From: Methylobacterium aquaticum
GTDB taxonomy: Bacteria > Pseudomonadota > Alphaproteobacteria > Rhizobiales > Beijerinckiaceae
Direction: 5' to 3'
Assembly: GCF_016804325.1 (NCBI RefSeq)
Contig: NZ_CP043627.1
Location: 4,933,501-4,997,500 of the forward strand
DNA length: 64,000 nucleotides
The notes below the pieces were generated by a model. It made no database searches and was not told where the DNA came from. It saw only the letters and a program-made list of their open reading frames with translations. A program made the position numbers and the translations under genes. Within the stretch, counting starts at the first letter, position 1. Each line of letters starts with the position of its first letter. Positions 1 to 64,000 of the stretch are shown here, piece by piece.

Positions 1-197
1 TCGAACGGGCAAGTCGTCCGCCGAATCGTCTGCCGACATGGCGCCTCGCAGGTGGCCGGCCGCCCGGTGCGGCAGCGCACGGAAAAAATTCGGAAACCCG
101 GCCGGTCGACGGCCGAGTGTGGCGCGGCGGTCATAGGCGTCCGGCCATGCCCAAGCTAGCCTGCGGCCACAATTTCGCTCAAACGGGGCGTCCTCCA

Positions 198-1091
198 GTG
201 TTCAAGAAGTTCATGCTCGCCGGCGCCGCGACGTCGCTCCTCGCCGGAGCGGCCTCGGCCGCGGACCTGCCGCGCCGGGTCGCCCCGCCGCCGGTCTTCA
301 CCGCCGTTCCGGTCTTCACCTGGACCGGCTTCTATGCCGGCCTGCACACCGACTACACCTTCACCGACCGCCAGCGCATCACCACCATCGGCAACGATGT
401 CGCGCCGACCAACACGATCGGCAACGTCGCGACCCTGCGTCGCCCGCCGGTGGTGAGCAACGAGCAGGACGGGCTGGCCAATATCGGCGGCGGCTTCGGC
501 TACAACTACCAGTTCACGCCGGGCTCGGGCGTCGTGGTCGGCGTCCAGGCGGACTGGGCCTGGAACGACATCCACAAGAACACCTTCTATCTCGGCCCGC
601 GTCTCGCCGCGAACAACTTCACGCCCGATCCGAGCGCCTTCCGTCAGGAGCTGTCCTGGCTCGGCACCGTCGTCGGCCGCGCCGGCTACGCCTTCGACCG
701 CCTCTTCGTCTACGGCATGGGCGGCTTCGCCTATGGTGGCGTGGATTACCGCGCCAACTTCTACACCGGGGGCGGCGCCCTGGCCTATGCCGGCCGCTAC
801 AACGACATCGCCACCGGCTACGCCTATGGCGGCGGCATCGAGTACGCCCTGCCGACCGACTCGCTCCTGGCCCGCTTCAGCCTCCTGGGGCTGCTCGGCA
901 TCCAGTCCCAGGCCGTGACGATCAAGGCCGAGTACCTGCACTACGACCTCGGCAGCCGCAACGTGCTCGTCAACAACACCGGCTTCACGCCGGCCGCCGG
1001 CGCGGCGCCGCGCGGCTCCTACACCTCGCGCTTCACCACCGAGGGCAACCTGGTCCGCGCCGGGTTCAGCTACAAGTTCAACGGCCTCTGA
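198..1091 (+). CDS. Outer-membrane beta-barrel protein (Omp25/Omp31-like)
   Basis: Predicted 297-residue outer-membrane protein. The first 21 residues form a signal peptide (VFKKFMLAGAATSLLAGAASA), followed by a short proline-rich linker and an alternating aromatic/glycine beta-barrel sequence starting at WTGFYAGLHTDY. This matches the Omp25/Omp31 class common in Hyphomicrobiales. The GTG at 198 is chosen because it gives a complete lysine-hydrophobic-AxA signal; the ATG at 213 is the alternative. The last residues end in aromatic-rich strand sequence (FSYKF). A strong terminator follows. The specific role (structural protein or pore) cannot be told from sequence. Confidence 0.85.
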   Translation: MFKKFMLAGAATSLLAGAASAADLPRRVAPPPVFTAVPVFTWTGFYAGLHTDYTFTDRQRITTIGNDVAPTNTIGNVATLRRPPVVSNEQDGLANIGGGFGYNYQFTPGSGVVVGVQADWAWNDIHKNTFYLGPRLAANNFTPDPSAFRQELSWLGTVVGRAGYAFDRLFVYGMGGFAYGGVDYRANFYTGGGALAYAGRYNDIATGYAYGGGIEYALPTDSLLARFSLLGLLGIQSQAVTIKAEYLHYDLGSRNVLVNNTGFTPAAGAAPRGSYTSRFTTEGNLVRAGFSYKFNGL

Positions 1092-1115
1092 TCGCTCGAT
1101 CGGCTGAGCCGCATC

Positions 1116-1137
1116 GGCGGGCCTGACCAGGCCCGCC
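1116..1137 (+). terminator. GC-rich hairpin after the Omp gene
   Basis: A perfect 9-bp stem (GGCGGGCCT/AGGCCCGCC) with a 4-base loop lies 25 bases after the stop of the outer-membrane protein. It has no U tract and may act with the next hairpin. Confidence 0.5.
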
Positions 1138-1145
1138 CCTCTCGA

Positions 1146-1180
1146 CGGCCGCGGGGCCCATCGCCCCGGCGGCCGTTTTT
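1146..1180 (+). terminator. Rho-independent terminator
   Basis: The stem CGGCCGCGGGGC pairs with GCCCCGGCGGCCG and is followed directly by TTTTT, a classic intrinsic terminator for the upstream outer-membrane protein gene. Confidence 0.8.
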
Positions 1181-1260
1181 GTTCGTTCCGGGCCGCAAGC
1201 TCCGTGAGCCTGCTTGATCGACCGACCAGTCGATCCGACGCCGGCATCGACAACCCTCCA

Positions 1261-1303
1261 CGTCATCCCGGGGCCCGGCGCAGCCGGGAACCCGGGATGA
1301 CGC
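1261..1303. repeat. REP-like palindrome (family B)
   Basis: Imperfect palindrome GTCATCCCGGGG...CCCGGGATGAC. Related copies, differing mainly in CCCGGGAT versus CCGGAAT, occur near 6355, 14973, 15070, 29041, 29136, 43769 and 43867, always between genes. Confidence 0.7.
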
Positions 1304-1347
1304 TGGAGGATATCAGGTCTTGATCGGCTCGCGCCGACACACCCTCA

Positions 1348-1564
1348 GAGCCTGTTTGATTGGCTCAAGCACTGATCCCCACACGCGACCTCATCCTGAG
1401 GTGTCAGTCGATTGAAAATCGACTGACCTCGAAGGAGAGCTCCAGGGATCACGTAGATTTCTGGAGCCCTCCTTCGAGGCTCCTTACAGTCGCACCTCAG
1501 GATGAGGTCGCGAGAGGGATAGGACAGGTCGTCGCGGCTAGATTTTTGTAAGTCAAACAGACTC
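1348..1564. mobile_element. Family A non-autonomous element, copy 1
   Basis: A 217-bp element with inverted ends GAGCCTGTTTGA (1348) and TCAAACAGACTC (ending 1564), flanked by TCA on both sides (1345-1347, 1565-1567). The core holds CCTCATCCTGAGGTG and its inverse CACCTCAGGATGAGG, an inner hairpin around TCGATTGAAAATCGA, and a second arm pair near CCTCGAAGGAG/CTCCTTCGAGG. It encodes no protein. The right-hand TCA is the TGA stop codon of the minus-strand hydrolase gene, so that gene ends exactly at the element boundary. Confidence 0.75.
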
Positions 1565-2518
1565 TCAGAGTTCCATCAGGTCCCGGCCCACCACGATCTC
1601 GCCCTTGAAGTGCGGCCGCACCGCCTCGAGCCAGACCTCGTCCTTGATGAACGGGTAGCCGCCCGGCACGAAATGCGACAGGACCAGCGTCTTCACGCCG
1701 GCCTCGGTGGCGACGCGCCCGACCTCCTCGGTGGTGGTATGGCTCGCGATCAGGTGCTCGCGCAGGGTCTTGGCGTTGGGTTCGGTGGCGATCAGCTTGT
1801 CGAGCTCGGGCAGGTACATGACCTCGTGGACGAGGATGTCGGCGCCCTTGGCGAGCGCGATCAGGTTCGGCGAGTAGCGGGTATCGCCCGAGATCACGAT
1901 CGACCGGTCGGGACAATCGAAGCGGAAGGCGAAGGCCGGCTCGACCGGCGGATGCTGCACCAGGGCGGCCGTGACGGTGACGCGCTCGTCGCGCATCACC
2001 TCTCCGGGTCCGGTGACCTCGTGCGGCACGATCAGGTCGGCGAGCGGCGGCCGGCCCTCGTCGGCCATGCGGGTCGTGATGTCGGATTCGTTGAGCTCGA
2101 GGAACTGGCGCGTCATCCGGACGAGCGGCGGCGGCCCGTAGGTGTTCACCCGGTGGGCGAGGTCGGTCGCCCAGGCGAGCAGGAGCACGTTGCCGTAATC
2201 GGCGTTGTGGTCCGAATGCTGGTGGGTGAGGAACATCGAATCGAGGGAGCCGAGCTTCAGCTTGGCCAGCACCATCTGCCGGCCGGTGCCGTTGCCGGCA
2301 TCGATCAGGTAGGTGTGCCCGTCGATCACGATGGCCTGGGCCGGCGCGGCGCGGTTCGGCTTCGGCGTCGGGCCGCCGGCGGTCCCGAGCAGGATCAGCC
2401 GCGAACGGCGCGGGGCGGGCGTCTGCGCCGCGGCACCCCGGGTGGAGAGGAGCGTCGCCAGGGCCGCCGTACCGCCGAGGATCGTCCGTCGGCTCGGGAG
2501 AAGGGTGTCGTCGGGCAT
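1565..2518 (-). CDS. Tat-exported metallo-beta-lactamase-fold hydrolase
   Basis: 317-residue MBL-fold metal hydrolase. A twin-arginine signal (SRRTILGG, then a hydrophobic stretch ending AAA near residue 31) indicates folded export to the periplasm. The metal motif HQHSDH is at residues 99-104 (family HxHxDH), with later ligand-like motifs SGDTRYSP and a C-terminal SHF. The layout resembles RNase Z/arylsulfatase-type MBL enzymes. The ATG at 2518 places the Tat motif at the N terminus; the longer upstream frame has no such signal. Substrate is unknown. The TGA stop abuts a mobile element. Confidence 0.85.
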   Translation of the reverse strand: MPDDTLLPSRRTILGGTAALATLLSTRGAAAQTPAPRRSRLILLGTAGGPTPKPNRAAPAQAIVIDGHTYLIDAGNGTGRQMVLAKLKLGSLDSMFLTHQHSDHNADYGNVLLLAWATDLAHRVNTYGPPPLVRMTRQFLELNESDITTRMADEGRPPLADLIVPHEVTGPGEVMRDERVTVTAALVQHPPVEPAFAFRFDCPDRSIVISGDTRYSPNLIALAKGADILVHEVMYLPELDKLIATEPNAKTLREHLIASHTTTEEVGRVATEAGVKTLVLSHFVPGGYPFIKDEVWLEAVRPHFKGEIVVGRDLMEL

Positions 2519-2744
2519 CGTGTCGTCTCGCCTGTGGCTGCGTCCGGTCGTGCTGCGCTCGTCATGGACGGGGGCGGTCCCGTCAAGGCGCGCAGGCCGC
2601 CGTCCCGGAGCGCGGGCGACACCATGCCCGGTTCGTGCGAGAGCACCACCGCGAGGGTGTCGAGGCTGTGGCGGAGCGGCCAGCCGCGTGAGGCGGACGG
2701 GGCCGTGCGGTCCCAGCCATGACCCACGGCGAGGAGCGGAATAG

Positions 2745-3221
2745 ATGACCGTCCGAAATCGCGCCGTGTCACGCAGAGCCCGGGCCGGCCTCGTCCTGTC
2801 CTGCGCGCTCCTGCTCTCGGCCTGCGCGGACGACGACGGCGCGGCGCGGCGGCGCATGCTCGGCGAGCATCCGGGTCTCGAAGCGGCGTTGCGCGTCGCC
2901 GATCCGCGCCGGGGCGGCCGCCTCTTCGGGCAATGCGCCGCCTGCCACACGGTCGGCCCCGGCGCCGGCGACCGCAACGGTCCCAACCTCTTCGACGTGA
3001 TGAACAAGCCGGTCGCGAGCAACAGCCCGCGCTACGGCTACACGGCGGCGCTGGGCGCCCTGGGCGGCACCTGGACGCCGGAGGCGATGGACCGCTGGCT
3101 CGCCGATCCGGGCAAGGTCGCGCCCGGCACGCGCATGCGCTTCGGGGGCCTTGCCGATCCGCTGGATCGGGCGGACGTCATCGCCTACCTGCAATCGCAA
3201 TCGGCAGCCTCGGCGCGGTGA
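2745..3221 (+). CDS. Lipoprotein cytochrome c
   Basis: 158-residue class I c-type cytochrome. A lipobox (LLLSAC, Cys27) points to lipid anchoring on the periplasmic face of a membrane. The heme motif CAACH is at residues 64-68, and Met131 (in GTRMRF) is the likely sixth ligand. The GPNLF-x-GYT pattern is typical of cytochrome c550/c2 relatives. AGGAG about 10 bases upstream supports the start. It probably carries electrons in periplasmic respiration, but no dedicated oxidase or dehydrogenase gene lies beside it. An FNR/FixK-type regulator is encoded convergently just downstream. Confidence 0.88.
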   Translation: MTVRNRAVSRRARAGLVLSCALLLSACADDDGAARRRMLGEHPGLEAALRVADPRRGGRLFGQCAACHTVGPGAGDRNGPNLFDVMNKPVASNSPRYGYTAALGALGGTWTPEAMDRWLADPGKVAPGTRMRFGGLADPLDRADVIAYLQSQSAASAR

Positions 3222-3297
3222 CGGGCGCGGGTCCTGTCCGGCCGTTCGAGACGCGTCCGGCCGGCCCTGCCGCGGCGGCGCCGATCGTTGCGGGCCG

Positions 3298-3969
3298 TCA
3301 CGCATTCAGGCGGCGGAGCGCCGCCTTGTCCCGGAGCAGGACGGTGCGGCGATGGGCCGGCAGCGCGATGACCCCGTCCCGCTCCAGCCGGGTCAGGGTG
3401 CGCGAGACGCTCTCGATCGTCAGGCCGAGATGGTCGGCGATGTCGGTCCGCGACATCGGCAGCGCGATTGCGCCGTCCGTCCCGGCCCGCTCCGCGAGAC
3501 CGAGGAGGAAGCTCGCGACGCGCTCACGCGCCGACTTGCGGCCGAGCAGCATCATGTGATCCTGCGCCCGCTCCAGCGCCCGCAGCATCGCCGCCACCAC
3601 CTCCTGGGCGAGCGCCCCGGCCCCTCCGGTCAGCGCCTCGCGGTCGCCGCGACGGAAGGCGGCGAGCGTGGTGCCGGTGAGCGCGTCGGCGCCGGTCCGC
3701 CGCTCGGCGCCGGCCTCGAGGCCGAAGATGTCGCCCGGCAGGTGGAAGCCGTCGATCTGCCGGCGTCCGTCGCTCAGGAGCCGGTAGGTCCGCACCGCGC
3801 CGGACACGACCTTGTAGAAATGCACCACGCGGTCGCCCTCGGCGTAGATCTCCTCCCCGGCCTCGAAGCGGCGGCGCGTGCCGGCGTCCGTGCCGTCCTG
3901 CCGGCTCCGGAGGGCTGGCGCGGCCTCGAACACGGGGCCGAGGCCGGCGGTGGCGAGCGCGAGCTGCAT
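3298..3969 (-). CDS. Crp/Fnr-family regulator (FixK-like, no cysteines)
   Basis: 223-residue transcription factor: an N-terminal cyclic-nucleotide-binding-like jelly roll (about 35-140), a dimer helix, then a winged helix with MSRTDIADHLGLTIESVSRTLTRL. The E-xx-SR recognition pattern is the FNR/FixK type that reads TTGAT-like half sites. The protein has no cysteine, so an FNR-style iron-sulfur oxygen sensor is excluded; FixK-like action, or sensing by another route, is more likely. A candidate site, TTGCGCTGGATCAA, lies at 5030, upstream of the nearby CBS protein gene. The name fixK is not assigned because FixLJ is not visible here. Confidence 0.85.
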   Translation of the reverse strand: MQLALATAGLGPVFEAAPALRSRQDGTDAGTRRRFEAGEEIYAEGDRVVHFYKVVSGAVRTYRLLSDGRRQIDGFHLPGDIFGLEAGAERRTGADALTGTTLAAFRRGDREALTGGAGALAQEVVAAMLRALERAQDHMMLLGRKSARERVASFLLGLAERAGTDGAIALPMSRTDIADHLGLTIESVSRTLTRLERDGVIALPAHRRTVLLRDKAALRRLNA

Positions 3970-4065
3970 GGGGATCCCTCGTCCGGGTAGCGTGCGACGA
4001 CAGGGTTACGGCAGCGGGGAATGGCGCGACATTCCGGTCCAGCGCGTAAGGGATTTCCCTTAGTC

Positions 4066-4126
4066 CTCAGGCAAGGTTCTCAGGCAAGGTTCTCAGGCAA
4101 GGTTCTCAGGCAAGGTTCTCAGGCAA
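4066..4126. repeat. 13-bp tandem repeat, 4.7 copies
   Basis: CTCAGGCAAGGTT is repeated head to tail four times exactly (4066-4117) plus nine bases. It lies between the Crp/Fnr gene and a decayed receiver gene and overlaps the latter's 3' end. The repeat is direct with no spacers, so it is not a CRISPR array. Confidence 0.9.
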
Positions 4127-4448
4127 GCGCGGCGAGGGCCGCGTGGGTGCCGGCGAGCGGCGTTCCGTCCTCGAAGGGGTTCTCGCCCACCTGCCGGAAG
4201 CCGGCTCGCGCCGCTGCATTTCCTCGGTGACCCGGCCGGTGACCGGGATGGCGGGCGGGCCGACGCGGCGCTCGCGCAGGCGGATGACGAGCGTGGCCCC
4301 GTCCATGCCGGCATGCGATGATCGACGACCAGGCAGCCCGCCCCGGCAATCCGGTCTCCCCGAGCAGGTGGGCGGCGTCCCGGGAGAGGCGGACCTCATA
4401 CCCTTCGAATTCGAGGCACGGTTCCCCGGGGGCCGGTCGCGCCGGCAT
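4119..4448 (-). pseudogene. Degraded response-regulator receiver domain
   Basis: Read across several frames on the minus strand, this stretch spells a receiver domain: LEFEGYEVRLSRDAAHLL, then CLVVDHRMPA (phosphoacceptor Asp region), then MDGATLVIRLRERRVGPPAI, VTGRVTEEMQRR, and ARAGFRQVGENPFEDGT. At least three frame changes separate the pieces, near 4330, 4300 and 4205. The conserved Lys before Pro-Phe (usually EKPF) has become Asn. The start is not definable; similarity may begin near 4490. It is probably a dead FixJ-like or stand-alone receiver gene. The tandem repeat at 4066-4126 overlaps its end. Confidence 0.6.
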
Positions 4449-4505
4449 GACCGCCCCCCGATCGCCGGCCCTACGGGTTCGTCGATCCGTCGCGAACTCT
4501 CCCGC

Positions 4506-4919
4506 TCATCCCGGCACCCCGACGGCGTCGCGCGCGGACGGACCGTCCGGAGCCGGGATGTCGCGCAGCGAGATCACCCCGACCACGTCGTCGCCGCGCA
4601 TCACCGGCAGGTGCCGGAACCCGCCGTCGATCATCAGCCGGTGGGCTTCCGCCAGGCATGCCCCGGCATCGATCGTCCGCGGATCGGGCGTCATCACCTC
4701 CCGCACGAGGGTCAGCATGGGGTCGCGGTGGCCCGCGACGACGCGGATGGCGATGTCCCGCTCGGTAATGATGCCGACGAGGCGCCTGGCTTTCATCACC
4801 ACGAGGGCACCGATGCCGTAATCGCGCAGGCGATGGCACACGCTCGCGACGGTGAAGCTCCCGCTCACGCCGCGCACGGGACGACCGGCGAGGACGTCGA
4901 GGAGGGTTCGGTTGGGCAT
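4506..4919 (-). CDS. CBS-domain pair protein
   Basis: 137-residue protein made only of two CBS domains (about residues 8-65 and 70-130). Motifs are GIGALVVMKARRLVGIITERDI and, in the second repeat, RHLPVMRGDDVVGVISLRDI. Such Bateman modules bind adenine nucleotides and usually regulate a partner. No enzyme is fused to it, so the partner is unknown. A FixK-like box (TTGCGCTGGATCAA) is centred about 117 bases upstream of the start, suggesting low-oxygen control, and the Crp/Fnr-type gene lies just beyond the neighbouring pseudogene. Confidence 0.85.
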   Translation of the reverse strand: MPNRTLLDVLAGRPVRGVSGSFTVASVCHRLRDYGIGALVVMKARRLVGIITERDIAIRVVAGHRDPMLTLVREVMTPDPRTIDAGACLAEAHRLMIDGGFRHLPVMRGDDVVGVISLRDIPAPDGPSARDAVGVPG

Positions 4920-5029
4920 CGGGCGACCTCACGCGGGGTCGGGGGCGGTCGTCGACGCCCCCGGGCTGGAACGGCCCCCTCGCGGGGGCGGGCCGGCCCT
5001 CACGATGCGGCAGGCCGTCCGGCCCGGCC

Positions 5030-5043
5030 TTGCGCTGGATCAA
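5030..5043 (-). promoter_or_regulatory. FixK/FNR-like box
   Basis: TTGCGCTGGATCAA combines the two half-site forms known for rhizobial FixK-type regulators (TTGCGC and GATCAA). It lies upstream of the CBS-pair gene (start 4919). Regulation by the Crp/Fnr protein encoded at 3298-3969 is inferred only. Confidence 0.5.
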
Positions 5044-5072
5044 ACGCCGTAAGGGGGCGGTCCGGGCCTGCG

Positions 5073-5735
5073 TCAGCCGCCCAGGGGCGACGGCACCGGC
5101 GACACGCCCTGCGCTTCCGCCGCCGCCCGCTCGGCCGCCAGCGCCCGGGCGTAGGACGGTTCGTTCGTCAGACCCGCCCAGTACGCCTTCGCGAAGTCCG
5201 GCAGCTGCTCGCCGAGCCCGGCGAACTCGGCCAGCATCAGGGCGTAGCCGATGCTGATGTCGGCGGCGGTGAAGCGGCCGGCGCAGACGAAGCGGCGATC
5301 TCCCAGCACCGCCCCGAAGCCCTTGAGCCGCGACAGGAACCAGCGTGCGTAATCCTCGACGAGGCCGGGATTGCGCCGCTCCGGCGGCTCGAACCGGCCG
5401 TAGCGCAGCACCAGGGTCTGCGGGAAGGTCAGGGTCGCCTCGCCAAAATGCAGCGCGTTGAGGTAGCGGCCGTATTCCGCCTCGTCGGGCCGCAATCCGA
5501 GTCCGCCGGCGCCGTGGCGCGCCGCAAGATATTCGCAGATCGCCGCCGATTCGGTCATCCGCGTCTCGCCATCCTCGAAGAGCGGGATCGTCCCGAGGGG
5601 ATTGAGCGCGAAGTACTCCTTGGCATGGACCCGCGGCGGGAACGGCAGCATCGCCAGCTCATAGGGCAGGCCGAGCGCCTCCAGGGCCCAGAGCGGCCGG
5701 AACGAGCGGGCGCCGACGCAGTGATGCAGCTTCAT
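5073..5735 (-). CDS. Glutathione S-transferase family protein
   Basis: 220-residue cytosolic GST. The N-terminal thioredoxin fold (1-78) begins MKLHHCVGARSFRPLW and contains the cis-Pro/substrate region NPLGTIPLFEDGETRMTES. The helical C-terminal domain (about 88-205) carries FTAADISIGYAL, the usual N-capping box. The ATG at 5735 gives the standard GST N terminus; longer frames add unrelated sequence. Expected role: glutathione conjugation or peroxide/dehalogenation chemistry in the cytoplasm. The upstream gap is filled by two nested non-coding elements, so its promoter is likely modified by them. Confidence 0.88.
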   Translation of the reverse strand: MKLHHCVGARSFRPLWALEALGLPYELAMLPFPPRVHAKEYFALNPLGTIPLFEDGETRMTESAAICEYLAARHGAGGLGLRPDEAEYGRYLNALHFGEATLTFPQTLVLRYGRFEPPERRNPGLVEDYARWFLSRLKGFGAVLGDRRFVCAGRFTAADISIGYALMLAEFAGLGEQLPDFAKAYWAGLTNEPSYARALAAERAAAEAQGVSPVPSPLGG

Positions 5736-5839
5736 GGTGTCACCAGGGGACGGTTGCTGGCCAGGTTTGGAAGGCCTGATCGGCGGGGATGGGTCGATGG
5801 TCCAAATGGTCGGTCTGTCGGATGGTCGCGCTTTGAGAG

Positions 5840-6026
5840 CCATGCCTTTTAAGGTGTCAAATACTTGGATGGTCTGCAAAAATTTACTATCGCGCAGCCA
5901 AGCTTGATGGTGCGCCCCGGGACCGAAAGTGCTCCCGATACCAGGGCGCCGATCGAGAGAAGATGGCGCGTCGACATCGGATAAAATAAAGATCATTCAC
6001 AATAAAAACCACCTTAAAAGGCCTGG
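5840..6026. mobile_element. AT-rich 187-bp MITE with 9-bp target duplication
   Basis: Left end CCATGCCTTTTAAGGTG (5840-5856) and right end CACCTTAAAAGGCCTGG (6010-6026) are inverted repeats matching at 16 of 17 positions. The element is flanked by perfect direct repeats CTTTGAGAG at 5831-5839 and 6027-6035. Its ends are clearly more AT-rich than the surroundings and it encodes nothing. Nine-base duplications are typical of some IS families, such as IS4/Tn5-type elements, but the autonomous partner cannot be named. The right duplication overlaps the left end of the family A element beginning at 6033. Confidence 0.8.
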
Positions 6027-6032
6027 CTTTGA

Positions 6033-6249
6033 GAGATTGTTTGATCGACTCCAGCACTTACCCCCACACACGACCTCATCCTGAGGTGTCAGTCGATTGA
6101 AAATCGACTGACCTCGAAGGAGGGCTCTAGGGATCGCGAAGACTTCTGGAGCCCTCCTTCGAGGCTCCTTTCAGTCGCACCTCAGGATGAGGTCGCGAGA
6201 GGGATGGGAAAAGGTCGTTGCAGCTAATTTTCGCAAGTCGAACAGGATC
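6033..6249. mobile_element. Family A non-autonomous element, copy 2
   Basis: 217 bp, the same length as copy 1. It begins GAGATTGTTTGA, ends TCGAACAGGATC, and has the same nested core (CCTCATCCTGAGGTG, TCGATTGAAAATCGA hairpin, inverse arm CACCTCAGGATGAGG). The flanks are TGA on the left and TGC on the right, so a triplet duplication is not intact here. Its left end has been hit by the AT-rich 187-bp element. Confidence 0.7.
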
Positions 6250-6354
6250 TGCTACCCTCCTCGTCGTTCCGCGGCCGCGAAAGCGGAGCCTGAAACCGCG
6301 GATGGTTCAGGATCGGGCGGCGATCGTCCCACCTTTCTTGAAACACCGGAGCGT

Positions 6355-6391
6355 CTGGATTCCGGGCTCCGTTGTCGCGGCCCCGGAATGA
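6355..6391. repeat. REP-like palindrome (family B)
   Basis: TCTGGATTCCGGGCTCC...GGCCCCGGAATGACC, a single copy between the family A element and the 3' end of the acyl-CoA synthetase gene. Confidence 0.65.
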
Positions 6392-6446
6392 CCCCGTGTG
6401 GTGGAAATGGAGTGCTCACTGGATTTCAGCGTCCAGGTCGGCCGGC

Positions 6447-8072
6447 TCACGCCCCTCCCCGCTCCCGGAGCGCCCGCCGGATGATCTTCCCCGTCGCGGT
6501 CATCGGCAGGTCCTCGACGAAGGCGACGTGGCGCGGGTATTCGTGGGCGGCGAGCCGGGTACGCACGAAGTCCTGGATCGCGCGGGCGAGGTCGGGCGTG
6601 CCCTCGACGCCGTTTTTGAGAACGATGAAGGCCTTCACCGCCTCGGTCCGGACCGGGTCGGGCACGCCGACGACGCCGCACAAAGCCACCGCCGGGTGGC
6701 GCAGCAGGCAATCCTCGATCTCGCCCGGCCCGATCCGGTAGCCCGACGAGGTGATCACGTCGTCGTCGCGGCCGACGAACCACAGGAAGCCGTCCGGGTC
6801 GCGCCGGCCGAGATCGCCGGTGATCAGCCAGTCGCCGATGTACTTCTTCTCCGTCGCCTCGGGGTTCTGCCAGTAACCGAGGAACATCACCGGGTCGGGC
6901 CGGCGCACCGCGATGTGACCGGTCGTGCCGTCCGGCACCTCGCGGCCCTCCCCGTCGATGATGCGGACGTCGTGGCCGGGCACCGACTTGCCCATGGCAC
7001 CGGGCCGGGCCGGGAACAGGTCGGCACAGGACGACACGACGAGGTTGCACTCGGTCTGGCCGTAGAACTCGTTGATCGGCACGCTGAGAACCGTCTCGCC
7101 CCAGGCCAGCATCTCCGTCCCCAGGCTCTCGCCGCCGCTGCCGACCGAGCGGAGGTTCAGGCCCGGATAGGGCGCCGCGCGGGTCTGGCGCATCAGCTTC
7201 ATGGCGGTCGGCGGCAGGAAGACGTTGCGCACCTCCTGCTCGGCCATCAGGCGGAACGCCCCTTCCGGATCGAACTTCTTCGCCCGGTGCGAGACCACCG
7301 GCACGCCGTGATGCAGGGCCGGCAGCAGCACGTCGAGGAGGCCGCCGATCCAGGCCCAGTCCGCCGGGGTCCAGAACCGGTCGCCCGGTTGCGGCAGGAA
7401 GCGCTGGGGCATCTCGACCCCGGGCAGGTGGCCGAGCAGCACCCGGTGGGCGTGGAGCGCGCCCTTCGGATCGCCGGTGGTGCCGGACGTGTAGATGATG
7501 ACCGCCGGGTCGTCGGCGGCGGTATCGACCGGCGTGAAGGCGTCCGAGGCTCGCGCGCACAGGGCGTGGAAATCCTCCGCGCCCTCCTCCGCTCCGTCGA
7601 TGCAGTAGACCCGCTCCAGCGCGGGCAGCGCTTCGCGCAAAGCCGCCAGCAGCACGGCGCCGGCCCGGTCGGTGACGACGGCCCTGGCGCCGCTGTTGCC
7701 GAGGCGGTAGCGGAGCGCGTCGGGCCCGAACAGCACGAAGAGCGGGATGGTGACGAGCCCGGCCCGGAAGCCGGTGATATGGGCGATGGCGGTCTCGGGC
7801 GATTGCGGCAGCAGCACGCCGATCCGGTCGCCGCGGGCGAGCCCGTGCGCCGTCAGGACGTTGGCGAAGCGGTTCGACAGCCGGCGCAGGTCGTCGAAGC
7901 CGTAACGCTGCACGGCGCCGTCATGGTCGAGATGAATCAGCGCGAGCGGGTTGCCCGGGGCGTGCCGGTCGCAGATGTCGGTGCCGATGTTGTAGCGGGC
8001 CGGGATCCGCCAGCGGAATTTTTCGAGGAGGTCGGCGTAGCTGTCCGCGCGTTGCAGCATCGGCGTTCCCAC
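6447..8072 (-). CDS. AMP-binding acyl-CoA synthetase (medium-chain/acetyl-CoA synthetase-like)
   Basis: 541-residue adenylate-forming enzyme that activates a carboxylic acid with ATP and CoA. Visible motifs: YTSGTTGDPKG (phosphate-binding A3, about residue 190), FYGQTE (A5, about 335), TGD in GDWLITGDLGR (A7), and PMTATGKIIRR (A10, about 520) with the acetylatable catalytic Lys. The long N terminus and RIPARYNIG resemble the medium-chain (MACS) subfamily, but the substrate cannot be fixed. The start may instead be the Met at residue 5. A palindrome AACGATCGTT upstream suggests a TetR-type operator. Confidence 0.88.
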   Translation of the reverse strand: MGTPMLQRADSYADLLEKFRWRIPARYNIGTDICDRHAPGNPLALIHLDHDGAVQRYGFDDLRRLSNRFANVLTAHGLARGDRIGVLLPQSPETAIAHITGFRAGLVTIPLFVLFGPDALRYRLGNSGARAVVTDRAGAVLLAALREALPALERVYCIDGAEEGAEDFHALCARASDAFTPVDTAADDPAVIIYTSGTTGDPKGALHAHRVLLGHLPGVEMPQRFLPQPGDRFWTPADWAWIGGLLDVLLPALHHGVPVVSHRAKKFDPEGAFRLMAEQEVRNVFLPPTAMKLMRQTRAAPYPGLNLRSVGSGGESLGTEMLAWGETVLSVPINEFYGQTECNLVVSSCADLFPARPGAMGKSVPGHDVRIIDGEGREVPDGTTGHIAVRRPDPVMFLGYWQNPEATEKKYIGDWLITGDLGRRDPDGFLWFVGRDDDVITSSGYRIGPGEIEDCLLRHPAVALCGVVGVPDPVRTEAVKAFIVLKNGVEGTPDLARAIQDFVRTRLAAHEYPRHVAFVEDLPMTATGKIIRRALRERGGA

Positions 8073-8112
8073 CCATCGATCGTCATGGGGACCGTTCGGC
8101 GGTCCTTCGATT

Positions 8113-8125
8113 GAAACGATCGTTC
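8113..8125 (-). promoter_or_regulatory. Candidate TetR-type operator
   Basis: The 10-bp perfect palindrome AACGATCGTT (8115-8124), followed by a partial repeat CATTCGTT, lies about 45 bases upstream of the acyl-CoA synthetase start. TetR-family regulators of fatty-acid genes use operators of this style. No regulator gene is adjacent. Confidence 0.4.
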
Positions 8126-8223
8126 ATTCGTTTTTTGGTGTCAACATGGGTGGGGGCGGGATGCGCGACGGGGATAGCAGGAGGGCGCGTGCAATCATGA
8201 CCCTCACCGCGTCCCATCCGCGC

Positions 8224-8350
8224 CCTCATCCTGAGGTGTTGGCCGATCCGCGATCGGCTGACCTCGAAGGAGGGCTCCAGGGATCGCGAGACTTCTGGAA
8301 GTCTCCTTCGAGGTCAGTCCATCAAGATGGACTGACACCTCAGGATGAGG
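8224..8350. repeat. Family A palindromic core without terminal ends
   Basis: Same nested palindrome as the family A elements (outer arms CCTCATCCTGAGGTG/CACCTCAGGATGAGG, inner CCTCGAAGGAGGGCTCCAG), but no GAGCCTGTTTGA-like end is present on either side. It lies between the acyl-CoA synthetase and permease genes. A second hairpin (AGTCCATCAAGATGGACT) replaces part of the right arm. Confidence 0.7.
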
Positions 8351-8386
8351 TCGCGGGTGGGACGGATGGAGGATGAATGATCCCCC

Positions 8387-9211
8387 TCACCCCCCCTTCA
8401 CCGCCCCCGCCGTCAGCCCGGCGACGATCTGGCGCTGGGCGACGACCGTCAGGACCAGCACCGGAAGCGTCACGATTAAGGCCGCCGCCGCGAGCGGGCC
8501 CCAGCTCAGCTGGTCGAACGAGATCATGTTGTAGACCGCGACCGGCAGGGTCCGGGTCTCGCGCCCGGCGAGCACGATGCCGAAGACGAAGTTGTTCCAG
8601 GAGAAGATCACCGCCAGGATCATCGCGACCGCGATGCCCGGCTTGGCGATCGGCAGCGCCACGTAGCGGAAGACCTGCCAGCGGCTGGCGCCGTCGATGA
8701 CGGCGGCCTCCTCCAGTTCGAGCGGCGTGGTCTCGAAATAGCCGATCATGATCCAGATCACGATCGGCACCGTGACGACGAGGTGGATGATGATCTGCGG
8801 CCACAAGGTGCCGAGAAGCCCGAGCCACTGGAACAGCAGGAAGAGCGGGATCAGGTAGGACAGGCCCGGGGTGATGCGGGCGACGAGGATCACCACCGCG
8901 GCCTTGGCCGCCTTCATCCGGGCGATGCCGTAGCCCGCCGGCACCCCGACGAGGAGCGCGAGCAGCGTCGCCGTGCCGGTGACCAGCAGGCTGTTGAGGA
9001 AGTAGGTCGAGAACCGGTTCGATTCGAGGACGTCGGTGTAGTTCTTCCAGGCGAAGCGCTCGGGGATCAGCACCGGCGGATAGGCGGCGTTGTCGATCTC
9101 GTACTTGACCGAGAGCGACAGCATCCAGACGAAGAACAGGATCACCGGCGAGACGATGACGAGGACGGCGAAGAGCAGGGCGGCCTGCTTCAGGAGCCAG
9201 CGCCAGTTCAT
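8387..9211 (-). CDS. Sugar ABC transporter permease (MalG/UgpE type)
   Basis: 274-residue inner-membrane permease with about six transmembrane segments, the first near residues 10-32. The EAA loop is EEAAVIDGASRWQVFRYVALPIAKP, the surface that contacts the ATPase. The C-terminal hydrophobic helix and length match the second permease of CUT1 carbohydrate importers. The start overlaps the stop of the upstream permease gene (ATGA, 9208-9211), so the two are translationally coupled. No ATP-binding subunit gene follows; a family A core and the acyl-CoA synthetase gene come next. Confidence 0.9.
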   Translation of the reverse strand: MNWRWLLKQAALLFAVLVIVSPVILFFVWMLSLSVKYEIDNAAYPPVLIPERFAWKNYTDVLESNRFSTYFLNSLLVTGTATLLALLVGVPAGYGIARMKAAKAAVVILVARITPGLSYLIPLFLLFQWLGLLGTLWPQIIIHLVVTVPIVIWIMIGYFETTPLELEEAAVIDGASRWQVFRYVALPIAKPGIAVAMILAVIFSWNNFVFGIVLAGRETRTLPVAVYNMISFDQLSWGPLAAAALIVTLPVLVLTVVAQRQIVAGLTAGAVKGG

Positions 9212-10143
9212 GCCACCGCCCCTTGCGTGCGCTTGCGGACCACCAGCAGGGCGGCGGCGAGCGCGATGATGAGGAGGAAGAACACCACGGCGATCGCCGA
9301 GCCGTAGCCGACGTCGTAATAGGCGAAGGCGACGCTGTAGAGGTAGATGTTGATCGTCTCCGATGCCGTGCCCGGCCCTCCTTGCGTGATCGCGAAGATG
9401 ATGTCGAAGCTCTTCACCGCGTCGATCATCCGGATCATCGCGGCGACGAACAGGAACGGCGCCACCAGCGGCAGGGTGATGTGGCGGAACATCTGCCAGA
9501 TCGAGGCGCCGTCGATCTGCGCGCTCTCGTAGGGCTCGGTCGGGAGCGCCGCGAGGCCGCCGAGCACGATCAGCATGACGAGCGGGGTCCATTGCCAGGT
9601 CTCGACCAGGACCAGCGACGGGATCACGGTCGCCGGATGGAACACCCAGAGCTGGGCCGGAATGCCGACGAGCGAGAGCAGATAGTTCAGCACCCCGAGC
9701 TGCGGGTGGAACATCATGGTCCAGACCAGCGCGATGGCGACGGGCGTCGCCATCATCGGCAGGATGAACACGCCGCGCAGGAAGCCGCGCAACGGGAACT
9801 TGGCGTGGAACACGCAGGCCGCCAGCGTCCCGAGGACCAGCGGCAGAATCACCGAGAGCGCGGTATAGAGAAGCGTCTGCCACACCGCGTCGAGGAAGCG
9901 CGGATCGGTCGGCAGCCGGGTGTAGTTGGAGAGGCCGACGAAGGCCGGCGCGGCGCCGACCTTCCATTCGTGCACGCTCATCCACAGGGTGAAGGCCCAC
10001 GGAAAGACGATCACCCCGACGACGACGACGAGAGCCGGCACCACGAAGGGCCAGTAGCCCGGGGGGCGCCAGCGGGGAGCGGGCGCGGCCTCGTCGGCCG
10101 ATGACAGGTCGTCCGCGGGCGATGCGAGGCCGGCCCGCACCAT
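9208..10143 (-). CDS. Sugar ABC transporter permease (MalF/UgpA type)
   Basis: 311-residue permease with an N-terminal cytoplasmic tail and six predicted transmembrane helices. The EAA loop YESAQIDGASIWQMFRHITLPLVAP lies in the C-terminal half. It pairs with the downstream MalG-like permease through a 4-base overlap and with the upstream binding protein, whose stop shares a base with this start (TGATG at 10143). The three genes form one unit for uptake of a carbohydrate, polyol or related solute; the solute is not identifiable from sequence. Confidence 0.9.
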   Translation of the reverse strand: MVRAGLASPADDLSSADEAAPAPRWRPPGYWPFVVPALVVVVGVIVFPWAFTLWMSVHEWKVGAAPAFVGLSNYTRLPTDPRFLDAVWQTLLYTALSVILPLVLGTLAACVFHAKFPLRGFLRGVFILPMMATPVAIALVWTMMFHPQLGVLNYLLSLVGIPAQLWVFHPATVIPSLVLVETWQWTPLVMLIVLGGLAALPTEPYESAQIDGASIWQMFRHITLPLVAPFLFVAAMIRMIDAVKSFDIIFAITQGGPGTASETINIYLYSVAFAYYDVGYGSAIAVVFFLLIIALAAALLVVRKRTQGAVA

Positions 10144-11489
10144 CACGCCTTCTCGCTGCGCTCGAGGATCGGCCGGTACTGCTCGGCCGCCTTCTTCAGC
10201 TCGGCCGCCGGGTCGGCCCCCGACAGGGTCGCGGTCACGGCCGAGCCGACGATGTCGCGGAACTCCGCCACCGGCACCACGACGGGCAAGCCGAGCTTGC
10301 TGATCTTGGCCGAGCCGATCACCGAATCGAGCCATTCGCGCGGCATCTTCACGCCCTGCTGGACCTCCGCGTCGCTCAGGATCGAGTCGCGGAATGGCAC
10401 GCCGCCGCCGGCCTGGAGCAGCCGCCCGCCCATCAGCTTCGACACCGCCCATTGGCAGTAGAGGTAGCCGGCCTCCTTCTTGGTGCTCGCCGACGCGACG
10501 CCGATGCCGTCGCCGTAGGTGGCCGAGGCGTGGTCCTTCGGGCCCTTGGGCACCACGGCGTAGCCGACCTTGCCGACGACGCGCGAGGCGTTCGGATCCT
10601 CCAGCGGCGGCGCCCAGCCGACGCCGTCGAGCCACATCGCCGCCCGGCCCTGCGTGAAGGCGGCCATCGACTCCATCCAGTTGAAGCCGACGACGCCGGG
10701 GGGCGCGGTCTTGGTGAGCAGGCGCTGGTAGAGCTTCGTCGCCTCCACGGCCTCCGGGCCGTCGATGAGCAGGTTGCCCTTGTCGTCGAGGAAGCGGCCG
10801 CCATAGGCGAGGAAGAATGCGCCCCACAGAGCCATGTTGGCGTTGCGCAGGCCCCGTCCGACGAAGCCGTAGGTGCCGGCCTTCGGGTCGGTCAGCGTCT
10901 CGGCCGCCCGCATCATGTCGTCGAAGGTCTCGGGGTAGGCGACGTTCTTCTTCTGGAACAGCTCCTTGTTCCAGTAGAGGATGAAGTAATCGACCGAGAG
11001 CGGCAGCGAGCGCATCTCGCCGTTCGGCGTCTTGGCGTATTGCAGGCCGGCGGAACTGAAATCGGCCTCCTTCAGGGACGGCTCGGTCAGGTTCGGGTCC
11101 TTCATGAACCCGGAGAGGTCGGCGAGCCAGCCGGCCTTGTCGAACTGGCGCTTCTGGACGTGGTAGCTCAGGTGCACCACGTCGAAGCTCGGCCGGCCCG
11201 AGGTCAGCTCGATGACGATCTTCTGGCGCTGCTGCTGCTCGGGGATCACCTCGGAGGAGACCTTGATCCCGGTGAGCGCCGTGAACTCGGCGGCGCTGCG
11301 GTGGAGCAGGTCGCCGCGGGGCCCCTTGATCAGGTTGACCTCGAGGGTGGTGCCGGCGTGCTTCTTCCAGTCCACCGCCGCGAAAGCGGGGCGCGCACCC
11401 ATCAACCCGAGTCCGGCCGCGGCCGCGCCGGAGGCCAGGAGGCTGCGACGGCTCGGGCCGCCGCGAGAAATCTCGCCCATCGTTTCCAC
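10143..11489 (-). CDS. Sugar ABC transporter substrate-binding protein
   Basis: 448-residue periplasmic binding protein of the extracellular solute-binding family 1 type. It has a twin-arginine style signal (SRRSLLASG then an AAAAGLGLMG hydrophobic core, cleavage after AFA). Later motifs such as FDVVHLSYHVQK, YFILYWNKELFQ and FTQGRAAMWLDGVG are typical of CUT1 ligand receptors. The Met at residue 4 is an alternative start. It heads a three-gene importer operon lacking an ATPase gene. A 13-bp triple repeat lies in the upstream region. Confidence 0.9.
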   Translation of the reverse strand: METMGEISRGGPSRRSLLASGAAAAGLGLMGARPAFAAVDWKKHAGTTLEVNLIKGPRGDLLHRSAAEFTALTGIKVSSEVIPEQQQRQKIVIELTSGRPSFDVVHLSYHVQKRQFDKAGWLADLSGFMKDPNLTEPSLKEADFSSAGLQYAKTPNGEMRSLPLSVDYFILYWNKELFQKKNVAYPETFDDMMRAAETLTDPKAGTYGFVGRGLRNANMALWGAFFLAYGGRFLDDKGNLLIDGPEAVEATKLYQRLLTKTAPPGVVGFNWMESMAAFTQGRAAMWLDGVGWAPPLEDPNASRVVGKVGYAVVPKGPKDHASATYGDGIGVASASTKKEAGYLYCQWAVSKLMGGRLLQAGGGVPFRDSILSDAEVQQGVKMPREWLDSVIGSAKISKLGLPVVVPVAEFRDIVGSAVTATLSGADPAAELKKAAEQYRPILERSEKA

Positions 11490-11569
11490 CCTTGACGATC
11501 CGCCCGGATCTGATGCCCGGGCTTGTTCGAGGCGGGTCCGGTTCTCCGGTCCCCGTGGCGCCGCTTTCG

Positions 11570-11608
11570 CCCTTGGCGTCGACCCTTGCCGTCGACCCTT
11601 GGCGTCGC
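11570..11608. repeat. 13-bp tandem repeat, three copies
   Basis: CCCTTGGCGTCGA, CCCTTGCCGTCGA and CCCTTGGCGTCGC in direct order, each 13 bases, about 80 bases upstream of the ABC binding protein gene. Confidence 0.8.
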
Positions 11609-11699
11609 GAAGCGGCAGCGCTGCCGCGAGCCTAGTGCAAGAGTTGCGGCCGTGGGAAGCGGCTCACCGCGACGGTCCCGAAAAATCCGCCGGGACCGG

Positions 11700-12848
11700 C
11701 TATGCCGACGCGAGATTCACCGTCAGGGAAAAGCAGGCGCCTCCCTGGCCCGTGACCGAGAGTTCGCCGCCGAGCTGGCGGGCCAGCCCGTGGATCACCC
11801 GCATGCCGAGGCTGCGGCGTGCGGCGGCCGTATCGAACCCCTCCGGCAGGCCGACGCCGTCATCCGAGACGCTGAGGCGGAACCGCCCCTCGCCCTCCGG
11901 CACCGCCGCGACCCGCACCGGGCCGTGGCCGCCGGGATAGGCGTACTTGACCGCGTTGGTGACGAGCTCGTTGACGAACAGCCCCAGCGGGATCGCGAGG
12001 TCGGCCGGGATCGGCATCGCGGGGGCCTCGCAGGTGATGGCGTGGCCGGGCGCGCTCTCGCGCAGCTTCTCGCACAGGGAGCCGAGGAAGCCCGACAGCT
12101 CCACCGCCGCCAGATCCGGCTGGCGCCAGAGCTGGTCGTGGACCTGCGCCACCGCCTCGACCCGCGAGCGGGCATCCGCCAGGGCGTCGCGGGCCTGCTG
12201 GTCCTCGGTGGTGCGGGCCTGGAGCGAGAGCAGGCCGGCCACGGTGGCGAGGCTGTTCTTGACCCGGTGGCTCATCTCGCGGGTGAGCAGCTCCTGGCGG
12301 TCGAGGGCGGCCTGGAGGCGGGCTTCCGCGCGCTGACGCTCGATGGCGCCGCCGAGCAGGTTGGCGAAGCCCTGCATGAAGGCGATGTCGGCCTCATCGA
12401 ACTGGCCCTCGCGGGTGTCATCGACCTCGAGCACGCCGAAATCGCCCTCGCGATTCTGGATCAGCACGTTGAGGGCCCGGCGCACGCCGTGATCGGCCAT
12501 CAGCTGCGGGGTGCGGAAGCGGCGCTCGTTCTCGAGGTGGTTCGAGATCACCGGTCGCCCGGTCTTGAGGGCGTAGCCCGCCGGAGAGGCGAGGTCGGCC
12601 CCCACCAGGGCGTGACCGACCACGTTCGGCCCCCAGCCGACGCCCGCGATGACCAGGAGCGTATCCCGGTCCGGCTTGTATTCCAGCGCCTTGCAGAACT
12701 GGGCCGACATCCCGTCCGCGCAGAGTTCCGTGGCGCGCTGCAGCAGCCGGCCGAGATCGTCGGCGCGCAGGGCCTCGACACCGAATTCGGACAGGATCTT
12801 CTGCTGCTTCAGGCGGTAATCGAGGTCCGGACGGCTGAGCTCCGCCAT
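11700..12848 (-). CDS. GAF-domain sensor histidine kinase (HisKA_2/HWE type)
   Basis: 382-residue cytoplasmic kinase without membrane segments. A GAF domain occupies about residues 20-165. It is followed by the phosphoacceptor region TREMSHRVKNSLATVAGLLSLQAR, where the His precedes RVKNSL as in the HisKA_2/HWE class, and an ATPase domain with FVNELVTNAVKYAYP (N box), DDGVGLPEG (G1) and SLGMRVI (G2). The ATG at 12848 starts just before the coiled N-terminal helix. These kinases often feed the general stress response in alphaproteobacteria. No cognate receiver is adjacent, so it is an orphan here. Confidence 0.9.
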   Translation of the reverse strand: MAELSRPDLDYRLKQQKILSEFGVEALRADDLGRLLQRATELCADGMSAQFCKALEYKPDRDTLLVIAGVGWGPNVVGHALVGADLASPAGYALKTGRPVISNHLENERRFRTPQLMADHGVRRALNVLIQNREGDFGVLEVDDTREGQFDEADIAFMQGFANLLGGAIERQRAEARLQAALDRQELLTREMSHRVKNSLATVAGLLSLQARTTEDQQARDALADARSRVEAVAQVHDQLWRQPDLAAVELSGFLGSLCEKLRESAPGHAITCEAPAMPIPADLAIPLGLFVNELVTNAVKYAYPGGHGPVRVAAVPEGEGRFRLSVSDDGVGLPEGFDTAAARRSLGMRVIHGLARQLGGELSVTGQGGACFSLTVNLASA

Positions 12849-13113
12849 CGTCTGATGTCCTGTCCTTTCCCTGCGCGAGAGGCGGGGTCCGTGCTGCCGG
12901 GGCTGAGGCCGGCAGCGTGGCCGGACCGATATCCCTGAGTGGGGCCACGTCTGCCGGGGCGGGTCAAGCGCGCAGGCAGGGGGAGCCAGGATGCCGCACG
13001 GCACCATCCCCAGGCCCCAGGTTCCTGTATCGCCTTCCGGGCCCGGCCCTGTCGGTGCACCGCGTGCGGCCCATATGATACGGTGCGATGCACAAGACCA
13101 GGAGTGCGGAGCC

Positions 13114-13323
13114 GTGCTGCGCCTCGTCGCCCTCGGGATCATCCTGACCGCCGCCGTAACGATCGTGGTCGGCCTGTTGCGGCCGCCATCGGTCCGGGCA
13201 CAACAGGAGGAGAGTTCCTGCCGCCCTCCCCTCAAATTCGCCGCCGGTGCCTGCGTGGCGCAATGCCCGGCCGGCTACGAGGATCGCGGACGGGTGTGCG
13301 TCTTCCGCAGCCTGTCGCGCTGA
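13114..13323 (+). CDS. Small secreted cysteine-containing protein
   Basis: 69 residues if started at GTG 13114, which has AGGAG nine bases upstream. The N terminus is a hydrophobic signal or anchor (LRLVALGIILTAAVTIVVGLL), and the mature part carries four cysteines in a C-x9-C-x3-C-x9-C-like pattern (SSCRPPLKFAAGACVAQC...VCVF). An ATG at 13075 would add 13 residues. The pattern suggests a small disulfide-bonded periplasmic protein. I do not recognise the family. Confidence 0.6.
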   Translation: MLRLVALGIILTAAVTIVVGLLRPPSVRAQQEESSCRPPLKFAAGACVAQCPAGYEDRGRVCVFRSLSR

Positions 13324-13327
13324 ACCG

Positions 13328-13696
13328 TCAGGCCGCGTCGGCCTCCGGCGCCGACATTGCGTGCGCGTCGCCCCAGGCCTTGAGCGCCCGGATCACCGGT
13401 TCGAGGCTGCGGCCAAGCGCCGTCAGGCGGTATTCCACGCGCGGCGGCACCTCGGCATAGACGGTGCGATGCAGGAACCCGTCCGCCTCCAATTCGCGCA
13501 GCTGGTTGGTCAGCATGCGCTGGGTCACGTTCGGCATCCGGCGGCGCAGGGCGTTGAACCGGAGGGAATCCTCCGGCGCCTCGGCCAGCAGGTGGTAGAG
13601 GATCACGCCCTTCCACTTGCCGTCGATGAGTTGCAGCGTCGCCTCGACGGCGCAGCCCGGGCTGCAATCCAGGCTGCGGTGCCGGGTGCGGGCCAT
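13328..13696 (-). CDS. HxlR-family transcriptional regulator
   Basis: 122-residue winged-helix regulator. CSPGCAVEATLQLIDGKWK is the classical HxlR N terminus (Cys, then GKWKGVILYHL), followed by RRRMPNVTQRMLTNQLRELEADGFLHRTVY as the recognition and wing region. HxlR proteins often respond to electrophiles or aldehydes and control a divergent oxidoreductase. Here the quinone-oxidoreductase-like gene at 13885 is divergent across a 188-bp gap, the expected arrangement. A GTG one codon upstream (13699) is an alternative start. The two N-terminal cysteines could be redox sensors. Confidence 0.9.
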   Translation of the reverse strand: MARTRHRSLDCSPGCAVEATLQLIDGKWKGVILYHLLAEAPEDSLRFNALRRRMPNVTQRMLTNQLRELEADGFLHRTVYAEVPPRVEYRLTALGRSLEPVIRALKAWGDAHAMSAPEADAA

Positions 13697-13884
13697 CACG
13701 GTATCCTTTTCGACACTATGGGCGCTTCATGTGCGTTCTTGCGCAGGCTGAGGGTAGCGGTCATCTGCGCCTCAGTCATCCCTGAGCAGTCCTGCTCGCG
13801 CAGGCCCGCCCAGGTTCTCGTTTCGCATCATTCCCTTCGCCGAACCGGTGACCACTTCGGCGAATGATGCAGAGGAGCCCGCCC

Positions 13885-14901
13885 ATGCGCGCCGTCGGTT
13901 ACCAGACCTCGCTGTCGATCGAGGACGAAGCCGCCCTCCAGGACATCACCCTGCCCCGCCCGGAGCCCACCGGCCGCGACCTTCTCGTCGAGGTCCGGGC
14001 GGTGTCGGTGAACCCCGTCGACACCAAGGTGCGCCGCCGTGCCGCCCCGGAGGCCGGTGGCTGGAAGGTCCTGGGCTGGGACGCCGCCGGCATCGTCGTG
14101 GCGGCGGGGCCCGAGGCGACGCGGTTCCGCCCCGGTGACGAGGTGTTCTATGCCGGCGCCCTGGAGCGCCCCGGCACCAATGCCGAGTTCCACCTCGTTG
14201 ACGAGCGCATCGTCGGCCACAAGCCCGCCTCGCTCTCCTTCGCCGAGGCCGCGGCCCTGCCGCTGACCGCGATCACCGCCTGGGAGACGCTGTTCGACCG
14301 GCTCGACGTGCGTAAAGTCGTGCCCGGCGCGGCCAAGGCCGTGCTGATCGTCGGCGGGGCCGGCGGCGTCGGCTCGATCGCGACGCAGCTGGCGCGTCAG
14401 CTCACCGACCTCACTGTCATCACGACCGCCTCGCGGCCGGAGACGCAGGCGTGGAGCCGGGAACTCGGCGCCCATCACGTGGTCGATCACGGAGCTTCGC
14501 TGGCGCAGGCCGTGGCGGATCTCGGCCTCGGCGCCCCGGGCCTGGTCTTCTCGACCACCCACACCGACAGCCACCTCGCGGCGATCGTCGAGTTGATGGC
14601 GCCCCAAGGGCGGCTCGCGCTGATCGACGACCCGGCGACGCTCGACGTGTCGCTCCTCAAGCGCAAGAGCCTGTCGCTGCACTGGGAGTTCATGTTCACC
14701 CGACCGATGTTCGGCACCGTCGACATCGGGGCGCAGGGTGAGTTGCTGGACGAGGTGGCACGCCTCGTCGAGGCCGGGCGCTTGCGCACGACGCTCGCCG
14801 AGCATTTCGGCCCGATCAACGCCGCGAACCTGCGCCGGGCGCACGCGCTCCTGGAGAGCGGGCGGGCGAAGGGGAAAATCGTGCTGGAAGGGTTTGCTTG
14901 A
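13885..14901 (+). CDS. Zinc-independent MDR alcohol dehydrogenase/quinone oxidoreductase
   Basis: 338-residue medium-chain reductase of the ZADH/YcjQ-like 'zinc-binding alcohol dehydrogenase family' group. GroES-like N-terminal domain (1-125), Rossmann domain with VLIVGGAGGVGSIATQLA (about 150-170). It lacks the Cys/His zinc ligands of true ADHs, as in NADPH:quinone reductases. AGAGGAG seven bases before ATG 13885 fixes the start over the upstream in-frame ATG. It is probably induced through the divergent HxlR regulator and reduces quinones or reactive carbonyls. Confidence 0.88.
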   Translation: MRAVGYQTSLSIEDEAALQDITLPRPEPTGRDLLVEVRAVSVNPVDTKVRRRAAPEAGGWKVLGWDAAGIVVAAGPEATRFRPGDEVFYAGALERPGTNAEFHLVDERIVGHKPASLSFAEAAALPLTAITAWETLFDRLDVRKVVPGAAKAVLIVGGAGGVGSIATQLARQLTDLTVITTASRPETQAWSRELGAHHVVDHGASLAQAVADLGLGAPGLVFSTTHTDSHLAAIVELMAPQGRLALIDDPATLDVSLLKRKSLSLHWEFMFTRPMFGTVDIGAQGELLDEVARLVEAGRLRTTLAEHFGPINAANLRRAHALLESGRAKGKIVLEGFA

Positions 14902-14972
14902 GGAGCGGCCCAGGTCGAAGCGCGATCGTCCAGATCACGTCCAGCGCTTGACCGACGGCCCCACCTCACAGG

Positions 14973-15110
14973 GGCATCCCGGGGCCGCGCAGCGGCGCCC
15001 GGGATCCAGAGCCGCCGAGTGTCCAGAATACGGCGGATCGCGTTACGATTGATCCTGTCCCACCTGCGGTTCTGGATTCCGGGCTCCGCTGCGCGGCCCC
15101 GGAATGACCA
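14973..15110. repeat. Opposed pair of REP-like palindromes (family B)
   Basis: GCATCCCGGGGCCGCGC...GGGATCCAGA (14973-15013) faces an inverted relative TTCTGGATTCCGGGCTCC...CCCCGGAATGACC (15070-15110) across about 56 bases. Both are palindromic. The pair sits between the 3' ends of convergent genes and could form a large bidirectional hairpin. Confidence 0.7.
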
Positions 15111-15149
15111 GGAGGGTGGACGGTTTTACTGAGCAAGTTGCACGAACCG

Positions 15150-15584
15150 TCAGCGCATCACCTGCCGATACGCCCGGTGCATCTTCGCCTTGGCATGATG
15201 CCGGTGCTTCACCCGCACGCTCCGCACCCGTGGGGCATACTCGCGCTCGCCGTAGTAACCCGCCGGCGCGTAGCCGTAGCCCGGGTTCTGGTACTGGTAG
15301 GCGCGAACCGGCCGCATCGGGGCCTGGATCGCGTCGTAGGGCCCGTGCCCCGTGCGCGCCCGATAGGCGGCGCCGGCGAAGTCGCCCGGGGTCGGCGGGG
15401 TGCCGGGCTGCGAGAAGCTGGTCTCGGGCCGGTAGGCCGGGCCCCAGCCGATCTCGTCGTCGCCGGCCGGGTCCTTGCCCGGGAAGCCGGTGACGTAGCC
15501 GACGCTCTGGGCGGCGGCCGGCAGAGCCGCCGCGAGGGTGGCGAGGCCGGCGAAAAGGCCCGCCGCGAGGAGGCGCGTACGCAT
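15150..15584 (-). CDS. Secreted hypothetical protein, basic C terminus
   Basis: 144 residues with a clear signal peptide (MRTRLLAAGLFAGLATLAAALPAAA, cleavage near residue 25). The mature part is rich in Tyr, Gly and Pro (YQYQNPGYGYAPAGYYGE), and the tail is strongly basic and His-rich (VKHRHHAKAKMHRAYRQ). GGAAA lies at ribosome-binding distance before ATG 15584. I do not recognise a domain. It is the last of three small exported proteins encoded in a row on the minus strand and could share a promoter with the one starting at 15978 (28-bp gap). Confidence 0.7.
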   Translation of the reverse strand: MRTRLLAAGLFAGLATLAAALPAAAQSVGYVTGFPGKDPAGDDEIGWGPAYRPETSFSQPGTPPTPGDFAGAAYRARTGHGPYDAIQAPMRPVRAYQYQNPGYGYAPAGYYGEREYAPRVRSVRVKHRHHAKAKMHRAYRQVMR

Positions 15585-15612
15585 GGGACGTTTCCTTCGT
15601 TGGGGGTGAGGA

Positions 15613-15978
15613 TCAGTAGGCCCGGCCGCCGAGGACGTAATCGGCCATGCGGTGCGGGCGGTCGAGCGGGCCTTCGCTGAGGCTGTCGTTGTAGTAGCCG
15701 TAGCCGGTCGGCCCGAAGGCGGCGCCGTTGGTGACGGCGGCGATCGGCACGGCACGGATCGCCACCAGGCCGCTCGGGCCAGCGGGCAGCGGCCCGACGA
15801 TGACGCCGGGCGAGACCTGAAGAACGGTGGGGCCGGGCGCGGCGGCGCGGTTGTAGATGTCGGGCGCGACGGCCGGCGGGCGCACCCGAACCGCGAGGGG
15901 CGCTTGCGCGAGGGCCGGGCCCGAAAAGCAGGCCAGGGCTGCGAGCGGCGGGATGAGACGACGGACCACGCGGGGCAT
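15613..15978 (-). CDS. Secreted hypothetical protein
   Basis: 121 residues with a signal peptide (VVRRLIPPLAALACFSGPALA, cleavage near 24). The mature protein is short and low in charge, with Val/Pro/Gly-rich strands and a Tyr-rich end (GPTGYGYYND...RMADYVLGGRAY). No family recognised. It lies 28 bases upstream of the secreted basic protein gene and likely forms an operon with it. Confidence 0.65.
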   Translation of the reverse strand: MPRVVRRLIPPLAALACFSGPALAQAPLAVRVRPPAVAPDIYNRAAAPGPTVLQVSPGVIVGPLPAGPSGLVAIRAVPIAAVTNGAAFGPTGYGYYNDSLSEGPLDRPHRMADYVLGGRAY

Positions 15979-16063
15979 CCTCCGGTGACGGATGCCGGTT
16001 AACGCATGGGGAGCGGCGCCCGGTTCCGAGGGCGCGGCGACCTGTCCGGGTGTGGGGTGCGCG

Positions 16064-16279
16064 TCAGCCCTTGGTGCGGATCACGACCTCGCGCTCGCGC
16101 CGGATCCGCTCGCACTCGGCCCAGTAGCCGTTGAGGAGCGCCGGGGTCGAGGAGCAGCGATAGGCGATGTCGGGGCCCGGGGCCGGGACGGGGTCGCGTG
16201 CGATGATCGGGTTCGGCGCGCAGGCGGCCGGCAGGGCGGCCGCGGCGGCGAGAACGACGAACTTCAGCGAGCGACGCAT
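16064..16279 (-). CDS. Small lipoprotein
   Basis: 71 residues starting MRRSLKFVVLAAAAALPAAC. The lipobox LPAAC predicts a lipid-anchored mature peptide of about 51 residues with one further Cys pair region (YRCSSTPALLNGYWAECERIRRERE). The C terminus is charged and helical. ATG 16279 is preferred because the eight residues encoded upstream do not fit a signal. Function unknown. Confidence 0.7.
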   Translation of the reverse strand: MRRSLKFVVLAAAAALPAACAPNPIIARDPVPAPGPDIAYRCSSTPALLNGYWAECERIRREREVVIRTKG

Positions 16280-16408
16280 CGGATACCCTGAGGGTGAAGC
16301 CAAACCTTGGCCGCACCCTGACGCCGCACGAGGCCCGGATCAACCCGGAGGGCGGCCGGGGACGCGATTGCGCCTCCCCTGTCGCCCCCCGGCCACAAGT
16401 TTTTCGCC

Positions 16409-17629
16409 TCAGCCGACCTTCTGCATCGGCACGATGTTGTGCAGCGTGCGGTCGGCGTTGTCGAAGAAGCGGCGGATGTTGCGGGCCGCCTGGCGGATGC
16501 GCTGCTCGTTCTCGACCAGCGCGATCCGCACGTAATCGTCGCCGTGCTCGCCGAAGCCGATGCCCGGAGCCACCGCCACGTCGGCCTTCTCGACCAGGAG
16601 CTTCGAGAATTCGAGGCTGCCGAGGCTCCGGAACCGCTCCGGGATCGGCACCCAGGCGAACATCGAGGCGGACGGCACCGGGATGTCCCAGCCGGTCTTC
16701 TGGAAGGCATCGACCATCGCGTCGCGGCGGCGGCGATAGGTGGCGCGCATCTCGTGGATGCAGTCCTCCGGGCCGTTGAGGGCGGCAGTGGCGGCGACCT
16801 GGATCGGCGTGAAGGCGCCGTAGTCGAGGTAGGACTTCACCCGGGTGAGCGCCGCCAGCAGCCGCTCGTTGCCGACGGCAAAGCCCATCCGCCAGCCGGC
16901 CATCGAGAAGGTCTTGGACAGGGAGGTGAACTCCACCGCCACGTCGATCGCGCCCGGCACCTGCAGGACCGAGGGCGGCGGGTTGTCGTCGTCGAAATAG
17001 ACCTCGGCATAGGCGAGGTCGGAGAGCAGGATCAGCTCGTGCTTCTTCGCGAAGGCGACGAGGTCGCGGTAGAAGTCGAGGGAGGCGACGTAGGCGGTCG
17101 GGTTCGAGGGGTAGCAGACCACCATCGCCACGGGCTTGGGGATCGAGTGCTGCATCGCCCGCTCGGCCGCCGGGAAGAAGGCGGGGGTCGGCTCGGCGGG
17201 GACCGAGCGGACCACGCCGCCCGCCATCAGGAAGCCGAAGGCGTGGATCGGGTAGCTCGGGTTGGGCACCAGCACCACGTCGCCCGGCGCCGTGATGGCC
17301 TGCGCCATGTTGGCGAAGCCCTCCTTGGAGCCGAGCGTCGCCACGACCTGCGTGTCGGGGTTGAGCGAGACGCCGAAGCGGCGCTGGTAGTAGTTCGCCT
17401 GGGCGCGGCGCAGGCCTGCGATGCCCTTCGAGGCCGAGTAGCGGTCGGTGCGCGGCTTGCCGGCGGTCTCGACCAGCTTCTCGATCACGTGGCGGGGCGC
17501 CTCGAGGTCCGGGTTGCCCATCCCGAGGTCGATGATGTCGGCGCCGTTGGCGCGGGCGGCGGCCTTGATCCGGTTGACCTGCTCGAAGACGTAGGGGGGC
17601 AGTCGCTTGATGCGGTGAAAATCGGTCAT
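16409..17629 (-). CDS. alaC: Alanine-synthesizing aminotransferase AlaC
   Basis: 406-residue PLP-dependent class I/II aminotransferase. The sequence follows E. coli AlaC closely from RIKRLPPYVFEQV through SKGIAGLRRA, LGSKEGFANMA, VPNPSYPIHAFGF and the C-terminal APGIGFGEHGDDYVRIALVENEQRIRQA. Lys239 in SLSKTFSMAGWRMGF binds PLP. Expected reaction: glutamate plus pyruvate to alanine plus 2-oxoglutarate. In many genomes close relatives are labelled LL-diaminopimelate aminotransferase. It is monocistronic, with no thr/hom gene following as seen in some relatives. Confidence 0.88.
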   Translation of the reverse strand: MTDFHRIKRLPPYVFEQVNRIKAAARANGADIIDLGMGNPDLEAPRHVIEKLVETAGKPRTDRYSASKGIAGLRRAQANYYQRRFGVSLNPDTQVVATLGSKEGFANMAQAITAPGDVVLVPNPSYPIHAFGFLMAGGVVRSVPAEPTPAFFPAAERAMQHSIPKPVAMVVCYPSNPTAYVASLDFYRDLVAFAKKHELILLSDLAYAEVYFDDDNPPPSVLQVPGAIDVAVEFTSLSKTFSMAGWRMGFAVGNERLLAALTRVKSYLDYGAFTPIQVAATAALNGPEDCIHEMRATYRRRRDAMVDAFQKTGWDIPVPSASMFAWVPIPERFRSLGSLEFSKLLVEKADVAVAPGIGFGEHGDDYVRIALVENEQRIRQAARNIRRFFDNADRTLHNIVPMQKVG

Positions 17630-17748
17630 GGCCGGGTCCTGGATCGGCGCCGCCGCTGCGACGCGCGTGTCACAGATGCTGTCTAGAAGGGTTTTGGGGC
17701 GAGAGGAAGTTCGGGCGCCCGAACTTGCGTCACTCGCCCGGCGGGACC

Positions 17749-18129
17749 TTAGTTGGAGGGGGCTTGCGGCGGAGCCGGCGGCTTGACCGCGCCGCCGACC
17801 TTGGCGGCGTCGCGGCCCCGGACCTCGTTGCGCTGGCGGCTGGCGTCGAGCTCGGCCTCGAGCTGCTTCACCCCGGCGGCCGACTTGGCACGAGTCTCGC
17901 GGGGCGGGGCCGACTCGCCGACCGGCAGGAAGTCTCCGTTTCCGCGCCGGGACCGGGTCACGAAGTCCGGCGCCGCGACCTCCTTGGGGCCGAAACCCGC
18001 CGACTTGGCGGCGTCGCGCACCCCGGCGCCGTCGAGGACGCAACCGCCGGTGGAAAGAATGACCGCAAGGCAGACCAAGCATGTTGCAGTGCAACGAAGG
18101 GTGGGCGAAAGAGCGGGGAACGCGGGCAT
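17749..18129 (-). CDS. Hypothetical lipoprotein
   Basis: 126 residues. The ATG at 18129 gives a signal with lipobox (CLAVILSTGGC), so the mature protein is lipid-anchored. It continues with a short helical region containing KQLEAELDASRQRNEVRGRDAAK, which could form a coiled coil, and a Pro/Ala-rich end. It is divergent from phaC across 146 bases. Family not recognised. Confidence 0.7.
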   Translation of the reverse strand: MPAFPALSPTLRCTATCLVCLAVILSTGGCVLDGAGVRDAAKSAGFGPKEVAAPDFVTRSRRGNGDFLPVGESAPPRETRAKSAAGVKQLEAELDASRQRNEVRGRDAAKVGGAVKPPAPPQAPSN

Positions 18130-18275
18130 GACGTGAGGGGAACCTTGCGCGAGAGCACCGTGGCGATGAGGAAACCCGGTCCGGTCATCTGGCGGAACCG
18201 GCGGTTTGCGACGATATTTTGTCCGAAAGGCGGCTTGCTGCGGCGGGCCGTCGATAATGAGGGAGGAGAACGCGC

Positions 18276-20084
18276 GTGACATCTGAGAGGAGCACGGCGC
18301 CGGGTGCGCAGAGTCCGATCGCGGACGTGGAGGTCCTGTCGCGCAATGCGGGCCTGATGACCGAGCAGTTCAGCCGGGCGCTCGCCGCCTACGCCAAGCC
18401 CCTCGAGGCGGGCAAGCCGAACACGGCGCTCGCCGACTCGGTGACGGAAGTCGTGCGCACGCTCGGGACCGTGGCCGAGAAGTGGTTCACCGATCCCCAG
18501 AAGGCGCTGGAGGCCCAGAGCCTGATCGGCGGGCAGTTCCTGGCCCTGTGGGGCTCGACCCTCCAGCGCATGCAGGGCGAGACCGTGACGCCGGTCGCCC
18601 TGCCCGACCCCAAGGACAAGCGCTTCGCCGCCCCCGAATGGACGACGAACCCGGTCTTCGACTTCCTCAAGCAGGGCTACCTGATCACCAGCCGCTGGGC
18701 CGAGGTGCTGGTCGACGAGGCCGAGGGGCTCGACGACCATACCCGCGCCAAGGCGCAGTTCTATGTCCGGCAGATCTCCGGCGCGATGTCGCCGTCGAAC
18801 TTCGTGGCGACCAACCCCGAACTCATCCGCGAGACCTTCCGGGAGAACGGCGCCAACCTCGTGCGCGGCATGAAGATGCTGGCCGAGGACGTCGAGGCCG
18901 GCGGCGGCGAATTGCGCGTGCGCCAGACCGACCAGGGCCAGTTCAAGGTCGGGGTCAATATGGCCAACACCCCGGGCGAGGTGGTGTTCCGCAACGACCT
19001 GATCGAGCTGATCCAGTACGCGCCGCAGACCGACACGGTCTTCAAGCGCCCGCTCCTGATCGTGCCGCCCTGGATCAACAAGTTCTACATCCTCGATCTG
19101 AACAAGGACAAGAGCTACATCGGCTGGGCGGTCGCCCAGGGCCTGACGGTGTTCGTGATCTCCTGGGTCAACCCGGATGCGCGCCACGCCTCGAAGGATT
19201 TCGAGAGCTACATGCGCGAGGGCATCTTCTCGGCCCTGGAGGCGATCGAGCAGGCGACCGGCGAGCGCCAGGTCTCGGCGGTGGGCTACTGCGTCGGCGG
19301 GACGCTGCTCGCCGTCAGCCTCGCCTACATGGCGGCGGTGGGCGACGACCGCATCGCGAGCAGCACCTTCCTGACCACCCAGGTCGACTTCACCCATGCC
19401 GGCGACCTGAAGGTCTTCGTCGACGAGGCGCAGATCCGCTCGATCGAATCCGGCATGAAGGACCGCGGCTACCTCGAAGGCGCCAAGATGGCCAACGCCT
19501 TCAACATGCTGCGGCCGAACGACCTGATCTGGCCCTACGTCGTCAACAACTACCTGAAGGGCAAGGCGCCGCTGCCCTTCGACCTCCTGTACTGGAACTC
19601 CGACGCGACCCGGATGCCGGCCGCCAACCACTCGTTCTACTTGCGCAACTGCTACCTCGACAACAAGCTGTCGCGCGGCGAGATGGTGCTCGGCAACGTG
19701 CGCCTCGACCTCGGCAAGGTGACGGTGCCGGTGTTCAACCTCGCGACGCGGGAAGACCACATCGCCCCGGCCCTCTCGGTCTTCGAGGGCTGCCGTGCCT
19801 TCGGCGGCTCGGTCGACTACGTGCTGGCGGGTTCCGGCCACATCGCCGGCGTGGTCAACCCGCCGGCCAAGCCCAAATACGGGTACTGGACCGGCGGGCC
19901 GGCCCACGGCACGCTCCAGGACTGGATCGCGGCTGCGACCGAGCACAAGGGCTCGTGGTGGCCCTACTGGCTGAGCTGGCTCGAATACCAGAATTCCGAG
20001 CGGGTGCCGGCGCGCCAGCCCGGCGGCGGGGTGCTGCCGTCTCTGGGCGCGGCGCCGGGGACCTACGTGCTCGAGAAGGCGTGA
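18276..20084 (+). CDS. phaC: Class I poly(3-hydroxyalkanoate) synthase PhaC
   Basis: 602-residue polymerase that builds PHB/PHA from (R)-3-hydroxyacyl-CoA at the granule surface. The N-terminal PhaC_N region leads into the alpha/beta hydrolase domain. The lipase-like box is GYCVGG with catalytic Cys339; Asp in TREDHIAP and His in GSGHIAG complete the triad. The length suits class I enzymes that work without PhaE or PhaR. The GTG at 18276 is preceded by GGGAGGAG. A strong hairpin follows the stop. No phaA/phaB genes are adjacent. Confidence 0.96.
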
Positions 20085-20090
20085 GATGAG

Positions 20091-20126
20091 AAGAGAGCCC
20101 CCGGGAGTGGTCCCGGGGGCTCTCTT
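20091..20126 (+). terminator. Terminator hairpin after phaC
   Basis: GAGAGCCCCCCGGGA, loop GTGG, then TCCCGGGGGCTCTCTT: a long stem with one bulged base, starting seven bases after the phaC stop. It could also stop transcription arriving from the convergent hydrolase gene. Confidence 0.8.
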
Positions 20127-20200
20127 CCAAAACGACGTGAAGGATATCGATACGGCTGCGCCAATCGACGGGACTTCGGGACCGAAGACCCGCCGACGAC

Positions 20201-21274
20201 CTAGATCGCGCGCTTCGGCGCGGCCTGCAGGAAATCCTGGAGCTGCTGCTTGTAGAACCGGGCGAAGGCCGTGGTGCCGTGCCCGGTGGTCTCGGCGCTG
20301 GCCGGGATCAGGTAGAGGCGCCCGGTCTTCAGCCGCTTCATTTCGCGCTCCATGATCCCCGTCTCGGGCGGGTTGCGCTCGTCATCCGCCGAGTTGATCG
20401 CCAGGACGGGCGCTTCGATCGTCTCGAGGCCCGGGGAGGGATTGTAGCCGCGCGACGAATCCCACTGGTAGATGTAGTCGTTGGCATCCGCGCTGAACGG
20501 CTGGTTCAGGCGCGCATCCACCAGCTTGTCGGCCAGCGCCCCGGTCGGCGCCTGCTTCTGCAGGGCGAGCGTGCCGCCGCTGGTGGCCAGGGCGAAGAAC
20601 ACGTTGGCGACCCGCAGGGATGGCGGCTGCGTCGTGTACTCGCCGTTCGCGTAGGCCGGGTCGCGCCGGATGGTCTCGGTCAGCAGCCGGCGCATGATCC
20701 AGTTGCGGCTTCCCATCTCGCTCGGTTGCGCCGCCATCGGGACGAGGGCGTCCATGTACCCGGGATGCTTCACGCCCAGGATCCAGGCATGCATCCCGCC
20801 CATCGAGTTGCCGATGACCAGGCGGACGTGGTTGAGGCCGAGATGCTCCTTGAGCAGCCGGTACTGCGCCTCCGCCATGTCGTCGTAGTTGTAGCGCGGG
20901 AACTTCGCCTTCAATCCGTCCGACGGCTTGGACGATCGTCCGTGGCCGATCGCGTCCGGGATGACGATGTAATACTTGGCCGCGTCGAGCGGCTGGCCGG
21001 GGCCGAACAGCTCGCCGGCGAATCCCGGCGTCAGCATGCTGGCGGCCGAGCCGGTGGTGCCGTGCAGGACGACCACCGGTTCTCCCTTCGGATCCCCGAT
21101 CGTGGTGTAGTGCAGGCGCAGCTCCGGCAGGACGTCGCCGGTGTGGAACTTGAAGTCCTTGATCGTCCAGTCGCCTTCCTTGGGCGCCGGGTAGTCGGCG
21201 GCGAGGGCCGCGAGGGCGATCAGCGACAGGGCCGCGCCCGCTGCCGCGGTGCGCAGCAGCCTCAAGGCTCGCAT
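20201..21274 (-). CDS. Exported alpha/beta hydrolase (homoserine acetyltransferase-like fold)
   Basis: 357-residue hydrolase with signal peptide MRALRLLRTAAAGAALSLIALAALAA. The fold and spacing follow the MetX/homoserine O-acetyltransferase group: LHGTTGSAASM oxyanion region, nucleophile GNSMGGMHAW, acid NSADDERNPP, and His in TTGHGTTAF. Export makes a biosynthetic MetX role unlikely; an esterase or amidase in the periplasm fits better. GGAGGAAA directly before ATG 21274 supports the start. A 7-bp tandem repeat lies about 85 bases upstream. Confidence 0.85.
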   Translation of the reverse strand: MRALRLLRTAAAGAALSLIALAALAADYPAPKEGDWTIKDFKFHTGDVLPELRLHYTTIGDPKGEPVVVLHGTTGSAASMLTPGFAGELFGPGQPLDAAKYYIVIPDAIGHGRSSKPSDGLKAKFPRYNYDDMAEAQYRLLKEHLGLNHVRLVIGNSMGGMHAWILGVKHPGYMDALVPMAAQPSEMGSRNWIMRRLLTETIRRDPAYANGEYTTQPPSLRVANVFFALATSGGTLALQKQAPTGALADKLVDARLNQPFSADANDYIYQWDSSRGYNPSPGLETIEAPVLAINSADDERNPPETGIMEREMKRLKTGRLYLIPASAETTGHGTTAFARFYKQQLQDFLQAAPKRAI

Positions 21275-21358
21275 GGGGTTTCCTCCGCAAAATCGTTTGT
21301 TGTTGGAAGAGCGCCGGGTGACCGCCCTGGCGAGGATCGGGCTCCCGGCTCGTACAGG

Positions 21359-21400
21359 CAACGGGCAACGGGCAACGAGCAACGAGCAACGAGCAACGGG
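21359..21400. repeat. 7-bp tandem repeat, six copies
   Basis: CAACGGG, CAACGGG, CAACGAG, CAACGAG, CAACGAG, CAACGGG in direct order. It lies in the 291-bp divergent gap between the exported hydrolase and the antiporter. Unit number could change by slippage and alter promoter spacing. Confidence 0.9.
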
Positions 21401-21565
21401 CGCTTGCCCTCGCCGACCGCCTTGACGGTGTTTCAGGAACCGGTCAAGCGCGCCCCGGTTGACGCTCGCTCGAAGCGAGAGGACACGAGAGACCCGCGTG
21501 CGAGAAACCAGCGTCCCTGCGTCCTCCCCTCACCCCGGGCTTCTCCTCCCGACGGGCTCGGCCGC

Positions 21566-23752
21566 ATGAGGACGGCGCTCCTCGTCGTCGCGCTGCTCGC
21601 CGCCGGCACCGCCCACGCCGCCGGAATCGGCTCGGGCGGCGGCCCGTCCGAGGTGGTGCTCGTCGTCCAGATCGTCCTGCTCCTCACCGTCGGGCGCCTG
21701 CTCGGCGAGGCGATGCTGCGGATCGGGCAGCCGGCGGTGATGGGCCAGCTCTTGGCCGGCATCCTGCTCGGCCCCTCCTTCCTCGGGGCTTTGTGGCCGG
21801 ACGCGCAACATTGGCTGTTTCCGCCCGGCCGCGACCAGAAGGCGCTCCTCGACGGCATCGCCCAGCTCGGCATCCTGCTCCTGCTGCTGATGACCGGCAT
21901 GGAGACCGACCTCGCCCTGGTGCGCAAGGTCCGGCGCGCGGCGCTCAGCGTCTCGGTCACCGGCGTCGCGGTGCCGTTCGGCTGCGGCTTCCTGCTCGGC
22001 TGGTTCCTGCCCGAGGCGATGCTGCCGCATCCGGAACTGCGCCTCGTCACCGCGCTCTTCCTCGGCACCGCGCTCGCGATCTCGTCGGTCAAGATCGTCG
22101 CCATGGTGGTGCGCGAGATGAACTTCCTGCGCCGCAACGTCGGCCAGGTCATCGTCGCCTCGGCGATCATCGACGACACGATCGGCTGGGTCATCATCGC
22201 GGTCATCTTCAGCCTGGCGCAGGCCGGCACGATCGACCCGTGGGAGGTCGGCCGCAGCCTTGCCGGCACCCTGGCCTTCCTCGGGCTCAGCCTCACGGTC
22301 GGGCGCCGCCTCGTCTTCTGGCTGATCCGCTGGGCCAACGACTCGCTGCGCAGCGAGGCCGCGGTGATCACCGCGATCCTGGTGCTGATGGGGGTGCTGG
22401 CGCTGATCACGCAGGCCATCGGCGTGCATACGGTGCTCGGCGCCTTCGTGGCCGGCCTTCTCGTCGGCCAGTCTCCGATCCTGACGAAGCGCATCGACGA
22501 GCAGCTGCGCGGCGTCGTCACCGCCCTGTTCGCGCCGATCTTCTTCGGGCTCGCCGGCCTGAGCGCCGACCTCACCATCCTGCGCGACCCCCGCCTCCTG
22601 CTCCTCACCCTCGGGCTCATCGCCATCGCGAGCCTCGGCAAGTTCGCCGGCGCCTTCGCGGGCGGGCTGCTCGGGGGCCTGCGGCGGTCGGAATCCCTGG
22701 CGCTCGCCTGCGGCATGAATGCCCGCGGCTCGACCGAGGTGATCGTCGCCTCGATCGGGCTCGGCATGGGGGCGCTGAGCCAGGACCTGTTCACGATGAT
22801 CGTCGCCATGGCGTTGATCACCACCCTGGCGATGCCGCCGACCCTGCGCTGGGCGCTCCACCGCCTGCCGCTCAAGGGCGAGGAGAAGGAGCGGCTGGAG
22901 CGCGAGGCGGCGGAGGAGAGCGGCTTCGTCGCCAATCTCGAACGCCTGCTCGTCGCCGCCGATGACGGCCCGAAGGGTCGCTTCGCCGCGCGGCTCGCCG
23001 GCCTCGTCGCCGGCTCGCGCGGCATGCCGGTCACGGTGGTGCGGCTGGGCGCCGCGACGGACGAGGCCGTCCTGTCGGGCGCGGTGACGGAGGCGGCGCG
23101 GGGCGCCCGGCAGGGAACGGACGACGAGGACGCCGCGGCGGTCGAGGTGACGGAACTCGCCCGCGAGGCGCCCGCCGCGGAGGTCGTGGGCGAGGAGGCC
23201 GCCAAGGGCTACGATCTCCTGATCGTCGGCATCGATCCGACGGTGGCGCCCGATGGCGGGCTCGCCGACGCGGTGGCGCAGGCCGCGGAGCGCTTCGACG
23301 GACCGCTCGCCATCACGGCGGCGCGGGGGTCGCACAGCCGGGACCCGGAGCGGGCCGCCCTGTCGGTCCTGGCGGTGATCGACGGCACCCGGGCCGCCCG
23401 GCGCGGCGCCGAGATCGCCGTGACCCTGGCCCGCGGCGCGAGTGCGCCGTTGACGGTGCTGTTCCTCTCGCAGGCCGCCGGGACCCGGCGCCTCACCGGT
23501 TTGGCCCAAGGCGATTCGGAGGCGCTGCGCGACGTGCTCGATCTCGCCGAGCAGGCGGGCCTACGGGTGCGGACGCAGGTGCGCGCCACGCGGGCGCTCG
23601 AGCGCGAGATCCTGCGCCAGGCCCGGGCCGGCGATCACGACTTGATCGTGATGGGGGTCACCCGCCGTTCCGGCGAGGGGGCGGCCTTCGGCCCCCTGGC
23701 GGAAACGGTGCTGGAGGCGTCCGACCGGTCGGTGCTGTTTCTGGCGAGCTGA
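21566..23752 (+). CDS. CPA2 cation/proton antiporter with two C-terminal Usp domains
   Basis: 728 residues. A signal-like N terminus and about 12 transmembrane helices (to about residue 430) form a Na+/K+:H+ exchanger of the CPA2/KefB-like family, with AIIDDTIGW in the core (the Asp pair of transport) and GMNARGSTEVIVA. The cytoplasmic C terminus holds two universal-stress-protein-like modules (about 455-590 and 595-728; second with LSVLAVIDGTRAARRG and GDHDLIVMGVTRRSGEG). This arrangement suggests nucleotide or stress control of ion exchange. The TGA stop is also the left target triplet of a family A element. A weak ribosome-binding site leaves the start somewhat uncertain. Confidence 0.88.
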   Translation: MRTALLVVALLAAGTAHAAGIGSGGGPSEVVLVVQIVLLLTVGRLLGEAMLRIGQPAVMGQLLAGILLGPSFLGALWPDAQHWLFPPGRDQKALLDGIAQLGILLLLLMTGMETDLALVRKVRRAALSVSVTGVAVPFGCGFLLGWFLPEAMLPHPELRLVTALFLGTALAISSVKIVAMVVREMNFLRRNVGQVIVASAIIDDTIGWVIIAVIFSLAQAGTIDPWEVGRSLAGTLAFLGLSLTVGRRLVFWLIRWANDSLRSEAAVITAILVLMGVLALITQAIGVHTVLGAFVAGLLVGQSPILTKRIDEQLRGVVTALFAPIFFGLAGLSADLTILRDPRLLLLTLGLIAIASLGKFAGAFAGGLLGGLRRSESLALACGMNARGSTEVIVASIGLGMGALSQDLFTMIVAMALITTLAMPPTLRWALHRLPLKGEEKERLEREAAEESGFVANLERLLVAADDGPKGRFAARLAGLVAGSRGMPVTVVRLGAATDEAVLSGAVTEAARGARQGTDDEDAAAVEVTELAREAPAAEVVGEEAAKGYDLLIVGIDPTVAPDGGLADAVAQAAERFDGPLAITAARGSHSRDPERAALSVLAVIDGTRAARRGAEIAVTLARGASAPLTVLFLSQAAGTRRLTGLAQGDSEALRDVLDLAEQAGLRVRTQVRATRALEREILRQARAGDHDLIVMGVTRRSGEGAAFGPLAETVLEASDRSVLFLAS

Positions 23753-23967
23753 AAACCTGTTTGGCCGATCGGTGGATTTTCTCCCCTCCGCGACCTCATC
23801 CTGAGGTGTTAGTCGATTGAAGATCGACTGACCTCGAAGGAGGGCTCCAGCTATCGCTGAGATTTCTGGAGCCCTCCTTCGAGGCCGCTACGCGGCACCT
23901 CAGGATGAGGTTGTGGGATGGACAGGAATTTTCACCACGGTGCAGCCCGAGCAAGTCGAACAGGCTC
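23753..23967. mobile_element. Family A non-autonomous element, copy 3 (cleanest)
   Basis: 215 bp from AAACCTGTTTGG (23753) to AAGTCGAACAGGCTC (ending 23967), flanked by TGA on both sides (23750-23752, 23968-23970). The left TGA is the antiporter stop codon. The core carries CCTCATCCTGAGGTG, a TCGATTGAAGATCGA hairpin, CCTCGAAGGAGGGCTCCAG and the inverse arms. A TNA triplet duplication is what some IS5-family transposases produce, so one of these could mobilise it. Confidence 0.8.
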
Positions 23968-23989
23968 TGAGAGAACAATGAGCCGACGC

Positions 23990-24463
23990 TCAATTCCGGT
24001 CGTCCGGCAAGGACGGCAGCGGCTGCACCGCGATCCCCTCCTCCATGAGCGAGCGCGCCTCGTTGAGGCTCGCCTCGCCGTAGATCGCCCGCTGCTCGGC
24101 CTCGCCGTAATGCATCTTCCGGGCTTCCGTCGCGAAATTCTCGCCGACATGGTCGGCGGTGCGGGCGACGTGCTCGTGCAGGGCGCGGATCATCGCGCGC
24201 AGCTGCCGCTCGGGCTCCGAGACCAGGCTGACCGGCGCCTCCGCCGGCGCAGGCGTCGCAGGTACGCTCGGCGCCTCGACCGGAGCCGGCAGTGTCGCCG
24301 CGCGGCCGAGCGAGGGCGCCATGATCTGCTTGGCCACCTTCGGGCTGTTGCAGAACGGACAGGTCACGAAGCCGGCCCGGACCTGCTCGTCGTAGGACTC
24401 GCTCGACGGGAACCAGCTCTCGAAGCTGTGGCCGGACTCGCAGGACAGGGCGTAGCGGATCAT
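23990..24463 (-). CDS. DUF1178 zinc-ribbon protein
   Basis: 157-residue DUF1178 family member. MIRYALSCESGHSFESWFPSSESYDEQ is the family signature, and C-x2-C at TCPFCNS with the earlier Cys/His forms a small zinc ribbon. The middle is Ala/Pro-rich, and the end has the conserved helical block HVGENFATEARKMHYGE. Function unknown. It lies downstream of a nitrilase and grxC on the same strand, an order conserved in many alphaproteobacteria, which hints at a link to glutathione or redox metabolism. Confidence 0.88.
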   Translation of the reverse strand: MIRYALSCESGHSFESWFPSSESYDEQVRAGFVTCPFCNSPKVAKQIMAPSLGRAATLPAPVEAPSVPATPAPAEAPVSLVSEPERQLRAMIRALHEHVARTADHVGENFATEARKMHYGEAEQRAIYGEASLNEARSLMEEGIAVQPLPSLPDDRN

Positions 24464-24557
24464 GGGGAGGATATCGGTGGCCGGGCGCGCATTTGCGAGG
24501 GTCTCGCGATTCCGCGAACCCTCGGTGTGGCGGAAATCCGGCCGCAAGGGAAGCCCG

Positions 24558-25397
24558 TCAGGCGCCGGCCGTCTCGACCACCACCGGGCGGGCATGGCGC
24601 AGGGCCGGGATGCGGGCGCGGGCATCCGCCACCAGGGCCATGTCGATCTCGGCCAGGATCACGCCGGGTTCGTTGCCGTCGCACTCGGCCAAAACCCGGC
24701 CCCAGGGATCGACGATGAGCGAGTGGCCGTAGGTCTCGCGCCCGTCCTCGTGCCGGCCACCCTGCGCCGCCGAGATCATGAACGAGCCGGTCTCGATCGC
24801 CCGGGCGCGCTGGAGCACGTGCCAATGCGCCTCACCGGTCTGGCGGGTGAAGGCGGCGGGCGCCGACAGGATCTCGGCCCCGGCCTCGGCCAGCGCCCGG
24901 TAGAGGGCGGGAAAGCGCACGTCGTAGCAGATCGCGACGCCGAGCCGGCCCCAGGGCAGGTCGGTCACGACGGCCCGGGCGCCGCCGGTATAGGTGGCCG
25001 ATTCGCGGTAGCTCTCGCCGTTCGGCAGGTCGACGTCGTAGAGGTGGAGCTTGTCGTAAGCCGCGGAGATCGCGCCCTTGCGGTCGATCACGAAGGCGCG
25101 GTTGGCGACCTTGTCGCCATTCTTCACCGCGAGCGAGCCGACATGGACCACGACGCCCCGCTCTCGGGCGACGTCGCGGAGCGCCCCGAGGGTCGAATCG
25201 TGCTCGGGCTCGCGGATTTTCTCGAAAAGGCTCGGCCGGTCGCGCTCGAGGAGTGAGGTCATCTCGGGCGTCTGCACGTACTGCGCGCCGCGTTCCGCCG
25301 CCTCGCGGATGCCCGTCACCGCGGCATCGCGGTTCTGCGCGGGGTCGCGGCCGGAGCGCATCTGCACGCAGGCGGCGACGAAGCGGGGAGCGGTCAT
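24558..25397 (-). CDS. Carbon-nitrogen hydrolase (Nit1-like)
   Basis: 279-residue nitrilase-superfamily amidase with the catalytic triad visible as Glu45 (TPEMTS), Lys116 (YDKLHLYDV) and Cys157 (GVAICYDVRFP). It resembles Nit1, the enzyme that deaminates damaged glutathione (deaminated-glutathione amidase). Its position between grxC and DUF1178 supports a glutathione-repair role, by inference. Cytoplasmic, no signal. Confidence 0.88.
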   Translation of the reverse strand: MTAPRFVAACVQMRSGRDPAQNRDAAVTGIREAAERGAQYVQTPEMTSLLERDRPSLFEKIREPEHDSTLGALRDVARERGVVVHVGSLAVKNGDKVANRAFVIDRKGAISAAYDKLHLYDVDLPNGESYRESATYTGGARAVVTDLPWGRLGVAICYDVRFPALYRALAEAGAEILSAPAAFTRQTGEAHWHVLQRARAIETGSFMISAAQGGRHEDGRETYGHSLIVDPWGRVLAECDGNEPGVILAEIDMALVADARARIPALRHARPVVVETAGA

Positions 25398-25458
25398 GCG
25401 CGGGAACTCCGGGAAGGCCCGGCCAGCTTACGACGAGCGGCCGGCCCCCGCCAGAGGT

Positions 25459-25716
25459 TCAGCCGGCCAGCAGCGGATCGAGGCGGCCGGACTTGTCGAG
25501 GGCGTAGAGATCGTCGCAGCCGCCGACATGGGTCGCCCCGACGAAGATCTGCGGCACGCTGGTGCGGCCGCCGGCCTTGTCGATCATCTCGCGCCGGGCA
25601 CCCGCCTTGGCCTCGACGTCGATCTCGGTGAAGGCGGCGCCCTTCTCCTGCAGCAGCGACTTGGCCGCCGAGCAATAGGGGCACCAGCTGGTGGTGTAGA
25701 TCGTGACCGGCTGCAT
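25459..25716 (-). CDS. grxC: Glutaredoxin 3
   Basis: 85-residue dithiol glutaredoxin. Active site CPYC (residues 12-15) in YTTSWCPYCSAAKSLL, TVP-type loop TSVPQIFVG with cis-Pro, and GGCDDLYALDKSG for glutathione binding. It reduces disulfides and glutathionylated proteins using glutathione. First gene of the grxC-nitrilase-DUF1178 group. Confidence 0.94.
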   Translation of the reverse strand: MQPVTIYTTSWCPYCSAAKSLLQEKGAAFTEIDVEAKAGARREMIDKAGGRTSVPQIFVGATHVGGCDDLYALDKSGRLDPLLAG

Positions 25717-25839
25717 CCGTCGGCTCGTGCGCTGCGGGGGAGGCCCGAAATCGGGGTTTGCCCAATATAGGCGCCCGCGACGGAGCGCGCCAGCGGCGGC
25801 GCGTCAGTCCGCCCTCGCCATCTCGACCCGGGGCGGTCC

Positions 25840-26196
25840 TCAGGCCGCCATCAGCTTCTCGACCTCGGTGACGAGCTCGCGCAGGTGGAAGGGCTTCGAC
25901 AGGACCTTGGCGTCCTTCGGGGCCTTCGAATCGGGGTTGAGCGCCACCGCGGCGAAGCCCGTGATGAACATCACCTTGATGTCGGGATCGAGCTCGGTGG
26001 CGCGGCGCGCCAGCTCGATGCCGTCCATCTCGGGCATCACGATGTCGGTGAGCAGGAGCTCGAACGGCTCCTCGCGCAGGCGGTTATAGGCCGAGAGGCC
26101 GTTGTCGAACGAGGCCACGTCGTAGCCCGCGTTCTGGAGCGCCTTGGCGAGGAAGCGACGCATGTCGTTGTCGTCTTCCGCGAGGAGGATCTTCAT
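25840..26196 (-). CDS. cpdR: Receiver protein CpdR
   Basis: 118-residue stand-alone receiver domain. MKILLAEDDNDMRRFLAKAL, phosphoacceptor Asp in LLLTDIVMPEMDG, MFITGFAAVAL and VLSKPFHLRELV are near-diagnostic of CpdR. Unphosphorylated CpdR recruits ClpXP to the cell pole to degrade cell-cycle regulators; phosphorylation by the CckA-ChpT relay blocks this. The upstream gap (26197-26467) also serves a divergent amidohydrolase gene. Confidence 0.93.
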   Translation of the reverse strand: MKILLAEDDNDMRRFLAKALQNAGYDVASFDNGLSAYNRLREEPFELLLTDIVMPEMDGIELARRATELDPDIKVMFITGFAAVALNPDSKAPKDAKVLSKPFHLRELVTEVEKLMAA

Positions 26197-26467
26197 GAAC
26201 GGGAGTCCTGGATTCCGATTCGCTGTGTTCATTCCATAAAGCGGCCGCGTGGTAAACAGAGTGTTGACGCGCCGCCCCTCGGGGCGGGTTCCCCACGGGA
26301 TTCGCCGGCGGAATCCGGACCGGATTTGCGGGGGCGCCACACCCTCGCGGCAGTGGACAGGGCCGGGCCGCGGCGCCAGATTAGCCGGATGAAGGTGCGA
26401 CCGCGTCCCATGTCCCCCCTGCCATGCCCTCTCCTCCTGTCCCCTCCCTCCGCCCCCGGACCGCCGG

Positions 26468-27358
26468 ATGAGCCAGGCCTCTCCCGCCAGCCTGTTCACG
26501 CCGCCCTTCCGGGTGGACGAGCCGGAGCGGCAGACCCTGCCGTTCGTCTACAACACCGGCCATTCGGGCGCGGTCTACCCGGCTTCCTTCGTGGCGGCGT
26601 CGCGGCTCGACGCGGTGGCCTTGCGCCGCTCGGAGGACGCCTTCGTCGACCGGCTCTACGCGCCCGTCGTCGCCCTGGGCGCACCGCTGATGCAGGCCGC
26701 CTTCCCGCGGGCCTATCTCGACGTGAACCGCGAGCCCTACGAGCTCGACCCGCGGATGTTCGACGGGCGGCTGCCGCCCTTCGTCAACGTGCGCTCGATG
26801 CGGGTGGCGGGCGGCCTCGGCACGGTGCCTCGGGTGGTGGCGGACGGCCAGGAGATCTACCGCGGCCGCCTGCCGGTCGAGGAGGCGATTGCGCGGATCG
26901 AGGAACTGTACAAGCCCTATCACCGCACCCTCAAGGACCTGGTGGCGCGCACCGCCCGCACCTTCGGGCACGCCGTCCTGATCGACTGCCACTCGATGCC
27001 CTCGACGAGCCTCGGCCGCGACGAGGGACCGGCGATCGACGTGGTGCTCGGAGACCGCTTCGGCACCGCCTGCGGACCCGACCTGATCGATTGCGCCGAG
27101 GCCGCCTTTCGCGGCCACGGCCTCAGGGTGGTGCGCAACAAGCCCTATGCCGGCGGCTTCATCACCGAGCATTACGGCGAGCCCGCCTTCGGCCGCCACG
27201 CCCTCCAGATCGAGATCAACCGCGCCCTCTACATGGACGAGCGCAAGCTCCTGCCCCGCCCCGGCTTCGACGCCCTGTCGCGGATCCTGACCGCGGTGGC
27301 CGAGACCCTGGGGCATGCCGCCCTCGATCTCGGCCCCCGGCGCATCGCCGCCGAGTAG
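26468..27358 (+). CDS. N-formylglutamate amidohydrolase family protein
   Basis: 296-residue zinc-dependent amidohydrolase of the FGase family. Motifs NTGHSGAVYPASF, FPRAYLDVNREPYELD, LIDCHSMPS and NKPYAGGFITEHYG carry the likely metal and substrate residues. Known members release formate from N-formylglutamate in histidine breakdown (HutG). No hut genes are adjacent, so the substrate could differ. Confidence 0.9.
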   Translation: MSQASPASLFTPPFRVDEPERQTLPFVYNTGHSGAVYPASFVAASRLDAVALRRSEDAFVDRLYAPVVALGAPLMQAAFPRAYLDVNREPYELDPRMFDGRLPPFVNVRSMRVAGGLGTVPRVVADGQEIYRGRLPVEEAIARIEELYKPYHRTLKDLVARTARTFGHAVLIDCHSMPSTSLGRDEGPAIDVVLGDRFGTACGPDLIDCAEAAFRGHGLRVVRNKPYAGGFITEHYGEPAFGRHALQIEINRALYMDERKLLPRPGFDALSRILTAVAETLGHAALDLGPRRIAAE

Positions 27359-27377
27359 GCGCCGTCGCGGGCAGGGT

Positions 27378-28253
27378 TCAGCCCCGGCCCGCCCGCCGCA
27401 TCGAGACGGTGGCGAGCGCCGCCAGGTCCTTCTCGCCGTCGCCATGGGCGAGCGCCTCGAGCAGGCCGTCGCGCAGCACGCTGGCGAGCGGCATCGGCAC
27501 CCGGGCGGCTTCGCCCGCTGCGAGGGCCAGGCGCACGTCCTTGGCGCCGAGCGCCAGTCCGAAGCCCGGCGGCTCGTAGCGGCCGGCGGCGATCGAGGCG
27601 CCGTAGTTCTTGTAGACCGGCGCGGCGAAGATCGTGTTCGTCAGGAGGTCGAGGAGGTCTGCGGCGGCGACGCCGTGCGCCTCGGCGAGCGCCGAGGCCT
27701 CGCCCATCGCCTCGATCGCCGCGACGATCATCATGTTGCCGGCGAGCTTGACGGTGTTCGCCCGGGCCGGCGCCTCGCCGAAGCGCCAGGTCTTCGCCCC
27801 CATCGCGTCGAGGAGCGGCTGCGCCGCGAGAATGGCGTCGTCCGGGCCGGCCGCCAGGATGTTGAGCTTGCCGGCTTCCGCCACGTCGGGCCGGCCGAAG
27901 ACCGGTGCCGAGACGTAAGCGACGCCCGCCCGGCCATGGATAGCCGCCAGTTCCTCGGCCAGCGCCACCGAGATGGTGCTGGTCCCGAGATGCACCTTCG
28001 GCCGCTCGGCCTGGTCGAGGAGGCCGCTCTCGACGATGACGGCGTGGAGCGCGGCGTCGTCGGCCAGCATCGTCACGGCGGCATCGCCCCGGAACGCCTC
28101 GGCGGGGGTCGCCACCGGCTCGGCGCCGTGGGCGCGCAGGGCCTCCGCGGCTTGCGCCGAGCGGTTCCACACCCGGACCCGATGGCCCGCCTTCACCAAG
28201 TTGAGGGCCATCCCCCGGCCCATCCGGCCGAGCCCGAGAAATCCGACATCCAT
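27378..28253 (-). CDS. NAD(P)-dependent beta-hydroxyacid dehydrogenase
   Basis: 291-residue member of the 3-hydroxyisobutyrate dehydrogenase/glyoxylate reductase family. GxGxMG nucleotide site in GFLGLGRMGRGMALNL (residues 4-19), substrate loop in GTSTISVALAEELA, catalytic Lys in VKLAGNMMIVAAIEAMGEA, and KDVRLALA late. Reduces or oxidises short beta-hydroxyacids or semialdehydes; substrate unknown. It faces the amidohydrolase gene convergently across 19 bases. Confidence 0.88.
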   Translation of the reverse strand: MDVGFLGLGRMGRGMALNLVKAGHRVRVWNRSAQAAEALRAHGAEPVATPAEAFRGDAAVTMLADDAALHAVIVESGLLDQAERPKVHLGTSTISVALAEELAAIHGRAGVAYVSAPVFGRPDVAEAGKLNILAAGPDDAILAAQPLLDAMGAKTWRFGEAPARANTVKLAGNMMIVAAIEAMGEASALAEAHGVAAADLLDLLTNTIFAAPVYKNYGASIAAGRYEPPGFGLALGAKDVRLALAAGEAARVPMPLASVLRDGLLEALAHGDGEKDLAALATVSMRRAGRG

Positions 28254-28317
28254 CGCGACATGCTCCCCATCCTTGGACCGGGGAGGAGATGGGGCGGACT
28301 CGCCCGGTGTCAGGCCC

Positions 28318-28755
28318 TCACACGCCCAGAAGGGCGGTCTTCTCGACGCCGAGCACCTCGGCGATCTCGTCGAGGGCCTTGTGCTCCAGTTCGCTGATCC
28401 CGCCCTGGTCGGCGACGTCGGCGGCGATCAGGAAGACGTCCTGGCGCTGCTCCAGCGGACGGTCGGCGATGGCGCCGACGAAGCGCAGGTTCTCCAGCCG
28501 CCCGGCCCGGCTCTTCGCCCGGGCGATCGCCTCGTGCAGCTCCTGTTCGAGCTTCAGCACGCCGTAGGACTTGTGCAGGATCGGGTTGTTGCTGAGGTCG
28601 GCGAGCGCCGTCTCGATCTCCTCCTCGTCGATCTCCTGGTCGGCCAGGATCACGGTGGCGGCCGCCGAGCAGGCGGCGTGGAGGAAGGCGGTGTCGCCGG
28701 CATAGGACATGACGACCCGGCCGATCCGGGAGAAGGCATCCTGAAACAGCCCCAT
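28318..28755 (-). CDS. TerB-family protein
   Basis: 145 residues forming an all-helical TerB/DjlA-like domain: TVILADQEIDEEEIETALADL and VFLIAADVADQGGISELEHKALDEIA are the paired acidic motifs of this fold. Family members are linked to tellurite resistance and membrane stress, but mechanism is unclear. The ATG at 28755 starts the domain directly; longer upstream sequence is not protein-like. Lies 64 bases downstream of the region before the dehydrogenase gene on the same strand. Confidence 0.85.
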   Translation of the reverse strand: MGLFQDAFSRIGRVVMSYAGDTAFLHAACSAAATVILADQEIDEEEIETALADLSNNPILHKSYGVLKLEQELHEAIARAKSRAGRLENLRFVGAIADRPLEQRQDVFLIAADVADQGGISELEHKALDEIAEVLGVEKTALLGV

Positions 28756-29040
28756 GGCACGTCCTTGAAAGAAAACCCTCGGGCCGGCAGCGGCGGCCCC
28801 CTCGTGGTGGTCGCCCATCGATGCATGCGCGCGCGCAGGCGACAAGTGCAGCGCGGCCGGGATCGGCGAAGCGGGTGGTCGAGGATGGAGATTCGGGGAG
28901 GAAAAACACGAGGCGTGCCCTCCCCGACACGCTCGCATCGATCGCGAACGCTGCGGTCCGACCCTTCCAGGATCGTGATGCGACTGGCGCCCGGACCGCG
29001 GAAGCTTTTTCGGCTCTCCCGCCGACACTGTCACCCTCCG
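28756..29040. other. Intergenic, no gene seen
   Basis: Upstream region of the TerB-family gene. It contains a short ATGCATGCGCGCGC stretch and no convincing reading frame, terminator or known repeat. Confidence 0.5.
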
Positions 29041-29183
29041 AGTCATCCCGGGGCCGCGAAAGCGGAGCCCGGGATCCATAACCGCCGACGATGCAAGATG
29101 AAGCGGAACGCTACCCGCCTTGTCCGGCGTCGCCAGCGGCTATGGATCCCGGGTTCTCGCCTACGGCGAGCCCCGGGATGACA
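29041..29183. repeat. Opposed pair of REP-like palindromes (family B)
   Basis: GTCATCCCGGGGCCGCGAAAG...CCCGGGATCCATA (29041-29084) faces ATGGATCCCGGGTTCTCG...CCCCGGGATGAC (29136-29183) across about 50 bases. Each unit is palindromic, and together they make a larger inverted structure. The pair is placed between two minus-strand genes. Confidence 0.75.
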
Positions 29184-29241
29184 TCGAGGGTGTCGGGTCG
29201 GTGGAGCCCGAGACGGCCTCTCTCACACCGCGAACACTTGC

Positions 29242-30372
29242 TTACATCGCGATCACCTGCCGGATCGCCTCGCCGCGGTCGAGCCGGTCGAAGCCCTCGT
29301 TGATCTGGTCGAGGGTCAGCGTGCCGGTCATCAGCTTGTCCACCGGCAGGCGGCCCTGGCGGTACATCGCGATGTAGCGCGGGATGTCGCGCGCCGGGAC
29401 GCAGGAGCCCATGTAGCTGCCGCGCACCACCCGCTCCTCGCCGACGAGGCCGACCGGCGGCAGGGTGAAGCTGTGGTTCGGGTTGGCGAGGCCCGCGGTC
29501 GCCGTGGTGCCGCCTCGGCGGGTGATGCGGTAGGCGGTGTCGAAGGCCTTGACCGAGCCGGCCATCTCCAGGGCGTAATCGACCCCGCCGTCGGTGGCGT
29601 CGCGGATCGCCGCGACCGCGTCGGGATCGGAGGCGAGGAACGCGTCGGTGGCGCCGAGTTCGCGCGCGACCCGGAGCTTGTCCTCCGACAAATCGACCGC
29701 GACGACGCGGCCCGCCCCGCTCGCCACCGCCCCGATCAGCGCCGAGAGGCCGACGCCGCCGAGACCCACCACGGCGACGCTCTGGCCCATCTGCACCCGG
29801 CAGGTATTCACCACCGCGCCGACTCCGGTCATCACCGCGCAGCCGAACAGGGCCGCCTCGACGAGGGGGATGTCGGAATCGATCTTCACGATCGAGCGGC
29901 GGGAGATCACCGCGTATTCGCCGAAGGCCGAGACGCCGCTGTGGTGGCTCACCTCGGCGCCGTCGCAGCGGATGCGCTTGGCGCCCGACAGGAGCGTGCC
30001 GCGGCCGTTGGCGGCGTTGCCGGGCTCGCACAGGGCGCCGCGCCCCTCGCGGCACGGCGCGCAGCCGCCGCAGGTCGGCACGAAGGACATCACCACGTGG
30101 TCGCCGCGCTTCAGGTCGGTGATTCCGGGTCCCAGTTCCTCGACGATGCCGGAGGCCTCGTGCCCGAGAGCCACCGGCACCGGGCGGATCCGGTCGCCGT
30201 TGATGACCGAGAGGTCGGAATGGCACAGGCCGGCGCCGGCGATCTTCACCAGCACCTCGTCCGGCCCCGGGGGATCGAGCTCGATCGTCTCGATGCGCAG
30301 GGGCCGCGTCTCGGCATAGGGCCGCGCGACGGGGGCGTGGTGCAGGATGGCGGCGCGAACGCGTAGGGACAC
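29242..30372 (-). CDS. Zinc-dependent alcohol dehydrogenase (MDR)
   Basis: 376-residue medium-chain dehydrogenase. Catalytic zinc region GLCHSDLSVINGD and GHEASGIVEELG; structural zinc Cys cluster CGGCAPCREGRGALC; NAD site VAVVGLGGVGLSALIGA followed by VVAVDLSEDKL (Asp suggests NAD preference). GTG 30372 has GGGAGGA at proper spacing, so the longer upstream frame is not used. The class resembles S-(hydroxymethyl)glutathione/aryl-alcohol dehydrogenases; the actual alcohol is unknown. Confidence 0.9.
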   Translation of the reverse strand: MSLRVRAAILHHAPVARPYAETRPLRIETIELDPPGPDEVLVKIAGAGLCHSDLSVINGDRIRPVPVALGHEASGIVEELGPGITDLKRGDHVVMSFVPTCGGCAPCREGRGALCEPGNAANGRGTLLSGAKRIRCDGAEVSHHSGVSAFGEYAVISRRSIVKIDSDIPLVEAALFGCAVMTGVGAVVNTCRVQMGQSVAVVGLGGVGLSALIGAVASGAGRVVAVDLSEDKLRVARELGATDAFLASDPDAVAAIRDATDGGVDYALEMAGSVKAFDTAYRITRRGGTTATAGLANPNHSFTLPPVGLVGEERVVRGSYMGSCVPARDIPRYIAMYRQGRLPVDKLMTGTLTLDQINEGFDRLDRGEAIRQVIAM

Positions 30373-30464
30373 GGATGGATCCTCCCGGCGGGGCGTCTTG
30401 TCGGCCCCGGCGGGAGCAGGCTGGCAGCGGACCTGCGGCCGGTCAACCGGCCGCGGAAGCAGGG

Positions 30465-30722
30465 TCACGCCGCGTCGTGTGCACTGAGCCTCCAGAACGG
30501 GCGGCGCGCCTCGGCGCGGGCCTCCGCGCGGGAGAGCCCGATATCCGCGAGCGTCTCGTCGGTCATGAAGGGCAGGTCGCGCGCCAGATCGCGGCGGGCC
30601 GACCAGCGTCGCAGCCAGCCCCGCAGGATCGCCACCCCGGCAAGCCGCGGTTCGTGTGCGCGGCTCACGGTCGGGTTCCGCGGGGCGCGGGGCGACGGGA
30701 ACGGGATGACGGTGGCGGCCAT
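30465..30722 (-). CDS. DUF1127 small basic protein
   Basis: 85 residues with the C-terminal DUF1127 motif RDLARDLPFMTDETLADIGLSRAEARAEARRPFW. AAGGAG before ATG 30722 fixes the start. Relatives are short RNA- or protein-binding regulators linked to phosphate, fucose and stress responses in rhizobia. The N-terminal 30 residues are variable. Divergent from the LysR-type regulator across 125 bases, so the two may share control. Confidence 0.85.
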   Translation of the reverse strand: MAATVIPFPSPRAPRNPTVSRAHEPRLAGVAILRGWLRRWSARRDLARDLPFMTDETLADIGLSRAEARAEARRPFWRLSAHDAA

Positions 30723-30847
30723 GGCGGATCTCCTTCTTGTCCCGAGTCTCCTTCGCGTCCCGGGCGCCACCCTGCTACCCGGGACGAGGGCGGCCGTATA
30801 TTGAGTTCTCCGGCGCGCTTCGTGCGCGAAACTCACAGACACCGGTC

Positions 30848-31726
30848 ATGCGCCACCTGCCGCCCCTCTCCTCCCTGCGCGCCTTCGAGGCCGCGGCGCG
30901 CCTCGGCTCGGTGACGAGGGCTGCCGACGAACTCGGGCGCACGCACGGGGCGGTGTCGCGCCAGGTGCGGGCGCTGCAGGAGCAGGCCGGCACCGCCTTG
31001 TTCGAGAAGGCCGGCACGGGCCTGCGCCTCACCCCCGCCGGTGAGGCGTTTCGGACCGTGGTGGCGGGGGTGCTCGACGACCTGGAACGGGGCTACCGGC
31101 GCCTGCGCGATGCCGGGCAAGGCACCACCATCCACCTCGCCTGCGGGGCGACCTTCGCGATGCGCTGGCTGGTGCCGCGCCTCTCGGGCTTCTACCGCGA
31201 GCGGCCGACGGTGCAGGTGCGCCTCTCGATGACCTCGGCCCGGGAGATCCGCGACGACGGCGCCGACCTGGTGCTGAGCTGGGACCGCCTCGCCCGTCCG
31301 ATCCGCGACGAGGCGCGGGCGATCCGCCTCGGCGACGTGGCCTTCGGGGTGGTCTGCGCGCCCGATTACCCGGTCCGGGCGGAGGGTGGACGCCTCGTCG
31401 CCGGGACCCGGATCCTCCACGAATACACGCCGCATTCCTGGCCGGCCTGGGAGGCGGCGACCGGCAGGCAGGTCGCGGCGGAGCGGGACACCGCCTTTCC
31501 GCATAACGGCCTGTGCATTGAGGCCGCGCTGTCGGGCCTCGGCATCGCCCTGGTGGAGCAGGTCCTGGTGCGCGACGACCTCGCGGCGGGCCGCCTCGTG
31601 GCCCCCTGCGGCTTCCATCGCTTCCCCGACGGCTTCGCGGCCATCCCGGCGACGGACCGCCCGCTCTCGCCGGCCGCCTCGGCCTTCCTCGACTGGCTGC
31701 GGCGGATGCTGGCGGAGGAGGCGTGA
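30848..31726 (+). CDS. LysR-family transcriptional regulator (GcvA-like)
   Basis: 292-residue LTTR: N-terminal helix-turn-helix (LSSLRAFEAAARLGSVTRAADELGRTHGAVSRQVRALQEQ, residues 6-46), linker helix, then a type 2 periplasmic-binding-like effector domain. The start LPPLSSLRAFEAAAR is the GcvA subgroup pattern. The ATG at 30848 begins the standard N terminus; residues encoded upstream are not part of the family. Likely controls the divergent DUF1127 gene or itself; effector unknown. Confidence 0.9.
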   Translation: MRHLPPLSSLRAFEAAARLGSVTRAADELGRTHGAVSRQVRALQEQAGTALFEKAGTGLRLTPAGEAFRTVVAGVLDDLERGYRRLRDAGQGTTIHLACGATFAMRWLVPRLSGFYRERPTVQVRLSMTSAREIRDDGADLVLSWDRLARPIRDEARAIRLGDVAFGVVCAPDYPVRAEGGRLVAGTRILHEYTPHSWPAWEAATGRQVAAERDTAFPHNGLCIEAALSGLGIALVEQVLVRDDLAAGRLVAPCGFHRFPDGFAAIPATDRPLSPAASAFLDWLRRMLAEEA

Positions 31727-31762
31727 TACGAATTCCAGAAGATCACTTCCGGAATTCGTATC
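31725..31762. terminator. Hairpin overlapping the LysR stop codon
   Basis: GATACGAATTCC and GGAATTCGTATC pair perfectly over 12 bases around a 14-base loop. The left arm starts inside the LysR TGA. It is symmetric, so it could act in either direction, but there is no U tract. Confidence 0.5.
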
Positions 31763-32131
31763 CCGAGCCCGCGCGGTGAAGCCGTAGGCTTCACACGTCT
31801 GAGCGAAGCCGATTTCCGCATCGCGAAGCGATCGATCGGCAATCGCATGACCCGCGGCGCTCGACGATTCGCGCGCCGTGGAGGTCGGAGCCGAGGCGAC
31901 CTTCCCCAAGGCCACGACGTCAATGGAGAGGTTCGTTGTACGTCCACCAAGTATCCACCCGCGTTGCGCGAAAGACACGGCGCCGGATACACCCTCGCAA
32001 CAGTGCCTAAATTGCCTATTTTTTGAGCAAACGCCCAACAATTGGTTTTGCCACGGTGCCGCCACACTGCCAGCTTGGCTGCAGTTGGCCCCGGCCTCAT
32101 CCGGCCCCAGATGGACTTCCCGAACGTGGCA
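31763..32131. other. Long leader upstream of the porin gene
   Basis: About 370 bases without a convincing gene. The last 150 bases are less GC-rich (TTGCCTATTTTTTGAGC, CCAACAATTGG), as expected for a promoter or a structured leader of a highly expressed outer-membrane protein. A small palindrome GAAGCCGTAGGCTTC occurs at 31779-31793. No promoter elements are assigned with confidence. Confidence 0.4.
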
Positions 32132-33388
32132 ATGCGCTTCACCCTCAGCAGCCTGACCGTCGCCCTGCTGTCGTCCGGCTTCGCTCACGCCGCCGACCTG
32201 GCCGCCCCGGCCCCTGCCCCGGTGGCCGTTGTCGAACGCTGCAAGGCGACCCTGTCGCTGCCGGCCTATGGCGGCGTGATCAAGCCGAACCCGAACCCGT
32301 CCTGCGTCACCCTCGGCGGCTTCGGCGACATCTATGTCGGCGGCGCGATCACCGGCTACGCCTACACCCAGACCAACCCCTTCCCGTTCTCGGCCGCGCC
32401 GCTGCCGAGCGACCGGGCGGCCCGGGTCGACTTCACCAACATCCAGGGCTGGATCCAGAAGGCCGATGGGCCGTTCCAGTTCTACGTCCAGGCCGGCGCC
32501 TACGCGATCCCGTCCCTCGGCTTCCTGAACTACAGCGCCCTCGACCAGACCGACCTGCTGTTCACGCCCCTGCCGGTCGCCTTCGGCAAGTACGTGTTCA
32601 ACGACAACTGGTCGATCCAGGGTGGCCGCATGCCGACCCTGATCGGCACCGAGGCGCCGTTCACGTTCCAGAACCTGAACATCTCCCGCGGCCTCCTGTT
32701 CAACCAGGAGAACATCATCAACCACGGCGTGCAGGTGAACTACAGCGACGGCCCGTGGTCGGCCTCGGTCGCCGGCACCGACGGGTTCTTCTCCGGCAAC
32801 ATCAGCTGGCTCACCGGCGCCGTCACCTACAAGCTCGACGACAACAACACCTTCGGCATCAACGGCGGCCTCAACCTCGACCGCACCGACGTGCTGTCGC
32901 GCAGCCTGCGCTACTCCTACGCGACCCCGCTGTTCCAGCAGAACAGCGGCATCCTGTCGATCAACTACACCTACTCGAACGGGCCGTGGACGATCACGCC
33001 CTACTTCCAGTACACGAACGTCGCGCGTGACTTCCGGATCGGCATCGTCGAGGGGGCCTCGACCTATGGCGGCGCGGTCCTGGCGGCCTATACCTTCAAC
33101 GACAACTTCTCGCTCGCCGGCCGCGTCGAGTACATCACCCAGACCGGCGACCGCTTCTCGGGCGGCACCAGCCTGCTCTACGGCGCGGGCAGCTCGGCCC
33201 TGTCCTTCACCGTCACCCCGACCTTCACCTTCGATCGCTTCTTCGTCCGCGGCGAGTATTCGCGGGTCCAGCTCTACGACATCACCCGCGGCGACCTGGC
33301 CTTCGGCACGCTCGGCACCGGCTTCGGCCGCACCGGCAACCGCACCTCGCAGGACCGCTACATGATCGAGGGCGGCATCACCTTCTGA
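32132..33388 (+). CDS. Outer-membrane porin (beta-barrel porin-2 type)
   Basis: 418 residues. Signal peptide MRFTLSSLTVALLSSGFAHA, then mature ADLAAPAPAPVAV. The barrel has many short strands with aromatic girdles and ends in Phe (GGITF), the usual BAM recognition residue. Composition and the GGFGDIYVGGAITGYAY start recall the OmpL-like porin-2 family of methylobacteria. The ATG at 32132 is preferred; an ATG at 32111 or GTG at 32126 would extend the signal. Function: diffusion of small solutes. A perfect 14-bp terminator follows. Confidence 0.88.
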   Translation: MRFTLSSLTVALLSSGFAHAADLAAPAPAPVAVVERCKATLSLPAYGGVIKPNPNPSCVTLGGFGDIYVGGAITGYAYTQTNPFPFSAAPLPSDRAARVDFTNIQGWIQKADGPFQFYVQAGAYAIPSLGFLNYSALDQTDLLFTPLPVAFGKYVFNDNWSIQGGRMPTLIGTEAPFTFQNLNISRGLLFNQENIINHGVQVNYSDGPWSASVAGTDGFFSGNISWLTGAVTYKLDDNNTFGINGGLNLDRTDVLSRSLRYSYATPLFQQNSGILSINYTYSNGPWTITPYFQYTNVARDFRIGIVEGASTYGGAVLAAYTFNDNFSLAGRVEYITQTGDRFSGGTSLLYGAGSSALSFTVTPTFTFDRFFVRGEYSRVQLYDITRGDLAFGTLGTGFGRTGNRTSQDRYMIEGGITF

Positions 33389-33416
33389 CGCCTCCCCGAT
33401 CACCGGCGTCCCCCCC

Positions 33417-33447
33417 GCGCCCGCCCGGAATTCTTCCGGGCGGGCGC
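33417..33447 (+). terminator. Terminator after the porin gene
   Basis: GCGCCCGCCCGGAA, loop TTC, TTCCGGGCGGGCGC: a perfect 14-bp stem with a 3-base loop, 28 bases after the porin stop. Confidence 0.8.
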
Positions 33448-33579
33448 TTCGCGTTTCAACGGCTCGCGCCGCGGCGGATTCCGGATCGGCTTTCCAGGCT
33501 CGCGCAGCAGGGTTTCGCGTCGGCTTGCACGGGGCGCGCGGACGGGTACAGACCGGGCCAGACCCCGCGGAGCCGCTCC

Positions 33580-34215
33580 ATGAGCTTCCTGCCCGATACC
33601 CCGACGCTGCTGGCCTATCTCGCCGCTTGCCTGGTGCTGTTCGTCACGCCCGGTCCCGACATGAGCCTGACGCTCGCGCGCACCATCGGGTCGGGGACAC
33701 GCGCCGGGATCGTCACGGTGCTGGGCACGAGCCTCGGCACCCTGGTCCACACGCTCGCCGCCGTGCTCGGCATCTCGGCGGTCATCGCCGCCTCCGCCAC
33801 CGCCTTCACGGTGCTAAAGGTGGTCGGCGCGCTCTACCTCGCCTGGCTCGCCGTCGACGCCCTGCGCCGCGGCTCGTCCCTCCACGTCCGGGCCGAGACC
33901 GTGCGGGGCGGCCTGTGGCGCACCTTCTGGGTCGGGCTCGGGGTCAACCTCACCAACCCGAAGGTGGTCTTGTTCTTCCTGACCTTCCTGCCGCAATTCG
34001 TGCGGGCCGACGCTCCCGACCCGAGCGGTCAGCTCGCTGTCCTGGGGCTGGCCTTCATCGTCCTGTTCCTGCCGCTCGGAATCCTGATGGTGCTCGGCGC
34101 CGCCCGGGTCACCGGCGCGCTCCAGGCCCGGCCGCGGCTGATGCGGGGGATCGACTGGCTGTTCGCCGGGCTGTTCGGCGCCTTCGCGGCCCGCATCCTG
34201 CTCACGGTGCGCTGA
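33580..34215 (+). CDS. LysE/RhtB-family exporter
   Basis: 211-residue inner-membrane protein with five to six hydrophobic helices. The conserved N-terminal block ACLVLFVTPGPDMSLTLARTIGSGTRAGIVTVLG and the LTNPKVVLFFLTFLPQF motif identify the LysE/RhtB amino-acid export family. Substrate could be an amino acid or homoserine lactone. Its 3' end overlaps the last bases of the convergent diguanylate cyclase gene by 14 bases. Confidence 0.92.
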   Translation: MSFLPDTPTLLAYLAACLVLFVTPGPDMSLTLARTIGSGTRAGIVTVLGTSLGTLVHTLAAVLGISAVIAASATAFTVLKVVGALYLAWLAVDALRRGSSLHVRAETVRGGLWRTFWVGLGVNLTNPKVVLFFLTFLPQFVRADAPDPSGQLAVLGLAFIVLFLPLGILMVLGAARVTGALQARPRLMRGIDWLFAGLFGAFAARILLTVR

Positions 34216-35743
34216 CGCTGCCCGCGACGCCCGCGCCGGCGACCAGCCGCAGGTGGGGAACGGCCGGACGCGCCTCGGCCCGGCAGGTGCGGTTGCGGCC
34301 GCCGCTCTTCGCCGCGTAGAGCGCCGCATCGGCCGCCCGGTAGAGCTCTCCCTGCGCGCCGCCGATCGCTTCCGCGAGCCCGATGCTCACCGTGACCGCG
34401 CCGACCGGGATGCCGGCGGAAGCCACCGCCAGGGTCGCGACCTCGGCGTGCAGGCGCTCGGCGACCCGGGCCGCCCCCTCCGCGTCGGTGCCGGCCAGGA
34501 TGACGCCGAACTCCTCGCCGCCGATCCGGCAGACGAGGTCGCCCGGCCGGTGGAGGGCGGCCGACAGGCAGCGCGCCAGTCCGCGCAGGATCTCGTCGCC
34601 GACGGCGTGGCCGAAACGGTCGTTGAAGCGCTTGAAGTGGTCGGCATCGACGATCAGCAGCGACAGGGGGCGATCGCCGCGGGCCGTCGCCAGCGCCTGC
34701 CGCAGGGCCTCGTCGAAGCGGCGCCGGTTCGGCAGCCCGGTCAGCCCGTCGGTCAACGAGAGGCTGGCGAGCTCGGCCTCGACCGCCTCGCGGCGACGGA
34801 ATTCCCGTGCGCACAGCCGGGCCAGCACCACCGCGAGGCCGAACAGGGCGAGAAGCGTGGCGCCGATCATCAGCGCCCTGGCGCGCCATCCGGCCTCGAT
34901 CTCCTCGGTGCTGAGCCCGATCGCCAGGATCAGCGGCAGGTCGCCGACCTGGGTGAAGGTGAACAGCCGATGCACCCCGTCGCGGACGGCGCGCTCGGCG
35001 AAGCTGCCGTCGCGCTCCTGGAGCGCCCGCTGGAAGGTCGGCATCCCGGACAGGTCGGTGCCGACATCCCGCACGTCGTAGGGAAAGCGCACGATCCGGA
35101 TGCCGTCCTGGCGGATCAGGTTGATGCCGCTGTTCGGCCCGAGGCCGATCTTCGCGAGCATCCGGGTGAAGTGCGACAGCTTCAGCGTGGCGACCACCAC
35201 ACCGCCGAACGACCCGTCCGGCTTCGCGACGCGCCGGCTGAACGCCACCGTGTAGGCGCCCGACATCCGGGACTGGTACGGCTTGCTGATGTAGAGCCCG
35301 GCCTCGGGGTTCTGCCGATGGACCTGGAAGTAGTCGCGATCGGCGAAGCTCCCGCCGGCGCCCGACGGGTAATGCGAGTTGAGGGCGCCTTTGCCGTTCT
35401 CGTCGAACAGGACCAGGATGCCCGCCCCATCGGCGGTCACGACCCGGTCGAACAGGATCAGGTGCCGCAGGGCCTCGGGCGCCTGGGCGACGAGGGGGTT
35501 TTCCAGTTTGGCGATCATGCCCTGCAAGGCGAGGTCCATGATCTCGACGTTGCGCACGACGTCGGTCTCGATGAGCTGAAGGAGATTCTTCGAGGTTTCC
35601 TCGGCCCGCGACCACATCTCCTGTCGCATCTCGTACAGCATCAGCCCGGAGACGAGCAGCATGCCGAGAGGGGCCAGCACACCGAGCACGAGCCAGACCC
35701 GGACGGTCCGGGGCCCGGCGAGGAAGCGGCGCGGCGACGGCAT
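34202..35743 (-). CDS. Membrane diguanylate cyclase (dCache-GGEEF)
   Basis: 513 residues: N-terminal membrane helix (about 15-40), periplasmic double-Cache sensor (about 45-280), second helix (about 290-312), and a GGDEF domain. The catalytic signature is intact as GGEEF (about 407-411), with DGLTGLPNRRRFDEAL and DADHFKRFNDRFGHAVGDE. RPGD five residues before GGEEF is an RxxD inhibitory site, so product feedback is expected. Makes cyclic-di-GMP in response to an unknown periplasmic ligand. Convergent with the LysE-type gene, overlapping by 14 bases. Confidence 0.92.
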   Translation of the reverse strand: MPSPRRFLAGPRTVRVWLVLGVLAPLGMLLVSGLMLYEMRQEMWSRAEETSKNLLQLIETDVVRNVEIMDLALQGMIAKLENPLVAQAPEALRHLILFDRVVTADGAGILVLFDENGKGALNSHYPSGAGGSFADRDYFQVHRQNPEAGLYISKPYQSRMSGAYTVAFSRRVAKPDGSFGGVVVATLKLSHFTRMLAKIGLGPNSGINLIRQDGIRIVRFPYDVRDVGTDLSGMPTFQRALQERDGSFAERAVRDGVHRLFTFTQVGDLPLILAIGLSTEEIEAGWRARALMIGATLLALFGLAVVLARLCAREFRRREAVEAELASLSLTDGLTGLPNRRRFDEALRQALATARGDRPLSLLIVDADHFKRFNDRFGHAVGDEILRGLARCLSAALHRPGDLVCRIGGEEFGVILAGTDAEGAARVAERLHAEVATLAVASAGIPVGAVTVSIGLAEAIGGAQGELYRAADAALYAAKSGGRNRTCRAEARPAVPHLRLVAGAGVAGSVSAP

Positions 35744-35901
35744 CGGGACGGATCTCTCGGAAACGACTTCACCAGAAGCCTACCCCGCGCCCGAAACTCT
35801 AAACAAGACTTTCACGCGGCGGGCGTTCCCGGCCTCTTCCACAACCGGGACACGCCGGCCTCCGTGATATCGTGTGAGACGCTTGACAGCCCACGGCCGC
35901 C

Positions 35902-36402
35902 TCAGCGCCGCGGCGGCGCGGCCCACATCGTCGCCGGCCCGCGCCCGGCGAAGCGGCCGGCCGCGAGCCAGTAGACCAGCCCGGCGACCCCGCCGGCGCA
36001 GAACAGGAGCGCCGTCACCCGCCCCTCGCTGGCCCCGACCGGCCCGGCGGCGCCGCGCATCAGCCAGGGCAGGAGCGCCGTGAGGAGGCCGGTGGCGCCG
36101 CCGTACCAGGCGAGCGCGCGCCACCCCAGCACCTCGCCGACGATCGCGTTGAGGACGGGCGGCACCGCGACGAGGAGCAGGATCGCGCGGCCCAAGCTCA
36201 AGGCGGCCTCGACCATCCCGGGATCGGGCGCGTAGCCCTCCGCGAGGTCCGACAGCACGGCCTCCAGCCCCGACAGGCCGAATTGGCCCAGAAGGTCGCG
36301 GAGGATCGGATCCATCGCGACGCCGATCCCGAGGGCGAGCGCCCCGCAGGCGATCGCCATCAGGAGCCCGGTCGCGACGGCGAGGAGACGGCCAAGCGAC
36401 AT
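35902..36402 (-). CDS. Hypothetical inner-membrane protein
   Basis: 166 residues with about four hydrophobic helices (near 8-30, 68-90, 97-117, 130-150). No catalytic motif recognised. It starts 10 bases after the rlmN stop and is probably co-transcribed with it. Confidence 0.75.
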   Translation of the reverse strand: MSLGRLLAVATGLLMAIACGALALGIGVAMDPILRDLLGQFGLSGLEAVLSDLAEGYAPDPGMVEAALSLGRAILLLVAVPPVLNAIVGEVLGWRALAWYGGATGLLTALLPWLMRGAAGPVGASEGRVTALLFCAGGVAGLVYWLAAGRFAGRGPATMWAAPPRR

Positions 36403-36412
36403 CGTTCGTCCG

Positions 36413-37720
36413 TCAGTCGTCGTCGTGGCCCACGGCGTAGACGCCCTCGGCGCCGATCCCTTCTTCCAGCATCAGCCGGGCGCGGGCCCGCAGCTTCTCG
36501 GTCTCGCTCTTGAGCTGGCCGCAGGCCGCCAGGATGTCGCGGCCCCGCGGCGTGCGCACCGGCGAGGCGTAGCCGGCATTGAACACGATCTCGGAGAAGC
36601 GCTCGATCCGCTCCCAGTCCGAGCACTCGTACTTGGAGCCGGGCCATGGGTTGAACGGGATCAGGTTGATCTTGGCCGGGATGCCCTTCAGCAGCCGCAC
36701 CAGCTCGCGGGCCTCTGCGTCGGAATCGTTGACGCCCTTCAGCATCACGTACTCGAAGGTGATGCGGCGGGCATTCGACACGCCCGGATAGTCGCGGCAG
36801 GCCTGAAGCAGGTCGCGGATCGGGTATTTACGGTTGAGCGGCACCAATTCGTTGCGCAGGTCGTCGCGCACGGCGTGCAGCGAGATCGCCAGCATGGCGT
36901 TGGCATCGAGGCCGAGCCGCTCGAATTGCGGCACCACGCCGGAGGTCGAGACGGTGATGCGCCGGCGCGACAGGCCTAAGCCCTCGTGGTCGCTCATCAC
37001 GCCGACCGCGTCGATGACGTTGTCGACGTTGTAGAGCGGCTCGCCCATGCCCATGAACACGATGTTCGAGACGAAGCGCGAGCCGTCGACCGGCACGAAG
37101 GCCCCCTTCGGCGGGGTCTTGCCCGGCCAGTCGCCGAGGCGGTCGCGGGCCACCACCAGCTGCGAGACGATCTCTTCGGCCGACAGGTTGCGCACCAGGC
37201 GCTGCGTGCCGGTATGGCAGAACGAGCAGGTGAGCGTGCAGCCGACCTGCGACGAGACGCAGAGCGTGCCGCGGTCGTTGGCCGGGATGTAGACGCACTC
37301 GATCTCGGCGCCGCGATTGTGGTCGTGCTTGCCGGTCGGCGGCATGCGGATCAGCCACTTGCGGGTGCCGTCGCGCGACACCTGCTCGTTCACCACCTCG
37401 GGCCGGTCGAGGGTGTGGATGCCGGCGAGCTGGTTCTTCAGCACCTTGCTGACGTTGGTCATCTCGTCGAAGGACGCCGCGCCGCGCACGTTGATCCAGT
37501 GCCACAGCTGGCCGGCCCGCATGCGCTGCTCGCGCTCGGGCACGCCGATGGCGGCGAGCCGCCCCTTCAGGGCCTCGCGGGTCAGGCCGACGAGGGAGGT
37601 CGGACCGGTGGTCTCCAGCGCCTCGGGGCGGATCTCGGGCGTCTTCTCGATCGCCGGGGGGTGTGCTGCTGAAACGGCGCCATCCCCGCGCCGGGCGGTG
37701 TCGAACGACGCCGTCGCCAT
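36413..37720 (-). CDS. rlmN: Dual-specificity 23S rRNA/tRNA m2A methyltransferase RlmN
   Basis: 435-residue radical SAM enzyme that methylates C2 of A2503 in 23S rRNA and A37 in some tRNAs. The CxxxCxxC iron-sulfur motif is in [25 protein letters not shown] precedes the SAM region, and the C-terminal Cys in [13 protein letters not shown] is the methyl-carrying cysteine. The N-terminal helical domain contains [12 protein letters not shown]. About 30 N-terminal residues are extra compared with typical homologues. It lies downstream of an IalB-family gene on the same strand. Confidence 0.96.
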
Positions 37721-37845
37721 GATCTTACGAACCTTCGAATGAAACGGATGAGGGCCGCATATAGGGGTATTCGGGCGGAAACGCGATGGGCGGGCACGGA
37801 ATCCGGTGAGGACCGGGCGTGCCGGCAGAAAGAAGAGGCGCGGGT

Positions 37846-38175
37846 TTCCCCTCTCCCGCGGAAGGCAGGGCTGTCAGAGAAAAACCCCTTTCGGAACCGA
37901 GCGCGGGATCCCCTCTCCAGGCGATACCGGGCTTGCCCGGTATCGCTGCAAGGTGTGGGAGAGGAGTAGGGGCGATCGAAGATCGCGCAGGGTGGAGACG
38001 GTGCCGCAATGACTCTGAACTGTCGAGCTGCGCAGCTCGACGCTTAGTGGCTTACCCTGAAGCCGAGCCACCCTCACGCGGGATCTTCGATCCCCCGGCC
38101 CCTCTCCCACACGGAAAGAGGGGAGATGCGCCATCCCTTTTCCCGGACAGCCCTGCGCAAAAGGGAGAGGAGGCA
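37846..38175. repeat. Long inverted repeat, family C
   Basis: Two nested arm pairs. Outer: CAGGGCTGTC (about 37866) against GACAGCCCTG (about 38148), next to CCCTCTCCC and GGGAGAGG. Inner: a GTGGGAGAGG...GATCGAAGATC...CAGGGTGG arm (about 37955-38000) against CCACCCTCACGCG...GATCTTCGATC...CCTCTCCCAC (about 38068-38112). It fills the gap between the IalB-family gene and rlmN, so any shared transcript must pass through it. Confidence 0.6.
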
Positions 38176-38216
38176 CCCGCGCCCCGCCTTCACCCGGTTT
38201 TCAAAGTATCGTCAGC

Positions 38217-38819
38217 TTACTTGCACTCGTCCCGCGTCCGCTTCATCGCCTCGCCGAAGCCGTCGAGGGCGTATTCGTCGGTCGAGGCGTTGCCGCGCTG
38301 CGAGACCGCCTTGACGACGACCTTCTTGCCGCGGGACATCTCGGCGACGACCTTGCTCTCGTCGGCCGGGTTCTGCACCCAGGCATTGGCGCCCTTCACC
38401 ACCAGCGCGTAGCGGGCCGAGCCGATCGCCAGGCTCGGATCGGAGGCGCTGGACGCCGGGGTCGGCACCGCGCCGTTCGCCGCCGCGGTGGTGGTCGTCT
38501 GGCCGCTGCCCGGCTTGGGCGCGAAGCCGAGCATCACCGCGACCTCGTTGTTGACCTTCTCGCCCTTGCGCACGGTGACGAAGAGGTAGGCCGGATCGCG
38601 CTTCAGGCTCTTGGGCAGCCGCACCTGCGGCTGGCTGATGGCGTAGCAGATGCGCGACTTGCCCTCGCCGGCGGCGAAGACGTTCCAGTCGCCGAAGGTG
38701 CCGATGGGACTGGCCTGGAGGCTCGGGGGCGCGGCCTCCGCCTTGGGCTTCGGCCGGGCTTCGGCGGGCAGGACGAGGGCGAACAGGCCGAGGGCGGCGA
38801 GGAGGGATGCGCGAGTCAT
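38217..38819 (-). CDS. Invasion-associated locus B (IalB) family protein
   Basis: 200-residue secreted protein: signal peptide to about residue 21 (LLAALGLFALVLPAEA), then the IalB fold marked by GTFGDWNVFAAGEGKSRICYAISQP, KNEV-like VNNEVAVMLGF, and a final ...TRDECK with the second Cys. In Hyphomicrobiales these periplasmic proteins are widespread and not tied to invasion. A GAAGTGGATACCGG-type repeat begins 9 bases upstream of its start codon. Confidence 0.85.
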   Translation of the reverse strand: MTRASLLAALGLFALVLPAEARPKPKAEAAPPSLQASPIGTFGDWNVFAAGEGKSRICYAISQPQVRLPKSLKRDPAYLFVTVRKGEKVNNEVAVMLGFAPKPGSGQTTTTAAANGAVPTPASSASDPSLAIGSARYALVVKGANAWVQNPADESKVVAEMSRGKKVVVKAVSQRGNASTDEYALDGFGEAMKRTRDECK

Positions 38820-38828
38820 GCGGGCACT

Positions 38829-38934
38829 CTAGAGCATTATCCGACGAAGTGGATACCGGTTCGTCGCAGAAAATGCGGCGAAATCAAACACCTAGCGCTG
38901 CGCCCGATCGCGGCGCGATCGGGCGCAGCGCTAG
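38829..38934. repeat. GAAGTGGATACCGG repeat with perfect 20-bp hairpin
   Basis: CTAGAGCATTATCCGACGAA, GTGGATACCGGTTCGTCG and AAAATGCGGCG are followed by a perfect hairpin: CTAGCGCTGCGCCCGATCGC (38892-38911), loop GGC, exact complement (38915-38934). A related copy starts at 49354, and a fragment AAAATGCGGCGGAATCA follows near 38968. Confidence 0.8.
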
Positions 38935-39096
38935 AAACGGGGGGTGCGCTTGCCCACCCGATTGCCGGAAAATGCGGCGGAATCAGTGGGCTGCGCGCAC
39001 GTTCCGGCGAATTGCTGCGGTGCAGGAATGACCCGCGGCCCCCGGTGGGGCATGGTCCGCCCCGAGAAAACGCACACGAGAGGCCGCGAAGGTCGC

Positions 39097-40149
39097 ATGA
39101 ACGCCCCATCCCCGTCGGACCTGCCCGAGACCATCCCGGTGCGCGAGGCGCACCGCTTCCCGACCGAAGCGCTGGAAGCGTTCATCGCCGAGCACGGGCT
39201 GGGGCGTCTCACCGAGCTGCGCCAGATGCGCGGCGGGCAATCGAACCCGACCTTCCTGGTCATCGCCGAGGCCGGCGAATACGTGCTGAGGAAGCAGCCG
39301 CCGGGCAAGCTCCTGCCCTCCGCCCACGCGGTCGACCGGGAGTTCCGGGTGTTGCAGGCCCTGTCGCGCACCGACGTGCCGGTGCCGCAGGCGGTGGCCT
39401 ATTGCGCCGACCCCGCCGTGATCGGCACCCCGTTCTACCTGATGGAGCGGCTGCACGGCCGGGTGTTCTGGGATCCGCTGCTGCCCGAACTGCCGCGCGA
39501 GGAGCGGGCGGGAATCTATGACGGGATGAACGAGGCGCTCGCGCGCCTCCACCTCGTCGATCCCGGGGCGGTCGGCCTCGGCGATTTCGGCCGCGCCGGC
39601 AACTACTTCCAGCGCCAGACCGAGCGCTGGTCGAAGCAGTGGACCGCCTCGAAGACCCGGGAGAACCCCGCGATCGACCGCCTCGCCGAGTGGCTGCCGG
39701 CCCACATCCCGGCGGACAGCGACGAGACCCGGATCGTCCACGGCGATTTCCGCCTCGACAACATGATCTTCCACAAGAGCGAGCCGCGGGTGATCGGCAT
39801 CATCGACTGGGAACTGGCGACGCTCGGCCATCCGCTCGCCGATCTCGGCTATAACTGCATCGCCTACAACACCGACCCGTCCGCCTATCGCGGCATGCTC
39901 GGATACGACCTTCCCGCCCTGGGCATCCCGACCCAGGACGAGTACGTGCGCCGCTACTGCGAGCGCACCGGGCGGCGCGACGGCATCACGCCGTTCCACG
40001 TCGCCTTCGCGCTGTTCCGACTGGCGGTAATCCTGGAGGGCGTGCTCGCCCGCTCCAAGGCCGGCAACGCCTCGAGCGACGAGGCGAGCCAGAAGGGCGC
40101 GCTCGGCATCGCGCTTGCCGAGCGGGGCTGGGAGCTGGCGAAAGGCTGA
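39097..40149 (+). CDS. Aminoglycoside-phosphotransferase-fold family protein
   Basis: 350-residue kinase-like protein. GQSNPTFLVIAEAGEYVLRKQPPG is the nucleotide lobe with Lys, IVHGDFRLDNMIF holds the catalytic Asp and Asn, and GIIDWELATLGHP the metal-binding Asp. The closest pattern is the 'phosphotransferase family' found fused to or beside acyl-CoA dehydrogenases (ACAD10/11-like), suggesting action on 4-hydroxy fatty acids. No acyl-CoA dehydrogenase is adjacent here. ATG 39097 gives the conserved start. Confidence 0.87.
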   Translation: MNAPSPSDLPETIPVREAHRFPTEALEAFIAEHGLGRLTELRQMRGGQSNPTFLVIAEAGEYVLRKQPPGKLLPSAHAVDREFRVLQALSRTDVPVPQAVAYCADPAVIGTPFYLMERLHGRVFWDPLLPELPREERAGIYDGMNEALARLHLVDPGAVGLGDFGRAGNYFQRQTERWSKQWTASKTRENPAIDRLAEWLPAHIPADSDETRIVHGDFRLDNMIFHKSEPRVIGIIDWELATLGHPLADLGYNCIAYNTDPSAYRGMLGYDLPALGIPTQDEYVRRYCERTGRRDGITPFHVAFALFRLAVILEGVLARSKAGNASSDEASQKGALGIALAERGWELAKG

Positions 40150-40180
40150 CGACCGGACTGGGCCGTCGCCCGACGGCCCG

Positions 40181-40375
40181 TCACGCCCGGGCGGCGTCCT
40201 CGCGCTCGCGGCGCCGCCGCAGGCGGGTGACGCCGTAGATCGTCGCGAGCCGCAGGCGGGCGGAGCGGACCGGGGGCGCGCTGCGCTCGGCCTGGAACGC
40301 CGCGATGGTGCGGAGCGCCGCCGCGACGGAGCGCTCCAGGGCGGCGGTGTCGTCGGTGATCCGGACGGGCTGCAT
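40181..40375 (-). CDS. Small hypothetical basic protein
   Basis: 64 residues, MQPVRITDDTAALERSVAAA..., ending in a cluster of arginines (RLRRRREREDAARA). AGGAGGGGA lies upstream of ATG 40375, supporting translation. Predicted mostly helical; family unknown. Confidence 0.55.
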   Translation of the reverse strand: MQPVRITDDTAALERSVAAALRTIAAFQAERSAPPVRSARLRLATIYGVTRLRRRREREDAARA

Positions 40376-40553
40376 CGGGATGTCCCCTCCTGCTGTCTGT
40401 CTTCCGGTTTGACCCCGACAATCCGGCGCGCGCGGGGCCGGATCGTGGCAAGTCCGAGCCTCGATCAAGACTTTCTTCATCATTCGACAGGGCGGTTTCG
40501 CCGGGTCGACGCCGTCCCGGGACCGGACCGACCCCGGGACGGCGCTTCCGCGA

Positions 40554-41123
40554 TCAGACGACCGGCACGACGGTCCAGGCGGCCGATGCGGCGACAGCCA
40601 CGTCGAACGCACCCTCCACTCCCTCGCGCCAGAGCGAGAACAGCGTCGGCGGGCTGAGCGCCAGGACGGCGTGGACCTCCCGGCGGCCCGGGCGCAATTC
40701 GGCGCCGAGACGCCTGGCGAGCGCCCGCATCGGGCGATTGCCGGCAAGGCAGCGCAGGTGCAGCCGGCGCGTGCCGCCGTTGCGGGCGGCCTGCGCGAGG
40801 CGCGCGCCGAGGGCGGCGCCGAGCCCCCGCCCGCGATGGCCGGGCGCCACCGCGAAGGCGATTTCGGCCTCTTTCGCCGCCCCGACGGGACGCAATTCGC
40901 CGATGCCCTGCAATTCTCCTTGCGCGAAGGCGCCGAAGACCATCCCCTCGGCGGAGACGGCATGGGCCGCATAGGACGCGGCCGCGGCCTCGCTCACCGT
41001 GCCCATGAAGCGGTCGAAGCGGGAATCCGGGTCGAGGCCCCGGAACAGGGTGACGACCGCATCGCGGTCGGTCGACCAGAGGCGCCGGATCTGGATGCCG
41101 GCAAGTCGCTGGGTGTCTGGCAT
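40554..41123 (-). CDS. GNAT-family N-acetyltransferase
   Basis: 189-residue acyltransferase. The acetyl-CoA loop is VAPGHRGRGLGAALGARL (RxxGxG), preceded by EAEIAFAV. The N terminus (GIQIRRLWSTDRDAVVTLFRGLDPDSRFDRFMG) matches stand-alone GNAT proteins that resemble the acetyltransferase module of Pat-type enzymes. ATG 41123 is chosen; further upstream sequence is not conserved-looking. Substrate unknown. Confidence 0.82.
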   Translation of the reverse strand: MPDTQRLAGIQIRRLWSTDRDAVVTLFRGLDPDSRFDRFMGTVSEAAAASYAAHAVSAEGMVFGAFAQGELQGIGELRPVGAAKEAEIAFAVAPGHRGRGLGAALGARLAQAARNGGTRRLHLRCLAGNRPMRALARRLGAELRPGRREVHAVLALSPPTLFSLWREGVEGAFDVAVAASAAWTVVPVV

Positions 41124-41320
41124 TCTCGAGGTGCACTCCGAACGGGTTCGGCACGATCTCGAGCGTTTCCTCGTCCCGGTCGCCGACCGGGATTGTGCAA
41201 TGCAGCAGATGGGAGTGCCGTTCCGGGGTTGCATGGCCGGACGGCCGTGCCGCCGGCGCATGGCGCCGCCATGATCTCACCGCATTGCGCGGGCCCGCGC
41301 GCCGCGATAATCCCGTCTCC

Positions 41321-42520
41321 GTGACGCAAAGCCCCGCTTCCGCCGCCCGCGGCCCGGTCGCCATCCGCTACGACGCCCTGGTCGAGTCGGGTGCGATCGA
41401 GCGCGATCCCGCCCAGACCGATCTCGTCGCCCGCCTCGACGGGCTGATCCGCGACCTCGCCGCGGCGCCGCCGCCGGACAAGCCCGGTCTCCTCGGCCGG
41501 CTGTTCGGCCGCCAGCCGGAGCCGGTGGCGGGTCCCCGCGGCCTCTACGTCTGGGGCCTGGTCGGTCGCGGCAAGACCATGCTGATGGACCTGTTCCACG
41601 AGGCGGCCCCGAACCCGAAGCGCCGGGTGCATTTCCACGCCTTCATGGGCGACGTGCACGAGCGCATCCATCGCCACCGCCAAGCGGTGAAGCAGGGGAC
41701 CGTGAAGGGCGACGACCCGATCCAGCCGGTGGCCGAGGCCCTGGCGGGGGAGGCGCGCCTGCTCTGCTTCGACGAGTTCACGGTGACCGACATCGCCGAC
41801 GCGATGATCCTCGGGCGCCTGTTCACCGCCCTCTTCGCCCGCGGCGTGGTGATGGTGGCGACCTCGAACGTCGAGCCCGACCGGCTCTACGAGGGCGGAT
41901 TGAACCGCGCCCTGTTCCTGCCCTTCATCGAGCAGCTGAAGGAGCGGGTCGCGGTGGTGCGGCTCGATTCGCGCACCGATTTCCGCCTGGAGAAGCTCGG
42001 CGGCAGCCCGGTCTACCACGTCCCGGCGGACGAGGCGGCGGCGCAGGCGCTCACCGGCGCGTTCCGGGCCCTGTCCGGCGAGCCGCAAGGGCGGCCGACG
42101 ACGATCCAGGTCAAGGGCCACGAGGTGGCGATTCCCGAAGCCGCCGGTGGCGTCGCCCGCTTCACCTTCCCGGATCTCTGCGCCCGGCCGCTGGGTGCGG
42201 CCGACTACCTGGCGCTGGCCGAGCGCTTCCACACCGTGATCGTCGAGGACATTCCGGTGATGGACATGCCCCAGCGCAACGAGGCCAAGCGCTTCATCAT
42301 CCTGGTCGATGCGCTCTACGACACCCGCACCAAGCTGCTCGCCTCCGCCGCCGCCGAGCCGACCGGGCTGTACCTGGCCGATTCCGGCCGCGAGGCATTC
42401 GAGTTCGAGCGCACGGTTTCGCGCCTGATCGAGATGCGCTCGGAGGAATACCTCGCCCTGCCGCATGGACGGCCGGACTCCGAGGCCTCGGGCAGCACGA
42501 CGGGGCTGGTGGAGACCTGA
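41321..42520 (+). CDS. zapE: Cell-division ATPase ZapE (AFG1-like)
   Basis: 399-residue AAA-like ATPase. Walker A GLVGRGKTMLMDLF, Walker B RLLCFDEFTVTDIADAM, sensor in VATSNVEPDRLYEGG, and the C-terminal ERFHTVIVEDIPVMDMPQRNEAKRFIILVDALYD are family signatures. ZapE interacts with FtsZ during division; the mitochondrial relative is AFG1/LACE1. Translation most likely starts at GTG 41321 (VTQSPASAARGPVAIRYDAL). In many alphaproteobacteria mdh follows; here an M20 peptidase gene does. Confidence 0.9.
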   Translation: MTQSPASAARGPVAIRYDALVESGAIERDPAQTDLVARLDGLIRDLAAAPPPDKPGLLGRLFGRQPEPVAGPRGLYVWGLVGRGKTMLMDLFHEAAPNPKRRVHFHAFMGDVHERIHRHRQAVKQGTVKGDDPIQPVAEALAGEARLLCFDEFTVTDIADAMILGRLFTALFARGVVMVATSNVEPDRLYEGGLNRALFLPFIEQLKERVAVVRLDSRTDFRLEKLGGSPVYHVPADEAAAQALTGAFRALSGEPQGRPTTIQVKGHEVAIPEAAGGVARFTFPDLCARPLGAADYLALAERFHTVIVEDIPVMDMPQRNEAKRFIILVDALYDTRTKLLASAAAEPTGLYLADSGREAFEFERTVSRLIEMRSEEYLALPHGRPDSEASGSTTGLVET

Positions 42521-42592
42521 GCCTTCTTGATGGTGCCGCATTTCGCGCGCCGAAGCGGCGGCGCCGTTAGATCATTCTCCCCGAGGCCCCCG

Positions 42593-43729
42593 ATGACCCC
42601 CTCCCCCACGCCCACCGATTTCTCGCCCGAGCGCGCCGTCGCGGCGATCTCGCGCTGGCTGGCGGTGGAAAGCCCGACGGATTCGGCCGACGGCGTCAAC
42701 CGGATGATGGACCTCGTCGCCGGGGAGGCCGCCGGCTTGAACCTCGCCGCCGAGCAGGTGCCGGGCCGCGACGGCTTCGGCGACAACCTGATCCTGCGGG
42801 CGGGGCCGCGGACGGGCGAACCGGGCATCCTAGTCCTGTCCCACCTCGACACGGTGCATCCGATCGGCACGCTGGCAAACGATCTGCCGGTGCGGGTCGA
42901 GGGGGATCGCCTCTACGGCCCGGGCGTCTACGACATGAAGGGCGGCGCCTGGCTGGCGCTCCAGGCATTCGCCGCGGCGTCCCGCTCGGGTCTGGCGCGG
43001 CGCCCCCTCACCTTCCTGTTCAGCAGCGACGAGGAGACCGGCTCGCAATCGACCCGCGGGCTGATCGAGGAGCTGGGAGCCAAGAGCGCCGCCGTGCTGG
43101 TGACCGAGCCCGGCCGCGACGGCGGCAAGGTGGTGACCGGGCGCAAGGGCGTCGGGCGCTTCGACGTCCATGTCGAGGGCCGGCCCTCCCATGCCGGCAC
43201 CCGCCACGCCGACGGCCGCAACGCCATCCGGGAGGCCGCCCGGCTGATCCTGGAGATCGAGGGGCTGACCGATTACACCCGCGGCGTCACCACCACGGTC
43301 GGGACGATCAGCGGCGGCACCGCCGAGAACGTGGTGCCGCAGCATTGCCGCTTCGCCGTCGATTTGCGGGTCGTCACCGCCGCCGACGGCGAGGATTACG
43401 CCGGCCGGATCCTGGGCTTGCGCGCCAGCCAGGATTTTCGCGTGACGGTGACCGGCGGCATGAACCGGCCGCCCTACGCCTCGCAGGCGGGCGCCGCCCT
43501 CTACGCCCATGCCAAGGCGCTCGCCCGCGACGAGCTCGGCCTCGATCTCGGCGAAGTGCCGCTGACCGGCGGCGGCTCGGACGGCAACTTCACGGCGGCG
43601 CTCGGCATCCCGACCCTCGACGGGCTCGGCATCGACGGCGACGGGGCGCATACCCTGCAGGAATACGGCCTGATCTCCTCGATCGCCCCGCGGATGCGGC
43701 TGATGCAGCGGCTGCTGGAGACGCTGTAA
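42593..43729 (+). CDS. M20-family metallopeptidase (carboxypeptidase G2-like)
   Basis: 378-residue zinc exopeptidase. Metal ligands appear in LSHLDTVHP, GVYDMKGGAWLAL, and SSDEETGSQSTR (catalytic and metal Glu pair); the dimerisation lobe contains GRPSHAGTRHADGRNAIREAA, and GGGSDGNF is near the end. The pattern suits glutamate carboxypeptidase/CPG2 enzymes that trim C-terminal glutamate or related amide bonds. No signal peptide is evident from ATG 42593. Confidence 0.88.
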   Translation: MTPSPTPTDFSPERAVAAISRWLAVESPTDSADGVNRMMDLVAGEAAGLNLAAEQVPGRDGFGDNLILRAGPRTGEPGILVLSHLDTVHPIGTLANDLPVRVEGDRLYGPGVYDMKGGAWLALQAFAAASRSGLARRPLTFLFSSDEETGSQSTRGLIEELGAKSAAVLVTEPGRDGGKVVTGRKGVGRFDVHVEGRPSHAGTRHADGRNAIREAARLILEIEGLTDYTRGVTTTVGTISGGTAENVVPQHCRFAVDLRVVTAADGEDYAGRILGLRASQDFRVTVTGGMNRPPYASQAGAALYAHAKALARDELGLDLGEVPLTGGGSDGNFTAALGIPTLDGLGIDGDGAHTLQEYGLISSIAPRMRLMQRLLETL

Positions 43730-43768
43730 CGCGTCTGTTTTCAGCGCCGGCTGGCTGACATCCGCAGG

Positions 43769-43907
43769 GTCATTCCGGGGCCGCGACAGCGGAGCCCGGA
43801 ATCCAGAACCGCAGGTGGTTCAGAGAAGGACGGACGACCGTTCCGCTTCGATCTCCGCCACCTGAGTTTCTGGATCCCGGGCTCCGCTGCGCGGCCCCGG
43901 GATGACC
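43769..43907. repeat. Opposed pair of REP-like palindromes (family B)
   Basis: GTCATTCCGGGGCCGCGACAG...CCGGAATCCAGAA (43769-43813) faces TTCTGGATCCCGGGCTCC...CCCCGGGATGACC (43867-43907) across about 55 bases. It follows the M20 gene and precedes the Nudix gene. Confidence 0.75.
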
Positions 43908-43998
43908 CTGTGTGGCGGAAGCGCAGGGACTCATCCGGCAGGGTCGTCATGGACGATCGACGGCGTTGCCCCCTCACCGACGGCACGAGAAGCCAGGC

Positions 43999-44586
43999 AT
44001 GACCGACCGCCACAACCCCTGGGTGACGCTCTCGCGCGAGCGCCATTACGAGGATCGTTATCTCGGGCTCGACCTCGACCGGTTGCGCCACGAATCCGGT
44101 CGCGAGCATCCCCACGTCGCCCTGCGCTTCAAGGTGTTCGGGGTCGCGGTGCTGCCGGTCGATCCGCAAGGCCGGGTCAGCCTGATCGGGCAATACCGCT
44201 ACGTGCTCGACCGCTTCACCTGGGAACTGCCCCGCGGCTCCGGCCCGGTCACCGACGACGCGCTCGCCACCGCCCGGCGCGAACTGAAAGAGGAAACCGG
44301 CGACGAAGCCGGATCCTGGCTCGAATTGCTGCGCCTCGACGCCTCGCCGGGCATCTCGAGCGAGCGGGTGCCGGGCTTCGTCGCCTGGAACCTGACGCGC
44401 GGCCCGGCCCACCCCGACCCGCAGGAGAGCCTGCGCATCCGCCGCCTGCCCTTCGCCGAGGCTGTGGGCGAGGCCCTGTCGGGCGCGATCACCGACGGGC
44501 CGAGCGTGGCCTTGCTGCTGTGCGTGGCGGAGCGGGCCCGGCGGGGGGATTTGCCGGGGGATCTTCTGGAGTTGTTGCGGATGTAG
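43999..44586 (+). CDS. Nudix hydrolase
   Basis: 195-residue Nudix protein of the ADP-ribose/ADP-sugar pyrophosphatase kind. Core box GSGPVTDDALATARRELKEETGDEAG: the REUxEExG segment is intact, while the first acidic position is Asp instead of Glu. QYRYVLDRFTWELPRG precedes it as in ADP-ribose pyrophosphatases. Cytoplasmic; hydrolyses a nucleoside diphosphate derivative. A long inverted repeat follows the stop. Confidence 0.85.
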   Translation: MTDRHNPWVTLSRERHYEDRYLGLDLDRLRHESGREHPHVALRFKVFGVAVLPVDPQGRVSLIGQYRYVLDRFTWELPRGSGPVTDDALATARRELKEETGDEAGSWLELLRLDASPGISSERVPGFVAWNLTRGPAHPDPQESLRIRRLPFAEAVGEALSGAITDGPSVALLLCVAERARRGDLPGDLLELLRM

Positions 44587-44605
44587 ACGGCTGGGCGCGG
44601 GAAGC

Positions 44606-44796
44606 CCCCTCCCCCTCTGCGGGGGAGGGGGCCCGGCTGCGAGTGCGAAGCACTCGTGCGCCGGGCGGGAGAGGGGAGCCACGCTTCCGGATATGGCGGC
44701 ATCGTTCCTACCGGCGCATCCTGGAACAGCGTCGCGCCGCCCCTCTCCCGGCCCCTGCTGACGCAGAGACCACCCTCCCTCGCAGAGGGGGGAGGG
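44606..44796. repeat. Long inverted repeat, family C
   Basis: The outer arm CCCTCCCCCTCTGCGGGGG (about 44606) pairs with the arm around CCCTCGCAGAGGGGGGAGGG (about 44777-44796). The inner arm GGGCGGGAGAGGGG (about 44662) pairs with CCCCTCTCCCGGCCC (about 44740). The structure sits between the 3' ends of the Nudix gene and a convergent hydrolase gene, where it can act as a two-way terminator. Confidence 0.65.
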
Positions 44797-44850
44797 TTTA
44801 CCCGCGCCTCATCCTCCCCGAGAACAGGGTTGCATGAGCAAGACGAGCCC

Positions 44851-45840
44851 TCACCGCGCCGCCAGCTCCCGCAGCAGCGCCTCATGGAACCGGTCCGGCG
44901 CCTCCATCTGCGGCGCGTGGCCCAGGCCCTCGAACGTCACCAGCCGCGCCCCCGCGATCCGGCCTGCGGCCTCCGGCCCGAGCCGGTCGTAGCGCCCGAG
45001 GGTCTCTGCGAGGGCCGGCGCGGCGCGGTTAGCGCCCGGGGCGGTGCGGTCCTTGGTCCCGACCATCAGCACGGTCGGCACGCGCAACCGGCCGAACTCG
45101 TGAACCACCGGCTGGGTGAAGATCATGTCCGAGGTCTGGGCCTGGTTCCAGGCCACGCGTTCGGCGCCGGGACCGGCATAGAGCCCCGCCTGCATCTCGA
45201 CCCAGCGGTCGTAGGCCGGCTTCCACTGGCCGTCATAATAGAACTTGAGCTGGTAGGCCTTGATGCTCGCCGCACTGGTCTTGCGCTCGGCGGCATAGGC
45301 CGCGTCGATGGTCTGGTAGGGCACGCCCTTGGCCTGCCAATCCTCGAGCCCGAGGGGATCGACCATCACCAGCTGCTCGACCGCATCCGGGAACATCAGG
45401 GCGTAGCGGGCCGCCAGCATGCCGCCCATCGAATGCCCGACGATGGTCGCCTTGGGGATGCCGAGGCCTACGAGGAGTCCGTGCGTGTTGGTCGCGAGCT
45501 GCTGGAAGCTGAACTGGTAGCCGGCGGGCTTGGTCGACTTGCAGAAGCCGACCTGGTCGAGGGCGAGCACCCGGTAGCCGGCCCGCGCCAGCACGCCGAC
45601 CGTGTCGCCCCAGGTCGCGGCGCAGAAATTCTTGCCGTGGAGCAGCACGACGGTGCGGCCGTTCGGCCGCTCCGGCGTCACGTCCATGTAGGCCATCGCC
45701 AGGTCCTGCCCTTGCGACGCGAAGGCGTGGCGATGGACCGGATACGGGTAGTCGAACCCCTCGAGCTCCGGCCCGTAGGAGGGCGCGGCCACGGCGGCGG
45801 ATGCGGAAAGAAGCAGGGAGGCGAGGAGCGGCAGGCGCAT
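44851..45840 (-). CDS. Secreted alpha/beta hydrolase
   Basis: 329 residues with signal peptide MRLPLLASLLLSASAAVAA. Catalytic residues: Ser in VGHSMGGMLAAR, Asp in GTKDRTAPG, His in FEGLGHAPQM. LLHGKNFCAATW holds the oxyanion loop. Resembles epoxide-hydrolase/haloperoxidase-like esterases; substrate unknown. Divergent from the SRP RNA. Confidence 0.87.
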   Translation of the reverse strand: MRLPLLASLLLSASAAVAAPSYGPELEGFDYPYPVHRHAFASQGQDLAMAYMDVTPERPNGRTVVLLHGKNFCAATWGDTVGVLARAGYRVLALDQVGFCKSTKPAGYQFSFQQLATNTHGLLVGLGIPKATIVGHSMGGMLAARYALMFPDAVEQLVMVDPLGLEDWQAKGVPYQTIDAAYAAERKTSAASIKAYQLKFYYDGQWKPAYDRWVEMQAGLYAGPGAERVAWNQAQTSDMIFTQPVVHEFGRLRVPTVLMVGTKDRTAPGANRAAPALAETLGRYDRLGPEAAGRIAGARLVTFEGLGHAPQMEAPDRFHEALLRELAAR

Positions 45841-45950
45841 GCGGCGGGGTCTCCGGTGGTCCCGAGGCTCTTACAACGCGCCGCCCGCACGGAGTCATGC
45901 GCCGAGGCAGAGCCGCGCTTGCGTTTCCGGCGGCGTCCCGCCATATAGGC

Positions 45951-46049
45951 CTCGGGAGGTTGGCGAGGGACGTTTCACTCGCCAACCGGGTCAGGTCCGG
46001 AAGGAAGCAGCCCTAACGAGACCGAGCGGGTTTTCGTCCAGCCTCCCAC
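45951..46049 (+). ncRNA. ffs: Small SRP RNA (4.5S-like)
   Basis: Contains the conserved SRP54-binding domain GGTCAGGTCCGGAAGGAAG (45989-46007) and CAGCCCTAACGAG, the asymmetric/symmetric loop sequence of bacterial SRP RNA. GGGAGG near the 5' end pairs with CCTCCC near 46042-46047 to close the long hairpin, followed by CCCTTTTCC. The location directly upstream of dnaX is conserved in alphaproteobacteria. Exact ends are estimated. Confidence 0.92.
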
Positions 46050-46112
46050 CCTTTTCCTTTCAGGAGCGCGTGCGCCCCCTCCCGGGGGCCGGCCTCACGA
46101 CCCTGCGAGCGC

Positions 46113-48062
46113 ATGGACGAGACCTCCGGCACGCCCTCGATAGACGAGCCGGGTCTCCCCGGGTTCGGTGCGGCCCCGAGCCAGCCGCAGAGCCGGCAGC
46201 CGGCGCCCGCCTACCGGGTCCTGGCGCGCAAGTACCGCCCGAAGGATTTCGACGACCTGATCGGCCAGGGCGCCATGGTGCGCACCCTGGCGAACGCCTT
46301 CGAGGCCGGCCGCATCCCGCAGGCCTGGATGCTGACCGGCGTGCGCGGGGTCGGCAAGACCACCACCGCCCGCATCCTCGCCCGCGGCCTCAACTACGCG
46401 CTTCCCGACGACCCGAATGCCGGGCCGACGATCCGGCTGCCCACGCTCGGCCTGCACTGCGCCGCCATCATGGAATCCCGGCACATCGACGTGCTGGAGA
46501 TGGACGCCGCCTCGCATACCGGCATCGACGACGTCCGCCAGATCATCGACGGCATCCGGTATTCGCCGGTCTCGGCGCGCTACAAGGTCTACATCGTCGA
46601 CGAGGTCCACATGCTGTCCGAGAAGGCGTTCAACGCCTTCCTGAAGACGCTGGAGGAGCCGCCGCCGCACGCGAAGTTCGTCTTCGCCACCACCGAGATC
46701 CGCAAGGTTCCGGTCACCATCCTGTCGCGCTGCCAGCGCTTCGACCTGCGCCGGGTCGAGGCCGGGGCGCTCATCGCCCATCTCCAGAAGATCTGCGACG
46801 CCGAAAACGTCTCGGCCGAGGCCGAGGCGCTCGCCGCCATCGCCCGGGCGGCGGAAGGCTCGGTGCGCGATTCGCTGTCGCTCCTCGACCAGGCGATCGC
46901 GCATGGCGCCGGCCACGTCACCGCCGAGACGGTGCGCGACATGCTGGGCCTCGCCGACCGCGCCCGGGTCGTCGACCTGTTCGAGGCGGCGATGCGCGGC
47001 GACGTGCCGGCCACCTTCGCGGAGCTGCGGGCGCAGCACGAATCCGGCGCCGACCCGGCGGTGGTCCTGTCCGACCTCGCCGAGTTCACCCACCTCGTCA
47101 CGCGGTTGAAGCTCGCACCCGACTCGGCCCGCGTCGACACCTCGCTCAGCGAGGTCGAGCGGGTGCGCGGCGGCGACTTCGCCGACCGGCTCTCGGTCCG
47201 GGCCCTATCCCGCGCCTGGCAGATCCTGCTCAAGGCGATCCCCGAGGTCCAGTCCGCGACCCGGCCGCTGGCCGCCGCCGAGATGGCGCTGGTCCGCCTG
47301 ATCTACGCCGCCGACCTGCCGACACCGGACGAGGCCCTGCGCCAAGTCCGGGACGGCGGCGGCCTCGTCTTGCCGGCCCGGGCGCCGGGCCCCGCCCCCT
47401 CCGGCGCCTCCGCGCTGGCGAGCCCGCCCGCCCGGGCAGCGGCTCCCGCGATGCAGGCGGCCCCCGCACCGGTCACCGCGATGCGGGCGGTGGGCGGCGC
47501 GGCGCCGGCCCTGCGTGCCCTGCCGGAGGTGCGGCCCGAGATGCCGCCGGCGCCTGCCCCCGCCCCGGCGATGCCGCGCCCGACCCTGGTGCCGCCGGCG
47601 CCAGCCCCGCAGGCCGCCGCGGCGGCGAAGCCGGAGAGCGGCCCGCGGCTGCGCCGGTTCGAGGACGTGGTGGCGCTCGCCGACGAGCGCCGCGACATCG
47701 GCCTCAAGATGGCGCTGGAACGCGACGCCCATCTCGTCCGGTTCGAGGACGGCCGGATCGAGCTGCGTCTCGCCGAGGGCGGGCGGGCGACGCTCGCCAC
47801 CGACCTCGCCAACGCGCTCCATGCCTGGACCGGGCGGCGCTGGGTGGTGGCCCTGTCGCAGGAGACCGGCGAGGCGACGCTCGACGCCCAGGCCAAGGCC
47901 GCGGTGAAGAGCCGGCACCAGGGGGCGGCGAGCCATCCGCTGGTGCAGGCGGTCCTGAAGACCTTTCCGGGCGCCCAGATCGTCGACGTGCGCGACAAGG
48001 CGTCCGATCCGCCCGATCTCGACGACGCGGCGCCCCCGGATTCCGACGATCCGGATCCGTAG
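46113..48062 (+). CDS. dnaX: DNA polymerase III subunits gamma/tau
   Basis: 649-residue clamp-loader ATPase. ARKYRPKDFDDLIGQ, Walker A GVRGVGKTTTARI, Walker B YIVDEVHMLS, SRC motif ILSRCQRFDLRR and domain III are all present. After about residue 420 a long Ala/Pro-rich linker leads to a C-terminal polymerase-contact domain. The bacterial zinc module is altered: where four cysteines are usual, only GLHC remains, as in related alphaproteobacteria. First of a replication/repair group with ybaB and recR. Confidence 0.95.
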   Translation: MDETSGTPSIDEPGLPGFGAAPSQPQSRQPAPAYRVLARKYRPKDFDDLIGQGAMVRTLANAFEAGRIPQAWMLTGVRGVGKTTTARILARGLNYALPDDPNAGPTIRLPTLGLHCAAIMESRHIDVLEMDAASHTGIDDVRQIIDGIRYSPVSARYKVYIVDEVHMLSEKAFNAFLKTLEEPPPHAKFVFATTEIRKVPVTILSRCQRFDLRRVEAGALIAHLQKICDAENVSAEAEALAAIARAAEGSVRDSLSLLDQAIAHGAGHVTAETVRDMLGLADRARVVDLFEAAMRGDVPATFAELRAQHESGADPAVVLSDLAEFTHLVTRLKLAPDSARVDTSLSEVERVRGGDFADRLSVRALSRAWQILLKAIPEVQSATRPLAAAEMALVRLIYAADLPTPDEALRQVRDGGGLVLPARAPGPAPSGASALASPPARAAAPAMQAAPAPVTAMRAVGGAAPALRALPEVRPEMPPAPAPAPAMPRPTLVPPAPAPQAAAAAKPESGPRLRRFEDVVALADERRDIGLKMALERDAHLVRFEDGRIELRLAEGGRATLATDLANALHAWTGRRWVVALSQETGEATLDAQAKAAVKSRHQGAASHPLVQAVLKTFPGAQIVDVRDKASDPPDLDDAAPPDSDDPDP

Positions 48063-48135
48063 CCGGTAGCCGACGGGCGGCCGGCACCCCACATCACGCC
48101 GACGATTGTCTCACTCACACCGCGAGGACGCCGCC

Positions 48136-48456
48136 ATGGACATCATGGGACTGATGAAGCAGGCCCAGGCCATGCAGCAGAAGATGGCCGACCTTCAGTC
48201 CGAACTCGACGGCGTGCAGGTCACCGGCGCCTCGGGCGGCGGCTCCGTCTCGGTGACGATGACCGCGAAGGGCGACGTGAAGGGCCTCACCCTCGATGCC
48301 TCGCTGCTGGTGCCGGACGAGAAAGAGATCCTTGAGGACCTGATCGTCGCCGCACTCAACGACGCCAAGGCCAAGGCCGAGCGGGCCGCGCAGGAGCGGA
48401 TGCAGGACCTGACGAAGGGCCTGCCGCTGCCGCCGGGCATGAAGCTGCCGTTCTAG
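48136..48456 (+). CDS. YbaB/EbfC nucleoid-associated protein
   Basis: 106-residue DNA-binding dimer. [36 protein letters not shown] is the family start, and [12 protein letters not shown] the family end. GAGGA upstream of ATG 48136 fixes the start. Binds DNA as a tweezer-like homodimer. Lies between dnaX and recR as in most bacteria. Confidence 0.94.
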
Positions 48457-48506
48457 CTTTTTTCTAGTCGGCCCAGAGTTTCGCGCGCCGGATCGTGCGC
48501 ATTCTC

Positions 48507-48695
48507 CTCTCCCCGCGGGCGGGGAGAGGGCTGTGTTCCCGTCCAGGGAACGCAGCGAGGCGGCAGCCAAGGGTGAGGGGGTATTTCCGGAAGAGTCTCT
48601 CCCGTCGAGCCCCCCCTCACCCCCGCTCCGGCTACGCCTGCGCTTGCCGCGTCTCCTGCACGGAGACACGGCCCTCTCCCCGCCCGCGGGGAGAG
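48507..48695. repeat. Long inverted repeat, family C, 25-bp perfect arms
   Basis: 48507-48531 is the exact reverse complement of 48671-48695 (arm starts CTCTCCCCGCGGGCGGGG). Within it, GGGTGAGGGGG pairs with CCCCTCACCCCC. It lies in the 295-bp gap between ybaB and recR, so a transcript of the dnaX-recR group would carry a very large hairpin. Confidence 0.8.
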
Positions 48696-48751
48696 GGGAT
48701 TCCGGCGCCTCCGCGTCCTGCGTACCGCACACCACGAAGGTCCCACACCCC

Positions 48752-49357
48752 ATGCCCCAGGCCGTCGCGGGCCCCGAGATCGAGCGGCTGATCCAGCTCC
48801 TGGCCCGCATGCCGGGCCTGGGGCCGCGCTCGGCCCGCCGGGCCGCCCTCCAGCTCATCAAGAAGCGCGAGACGCTGCTGGCGCCGCTGGCCGACGCCAT
48901 GAAGGTCGCCTCCGACCGGATCGTGGTCTGCCACGAATGCGGCAACGTCGACACGCAGGATCCCTGCACGATCTGCCGCGACCAGAGCCGCGACCCCTCG
49001 ATGCTGGTGGTGGTGGAGGACGTGTCGGACCTCTGGGCGCTGGAGCGCTCCGGCGCCGTGACGGCGCGCTACCACGTGCTCGGCGGCGTGCTCTCCGCCC
49101 TCGACGGGGTCAGGCCGGAGAACCTGAACCTCAGCCGCCTGGTCGAGCGGGTGAGCGCGCCGGAGATGCGCGAGGTGATCCTGGCGCTCAACGCCACCGT
49201 CGACGGCCAGACCACCGCGCATTACGTCACCGAGCTGCTGACCCACCTGTCGATCAAGGTGACGCGGCTCGCCCACGGCGTGCCGGTCGGCGGCGAGCTC
49301 GACTATCTCGACGAGGGCACCCTGTCGGCGGCGATCCGCCAGCGCACCGCGTTCTAG
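48752..49357 (+). CDS. recR: Recombination mediator RecR
   Basis: 201-residue RecFOR-pathway protein that helps load RecA at gaps. Helix-hairpin-helix [15 protein letters not shown]4 zinc finger CHECGN...CTIC, Toprim start [13 protein letters not shown], and [10 protein letters not shown]. Starts at ATG 48752. Its TAG stop lies inside the first bases of a GAAGTGGATACCGG-type repeat. Confidence 0.96.
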
Positions 49358-49459
49358 AGCATTTTCCGACGAAGTGGATACCGGTTCGTCGCAGAAAATG
49401 CGGCAAAATCAACGACCTAGAGAGCTTCGCGATTGCAACGTGATCGTGAAGTGCTCTAG
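49354..49459. repeat. GAAGTGGATACCGG repeat with imperfect hairpin
   Basis: Begins CTAGAGCATTTTCCGACGAA, shares nearly all of the first 60 bases with the copy at 38829, and ends in an imperfect stem from CTAGAGAGCTTCGCGAT to GTGATCGTGAAGTGCTCTAG. The first CTAG includes the recR stop. The stem has the same position but different sequence from that of the other copy. Confidence 0.75.
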
Positions 49460-49565
49460 CGTCGGCCACCATCGGGGTTTGACCCGGAAGAGACAAATCC
49501 TTATCTCCCGGAACCTTGTGGGGCACCATCGCGGCGCCCCGTCCCCCGATCCTGCTGGCGCCCGA

Positions 49566-50081
49566 ATGAGCATCCGTCCCCTCGTCATCCTGCCGGACGC
49601 GCGCCTGCGCGAGATCTCGGCCCCGGTCGGCACGATCACCGGCGACGTGCGGAAGCTCGCGGAGGACATGCTGGAGACGATGTACGACGCCCCCGGCGTC
49701 GGGCTGGCCGGCATCCAGATCGGCGAGCCGGTGCGCATCGTCACGATCGACACCTCGAAGGAGAAGGACGAGCGCAAGCCCCTCGTGCTCCTCGATCCCG
49801 AGATCGTCTGGACCTCGGAAGCGACCCGCCCCTACGAGGAGGGCTGCCTGTCGATCCCCGATTACTATGCCGAGGTCGTCCGCCCGGACCGGGTGCGGGT
49901 GCGCTTCCGCACCCTCGACGGCGAGACCGTGGAGCAGGAGGCCGACGGCCTGCTCGCCACCTGCATCCAGCACGAGATCGACCACCTCAACGGCGTCCTG
50001 TTCATCGACCACCTGTCGAAGCTCAAGCGCGACCGGGTGATGAAGAAGTTCGCCAAGGCGGCCAAGCGCGAAGCCGCGTAG
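49566..50081 (+). CDS. def: Peptide deformylase
   Basis: 171-residue metalloenzyme that removes the N-formyl group from nascent proteins. Motif 1 [10 protein letters not shown] (usually GxGLAAxQ, so one Ala is Gly here), motif 2 EGCLSIP with the metal Cys, and motif 3 QHEIDHLNG with both His ligands. Adjacent to fmt (one base apart), the classic formylation pair. Confidence 0.96.
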
Positions 50082-50082
50082 G

Positions 50083-51015
50083 ATGTCGCTCAAGGTCGTG
50101 TTCATGGGCACCCCGGATTTCGCGGTGCCGACCCTGGCCGAGATCGTCGGCGGCGGCCACGAGGTCGTGGCGGTCTATACCCGCGCGCCCGCGCCGGCGG
50201 GTCGCGGCATGTCCTTAAGGCCCTCGCCGGTCCAGGCCCTGGCGGAGAAGTTCGGGCTCCCCGTCCTGACCCCGACGACGTTGCGCACCGAGGAGGCCGC
50301 CGAGACCTTCCGGGCTCACGAGGCCGACGTCGCCGTGGTGGTCGCCTACGGGATGATCCTGCCGCCGGCGATCCTCGACGCGCCGGCGCTGGGCTGCCTG
50401 AACCTGCACGCCTCCCTGCTGCCGCGCTGGCGCGGCGCCGCGCCGATCCAGCGCGCCGTGATGGCGGGCGACGCGGAGACCGGCGTCGCGGTGATGCGGA
50501 TGGAGCCGGGCCTCGATACCGGACCGGTCGGCATGGTCGAGCGGCTGGGCATCGGCCCCGACATGAATGCCGGCGAGCTGCACGACCGGCTGATGCCGCT
50601 CGGCGCCGACCTGATGGCGCGGGCGCTCGGCGCGCTCGAGCGCGGCAACCTGCAATTCCGGGCGCAGAGCGCGGAGGGCGTCGTCTACGCCCACAAGATC
50701 ACCAACGAGGAGGCGCGGCTCGACTGGTCGCAACCCGCGAAGGACCTTCACGACCGGGTGCGCGGCCTGTCGCCGTTCCCGGGCGCCTACCTGATGGCCG
50801 ATCTCGGCCGCGGGCCGGAGCGGGTGAAGGTGCTCCGCGCCCGCCTCGCCGACGGATCGGGCGAGCCCGGCACGCTGCTGGACACCGCCGGTACGGTCGC
50901 CTGCGGCGCGGGCGCCCTGCGGCTCGTCACCGTCCAGCCCGCGGGCAAGGGCGCGATGCCGTTCGACGACTTCGCCCGCGGCCGGCGGCTCGAGCCGGGC
51001 ACCGCCCTCGCCTGA
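50083..51015 (+). CDS. fmt: Methionyl-tRNA formyltransferase
   Basis: 310-residue enzyme that formylates Met-tRNAfMet. [12 protein letters not shown] at the N terminus, folate site and catalytic signature [22 protein letters not shown]-terminal tRNA-binding domain with FPGAYL. Its stop and the truA start share a base (TGATG at 51015). Confidence 0.96.
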
Positions 51016-51758
51016 TGCCCCGCTACAAGCTCGTCGTCGAGTATGACGGCACCGCCTTCGCCGGCTGGCAGCGCCAGGCCGCCGACCGCTCGGTGCAGCA
51101 GGCGCTGGAAGAGGCCATCGCCCGCTTCGCCGGCGGGCCGGTGCGGGTTCACTGCGCCGGGCGCACCGATGCCGGCGTGCATGCCACGCATCAGGTCGTC
51201 CATCTCGATCTCGACAAGCCGTGGCGCACCGATACGGTGCGCGACGCCGCCAACGCCCATCTCCGTCCCGAGCCGGTGGCGGTGATCTCGGCCGTCGAGG
51301 TAGGCCCGGATTTCGACGCCCGCCACTCGGCGATCAAGCGCCATTACCGCTACCGCCTCCTCAACCGCCGCTCCCCGCCGGCGCTCACCCGCGGCTTCGT
51401 CTGGCACGTGCCCTGGCCCCTCGATGCCGCCCTCATGCACGAGGCGGCGCAGCTGATGCTCGGCCGGCACGATTTCTCCGCCTTCCGGGCGGCGGAGTGT
51501 CAGGCCAACAGCCCGGTGCGCACCCTCGACCGGCTCGACGTGACGCGCGAGGGCGAGGAGATCGTCGTCGTCACCGCCGCGCGCTCGTTCCTGCACCATC
51601 AGGTGCGCGGCATGGTCGGCACCCTGATGCTCGCCGGCGGCGGCCGGCTCACCCCGCAGGGCGTGCGCGACGTGCTCGATTCCCGCGACCGCGCCCGCTG
51701 CGGGCCGCTGGCGCCCTCGGGCGGGCTGACGCTGATCGGGGTGGATTATCCGGCGTAA
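51015..51758 (+). CDS. truA: tRNA pseudouridine(38-40) synthase
   Basis: 247-residue TruA. YKLVVEYDGTAFAGWQRQ at the start, catalytic Asp in CAGRTDAGVHATHQ, and SFLHHQVRGMVGTL. Modifies the tRNA anticodon stem-loop. Last gene of the def-fmt-truA run. Confidence 0.96.
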   Translation: MPRYKLVVEYDGTAFAGWQRQAADRSVQQALEEAIARFAGGPVRVHCAGRTDAGVHATHQVVHLDLDKPWRTDTVRDAANAHLRPEPVAVISAVEVGPDFDARHSAIKRHYRYRLLNRRSPPALTRGFVWHVPWPLDAALMHEAAQLMLGRHDFSAFRAAECQANSPVRTLDRLDVTREGEEIVVVTAARSFLHHQVRGMVGTLMLAGGGRLTPQGVRDVLDSRDRARCGPLAPSGGLTLIGVDYPA

Positions 51759-51976
51759 AGTCGGCTGACGCCGCGTCGTGGGACCGTGGCCGGACATCGG
51801 ATCACGGCCTCGCCATGGAGCGGGCTGAGCTGACGATTTCGAGCCTCGGAGAGCAGCGACATTCGTCGGAAAGCCCGGCGGCCACCGTCGGTATGACGAT
51901 CCGCGGCCTCGTACCATCTCTCGCATCGTAGGGACCGCCGACCGGCGGAATGGCGCAAGTTCGCCGGATCCGCGGT
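51759..51976. other. Intergenic after truA, no gene seen
   Basis: No convincing reading frame, hairpin or known repeat. It ends at a stray family A element end. Confidence 0.45.
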
Positions 51977-51991
51977 GAGCCTGTTCGACTT
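51977..51991. repeat. Solo family A end
   Basis: GAGCCTGTTCGACTT is the exact reverse complement of the right end AAGTCGAACAGGCTC seen at 23953-23967. It stands 15 bases before the left end of copy 4, probably the remnant of an older insertion. Confidence 0.6.
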
Positions 51992-52006
51992 ATCTCAGCA
52001 ACCTGA

Positions 52007-52253
52007 GAGCCTGTTTGAGCAGAGTGATTTGACAAAAACTGAGAAGAATTAGGAGATATCCTACCCTTCCACCTCATCCTGAGGTGTTAGTCGATTGAAA
52101 ATCAACTGACCTCGAAGGAGGGCTCCAGAAGCCTCTGCGATCCCTGGAGCCCTCCTTCGAGGCTCACTTCGTTCGCACCTCAGGATGAGGTTAGAGGGTA
52201 GGATGATTCCGCTCGCCTCAAGTCCTGGGTGGAAATCCTGCTCAAACAGGCTC
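52007..52253. mobile_element. Family A non-autonomous element, copy 4
   Basis: 247 bp with perfect 16-bp inverted ends GAGCCTGTTTGAGCAG and CTGCTCAAACAGGCTC. The nested core is the same as in the other copies (CCTCATCCTGAGGTG, TCGATTGAAAATCAA, CCTCGAAGGAGGGCTCCAG). Flanks are TGA and TAA, so a duplication is not exact. It is about 30 bases longer than the other copies because of extra sequence near both ends. Confidence 0.8.
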
Positions 52254-52484
52254 TAAGGTGCTGAAGCGTCAGGCCGTTGCCCCATCTGGAATTTTCAGTG
52301 CCAAAGCACAGGCTTGACGATAATCCGAGACCGGAACCGAAAGTCGTTTTCAACGACCGTCGGTACACTTCAGCAATCCTGACGACCCTTCGCGTCATTC
52401 CGGAGCCGTACAAGAGGGCTCGGAACAACGCGGTGAGTTTCGATCTGGAGAGCTATCAAGCGCCCCGGGGTCGCACCGGCGGGC
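52254..52484. other. Intergenic, REP fragment only
   Basis: No gene seen. CGTCATTCCGGAGCC...GGCTCGGAAC near 52395-52430 looks like a decayed family B unit. Confidence 0.4.
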
Positions 52485-53957
52485 TCACCGCCCCGGCCCG
52501 ACCACCTCCGGTACCTTCGCGGCGACCGGGATCACCGGCGGGGTCACGGTCCCGGACGGGATCGTGCCGACCGGGGCGGCACCGTGGCCGGGCTTCGGGG
52601 CCGGCTCGGCGCCGTTGAGCGCGCTCGCGGCACCCGGCGCGGGCTCGTGCGCCGTGCCGTGGGCGCGGCCGAGGAGGTCCGGCGGGGTCTGCCAGACGAA
52701 GGCGTCGAGGCGGCCGCTCACGGGCGAGATCGGCGCCCAGCGGTCGGTGACGAGGCCGTCGGCGCACCAGGCCGGATCGCGCGGGGCGCGGGCCGCGCGG
52801 GCCTGCCACTCGCGGGCCTTGCCGGAATTGGAGCCGGTCTCGGCCTCCTCGATCTCGGCCATCAGCTCGTAGGCGCGCACGGTCGGCTGGTCGGTGAGCA
52901 GCGGGGCGAGCACGTCGCGGGCACGGCCGAACTCGCGGGCGTCGAGGGCCGCGCGGGCGATGGCGAAGCGCGCCTCCGGGTGCCAGGACGAGATCCGGGC
53001 CAGGGTCTCGGCGCGGGCGAGGCGATCGCGGCTCGAATCACCGGTGCGCAGGTCGAGATAGACCCGGGCGAGGTCCGGATGCGGGTTGGCGCGCCAGGCG
53101 GCCTCGACCACCTTGGCGCCGCGCTTGAGGTCGCCGCGGCGGGCGAAGAGACGGCCCGCCACCGCGGCCGCCGGCACCAGGTCGGGGGCGAGCTTCACCG
53201 CCTCGCGGGCCTGCGCGAGGGCCCGCTCGGGATCGCCCGCCTCCAGGTCGAGGGCGCTGGCGGTCAGCAGCACGGCGCGCTGGCGGCGCATCGCCGCCTT
53301 GTCGGAGATGCCGAGCGCCGCGCGGTTCGACACGGTGTCGAGGGCGCCCGACCAGTCGCGGTCGGCGCACTGGCCTTCCATCACCGCCTCGTTGGCCCAG
53401 GTCACGCTCGGGGCGAGACGGGCGGCCTCGATCGCGTAGGCGCGGGCCGAGGTCTCGTCGTCCTGGCGACGGGCCTCGACGAACAGGCCGCGCAGGCCGA
53501 GCACCCGAGTCTCGGGATCGTCGACCATGCGGCGGAAGGCGCGCTCGGCCCCGGCGCGGTCGCCGGAGATCTGGGCGGCCTGGGCGGTCAGCAGCAGGGC
53601 CAGCGGCTCGGGCCCGAGCAGGCGCTCGGCCTCGCCGGCATGGCGGCGCGCCGCGATCGGGTCACCGGAGCCCACCGCCACCATGCCGCGCGACAGGGCG
53701 TTGTAGCCCCGGGCCTGGCGCCGGCGCCGGCTCGACAGGGTCAGCCGTTCGGGCAGGTTCAGGATGCCCCGGGCGAAGGCCCAGATGAATCCGAGCACCA
53801 CCGCCAGGACCATCACGCCGACGAGCGCCGCGGCGAGGCTGGTCGCCAGTTCGTAGCCGCCCCAGGTCACGGTGACCACGCCGGGCCGGTCGGCGAGCCA
53901 GACCGCCCCGTAGGCGGCGAGGGCGAGGAGAGCCAGGAAGGCGAGTGCGCGCCACAT
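52485..53957 (-). CDS. HemY-like TPR membrane protein
   Basis: 490 residues. Two N-terminal membrane helices (about 3-22 and 38-62) form the HemY_N domain, followed by helical tetratricopeptide-type repeats (for example GAERAFRRMVDDPETRVLGLRGLFVEARRQ) and a Pro/Ala-rich disordered tail. It is the protein known as Orf52 in alphaproteobacterial hem-mic60 clusters. Its role is unclear; despite the name it is not the protoporphyrinogen oxidase. Third gene of the hemD-mic60-hemY run. Confidence 0.87.
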   Translation of the reverse strand: MWRALAFLALLALAAYGAVWLADRPGVVTVTWGGYELATSLAAALVGVMVLAVVLGFIWAFARGILNLPERLTLSSRRRRQARGYNALSRGMVAVGSGDPIAARRHAGEAERLLGPEPLALLLTAQAAQISGDRAGAERAFRRMVDDPETRVLGLRGLFVEARRQDDETSARAYAIEAARLAPSVTWANEAVMEGQCADRDWSGALDTVSNRAALGISDKAAMRRQRAVLLTASALDLEAGDPERALAQAREAVKLAPDLVPAAAVAGRLFARRGDLKRGAKVVEAAWRANPHPDLARVYLDLRTGDSSRDRLARAETLARISSWHPEARFAIARAALDAREFGRARDVLAPLLTDQPTVRAYELMAEIEEAETGSNSGKAREWQARAARAPRDPAWCADGLVTDRWAPISPVSGRLDAFVWQTPPDLLGRAHGTAHEPAPGAASALNGAEPAPKPGHGAAPVGTIPSGTVTPPVIPVAAKVPEVVGPGR

Positions 53958-54068
53958 CTGTCCATCAACTCCAGAAAGCCGCGCTGCCGCGAGGGGCGCG
54001 CGAGGGGGCTTTGAGCGAGCCCCGAGAGATCACGGCGGCCGCCCGGACGGGCGGCCGCATTGCGGGCG

Positions 54069-56426
54069 TCAGCGGGTCGCCGGTCCCTGGATGGCCGCGA
54101 AGGCGGCGGCCAGGCGCGCCCGGGCGGCCTCGCCGGCCGCGGCCCGGGCCTTCAGGCGCTGGCCGAACTCGGCGGCGTCCTTGCGGGTCTGCTCCGGCAG
54201 GGCGTCGAAGGCTTGCGCGGCCTCCGCCACCGCGCCGCGGGCGAGCGCGTCCTGGATCTTCGCCACCCCGGCCTCGGTCGGATCGCCGGCCTTGCTCGGC
54301 GCCGGGGTCGGGCCCTCGGATCCGACCTTCTTCACCGAGACGATCGATTCCGCCATGCTGGTCAGCCGGTCGGTGATGCTGCCGCGCTCGGCCACCGCCT
54401 TCTGCCGGGCGGCCAAAGCCGCCGCGTTCAGCTTGGCGGCGACCGGCTGGAAGCTCTGGGCGAGCGACGCCGCCGTCGGCGCGCCGCTCTGGGCGAACGG
54501 CTCCAGCGGCGCGAGCGCCCCGGCCTGGCCCGGATCGAGCTGCTTCAGGGTCGCCAGGGCGTCGGCATAGGGCGCGCCGGAGGCCAGCGCGCTGGCGATC
54601 CGGTCGGAGGCCACGACCCGGAGCGCCGCCTGGACGCTGCTCGCCTCCGCCCGGCCCTCGACCGCCTTGGCGAGGTCGGCGAGGCGCTGGTCGACGGTCT
54701 TGGTGCGGGCGTCGAGCCCCTGCTGAAGCCCGTCGAAGCGCTGGTCGGCGGCCTTGGCCCGGCTGTCGAGGGCCGTGCGCAACTCGTCGATGCGCTGGCC
54801 GAGCGCCTTGTCGGCCTGCTCCTCGGCCGCCGCGCGGGTGCCGAGATCGGCCTGGATCGCCTTCAGCCCCTTGTCGAGCCCGTCGAGGCGGCCGCGCAGC
54901 TCGGCGCCGTCGCCGCGGCCCTGGAGCGCCGTCACCGCCTGGGCGAGGCCGTCGACCCGCTGGCGCAGGCCGGCATCGGTCCCGCCGGGGCGGCTCTGGA
55001 GCTCGGCGATCTGCTTCTCCAGGCCCTGGAGGCGGGCCGGATCGATGCCGGCGCTCGGCGCGGCATTCGGCGATTGGCCCGGCGCCTGGGCGGCGGGTGC
55101 CGCCTGGCCGGTGGCGGGCGCAGCGTCCGCCTTGCGCAGGGCCTCGTCGGCGCGCTGGCTCGCGGCCTTGGCGGCGGCGTCGGCCGCCCGCACGGCGTCG
55201 GGCAGCGGGCGGACGCTCGTTTCGAGCGAGGCGATGCGGCGGTCGAGGGCCTGGACGCTGTCGCGCGGCGCGAGATCGGCCAGGCGCTGCTCCAGCGGCA
55301 CCGTGCCGGCGGCATCGGTCTGCGGCGCCGCGGGCTTCGGCAGGTTGATGCCGTAGGCCGGACCATAGGTCGTCACGCCGTAGAGCAGGCCCGCGCCGAC
55401 CACGCCGCCGAGCAGCGAGGCGGCCAGCACCGAGCCGAAGCCGGCACCGGAGCGGGTCTGCGAGGCCGCGGTCGCCGGGACTGTGCTCGTGGTGGTGCTC
55501 GCGGTCTTGGCGGCCTCGGACTTTGGGGCATCCTTCGGCGGGGTCGCGCCGGAGGCGGTCGTCCCTCCGGACTGGGGTCCGGTCTTGGGGACCGTCGAGA
55601 GCGGCACCGCCGAGGGCTTCGCGCCGGTGGCGCCGGCCGGGTTGGGGGCCGAGCCCGCCGAAGCGGCGCCGGTCGTCGCCCCTGTACCGGCGGTGGGGGA
55701 TTTTGTTTCCGGAGACTTGCCGGTCTCCGGAGACTTGCCGCCACCGGTCGCACCGGCCACCGGCGTCACGGGCTTCCCGTCACCCGGCTTGGTCTCGCCG
55801 ACCTTGAGCGGGCCGCTGCCCGGGCCCGTGACCACCGTGCCGGTCGGAGATTTCGGGGCGCTCCCGGTCGGGGAGACGGCCGAGGCCGTCGCGGAGGCCG
55901 TCGCGCCGGGCTTGATCTCGCCGGGCTTCGACGAGGTGGCCCCCGTCGCGCCGACGGGCGTCGCGGCGCCCCCGGTCGCGCCGCCGGCCGGCTTCGGTGC
56001 CGGGGCACCGGAGGCGCCCGAGGTCGAGGCAGGGCCAGACGTCGCGCCGGTCGCACCGGGCTTCGGTGCCGTGCCCGAGAATCCCGAGGTCGCGGTCGCG
56101 CCAGTCGCGCCCGTGGTGCCGGGCTTCGGAACCTCGGCCGTCTTCGGCGTCTCACCGGGCTTCCCGGTCACAGGAGCCGTCACGCCGGGCTTCACGGCGT
56201 CGGTCTTGGACGCGTCGGTCTTGGACGCCTCGGTCTTGGACGCCTCGAACGGCTTGCCCGGCTCGGACTTGCCGGGCTCGGTCTTCGGCGCGTCCTTGGA
56301 CGCGTCCTTGGGCACATCGGCGACGCGGGTGGCCTTCAGGTCGATGATCGGCCCATCCGCCGGGTTGCCGCCGCGGCCGCCGGGACGGTTGCGCGAATCC
56401 TTCTGGTCCTTGTCGGATGGGGTCAC
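54069..56426 (-). CDS. Mic60/mitofilin-domain inner-membrane protein
   Basis: 785 residues. Layout: an N-terminal region of about 325 residues rich in Gly, Ala, Thr, Pro, Lys and Ser with repeats such as KTEASKTDASKTDA and GATGAT; one membrane helix (SVLAASLLGGVVGAGLLYGV, about 330-350); long coiled-coil segments (about 380-600); and a C-terminal mitofilin signature region. Alphaproteobacterial Mic60 shapes intracytoplasmic membranes, as its mitochondrial relative shapes cristae. The hemD and hemY neighbours are the known context. The long low-complexity extension before the helix is unusual. Confidence 0.8.
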   Translation of the reverse strand: MTPSDKDQKDSRNRPGGRGGNPADGPIIDLKATRVADVPKDASKDAPKTEPGKSEPGKPFEASKTEASKTDASKTDAVKPGVTAPVTGKPGETPKTAEVPKPGTTGATGATATSGFSGTAPKPGATGATSGPASTSGASGAPAPKPAGGATGGAATPVGATGATSSKPGEIKPGATASATASAVSPTGSAPKSPTGTVVTGPGSGPLKVGETKPGDGKPVTPVAGATGGGKSPETGKSPETKSPTAGTGATTGAASAGSAPNPAGATGAKPSAVPLSTVPKTGPQSGGTTASGATPPKDAPKSEAAKTASTTTSTVPATAASQTRSGAGFGSVLAASLLGGVVGAGLLYGVTTYGPAYGINLPKPAAPQTDAAGTVPLEQRLADLAPRDSVQALDRRIASLETSVRPLPDAVRAADAAAKAASQRADEALRKADAAPATGQAAPAAQAPGQSPNAAPSAGIDPARLQGLEKQIAELQSRPGGTDAGLRQRVDGLAQAVTALQGRGDGAELRGRLDGLDKGLKAIQADLGTRAAAEEQADKALGQRIDELRTALDSRAKAADQRFDGLQQGLDARTKTVDQRLADLAKAVEGRAEASSVQAALRVVASDRIASALASGAPYADALATLKQLDPGQAGALAPLEPFAQSGAPTAASLAQSFQPVAAKLNAAALAARQKAVAERGSITDRLTSMAESIVSVKKVGSEGPTPAPSKAGDPTEAGVAKIQDALARGAVAEAAQAFDALPEQTRKDAAEFGQRLKARAAAGEAARARLAAAFAAIQGPATR

Positions 56427-56547
56427 GGCCGAAGATCCTCACCAGTGGGTCCGGGCCGGGGCGCGCCGGAAGGCGGCCTGATCGGCTCGGCGTGGGCGCG
56501 ACCACGGGGCAGGATCCCGCCCGGGCCGCGCAACGATTGATCGTCCC

Positions 56548-57366
56548 TTAGCATCGCTCCTGGCCCGGGCGAAGGGCCGGCGACGCCTCTGCGTCACTGT
56601 CCTGTCGAATGGGGTGCAGGCCGGACAGGAGGGTCTCCTCGTCCGGCCGCGTCGCGACCACATGGGACAGGATCCCGGCCGCGACCAGGGGCGCGGCCAC
56701 GTCGGCCGACAGGCAATGATGCGCCAGGCGGCCGAACGCCTCCTCCCGCCCGGCCGCGCGGGCGAGACCGAACGCCGTCGCGGCGCTGCGCCGGGAATAA
56801 TGCAGCGCGGCATCGAGGGTGCCGGCATCAAGCGCCGCGGCCACCGGCTCCGGCAGGACCGGCAGGGGCCGGGCCGCGTAGGCGACCCAGACCGTGAGCC
56901 GGTAGCCGCGGGCGGCGAGCGTGTCGCCCGGCTCGTCCTTGCGCTCGCGCCCGGCGGCGTGGAGGAGGCGCGCCCCGCGCGGCAGGGCGCGCCCGATCAG
57001 GTCGGCCAGCGCCAGGGCGTCGCCCCCGGCCTCGTGGACGGGCCCGAGCCCCGCCACCCGCGCGGCGACAGCCGTGCGGGTGCCGACGCAATAGGCCGGA
57101 AGCGCGGCCAGCGGGGAGCCGGCGAGTGCCGGCACCGCGCTCGCGCTCGTCAGGACCAGGGCATCGAACGGGCCGTCCGGCGCCGGCGCGCCGCTGAGCG
57201 CGAGATCGAGGACCGGAGCGAGGAGCGGGCGGTGACCCAGGGCCGCGACGCGCCCGGCCGTGCGCGCGCCGGCCGGCAGCGGCCGCGCGACCCAGACCCC
57301 GAGGGCGGTCCCGCTATCCGTCGCCCGCGTCACGCGTCCCGCCTCAATGCGCCCCACCCCATCCAT
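56548..57366 (-). CDS. hemD: Uroporphyrinogen-III synthase
   Basis: 272 residues. Family alignment is loose, as usual for HemD, but [60 protein letters not shown] and [15 protein letters not shown] fit the two-domain fold. It closes and flips hydroxymethylbilane to uroporphyrinogen III. hemC, which usually precedes it, is absent; tsaD begins divergently 99 bases away. Confidence 0.85.
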
Positions 57367-57464
57367 CCGACCCCTTTGCCGGTCCTGCCCGGCGGGTTAT
57401 CTGGAGGGCACCATACCGGCCGCCGCGCGGCGTGCCAGCCCCCTCGCGAGACCATGCCCCCACC

Positions 57465-58526
57465 ATGAACGTCCTCGGGATCGAAACCACCTGCGACGAG
57501 ACCGCGGCCGCGATCGTGACGGTGGAGGAGGACGGGCGCGGCGCGATCCGCTCCAACGAGGTGCTGAGCCAGATCGCCGAGCACGCCGCCTATGGCGGGG
57601 TGGTGCCGGAGATCGCGGCGCGCGCCCATGTCGAGGTGCTGGACCGGCTGGTCGCCCGGGCGCTCGACAATGCCGGGATGCGGCTTGCCGATCTCGACGG
57701 CATCGCGGTCGCGGCGGGGCCGGGCCTGATCGGCGGCGTGCTGGTCGGGCTCGTCACCGGCAAGACCCTGGCGCTGGTGGCGCGCAAGCCGCTGGTCGCG
57801 GTCAACCACCTCGAGGCGCACGCGCTGACCGCCCGGCTCACCGACGGCCTCGCCTTCCCGTACCTGCTGCTGCTGGCCTCCGGCGGCCACACCCAGCTCG
57901 TGGCGGTCAAGGGCGTCGGCGAGTATGTGCGCCTGGGCGGCACCATCGACGACGCCATCGGCGAGGCCTTCGACAAGGTGGCGAAGCTCTTAGGGCTCGC
58001 CTATCCGGGCGGGCCGGAGGTCGAGCGCGCCGCCGAGAGCGGCAACCCGGAGCGCTTCACCCTGCCGCGGCCGATGCTCGGGCGGCGCGAGCCGAACTTT
58101 TCGCTGTCCGGCCTCAAGACGGCGTTGCGGATCGAGGCCGAGCGCATCGCACCGCTGACCAACCAGGACGTCGCCGATCTCTGCGCCGGCTTCCAGGCGG
58201 CGGTCGTCGACGTGGTGGTCGACCGGGTGCGGGTCGCCCTGCGCGATTTCGGCCCGGTCGCCGGCCACCCGACCGCGCTCGTGGCGGCCGGGGGCGTCGC
58301 GGCCAACGGCGCCCTGCGCCGGGCGCTCGCCCGCCAGGCCGGCGAGGCCGGGCTGCCGCTGGTCGCCCCGCCCCTGCCGCTCTGCGGCGACAACGGCGCG
58401 ATGATCGCCTGGGCCGGCATCGAGCGGCTGCGCCTCGGCCTCACCGACGACATCACCGCCCCGGCCCGGCCGCGCTGGCCCTTCGCGCAGGCCAAGGACG
58501 CGGTGCAGGACAAAGCCGCCGGATGA
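57465..58526 (+). CDS. tsaD: tRNA t6A threonylcarbamoyltransferase TsaD
   Basis: 353-residue ASKHA-fold enzyme. [16 protein letters not shown], iron ligands in [35 protein letters not shown] and [11 protein letters not shown] are all present. With TsaB, TsaC and TsaE it makes t6A37 in ANN-decoding tRNAs. Start ATG 57465. Its TGA overlaps the next start (ATGA, 58523-58526). Confidence 0.96.
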
Positions 58527-59425
58527 CCCGAGCGGAGACCGAGGCGCAGCAGCGCCGCTGGCGGGAACTGGTCGACGAGCGCCTGCCCGCCGCCGCCGCG
58601 GCGCATCCGGGCTGGCCGGTCTCGCAGAATCACTGCTTTGCCCGCATCCTGCTCGACAATGCCTGCGGCGGCCCCTGGCGCGAGAGCGTGGCCCCGCCCG
58701 CCTGGGCCAACATGCCGCCCGAGCGTCTGGACCTGGCCCTGAGCCTGGGCGAAGCCGTGCTGGAGGGCCGGCAGGACCTCGCCGCGCTCAACCACCGCTC
58801 GCTGCTGTGGCGGCGCAAGCGGCGGGCGGCGGCGCCGCCCGAGCGCCTGCAGGGCGAGGATTTCTGCCTGCGGCGCTGGCGGCTCTCCGACGACGAGCCC
58901 TTCGCGGCGCTCTGCGCCGACCCGGAGGTGATGCGGTTCTTCCCCGCGCCCAAGAGCGCCCGCGAGAGCCAGACCGAGGCCCGCGCGCTCGCCCGGCGCT
59001 TCGACGAGGACGGGTTCGGCCCCTGGGTGGTCGAGGCGCCGGAGGGGTTCTGCGGCTTCGTCGGCTGCTGGCGCCCGGCCCGGCCGCTGCCCCTCGGGGG
59101 GCTGCTCGGGCAGGAGACCAGCCTGGTCGAGATCGGCTGGCGCCTCGCCTGGCCGGCCTGGGGCCGGGGCTTTGCCGTGCGCGGCGCCCGCCTGGCGCTG
59201 GCCGACGCCTTCTCCCGCTGCGCCCTGAGCGAGGTCGTGGCCTACACGGCCGCGGTGAACGCGCCGTCGCTCCGGGTGATGGAACGCCTCGGCATGAGCG
59301 AGGTCGGCGGGTTCGACCATCCGGGGCTGCCCGAAGGGCACGAATTGCGGCCGCACCGGCTGTATCGGCTGACGGCGGCGGATTTCCCCGCTGGTGGCGG
59401 GGCGGGCGGCGCCGGCTTAGAGTAA
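58523..59425 (+). CDS. GNAT acetyltransferase with N-terminal helical module
   Basis: 300 residues in two parts. Residues 1-105 form a compact helical module ([39 protein letters not shown]...); residues 112-290 are a RimJ/RimL-like GNAT domain ([57 protein letters not shown]). Translation couples to tsaD by a 4-base overlap. The N-terminal module may exist as a separate gene elsewhere, so this could be a fusion. Substrate unknown; a ribosomal or tRNA-linked role is suggested only by context. Confidence 0.82.
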
Positions 59426-59526
59426 GTTCGCTTGAGCCATCCTCGGACGGCTGGTTTTCGGCATCTCGCGAAAACCCGTTCGCCGATCCGCCGGGATGTA
59501 CGATCGGGGAGCCCGGAAGGCACGCC

Positions 59527-59730
59527 ATGTCCCAGCCGAAGCCGTCGAGACCGCCCGGCCGGACGAACCCCGGTCCGGATCGGCGCCGAATCGAAATCCT
59601 CGTACCGGACGTGCGCACGCCGGCCTTCCGGCGCGAAGCGCAGCGGCAGGCGGAAGCCGTCGCTGCGAGCCGCCAGGCGCAGGACGACCAGGATTTCATC
59701 GATACGATCTCAACCGACTTGGAACGCTGA
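59527..59730 (+). CDS. MazE-like antitoxin (DUF3018 type)
   Basis: 67 residues. The segment RIEILVPDVRTPAFRREAQRQAEAV followed by an acidic tail (DDQDFIDTISTDLER) matches MazE-like antitoxins of the DUF3018 group. It lies 11 bases before the MazF gene, the usual antitoxin-first order. It probably binds MazF through its C-terminal tail and represses the pair. The region upstream (59426-59526) separates it from the GNAT gene and may hold its own promoter. Confidence 0.82.
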   Translation: MSQPKPSRPPGRTNPGPDRRRIEILVPDVRTPAFRREAQRQAEAVAASRQAQDDQDFIDTISTDLER

Positions 59731-59741
59731 CAGGCTCTGCG

Positions 59742-60119
59742 ATGACCCGCGGCGAGATCTGGACCGTCTCAGGCGGCAAGGACTACGCCGGCAAGCCGCG
59801 CCCTGCCGTCATCCTTCAGGACGATGCCTTCGCGGCAACCGATTCCATCACGATCTGCGCCTTCACGACCGACCCCACGGACGCACCCTTGTTCAGACTT
59901 CCCATCATCCCGAATGACGGTAACGGCCTGCGAGCCCCATGCCGCCTGATGGTCGACAAGATCACGACCGTGCCGCGGCAGAAGATCGGAGTTCACATCG
60001 GCGGCCTCGACGCGGCTGACATGAATCGTCTCGACGAAGCCGTACTAGTCTTCCTCGGGCTCGCCGGCGCCCTGGCGGGCAGCGGCCCCGCCCGTAGCCG
60101 CGGCGGACGGACATCATGA
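59742..60119 (+). CDS. mazF: MazF-family mRNA interferase toxin
   Basis: 125 residues. MTRGEIWTVSGGKDYAGKPRPAVILQDD is the PemK/MazF fold start (RGEIW, RPAV), ITICAFTTDP and CRLMVDKITTVPRQKIG carry the conserved Arg/Thr region. It cleaves mRNA at short sequences when free. Its stop overlaps the gpsA start (ATGA at 60116-60119), so the toxin and an essential lipid gene are translationally coupled. The C-terminal 17 residues (AGSGPARSRGGRTS) extend past the usual end. Confidence 0.87.
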   Translation: MTRGEIWTVSGGKDYAGKPRPAVILQDDAFAATDSITICAFTTDPTDAPLFRLPIIPNDGNGLRAPCRLMVDKITTVPRQKIGVHIGGLDAADMNRLDEAVLVFLGLAGALAGSGPARSRGGRTS

Positions 60120-61111
60120 CTGGCATCGGCCCGATCGCGGTCCTGGGCGGCGGGGCCTGGGGCACGGCGCTCGCCAACGCGGCAGCCTCCGCCGCCGAGC
60201 GGCCGGTGGTGCTGTGGATGCGCGATGCAAACAGTGCCGCCGACATGGCCCGCTCCCGCGAGAATGCCCGCCACCTCCCCGGCGTGACGCTGCATCCGGG
60301 CGTGCGCCCCACCGCCGCCGCCGCGGACCTCGCCGAGGCCGAGGCGGTTCTGGTGGTGACGCCGGCCCAGACGCTGCGAGGCGTGCTGGTCGCCTTGCGC
60401 CCGCAGTTGCGGCCCGACGCCGCCCTGATCCTGTGCGCCAAGGGTATCGAGCGCGGCACCGACGCCTTCCTGACCGACGTCGCCGCCGAGGCCGCGCCGG
60501 GCGCGCCCATCGCGGTGCTGTCCGGCCCGAGCTTCGCGGCGGATGTCGCCCGCGGGTTGCCGACCGCCGTGACGCTGGCGAGCCGCGACGGCGCCCTGGC
60601 GGCGCATCTGGCTGCGGCCCTTTCCGGGCCGACCTTCCGGGTCTATCACGGCAGCGACCCGCGCGGGGTCGAGATCGGCGGGGCGGCCAAGAACGTGCTC
60701 GCCATCGCCTGCGGGGCGGCGATCGGCCGGGGCCTCGGGGAGAGCGCCCGGGCGGCCCTCGTCGCCCGCAGCTTCGCCGAACTGATGCGCTTTGCCCGCG
60801 CCTGGGACGCCTCCCCAGAGACCCTGATGGGCCTGTCCGGGCTCGGCGACCTGGTGCTCACCGCCGCCTCGGCGCAATCGCGCAACTTCGCCTTCGGCGA
60901 ACGGCTCGGGCGCGGCACGAGCCTGGCGGAAGCCTCCGGCGGCAAGCTCGCGGAAGGAGCGCTCACCGCGCAGGGGCTGGTGGCGCTGGCCCGCCGCCGC
61001 GGGGTCGAGATGCCGGTCGCCGAGGCGGTGGCCGGCCTGGTAGCCGGCACGCTTCAGCTCGACGAGGCCATCGCCGGCCTGCTCAGCCGGCCCCTGCGGG
61101 CGGAGATGTGA
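60116..61111 (+). CDS. gpsA: Glycerol-3-phosphate dehydrogenase [NAD(P)+]
   Basis: 331-residue enzyme making sn-glycerol 3-phosphate for phospholipids. NAD site IAVLGGGAWGTALANAA (residues 7-23), LCAKGIERGTDAFLTDV, SGPSFAADVARGLPTAV, catalytic Lys in EIGGAAKNVLAIACG, and LSGLGDLVLT. The tsaD-gpsA linkage is common in alphaproteobacteria, here with a GNAT and mazEF between. Its TGA stop abuts a family A-like end at 61112. Confidence 0.95.
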   Translation: MTGIGPIAVLGGGAWGTALANAAASAAERPVVLWMRDANSAADMARSRENARHLPGVTLHPGVRPTAAAADLAEAEAVLVVTPAQTLRGVLVALRPQLRPDAALILCAKGIERGTDAFLTDVAAEAAPGAPIAVLSGPSFAADVARGLPTAVTLASRDGALAAHLAAALSGPTFRVYHGSDPRGVEIGGAAKNVLAIACGAAIGRGLGESARAALVARSFAELMRFARAWDASPETLMGLSGLGDLVLTAASAQSRNFAFGERLGRGTSLAEASGGKLAEGALTAQGLVALARRRGVEMPVAEAVAGLVAGTLQLDEAIAGLLSRPLRAEM

Positions 61112-61126
61112 GAGCCAGTTTGATCG
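61112..61126. repeat. Solo family A-like end at the gpsA stop
   Basis: GAGCCAGTTTGATCG begins directly after the gpsA TGA. It matches the left end of copy 2 at 12 of 15 positions. No palindromic core follows; transposase remnants begin about 115 bases on, so the rest was probably replaced. Confidence 0.5.
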
Positions 61127-61226
61127 TCTGCTCGCAAGCGCTCGGTGACGCTTCCTTTTACCCACATCCATGGTCAAGCTTGGAGCGTTGTGGGATCGGC
61201 CTCACCGGTGATTTGTTGGGAGACAC

Positions 61227-62167
61227 TTGAACTCCTGGAAGACGAAGTGTTCCATGCCCGTTGCCACACGGTGCCGGTGGGAAGAGAAACTGGTCGGTAG
61301 CACTTTTGCCGATGCCCGCCTCGAGCAGCGGCTGCACCGGCTCGTCGGACATATGGGCCGTAGCCTCGGCGCCAGCGTGCCATTTGCCTGCCAGGACTGG
61401 GCCAGCACCAAAGTCGTATACTGTTTTTTCCGACGAATGGGTCAGCGAGGCGCAGATCCTGTCGGGTCACTTCGCATCGACACGCGAGCGTGTGCGGGCC
61501 AGTGAGGACCCTATATTGGTCCTCCAGGATACGACCGAGTTCACGTTCCAGCGCGAGAGACATGAGGCCGTCGGGATCACCCGCACCGTCACCACGGGGC
61601 GCGACAAGGCAGGTCAGGTTCGCATGCACACGCTGTATGGTCTGCTCATGCATGCCTCGCTCGCGGTGACCACCGACGGCCTGTCGCTCGGGCTTGCGGC
61701 GGTGAAGTTCTGGTCGCGGCAGAAGTTCAAAGGCGCGAACGCGGTCAAGTGCAAGGTCAATCCGAACCACGTACCGATCGAGTAGAGAGAGAGCTTCCGC
61801 TGGCTGGAGAGCCTTCGCCAGTCCACATCGCTGTTTGCCGCGCCGGACCGTTGCATGCATATCGGTGACCGGAAGAGCGACATCTACGAACTCTTCTTTC
61901 TGGCCCATGATCTTGGCACGCACCTCATCATGCGCAGCTGCGTCGATCGGCTGGCCGGGTGACGGCCAGCACACGATCGCCAACGAGATGATGAGGTCGC
62001 CGTCATCAGCCTTCATCGGATCGAGGTTCGCGATCAGCGAGGGCGGCTCGTCACCGCCTCGGTCGAATTCCGCTATCGCCGCATCACGGTTCTGCCGCCG
62101 ATCGGCAAGCAAAAGCGCTATCCCCCGCTTTCGCTCACGGTCCTGCACGCACGTGAGCCGGACACGC
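61227..62167 (+). pseudogene. Tn5-like (IS4-family) transposase, broken and truncated
   Basis: Pieces read in order: WEEKLVGSTFADARLEQRL...CQDWASTKVVYCFF; frame change near 61433; WVSEAQILSGHFASTRERV, ILVLQDTTEF (first catalytic Asp); TAG at 61783; RESFRWLESLRQST, CMHIGDRKSDIYELF (second Asp), MRSCVDRLAG; frame change near 61962 and a lost base near 61992; HRIEVRD, FRYRRITVLPPIGKQKRYP. The C-terminal third with the catalytic Glu is missing because an IS21-family end begins near 62168. Not functional. Confidence 0.85.
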
Positions 62168-62250
62168 TGTCAAACGGCATCGGAACGGGACCCCTGATCG
62201 GCGTCCAATCGGGCCCCCTTGTTGAGCATGCGCGACGCCCCTGCTCAGCC

Positions 62251-62304
62251 CGGCGAAGCGGGTCGGGGTGGCGCAGCCGGGCTGAGCAGGGGGCCAGGAT
62301 GAGC
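62251..62304. terminator. Inverted repeat downstream of istB
   Basis: CCCTGCTCAGCCCGGC and GCCGGGCTGAGCAGGG form a 16-bp stem around about 25 bases between istB and the element end. It could terminate istAB transcription or be part of the end structure. Confidence 0.55.
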
Positions 62305-62320
62305 CGCGCACAGGCCGCCC

Positions 62321-63055
62321 TCACGCCCGGTTCTTGAAGCGCCAGCTCTCGTTGCCGGTCTCGACGATCTCGCAGTGGTGGGTCAGCCGATCGAGCAGTG
62401 CCGTCGTCATCTTGGCGTCGCCGGCAAACACGCTCGGCCACTCCCCGAACGCCAGGTTGGTCGTCACCACGATCGAGGTGGTCTCGTAGAGCCGGCTGAT
62501 CAGGTGGAACAGCAGCTGACCGCCCGACTGCGCGAACGGCAGGTAGCCGAGTTCGTCCAGCACCACCAGGTCGGGCCGGGCGAGGTGGTCGGCGATGCGG
62601 CCCTGCCGGCCGGCTCGCGCCTCGGCCTCGAGCCGGTTGACGAGGTCGACCACGTTGTAGAACCGGGCCCGCGCCCCGTCCCGGATGCACGACCGGGCGA
62701 CCGCGATGGCCAGGTGCGTCTTGCCCGTGCCGGTGCCGCCCACCAGCACGACGTTGCGCTGGTGGGCCAGGAACTCGCCGCCGCAGAGGTCGCGCACCAG
62801 ACCTTCGTTGATCGGCGTCCCGGCAAAGGCGAACTCGGCGAGGTCCTTGGCCAGGGGCAGCTTGGCAATCGTCATCTGGTAGCGGATCGAGCGCGCCTGC
62901 TTCTCGCTGATCTCGGCCTGCAACAGGTCGCCGACGATCTGCTGCGGTTCGTGGCTGCGCTTGAGGGCGACCTTGATGATCTCGTCGTAGGCCGCCTTCA
63001 TCCCGAACAGCTTCAGCTCGCCCATGGTGGCGAGGATCTGCTGACGTTCCATCAT
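62321..63055 (-). CDS. istB: IS21-family ATPase IstB
   Basis: 244-residue AAA+ helper of the IS21 transposase. Walker [12 protein letters not shown] (residues 106-116), Walker [15 protein letters not shown], sensor in [12 protein letters not shown], and [10 protein letters not shown] near the end. It activates IstA and selects targets. Its ATG at 63055 overlaps the istA stop in ATGA form (63052-63055). Complete and intact. Confidence 0.95.
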
Positions 63056-64000
63056 GGGGCTCTCCTCAGGCTGTCGTAGCGGGCACAGTCGGCGACCGGC
63101 TCGTGGCGCAGCCGCAGGCTCTCGGGCGTCAGCAGCGAGACGGGCGCGGGCGGCTCCCGCTGGCGGGCCAGGATGTTGAGCACCACGTCGGCCGAGTGCA
63201 CGCCCTCGCGCAGTGCCTCGGCGCTGGCCGCTTCGACCGCGGAGAGGCCGTCGCCGAGCACGGCGGTGAGGATCTCGACCATCTGGCGGTCGCCGTCGGC
63301 GCTGCCGGCGAGCTTGCGGCGGATCCGTTCGAGGGCGGCGGGCAGGACCCAGTCCTTGAACGGTGCGCCGTTGCGCAGCGCGCCGGGCTTGCGGGCGAGC
63401 ACGGGGACGTAGTGCCAGGGGTCGAACACCGTCTGGCCGCGTCCGAAGGCCCGCGGGTGCTCGGCGACGACGCGTCCGTCCTGGCGGATCTCGATGCGCT
63501 CGGCATAGGCGCGCACCTCGACCGGGCGACCGATGGCCGAGGCCATGACCGAGTACTTGTTGTTGTCGAAGCGCACCAGGCAGGTCGAGGACACGGCCGC
63601 CGGGACGGCGTGGAAGCCGTCGAAGCGTCCGGCGTAGGGGACCAGGGCTCCCCGTTCGGCTTCGAAGGCCTGCCAGATCGTCAGTTCGCGCTGCTCGGGA
63701 TGCGGGTGGGCCTTGGCGTAGGCGACGACCCCGTCGAGCAGCAGGGCGTTGAGCTCGTCGTAGCTTCTCACCCGGACGCGCGGGGTGAACAGGCGCTCGC
63801 GCACCAGCCCGACCTGGTTCTCGACCTGCCCCTTCTCCCAGCCTGACGCGGGCGTGCAGGCCACGGGCTCGACGAGGTAGTGCGAGCACATCTGCAGGAA
63901 GCGGCGGTTGTAGGCGCGCTCGCGCCCGACGAAGATCGTCTCGACCGCGGTCTTCATGTTGTCGTAGATGCCCCGCTGGCAGGTGCCGCGGAAGAAGGCG
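63052..64000 (-). CDS. istA: IS21-family transposase IstA (C-terminal part)
   Basis: About 316 residues of the DDE transposase; the N terminus lies past the window end. [12 protein letters not shown] contains the second acidic residue, and [21 protein letters not shown] the catalytic Glu. Then comes the Mu-type C-terminal barrel region ([34 protein letters not shown]). No frameshift in the visible part, so the element may be active. Confidence 0.93.

Follow-up and report, generated by a model that had tools for sequence, protein, structure and literature searches.

The 215-bp element that directly follows the stop codon of a Na+/H+ antiporter gene in Methylobacterium aquaticum is one of a family of miniature inverted-repeat elements (MITEs) in Methylobacterium. 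These elements are non-autonomous, have ends of 12–13 bp (GAGCCTGTTTGA(G)) and are flanked by a duplicated TSA triplet. We consider it probable (roughly 0.82) that this is an IS5-related MITE family duplicating TSA within a CTSAG-like target, and that its copies at stop codons are surviving insertions that did no damage. The window analyzed here is the whole stretch of 64,000 nucleotides, corresponding to positions 4933501–4997500 of contig C1 of the 7.28-Mb genome (label G000); the GC content is 70% in the genome stretches sampled. The features discussed below are the following, in window positions:

1345..1347, TCA, distal triplet at the hydrolase MITE (TGA on the gene strand)
1348..1564, MITE of subfamily A, 217 bp, between TCA triplets
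1565..3022 (-), metallo-hydrolase gene (ORF; PF12706/PF00753), with its TGA stop at 1565-1567 (TCA on the plus strand) as the proximal target copy
6033..6249, MITE of subfamily A, flanks TGA/TGC, away from called stops
20279..23752 (+), Na+/H+ antiporter gene with C-terminal Usp domain (ORF; PF00999 and PF00582)
23750-23752, TGA stop of the antiporter gene, proximal target copy
23753..23967, MITE, 215 bp, old copy with degenerate 12-bp inverted ends, subterminal stretches and a palindromic core
23788..23916, core 1 (palindromic) of the antiporter MITE, an outer stem with three hairpins
23968..23970, TGA, distal copy of the duplicated triplet
52007..52253, MITE of subfamily B, 247 bp, flanks TGA/TAA, away from called stops
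60116..61111 (+), gpsA (glycerol-3-phosphate dehydrogenase; PF07479, PF01210), with its TGA stop at 61109-61111
61112..61134 (+), lone end of a core-2 (subfamily C) MITE, directly after the gpsA stop, beginning GAGCCAGTTTGA

The initial annotation had placed a mobile element exactly at the antiporter stop codon, with the TGA duplicated. This was confirmed: the first base of the MITE lies directly 3' of the TGA, and a second TGA follows its far end (23750-23752 and 23968-23970). The best neighbor identity of this copy is 0.76–0.77, and its ends (AAACCTGTTTGG and GAGCCTGTTCGA) match each other in 8 of 12 bases. The same layout, described earlier for 1345-1567, was recovered as TCA, 217 bp and TCA at the minus-strand hydrolase stop, and the solo end reported at 61109-61126 is indeed present after the gpsA TGA. 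The gpsA remnant matches a full 238-bp copy elsewhere at 22 of 23 bases and is regarded as a lone end because the match to that copy spans 23 bp only. Just past it, frames at 61261-62197 presumably resemble an IS4/Tn5-type transposase, and a mobile element at this position may have truncated the gpsA-side MITE; a Pfam search of two frames within 61261-62197 gave no match. Two window copies, at 6033-6249 and 52007-52253, had not been listed before. Lone end-like motifs with one mismatch were observed at 1206 (GAGCCTGCTTGA) and 51977 (GAGCCTGTTCGA). Searched against Rfam with gathering thresholds, the window yielded the bacterial small SRP RNA (45954-46050) and nothing beyond it.

Related genomes point to the probable order of events at these three loci. 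At the antiporter locus, 12 of 13 relatives' loci are without the insert, with TGA as the stop codon in 11 and TAA in one (G001). The insertion is shared, at the identical place, with the sister species (G071), and the flank in genome G010 aligns well with the far flank of this genome. All nine relatives at the hydrolase locus lack the element and end in TGA (9/9); the flank alignment with the sister species is gapped and weak there. The nearest relatives at gpsA, among the matches listed for the named collection, are M. aquaticum, M. frigidaeris, M. nonmethylotrophicum, M. variabile and M. indicum (89–92% identity). All six named relatives are without the element (6/6), and five have TGA at the codon in question. 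In relatives that lack the element, the stop codon is thus TGA with few exceptions. At these three loci the stop is therefore most likely older than the insertion, and the TGA was then duplicated. The earlier proposal that duplication preserves the stop is also borne out: the TGA is restored and the gene is intact.

Across the genome, the end motif GAGYCTGTTTGA has 256 matches with at most one mismatch, compared to 9 for a reversed control. All pairing counts are based on a set of at least 201 distinct ends with some additions. Pairing the listed ends at a spacing of up to 420 bp yielded at least 107 candidate elements, which by end signature comprise group B (43), group A (24), smaller groups and A/B mixtures. 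Identical TNA flanks were present in 58 of the 107 paired candidates among the ends listed, hereafter the verified copies; the 49 remaining pairs, some of them decayed, nested or chance pairs, were left out. The verified copies are 141–417 bp long (mostly 215–263 bp), and their triplets are TCA (31), TGA (25) and TAA (2), as anticipated by the earlier suggestion of an IS5-like duplication of TNA. The elements are short, non-coding, multicopy, bounded by terminal inverted repeats and flanked by a target duplication. They have ends in common with an autonomous transposon, which was found in same-genus genomes and only as remnants here, and the three window loci pair an occupied site with relatives lacking the insert, which identifies them as MITEs that have been mobile. 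The target resembles CTSAG: a C precedes and a G follows the TSA in 35 of 56 copies, whereas only 8.5% of the TSA sites located in stops or non-coding DNA have this context. In a second genome (G039), the CTSAG context was found for 11 of 40 copies vs 10.7% of sites. In the genome studied here, 18 of the 58 verified copies are inserted in TCCTGAGG, the arm of a palindromic repeat.

The interior of the MITEs is itself a palindromic repeat, and copies of this repeat are found on their own elsewhere in the genome. By motif search, palindrome 1 (arms CCTCATCCTGAGG) is present in 52 of the 58 verified elements and palindrome 2 (arms CGTCATCCCGGGGC) in four; the remaining two are short copies with one palindrome-1 arm. 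Within 244 kb (the window plus control stretches), each palindrome is represented by 10 sets of paired arms. In the window, palindrome 1 lies at 8212-8366, where matching transposon ends were not found, and copies of the palindrome-2 type (CGTCATCCCGGGGC) lie at 6250-6392, 14975-15117, 29032-29182 and 43755-43906, the first of which adjoins the MITE at 6033-6249. The idea that all of these are REP-like palindromic repeats rather than transposons, with ends and flanking triplets that match by coincidence, is scarcely credible. Palindrome-1 arm pairs do occur outside paired ends in 51 of 132 cases, some of them interrupted copies, but this reading leaves unexplained the identical TNA flanks of 58 of the 107 pairs, the relatives without the insert and the presence of the same ends on a full-length insertion sequence.

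This insertion sequence is the partner that the initial annotation had suggested looking for, namely an IS5-family element with the same ends, and it was found as a 919–921-bp IS in genomes of the same genus, with remnants here. Of 111 genomes of the genus, 47 contain exact matches to CTSAGAGCCTGTTTGA, the present one among them, and the control gave one match overall. In genome G012, a 284-aa transposase is present in eight near-identical copies. It matches PF13340 (70.2 bits), PF01609 (69.3 bits) and the NCBIfam IS5 model NF033580 (161.7 bits, cut-off 110); judged by their sequences, the copies suggest recent movement. Ten IS copies with MITE-type ends were examined in four genomes (seven in G012, and others in G065, G055 and G063). 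They were chosen for matching both ends, and L275 (diverged ends) as well as L280 and L285 (one end found) were left out. Nine of the ten have identical TNA flanks, and the copy in G065 carries a TAG within the transposase frame. Sequence common to the MITEs and the G012 IS is confined to 13–15 bp at the ends. Like IS5-family elements with a TNA duplication, the partner IS combines a PF13340/PF01609 DDE transposase, GAG-type ends, a 3-bp TNA duplication and a length of about 0.9 kb, whereas the window MITEs have no transposase, common ends of 13–15 bp and a palindromic repeat as cargo. The subgroup of IS5 that duplicates TNA is, we assume, the IS1031-like group.

In the M. aquaticum genome itself, three matches to the G012-type transposase were obtained (E ≤ 1e-20). 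The best remnant, with 67% identity, is a partial transposase frame at 458148-458693. The degenerate end near it seems to have received an insertion of a subfamily-B MITE; a second remnant is a 127-bp IS-end match within 4319068-4319223. No intact IS with MITE-type ends was found among pairs up to 420 bp apart or among wider pairs at IS5-type loci, and none of the 10 matches to DUF4096 IS5-type transposases is bounded by MITE-type ends under the filter used. At 6588582-6588800 of contig C1 (L186), an IS5-type transposase is accompanied by related ends (GAGTCCGTTWGGAAAG) that lie 897 bp apart. We infer that the transposase of the partner IS, or of a lost relative, moved the MITEs in trans, presumably through a staggered cut of three bases at TNA. 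When the target is a TGA stop, the gene is left intact, since the stop is restored by the duplication. Insertions that break genes would be lost, and stops would therefore appear at about the expected rate among the survivors.

Gene calls for the corresponding counts were made with our own script and are not curated. A stop codon is touched by 13 of the 58 verified copies from the listed ends of this genome, and 45 lie elsewhere; at one of the 13 (457730), the frame ends in a degenerate IS end. As a null model we used TSA sites matched for neighboring bases and limited to stops and intergenic DNA. The TSA counts leave out the two TAA-flanked copies and, where so stated, copies embedded in repeats. 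With this model, 12.9 contacts are expected for the 56 TSA-flanked copies, and 13 are observed. None of the 58 copies lies inside a called gene, compared to an expectation of 31.6 of 56 were coding sites equally open. This is a weak test, because an insert breaks the frame, and we therefore also counted gene frames that run into an element, which was the case for 3 of the 58 verified copies. Outside repeats, 13 of 38 copies are at stops vs 8.7 expected (P = 0.07), or vs 10.2 when the longest gene starts are used (P = 0.19). In G039, identical TNA flanks are present in 42 of 68 pairs, 11 of them at stops; no copy lies inside a gene (0/42) and no gene frame enters an element (0/42). Leaving out the other 26 of the 68 pairs together with one TTA and one TAA copy, 11 of 40 are at stops vs 6.3 expected (P = 0.04); without the 2 duplicate target sites among the 40, it is 11 of 38 vs 6.3 (P = 0.03) or 7.5 (P = 0.11). 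For both genomes combined, 24 of 76 copies outside repeats are at stops vs 14.9 expected with trimmed gene starts (P = 0.008) and vs 17.7 with the longest gene starts (P = 0.056). The excess of stops outside repeats is weak and unsettled.

These counts bear on the proposal of the initial annotation that TGA stops are a recurrent target. A transposase that recognizes stop-codon regions, making the family a dedicated stop-codon-targeting element, would account for the three copies from which the idea arose, for the excess outside repeats in the combined set and in G039, and for the 3 of 10 IS copies that touch a stop codon. We nevertheless regard it as very unlikely. Most copies (45/58) are elsewhere, 18 of 58 are in TCCTGAGG palindromes, the overall count (13/56) equals the expectation, and the combined excess shrinks with the longest gene starts; moreover, the zone 31–100 bp behind stops is likewise enriched (12 of 38 non-repeat copies vs 4.9 expected, this genome). 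The comparison with control sites thus gives no enrichment overall, and what stands of the proposal is the weak excess outside repeats (24/76 vs 14.9–17.7). Conversely, stops could be made by insertion, with the element end supplying GAG CCT GTT TGA in frame after the TNA. The MITE end sequence does have a TGA in that frame, and at the verified copy at 5773072 the gene frame on the other side stops exactly at element base 12. In addition, the gpsA frame of Methylobacterium sp. WSM2598 (L365, about 2478-2500) is three codons longer and ends at a TGA within GAGCCGGTCTGA, which has two mismatches to the MITE end motif; this stop may be supplied by a decayed MITE end. As a general explanation it is highly improbable, however, as the position of the stop codon is conserved in most relatives at the three window loci and gene frames terminate within the element in 3 of 107 pairs only. 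Stop contacts are most likely explained mainly by the target sequence and the loss of harmful insertions.

More room is left for a role of retention, in which copies at stops and 3' regions persist longest and the hairpin is useful there (at the mRNA 3' end or as insulation between convergent genes) or simply harmless; we consider this possible, though we lean against it. Among the verified copies, 9 of 17 divergent ones (best neighbor identity ≤0.92) are at stops vs 4 of 41 similar ones (P = 0.0008), and a rank test on age gives P = 0.009. However, the trend is weak when the filter for identical flanks is omitted (13/54 vs 5/53, P = 0.07; outside repeats P = 0.29), and it may be biased because a stop codon preserves one copy of the target site duplication. 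There is no age trend in G039 (P = 0.2). In this genome, 26 of 38 non-repeat copies lie between convergent genes vs 7.6 expected, and convergent gene pairs were considered as an explanation. This fits here and fails in G039, where the bias was not seen (10/42 convergent, 8/42 divergent); selection for 3' regions is not evident in G039 because the convergent bias is absent there.

The antiporter locus also speaks for retention. Between this genome and the sister species, 4 of 129 core positions of the MITE have changed (96.9%, or about 97%, identity). Outside the core, 20 of its 86 positions differ (identity 73–83%), as do 49 of 185 third codon positions of the antiporter gene. Of the four core changes, one falls on an unpaired base of the predicted fold, two are loop-closing and the fourth lies in a small tip hairpin. 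The predicted RNA folds of two window elements are much more stable than those of shuffled sequences, with z-scores of -12.0 and -12.6. As far as sequence comparison can tell, the slow change of the core fits selection on the hairpin, and the hairpin may serve as a 3'-end structure because the core was kept while the rest of the element decayed. Homogenization between copies is an alternative for the core identity, because over 117 bp the identity is 96.6% for the G071 core and 94.9% for the closest paralogous core of the sampled genome. The initial annotation had suggested that the core acts as a 3' terminator or stabilizes mRNA. No intrinsic terminator with a T-run was found in the antiporter element when 23600-24100 was scanned; the one terminator site in this stretch, at 23979-23992 on the minus strand, is outside the element. 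What is left of that suggestion is a 3' structure, supported at the antiporter locus only. In old copies generally, the hairpin might conceivably outlast the decay of the ends because it is kept as an RNA or DNA structure at the 3' end. A broader scenario, which we find rather doubtful, is that TNA-specific transposition of the IS5 type delivers hairpins to TGA stops, where they are kept while the transposon ends rot, so that some gene-end hairpins would be fossil MITEs; it includes the capture of two kinds of palindromic repeat between the same ends, with the gene unharmed. If the core is truly kept at gene ends, young, old and species-common copies would form a graded series from mobile DNA to 3'-end element.

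Bacterial MITEs, as described in a review (PMC10969869), are similar to the family studied here in being short, non-coding, multicopy and intergenic, with inverted ends, a duplicated target, strong hairpins and nested insertions. The present elements differ from that description by having at least two unrelated palindromic repeats between ends of the same type, and by repeatedly lying in exact contact with a TGA stop. MiniMdi3 of Methylobacterium extorquens is likewise an IS-related MITE of the same genus; by its description, it is set apart by a length of about 400 bp and its relation to ISMdi3 (PMC2680597). REP palindromes with CGTC or GTAG tags are, according to PMC3733652, found genome-wide and predominantly downstream of genes, and the ends of GTAG REPs often provide TAG stops. 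By that description, they are 20–40 bp long, whereas the cores reported here are about 90–145 bp and, in our sample, are mostly inside elements bounded by terminal inverted repeats. Insertion of IS elements into REP palindromes has been documented (PMC1525189), and in both cases palindromic repeats are targets of a transposase; here, the TCCTGAGG arm that received 18 of the 58 MITEs is part of a repeat which is itself cargo of MITEs of this kind. A search of the open-licence literature by titles and abstract starts turned up nothing on MITEs of this kind preferring stop codons, and no passage mentioning stop codons was found in the MITE review (PMC10969869).

The family is a natural case in which the target triplet of a transposon is the commonest stop codon, and an insertion can be invisible to the gene because of this coincidence. 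Context-matched counts help to tell targeting from survivorship in such a case, which raw stop-codon tallies cannot do.

Several copies on contig C1 are composite. The element at 863332-863569 has one subfamily-A end and one subfamily-B end with an intact TCA duplication, which suggests recombination via the common core. At 3483-4075 and 6974730-6975322, subfamily-A ends enclose a subfamily-B element; the two arrangements have identical ends and spacing and lie near both ends of the contig. In the plasmid collection, partial matches to the core region were found in four Methylobacterium records.
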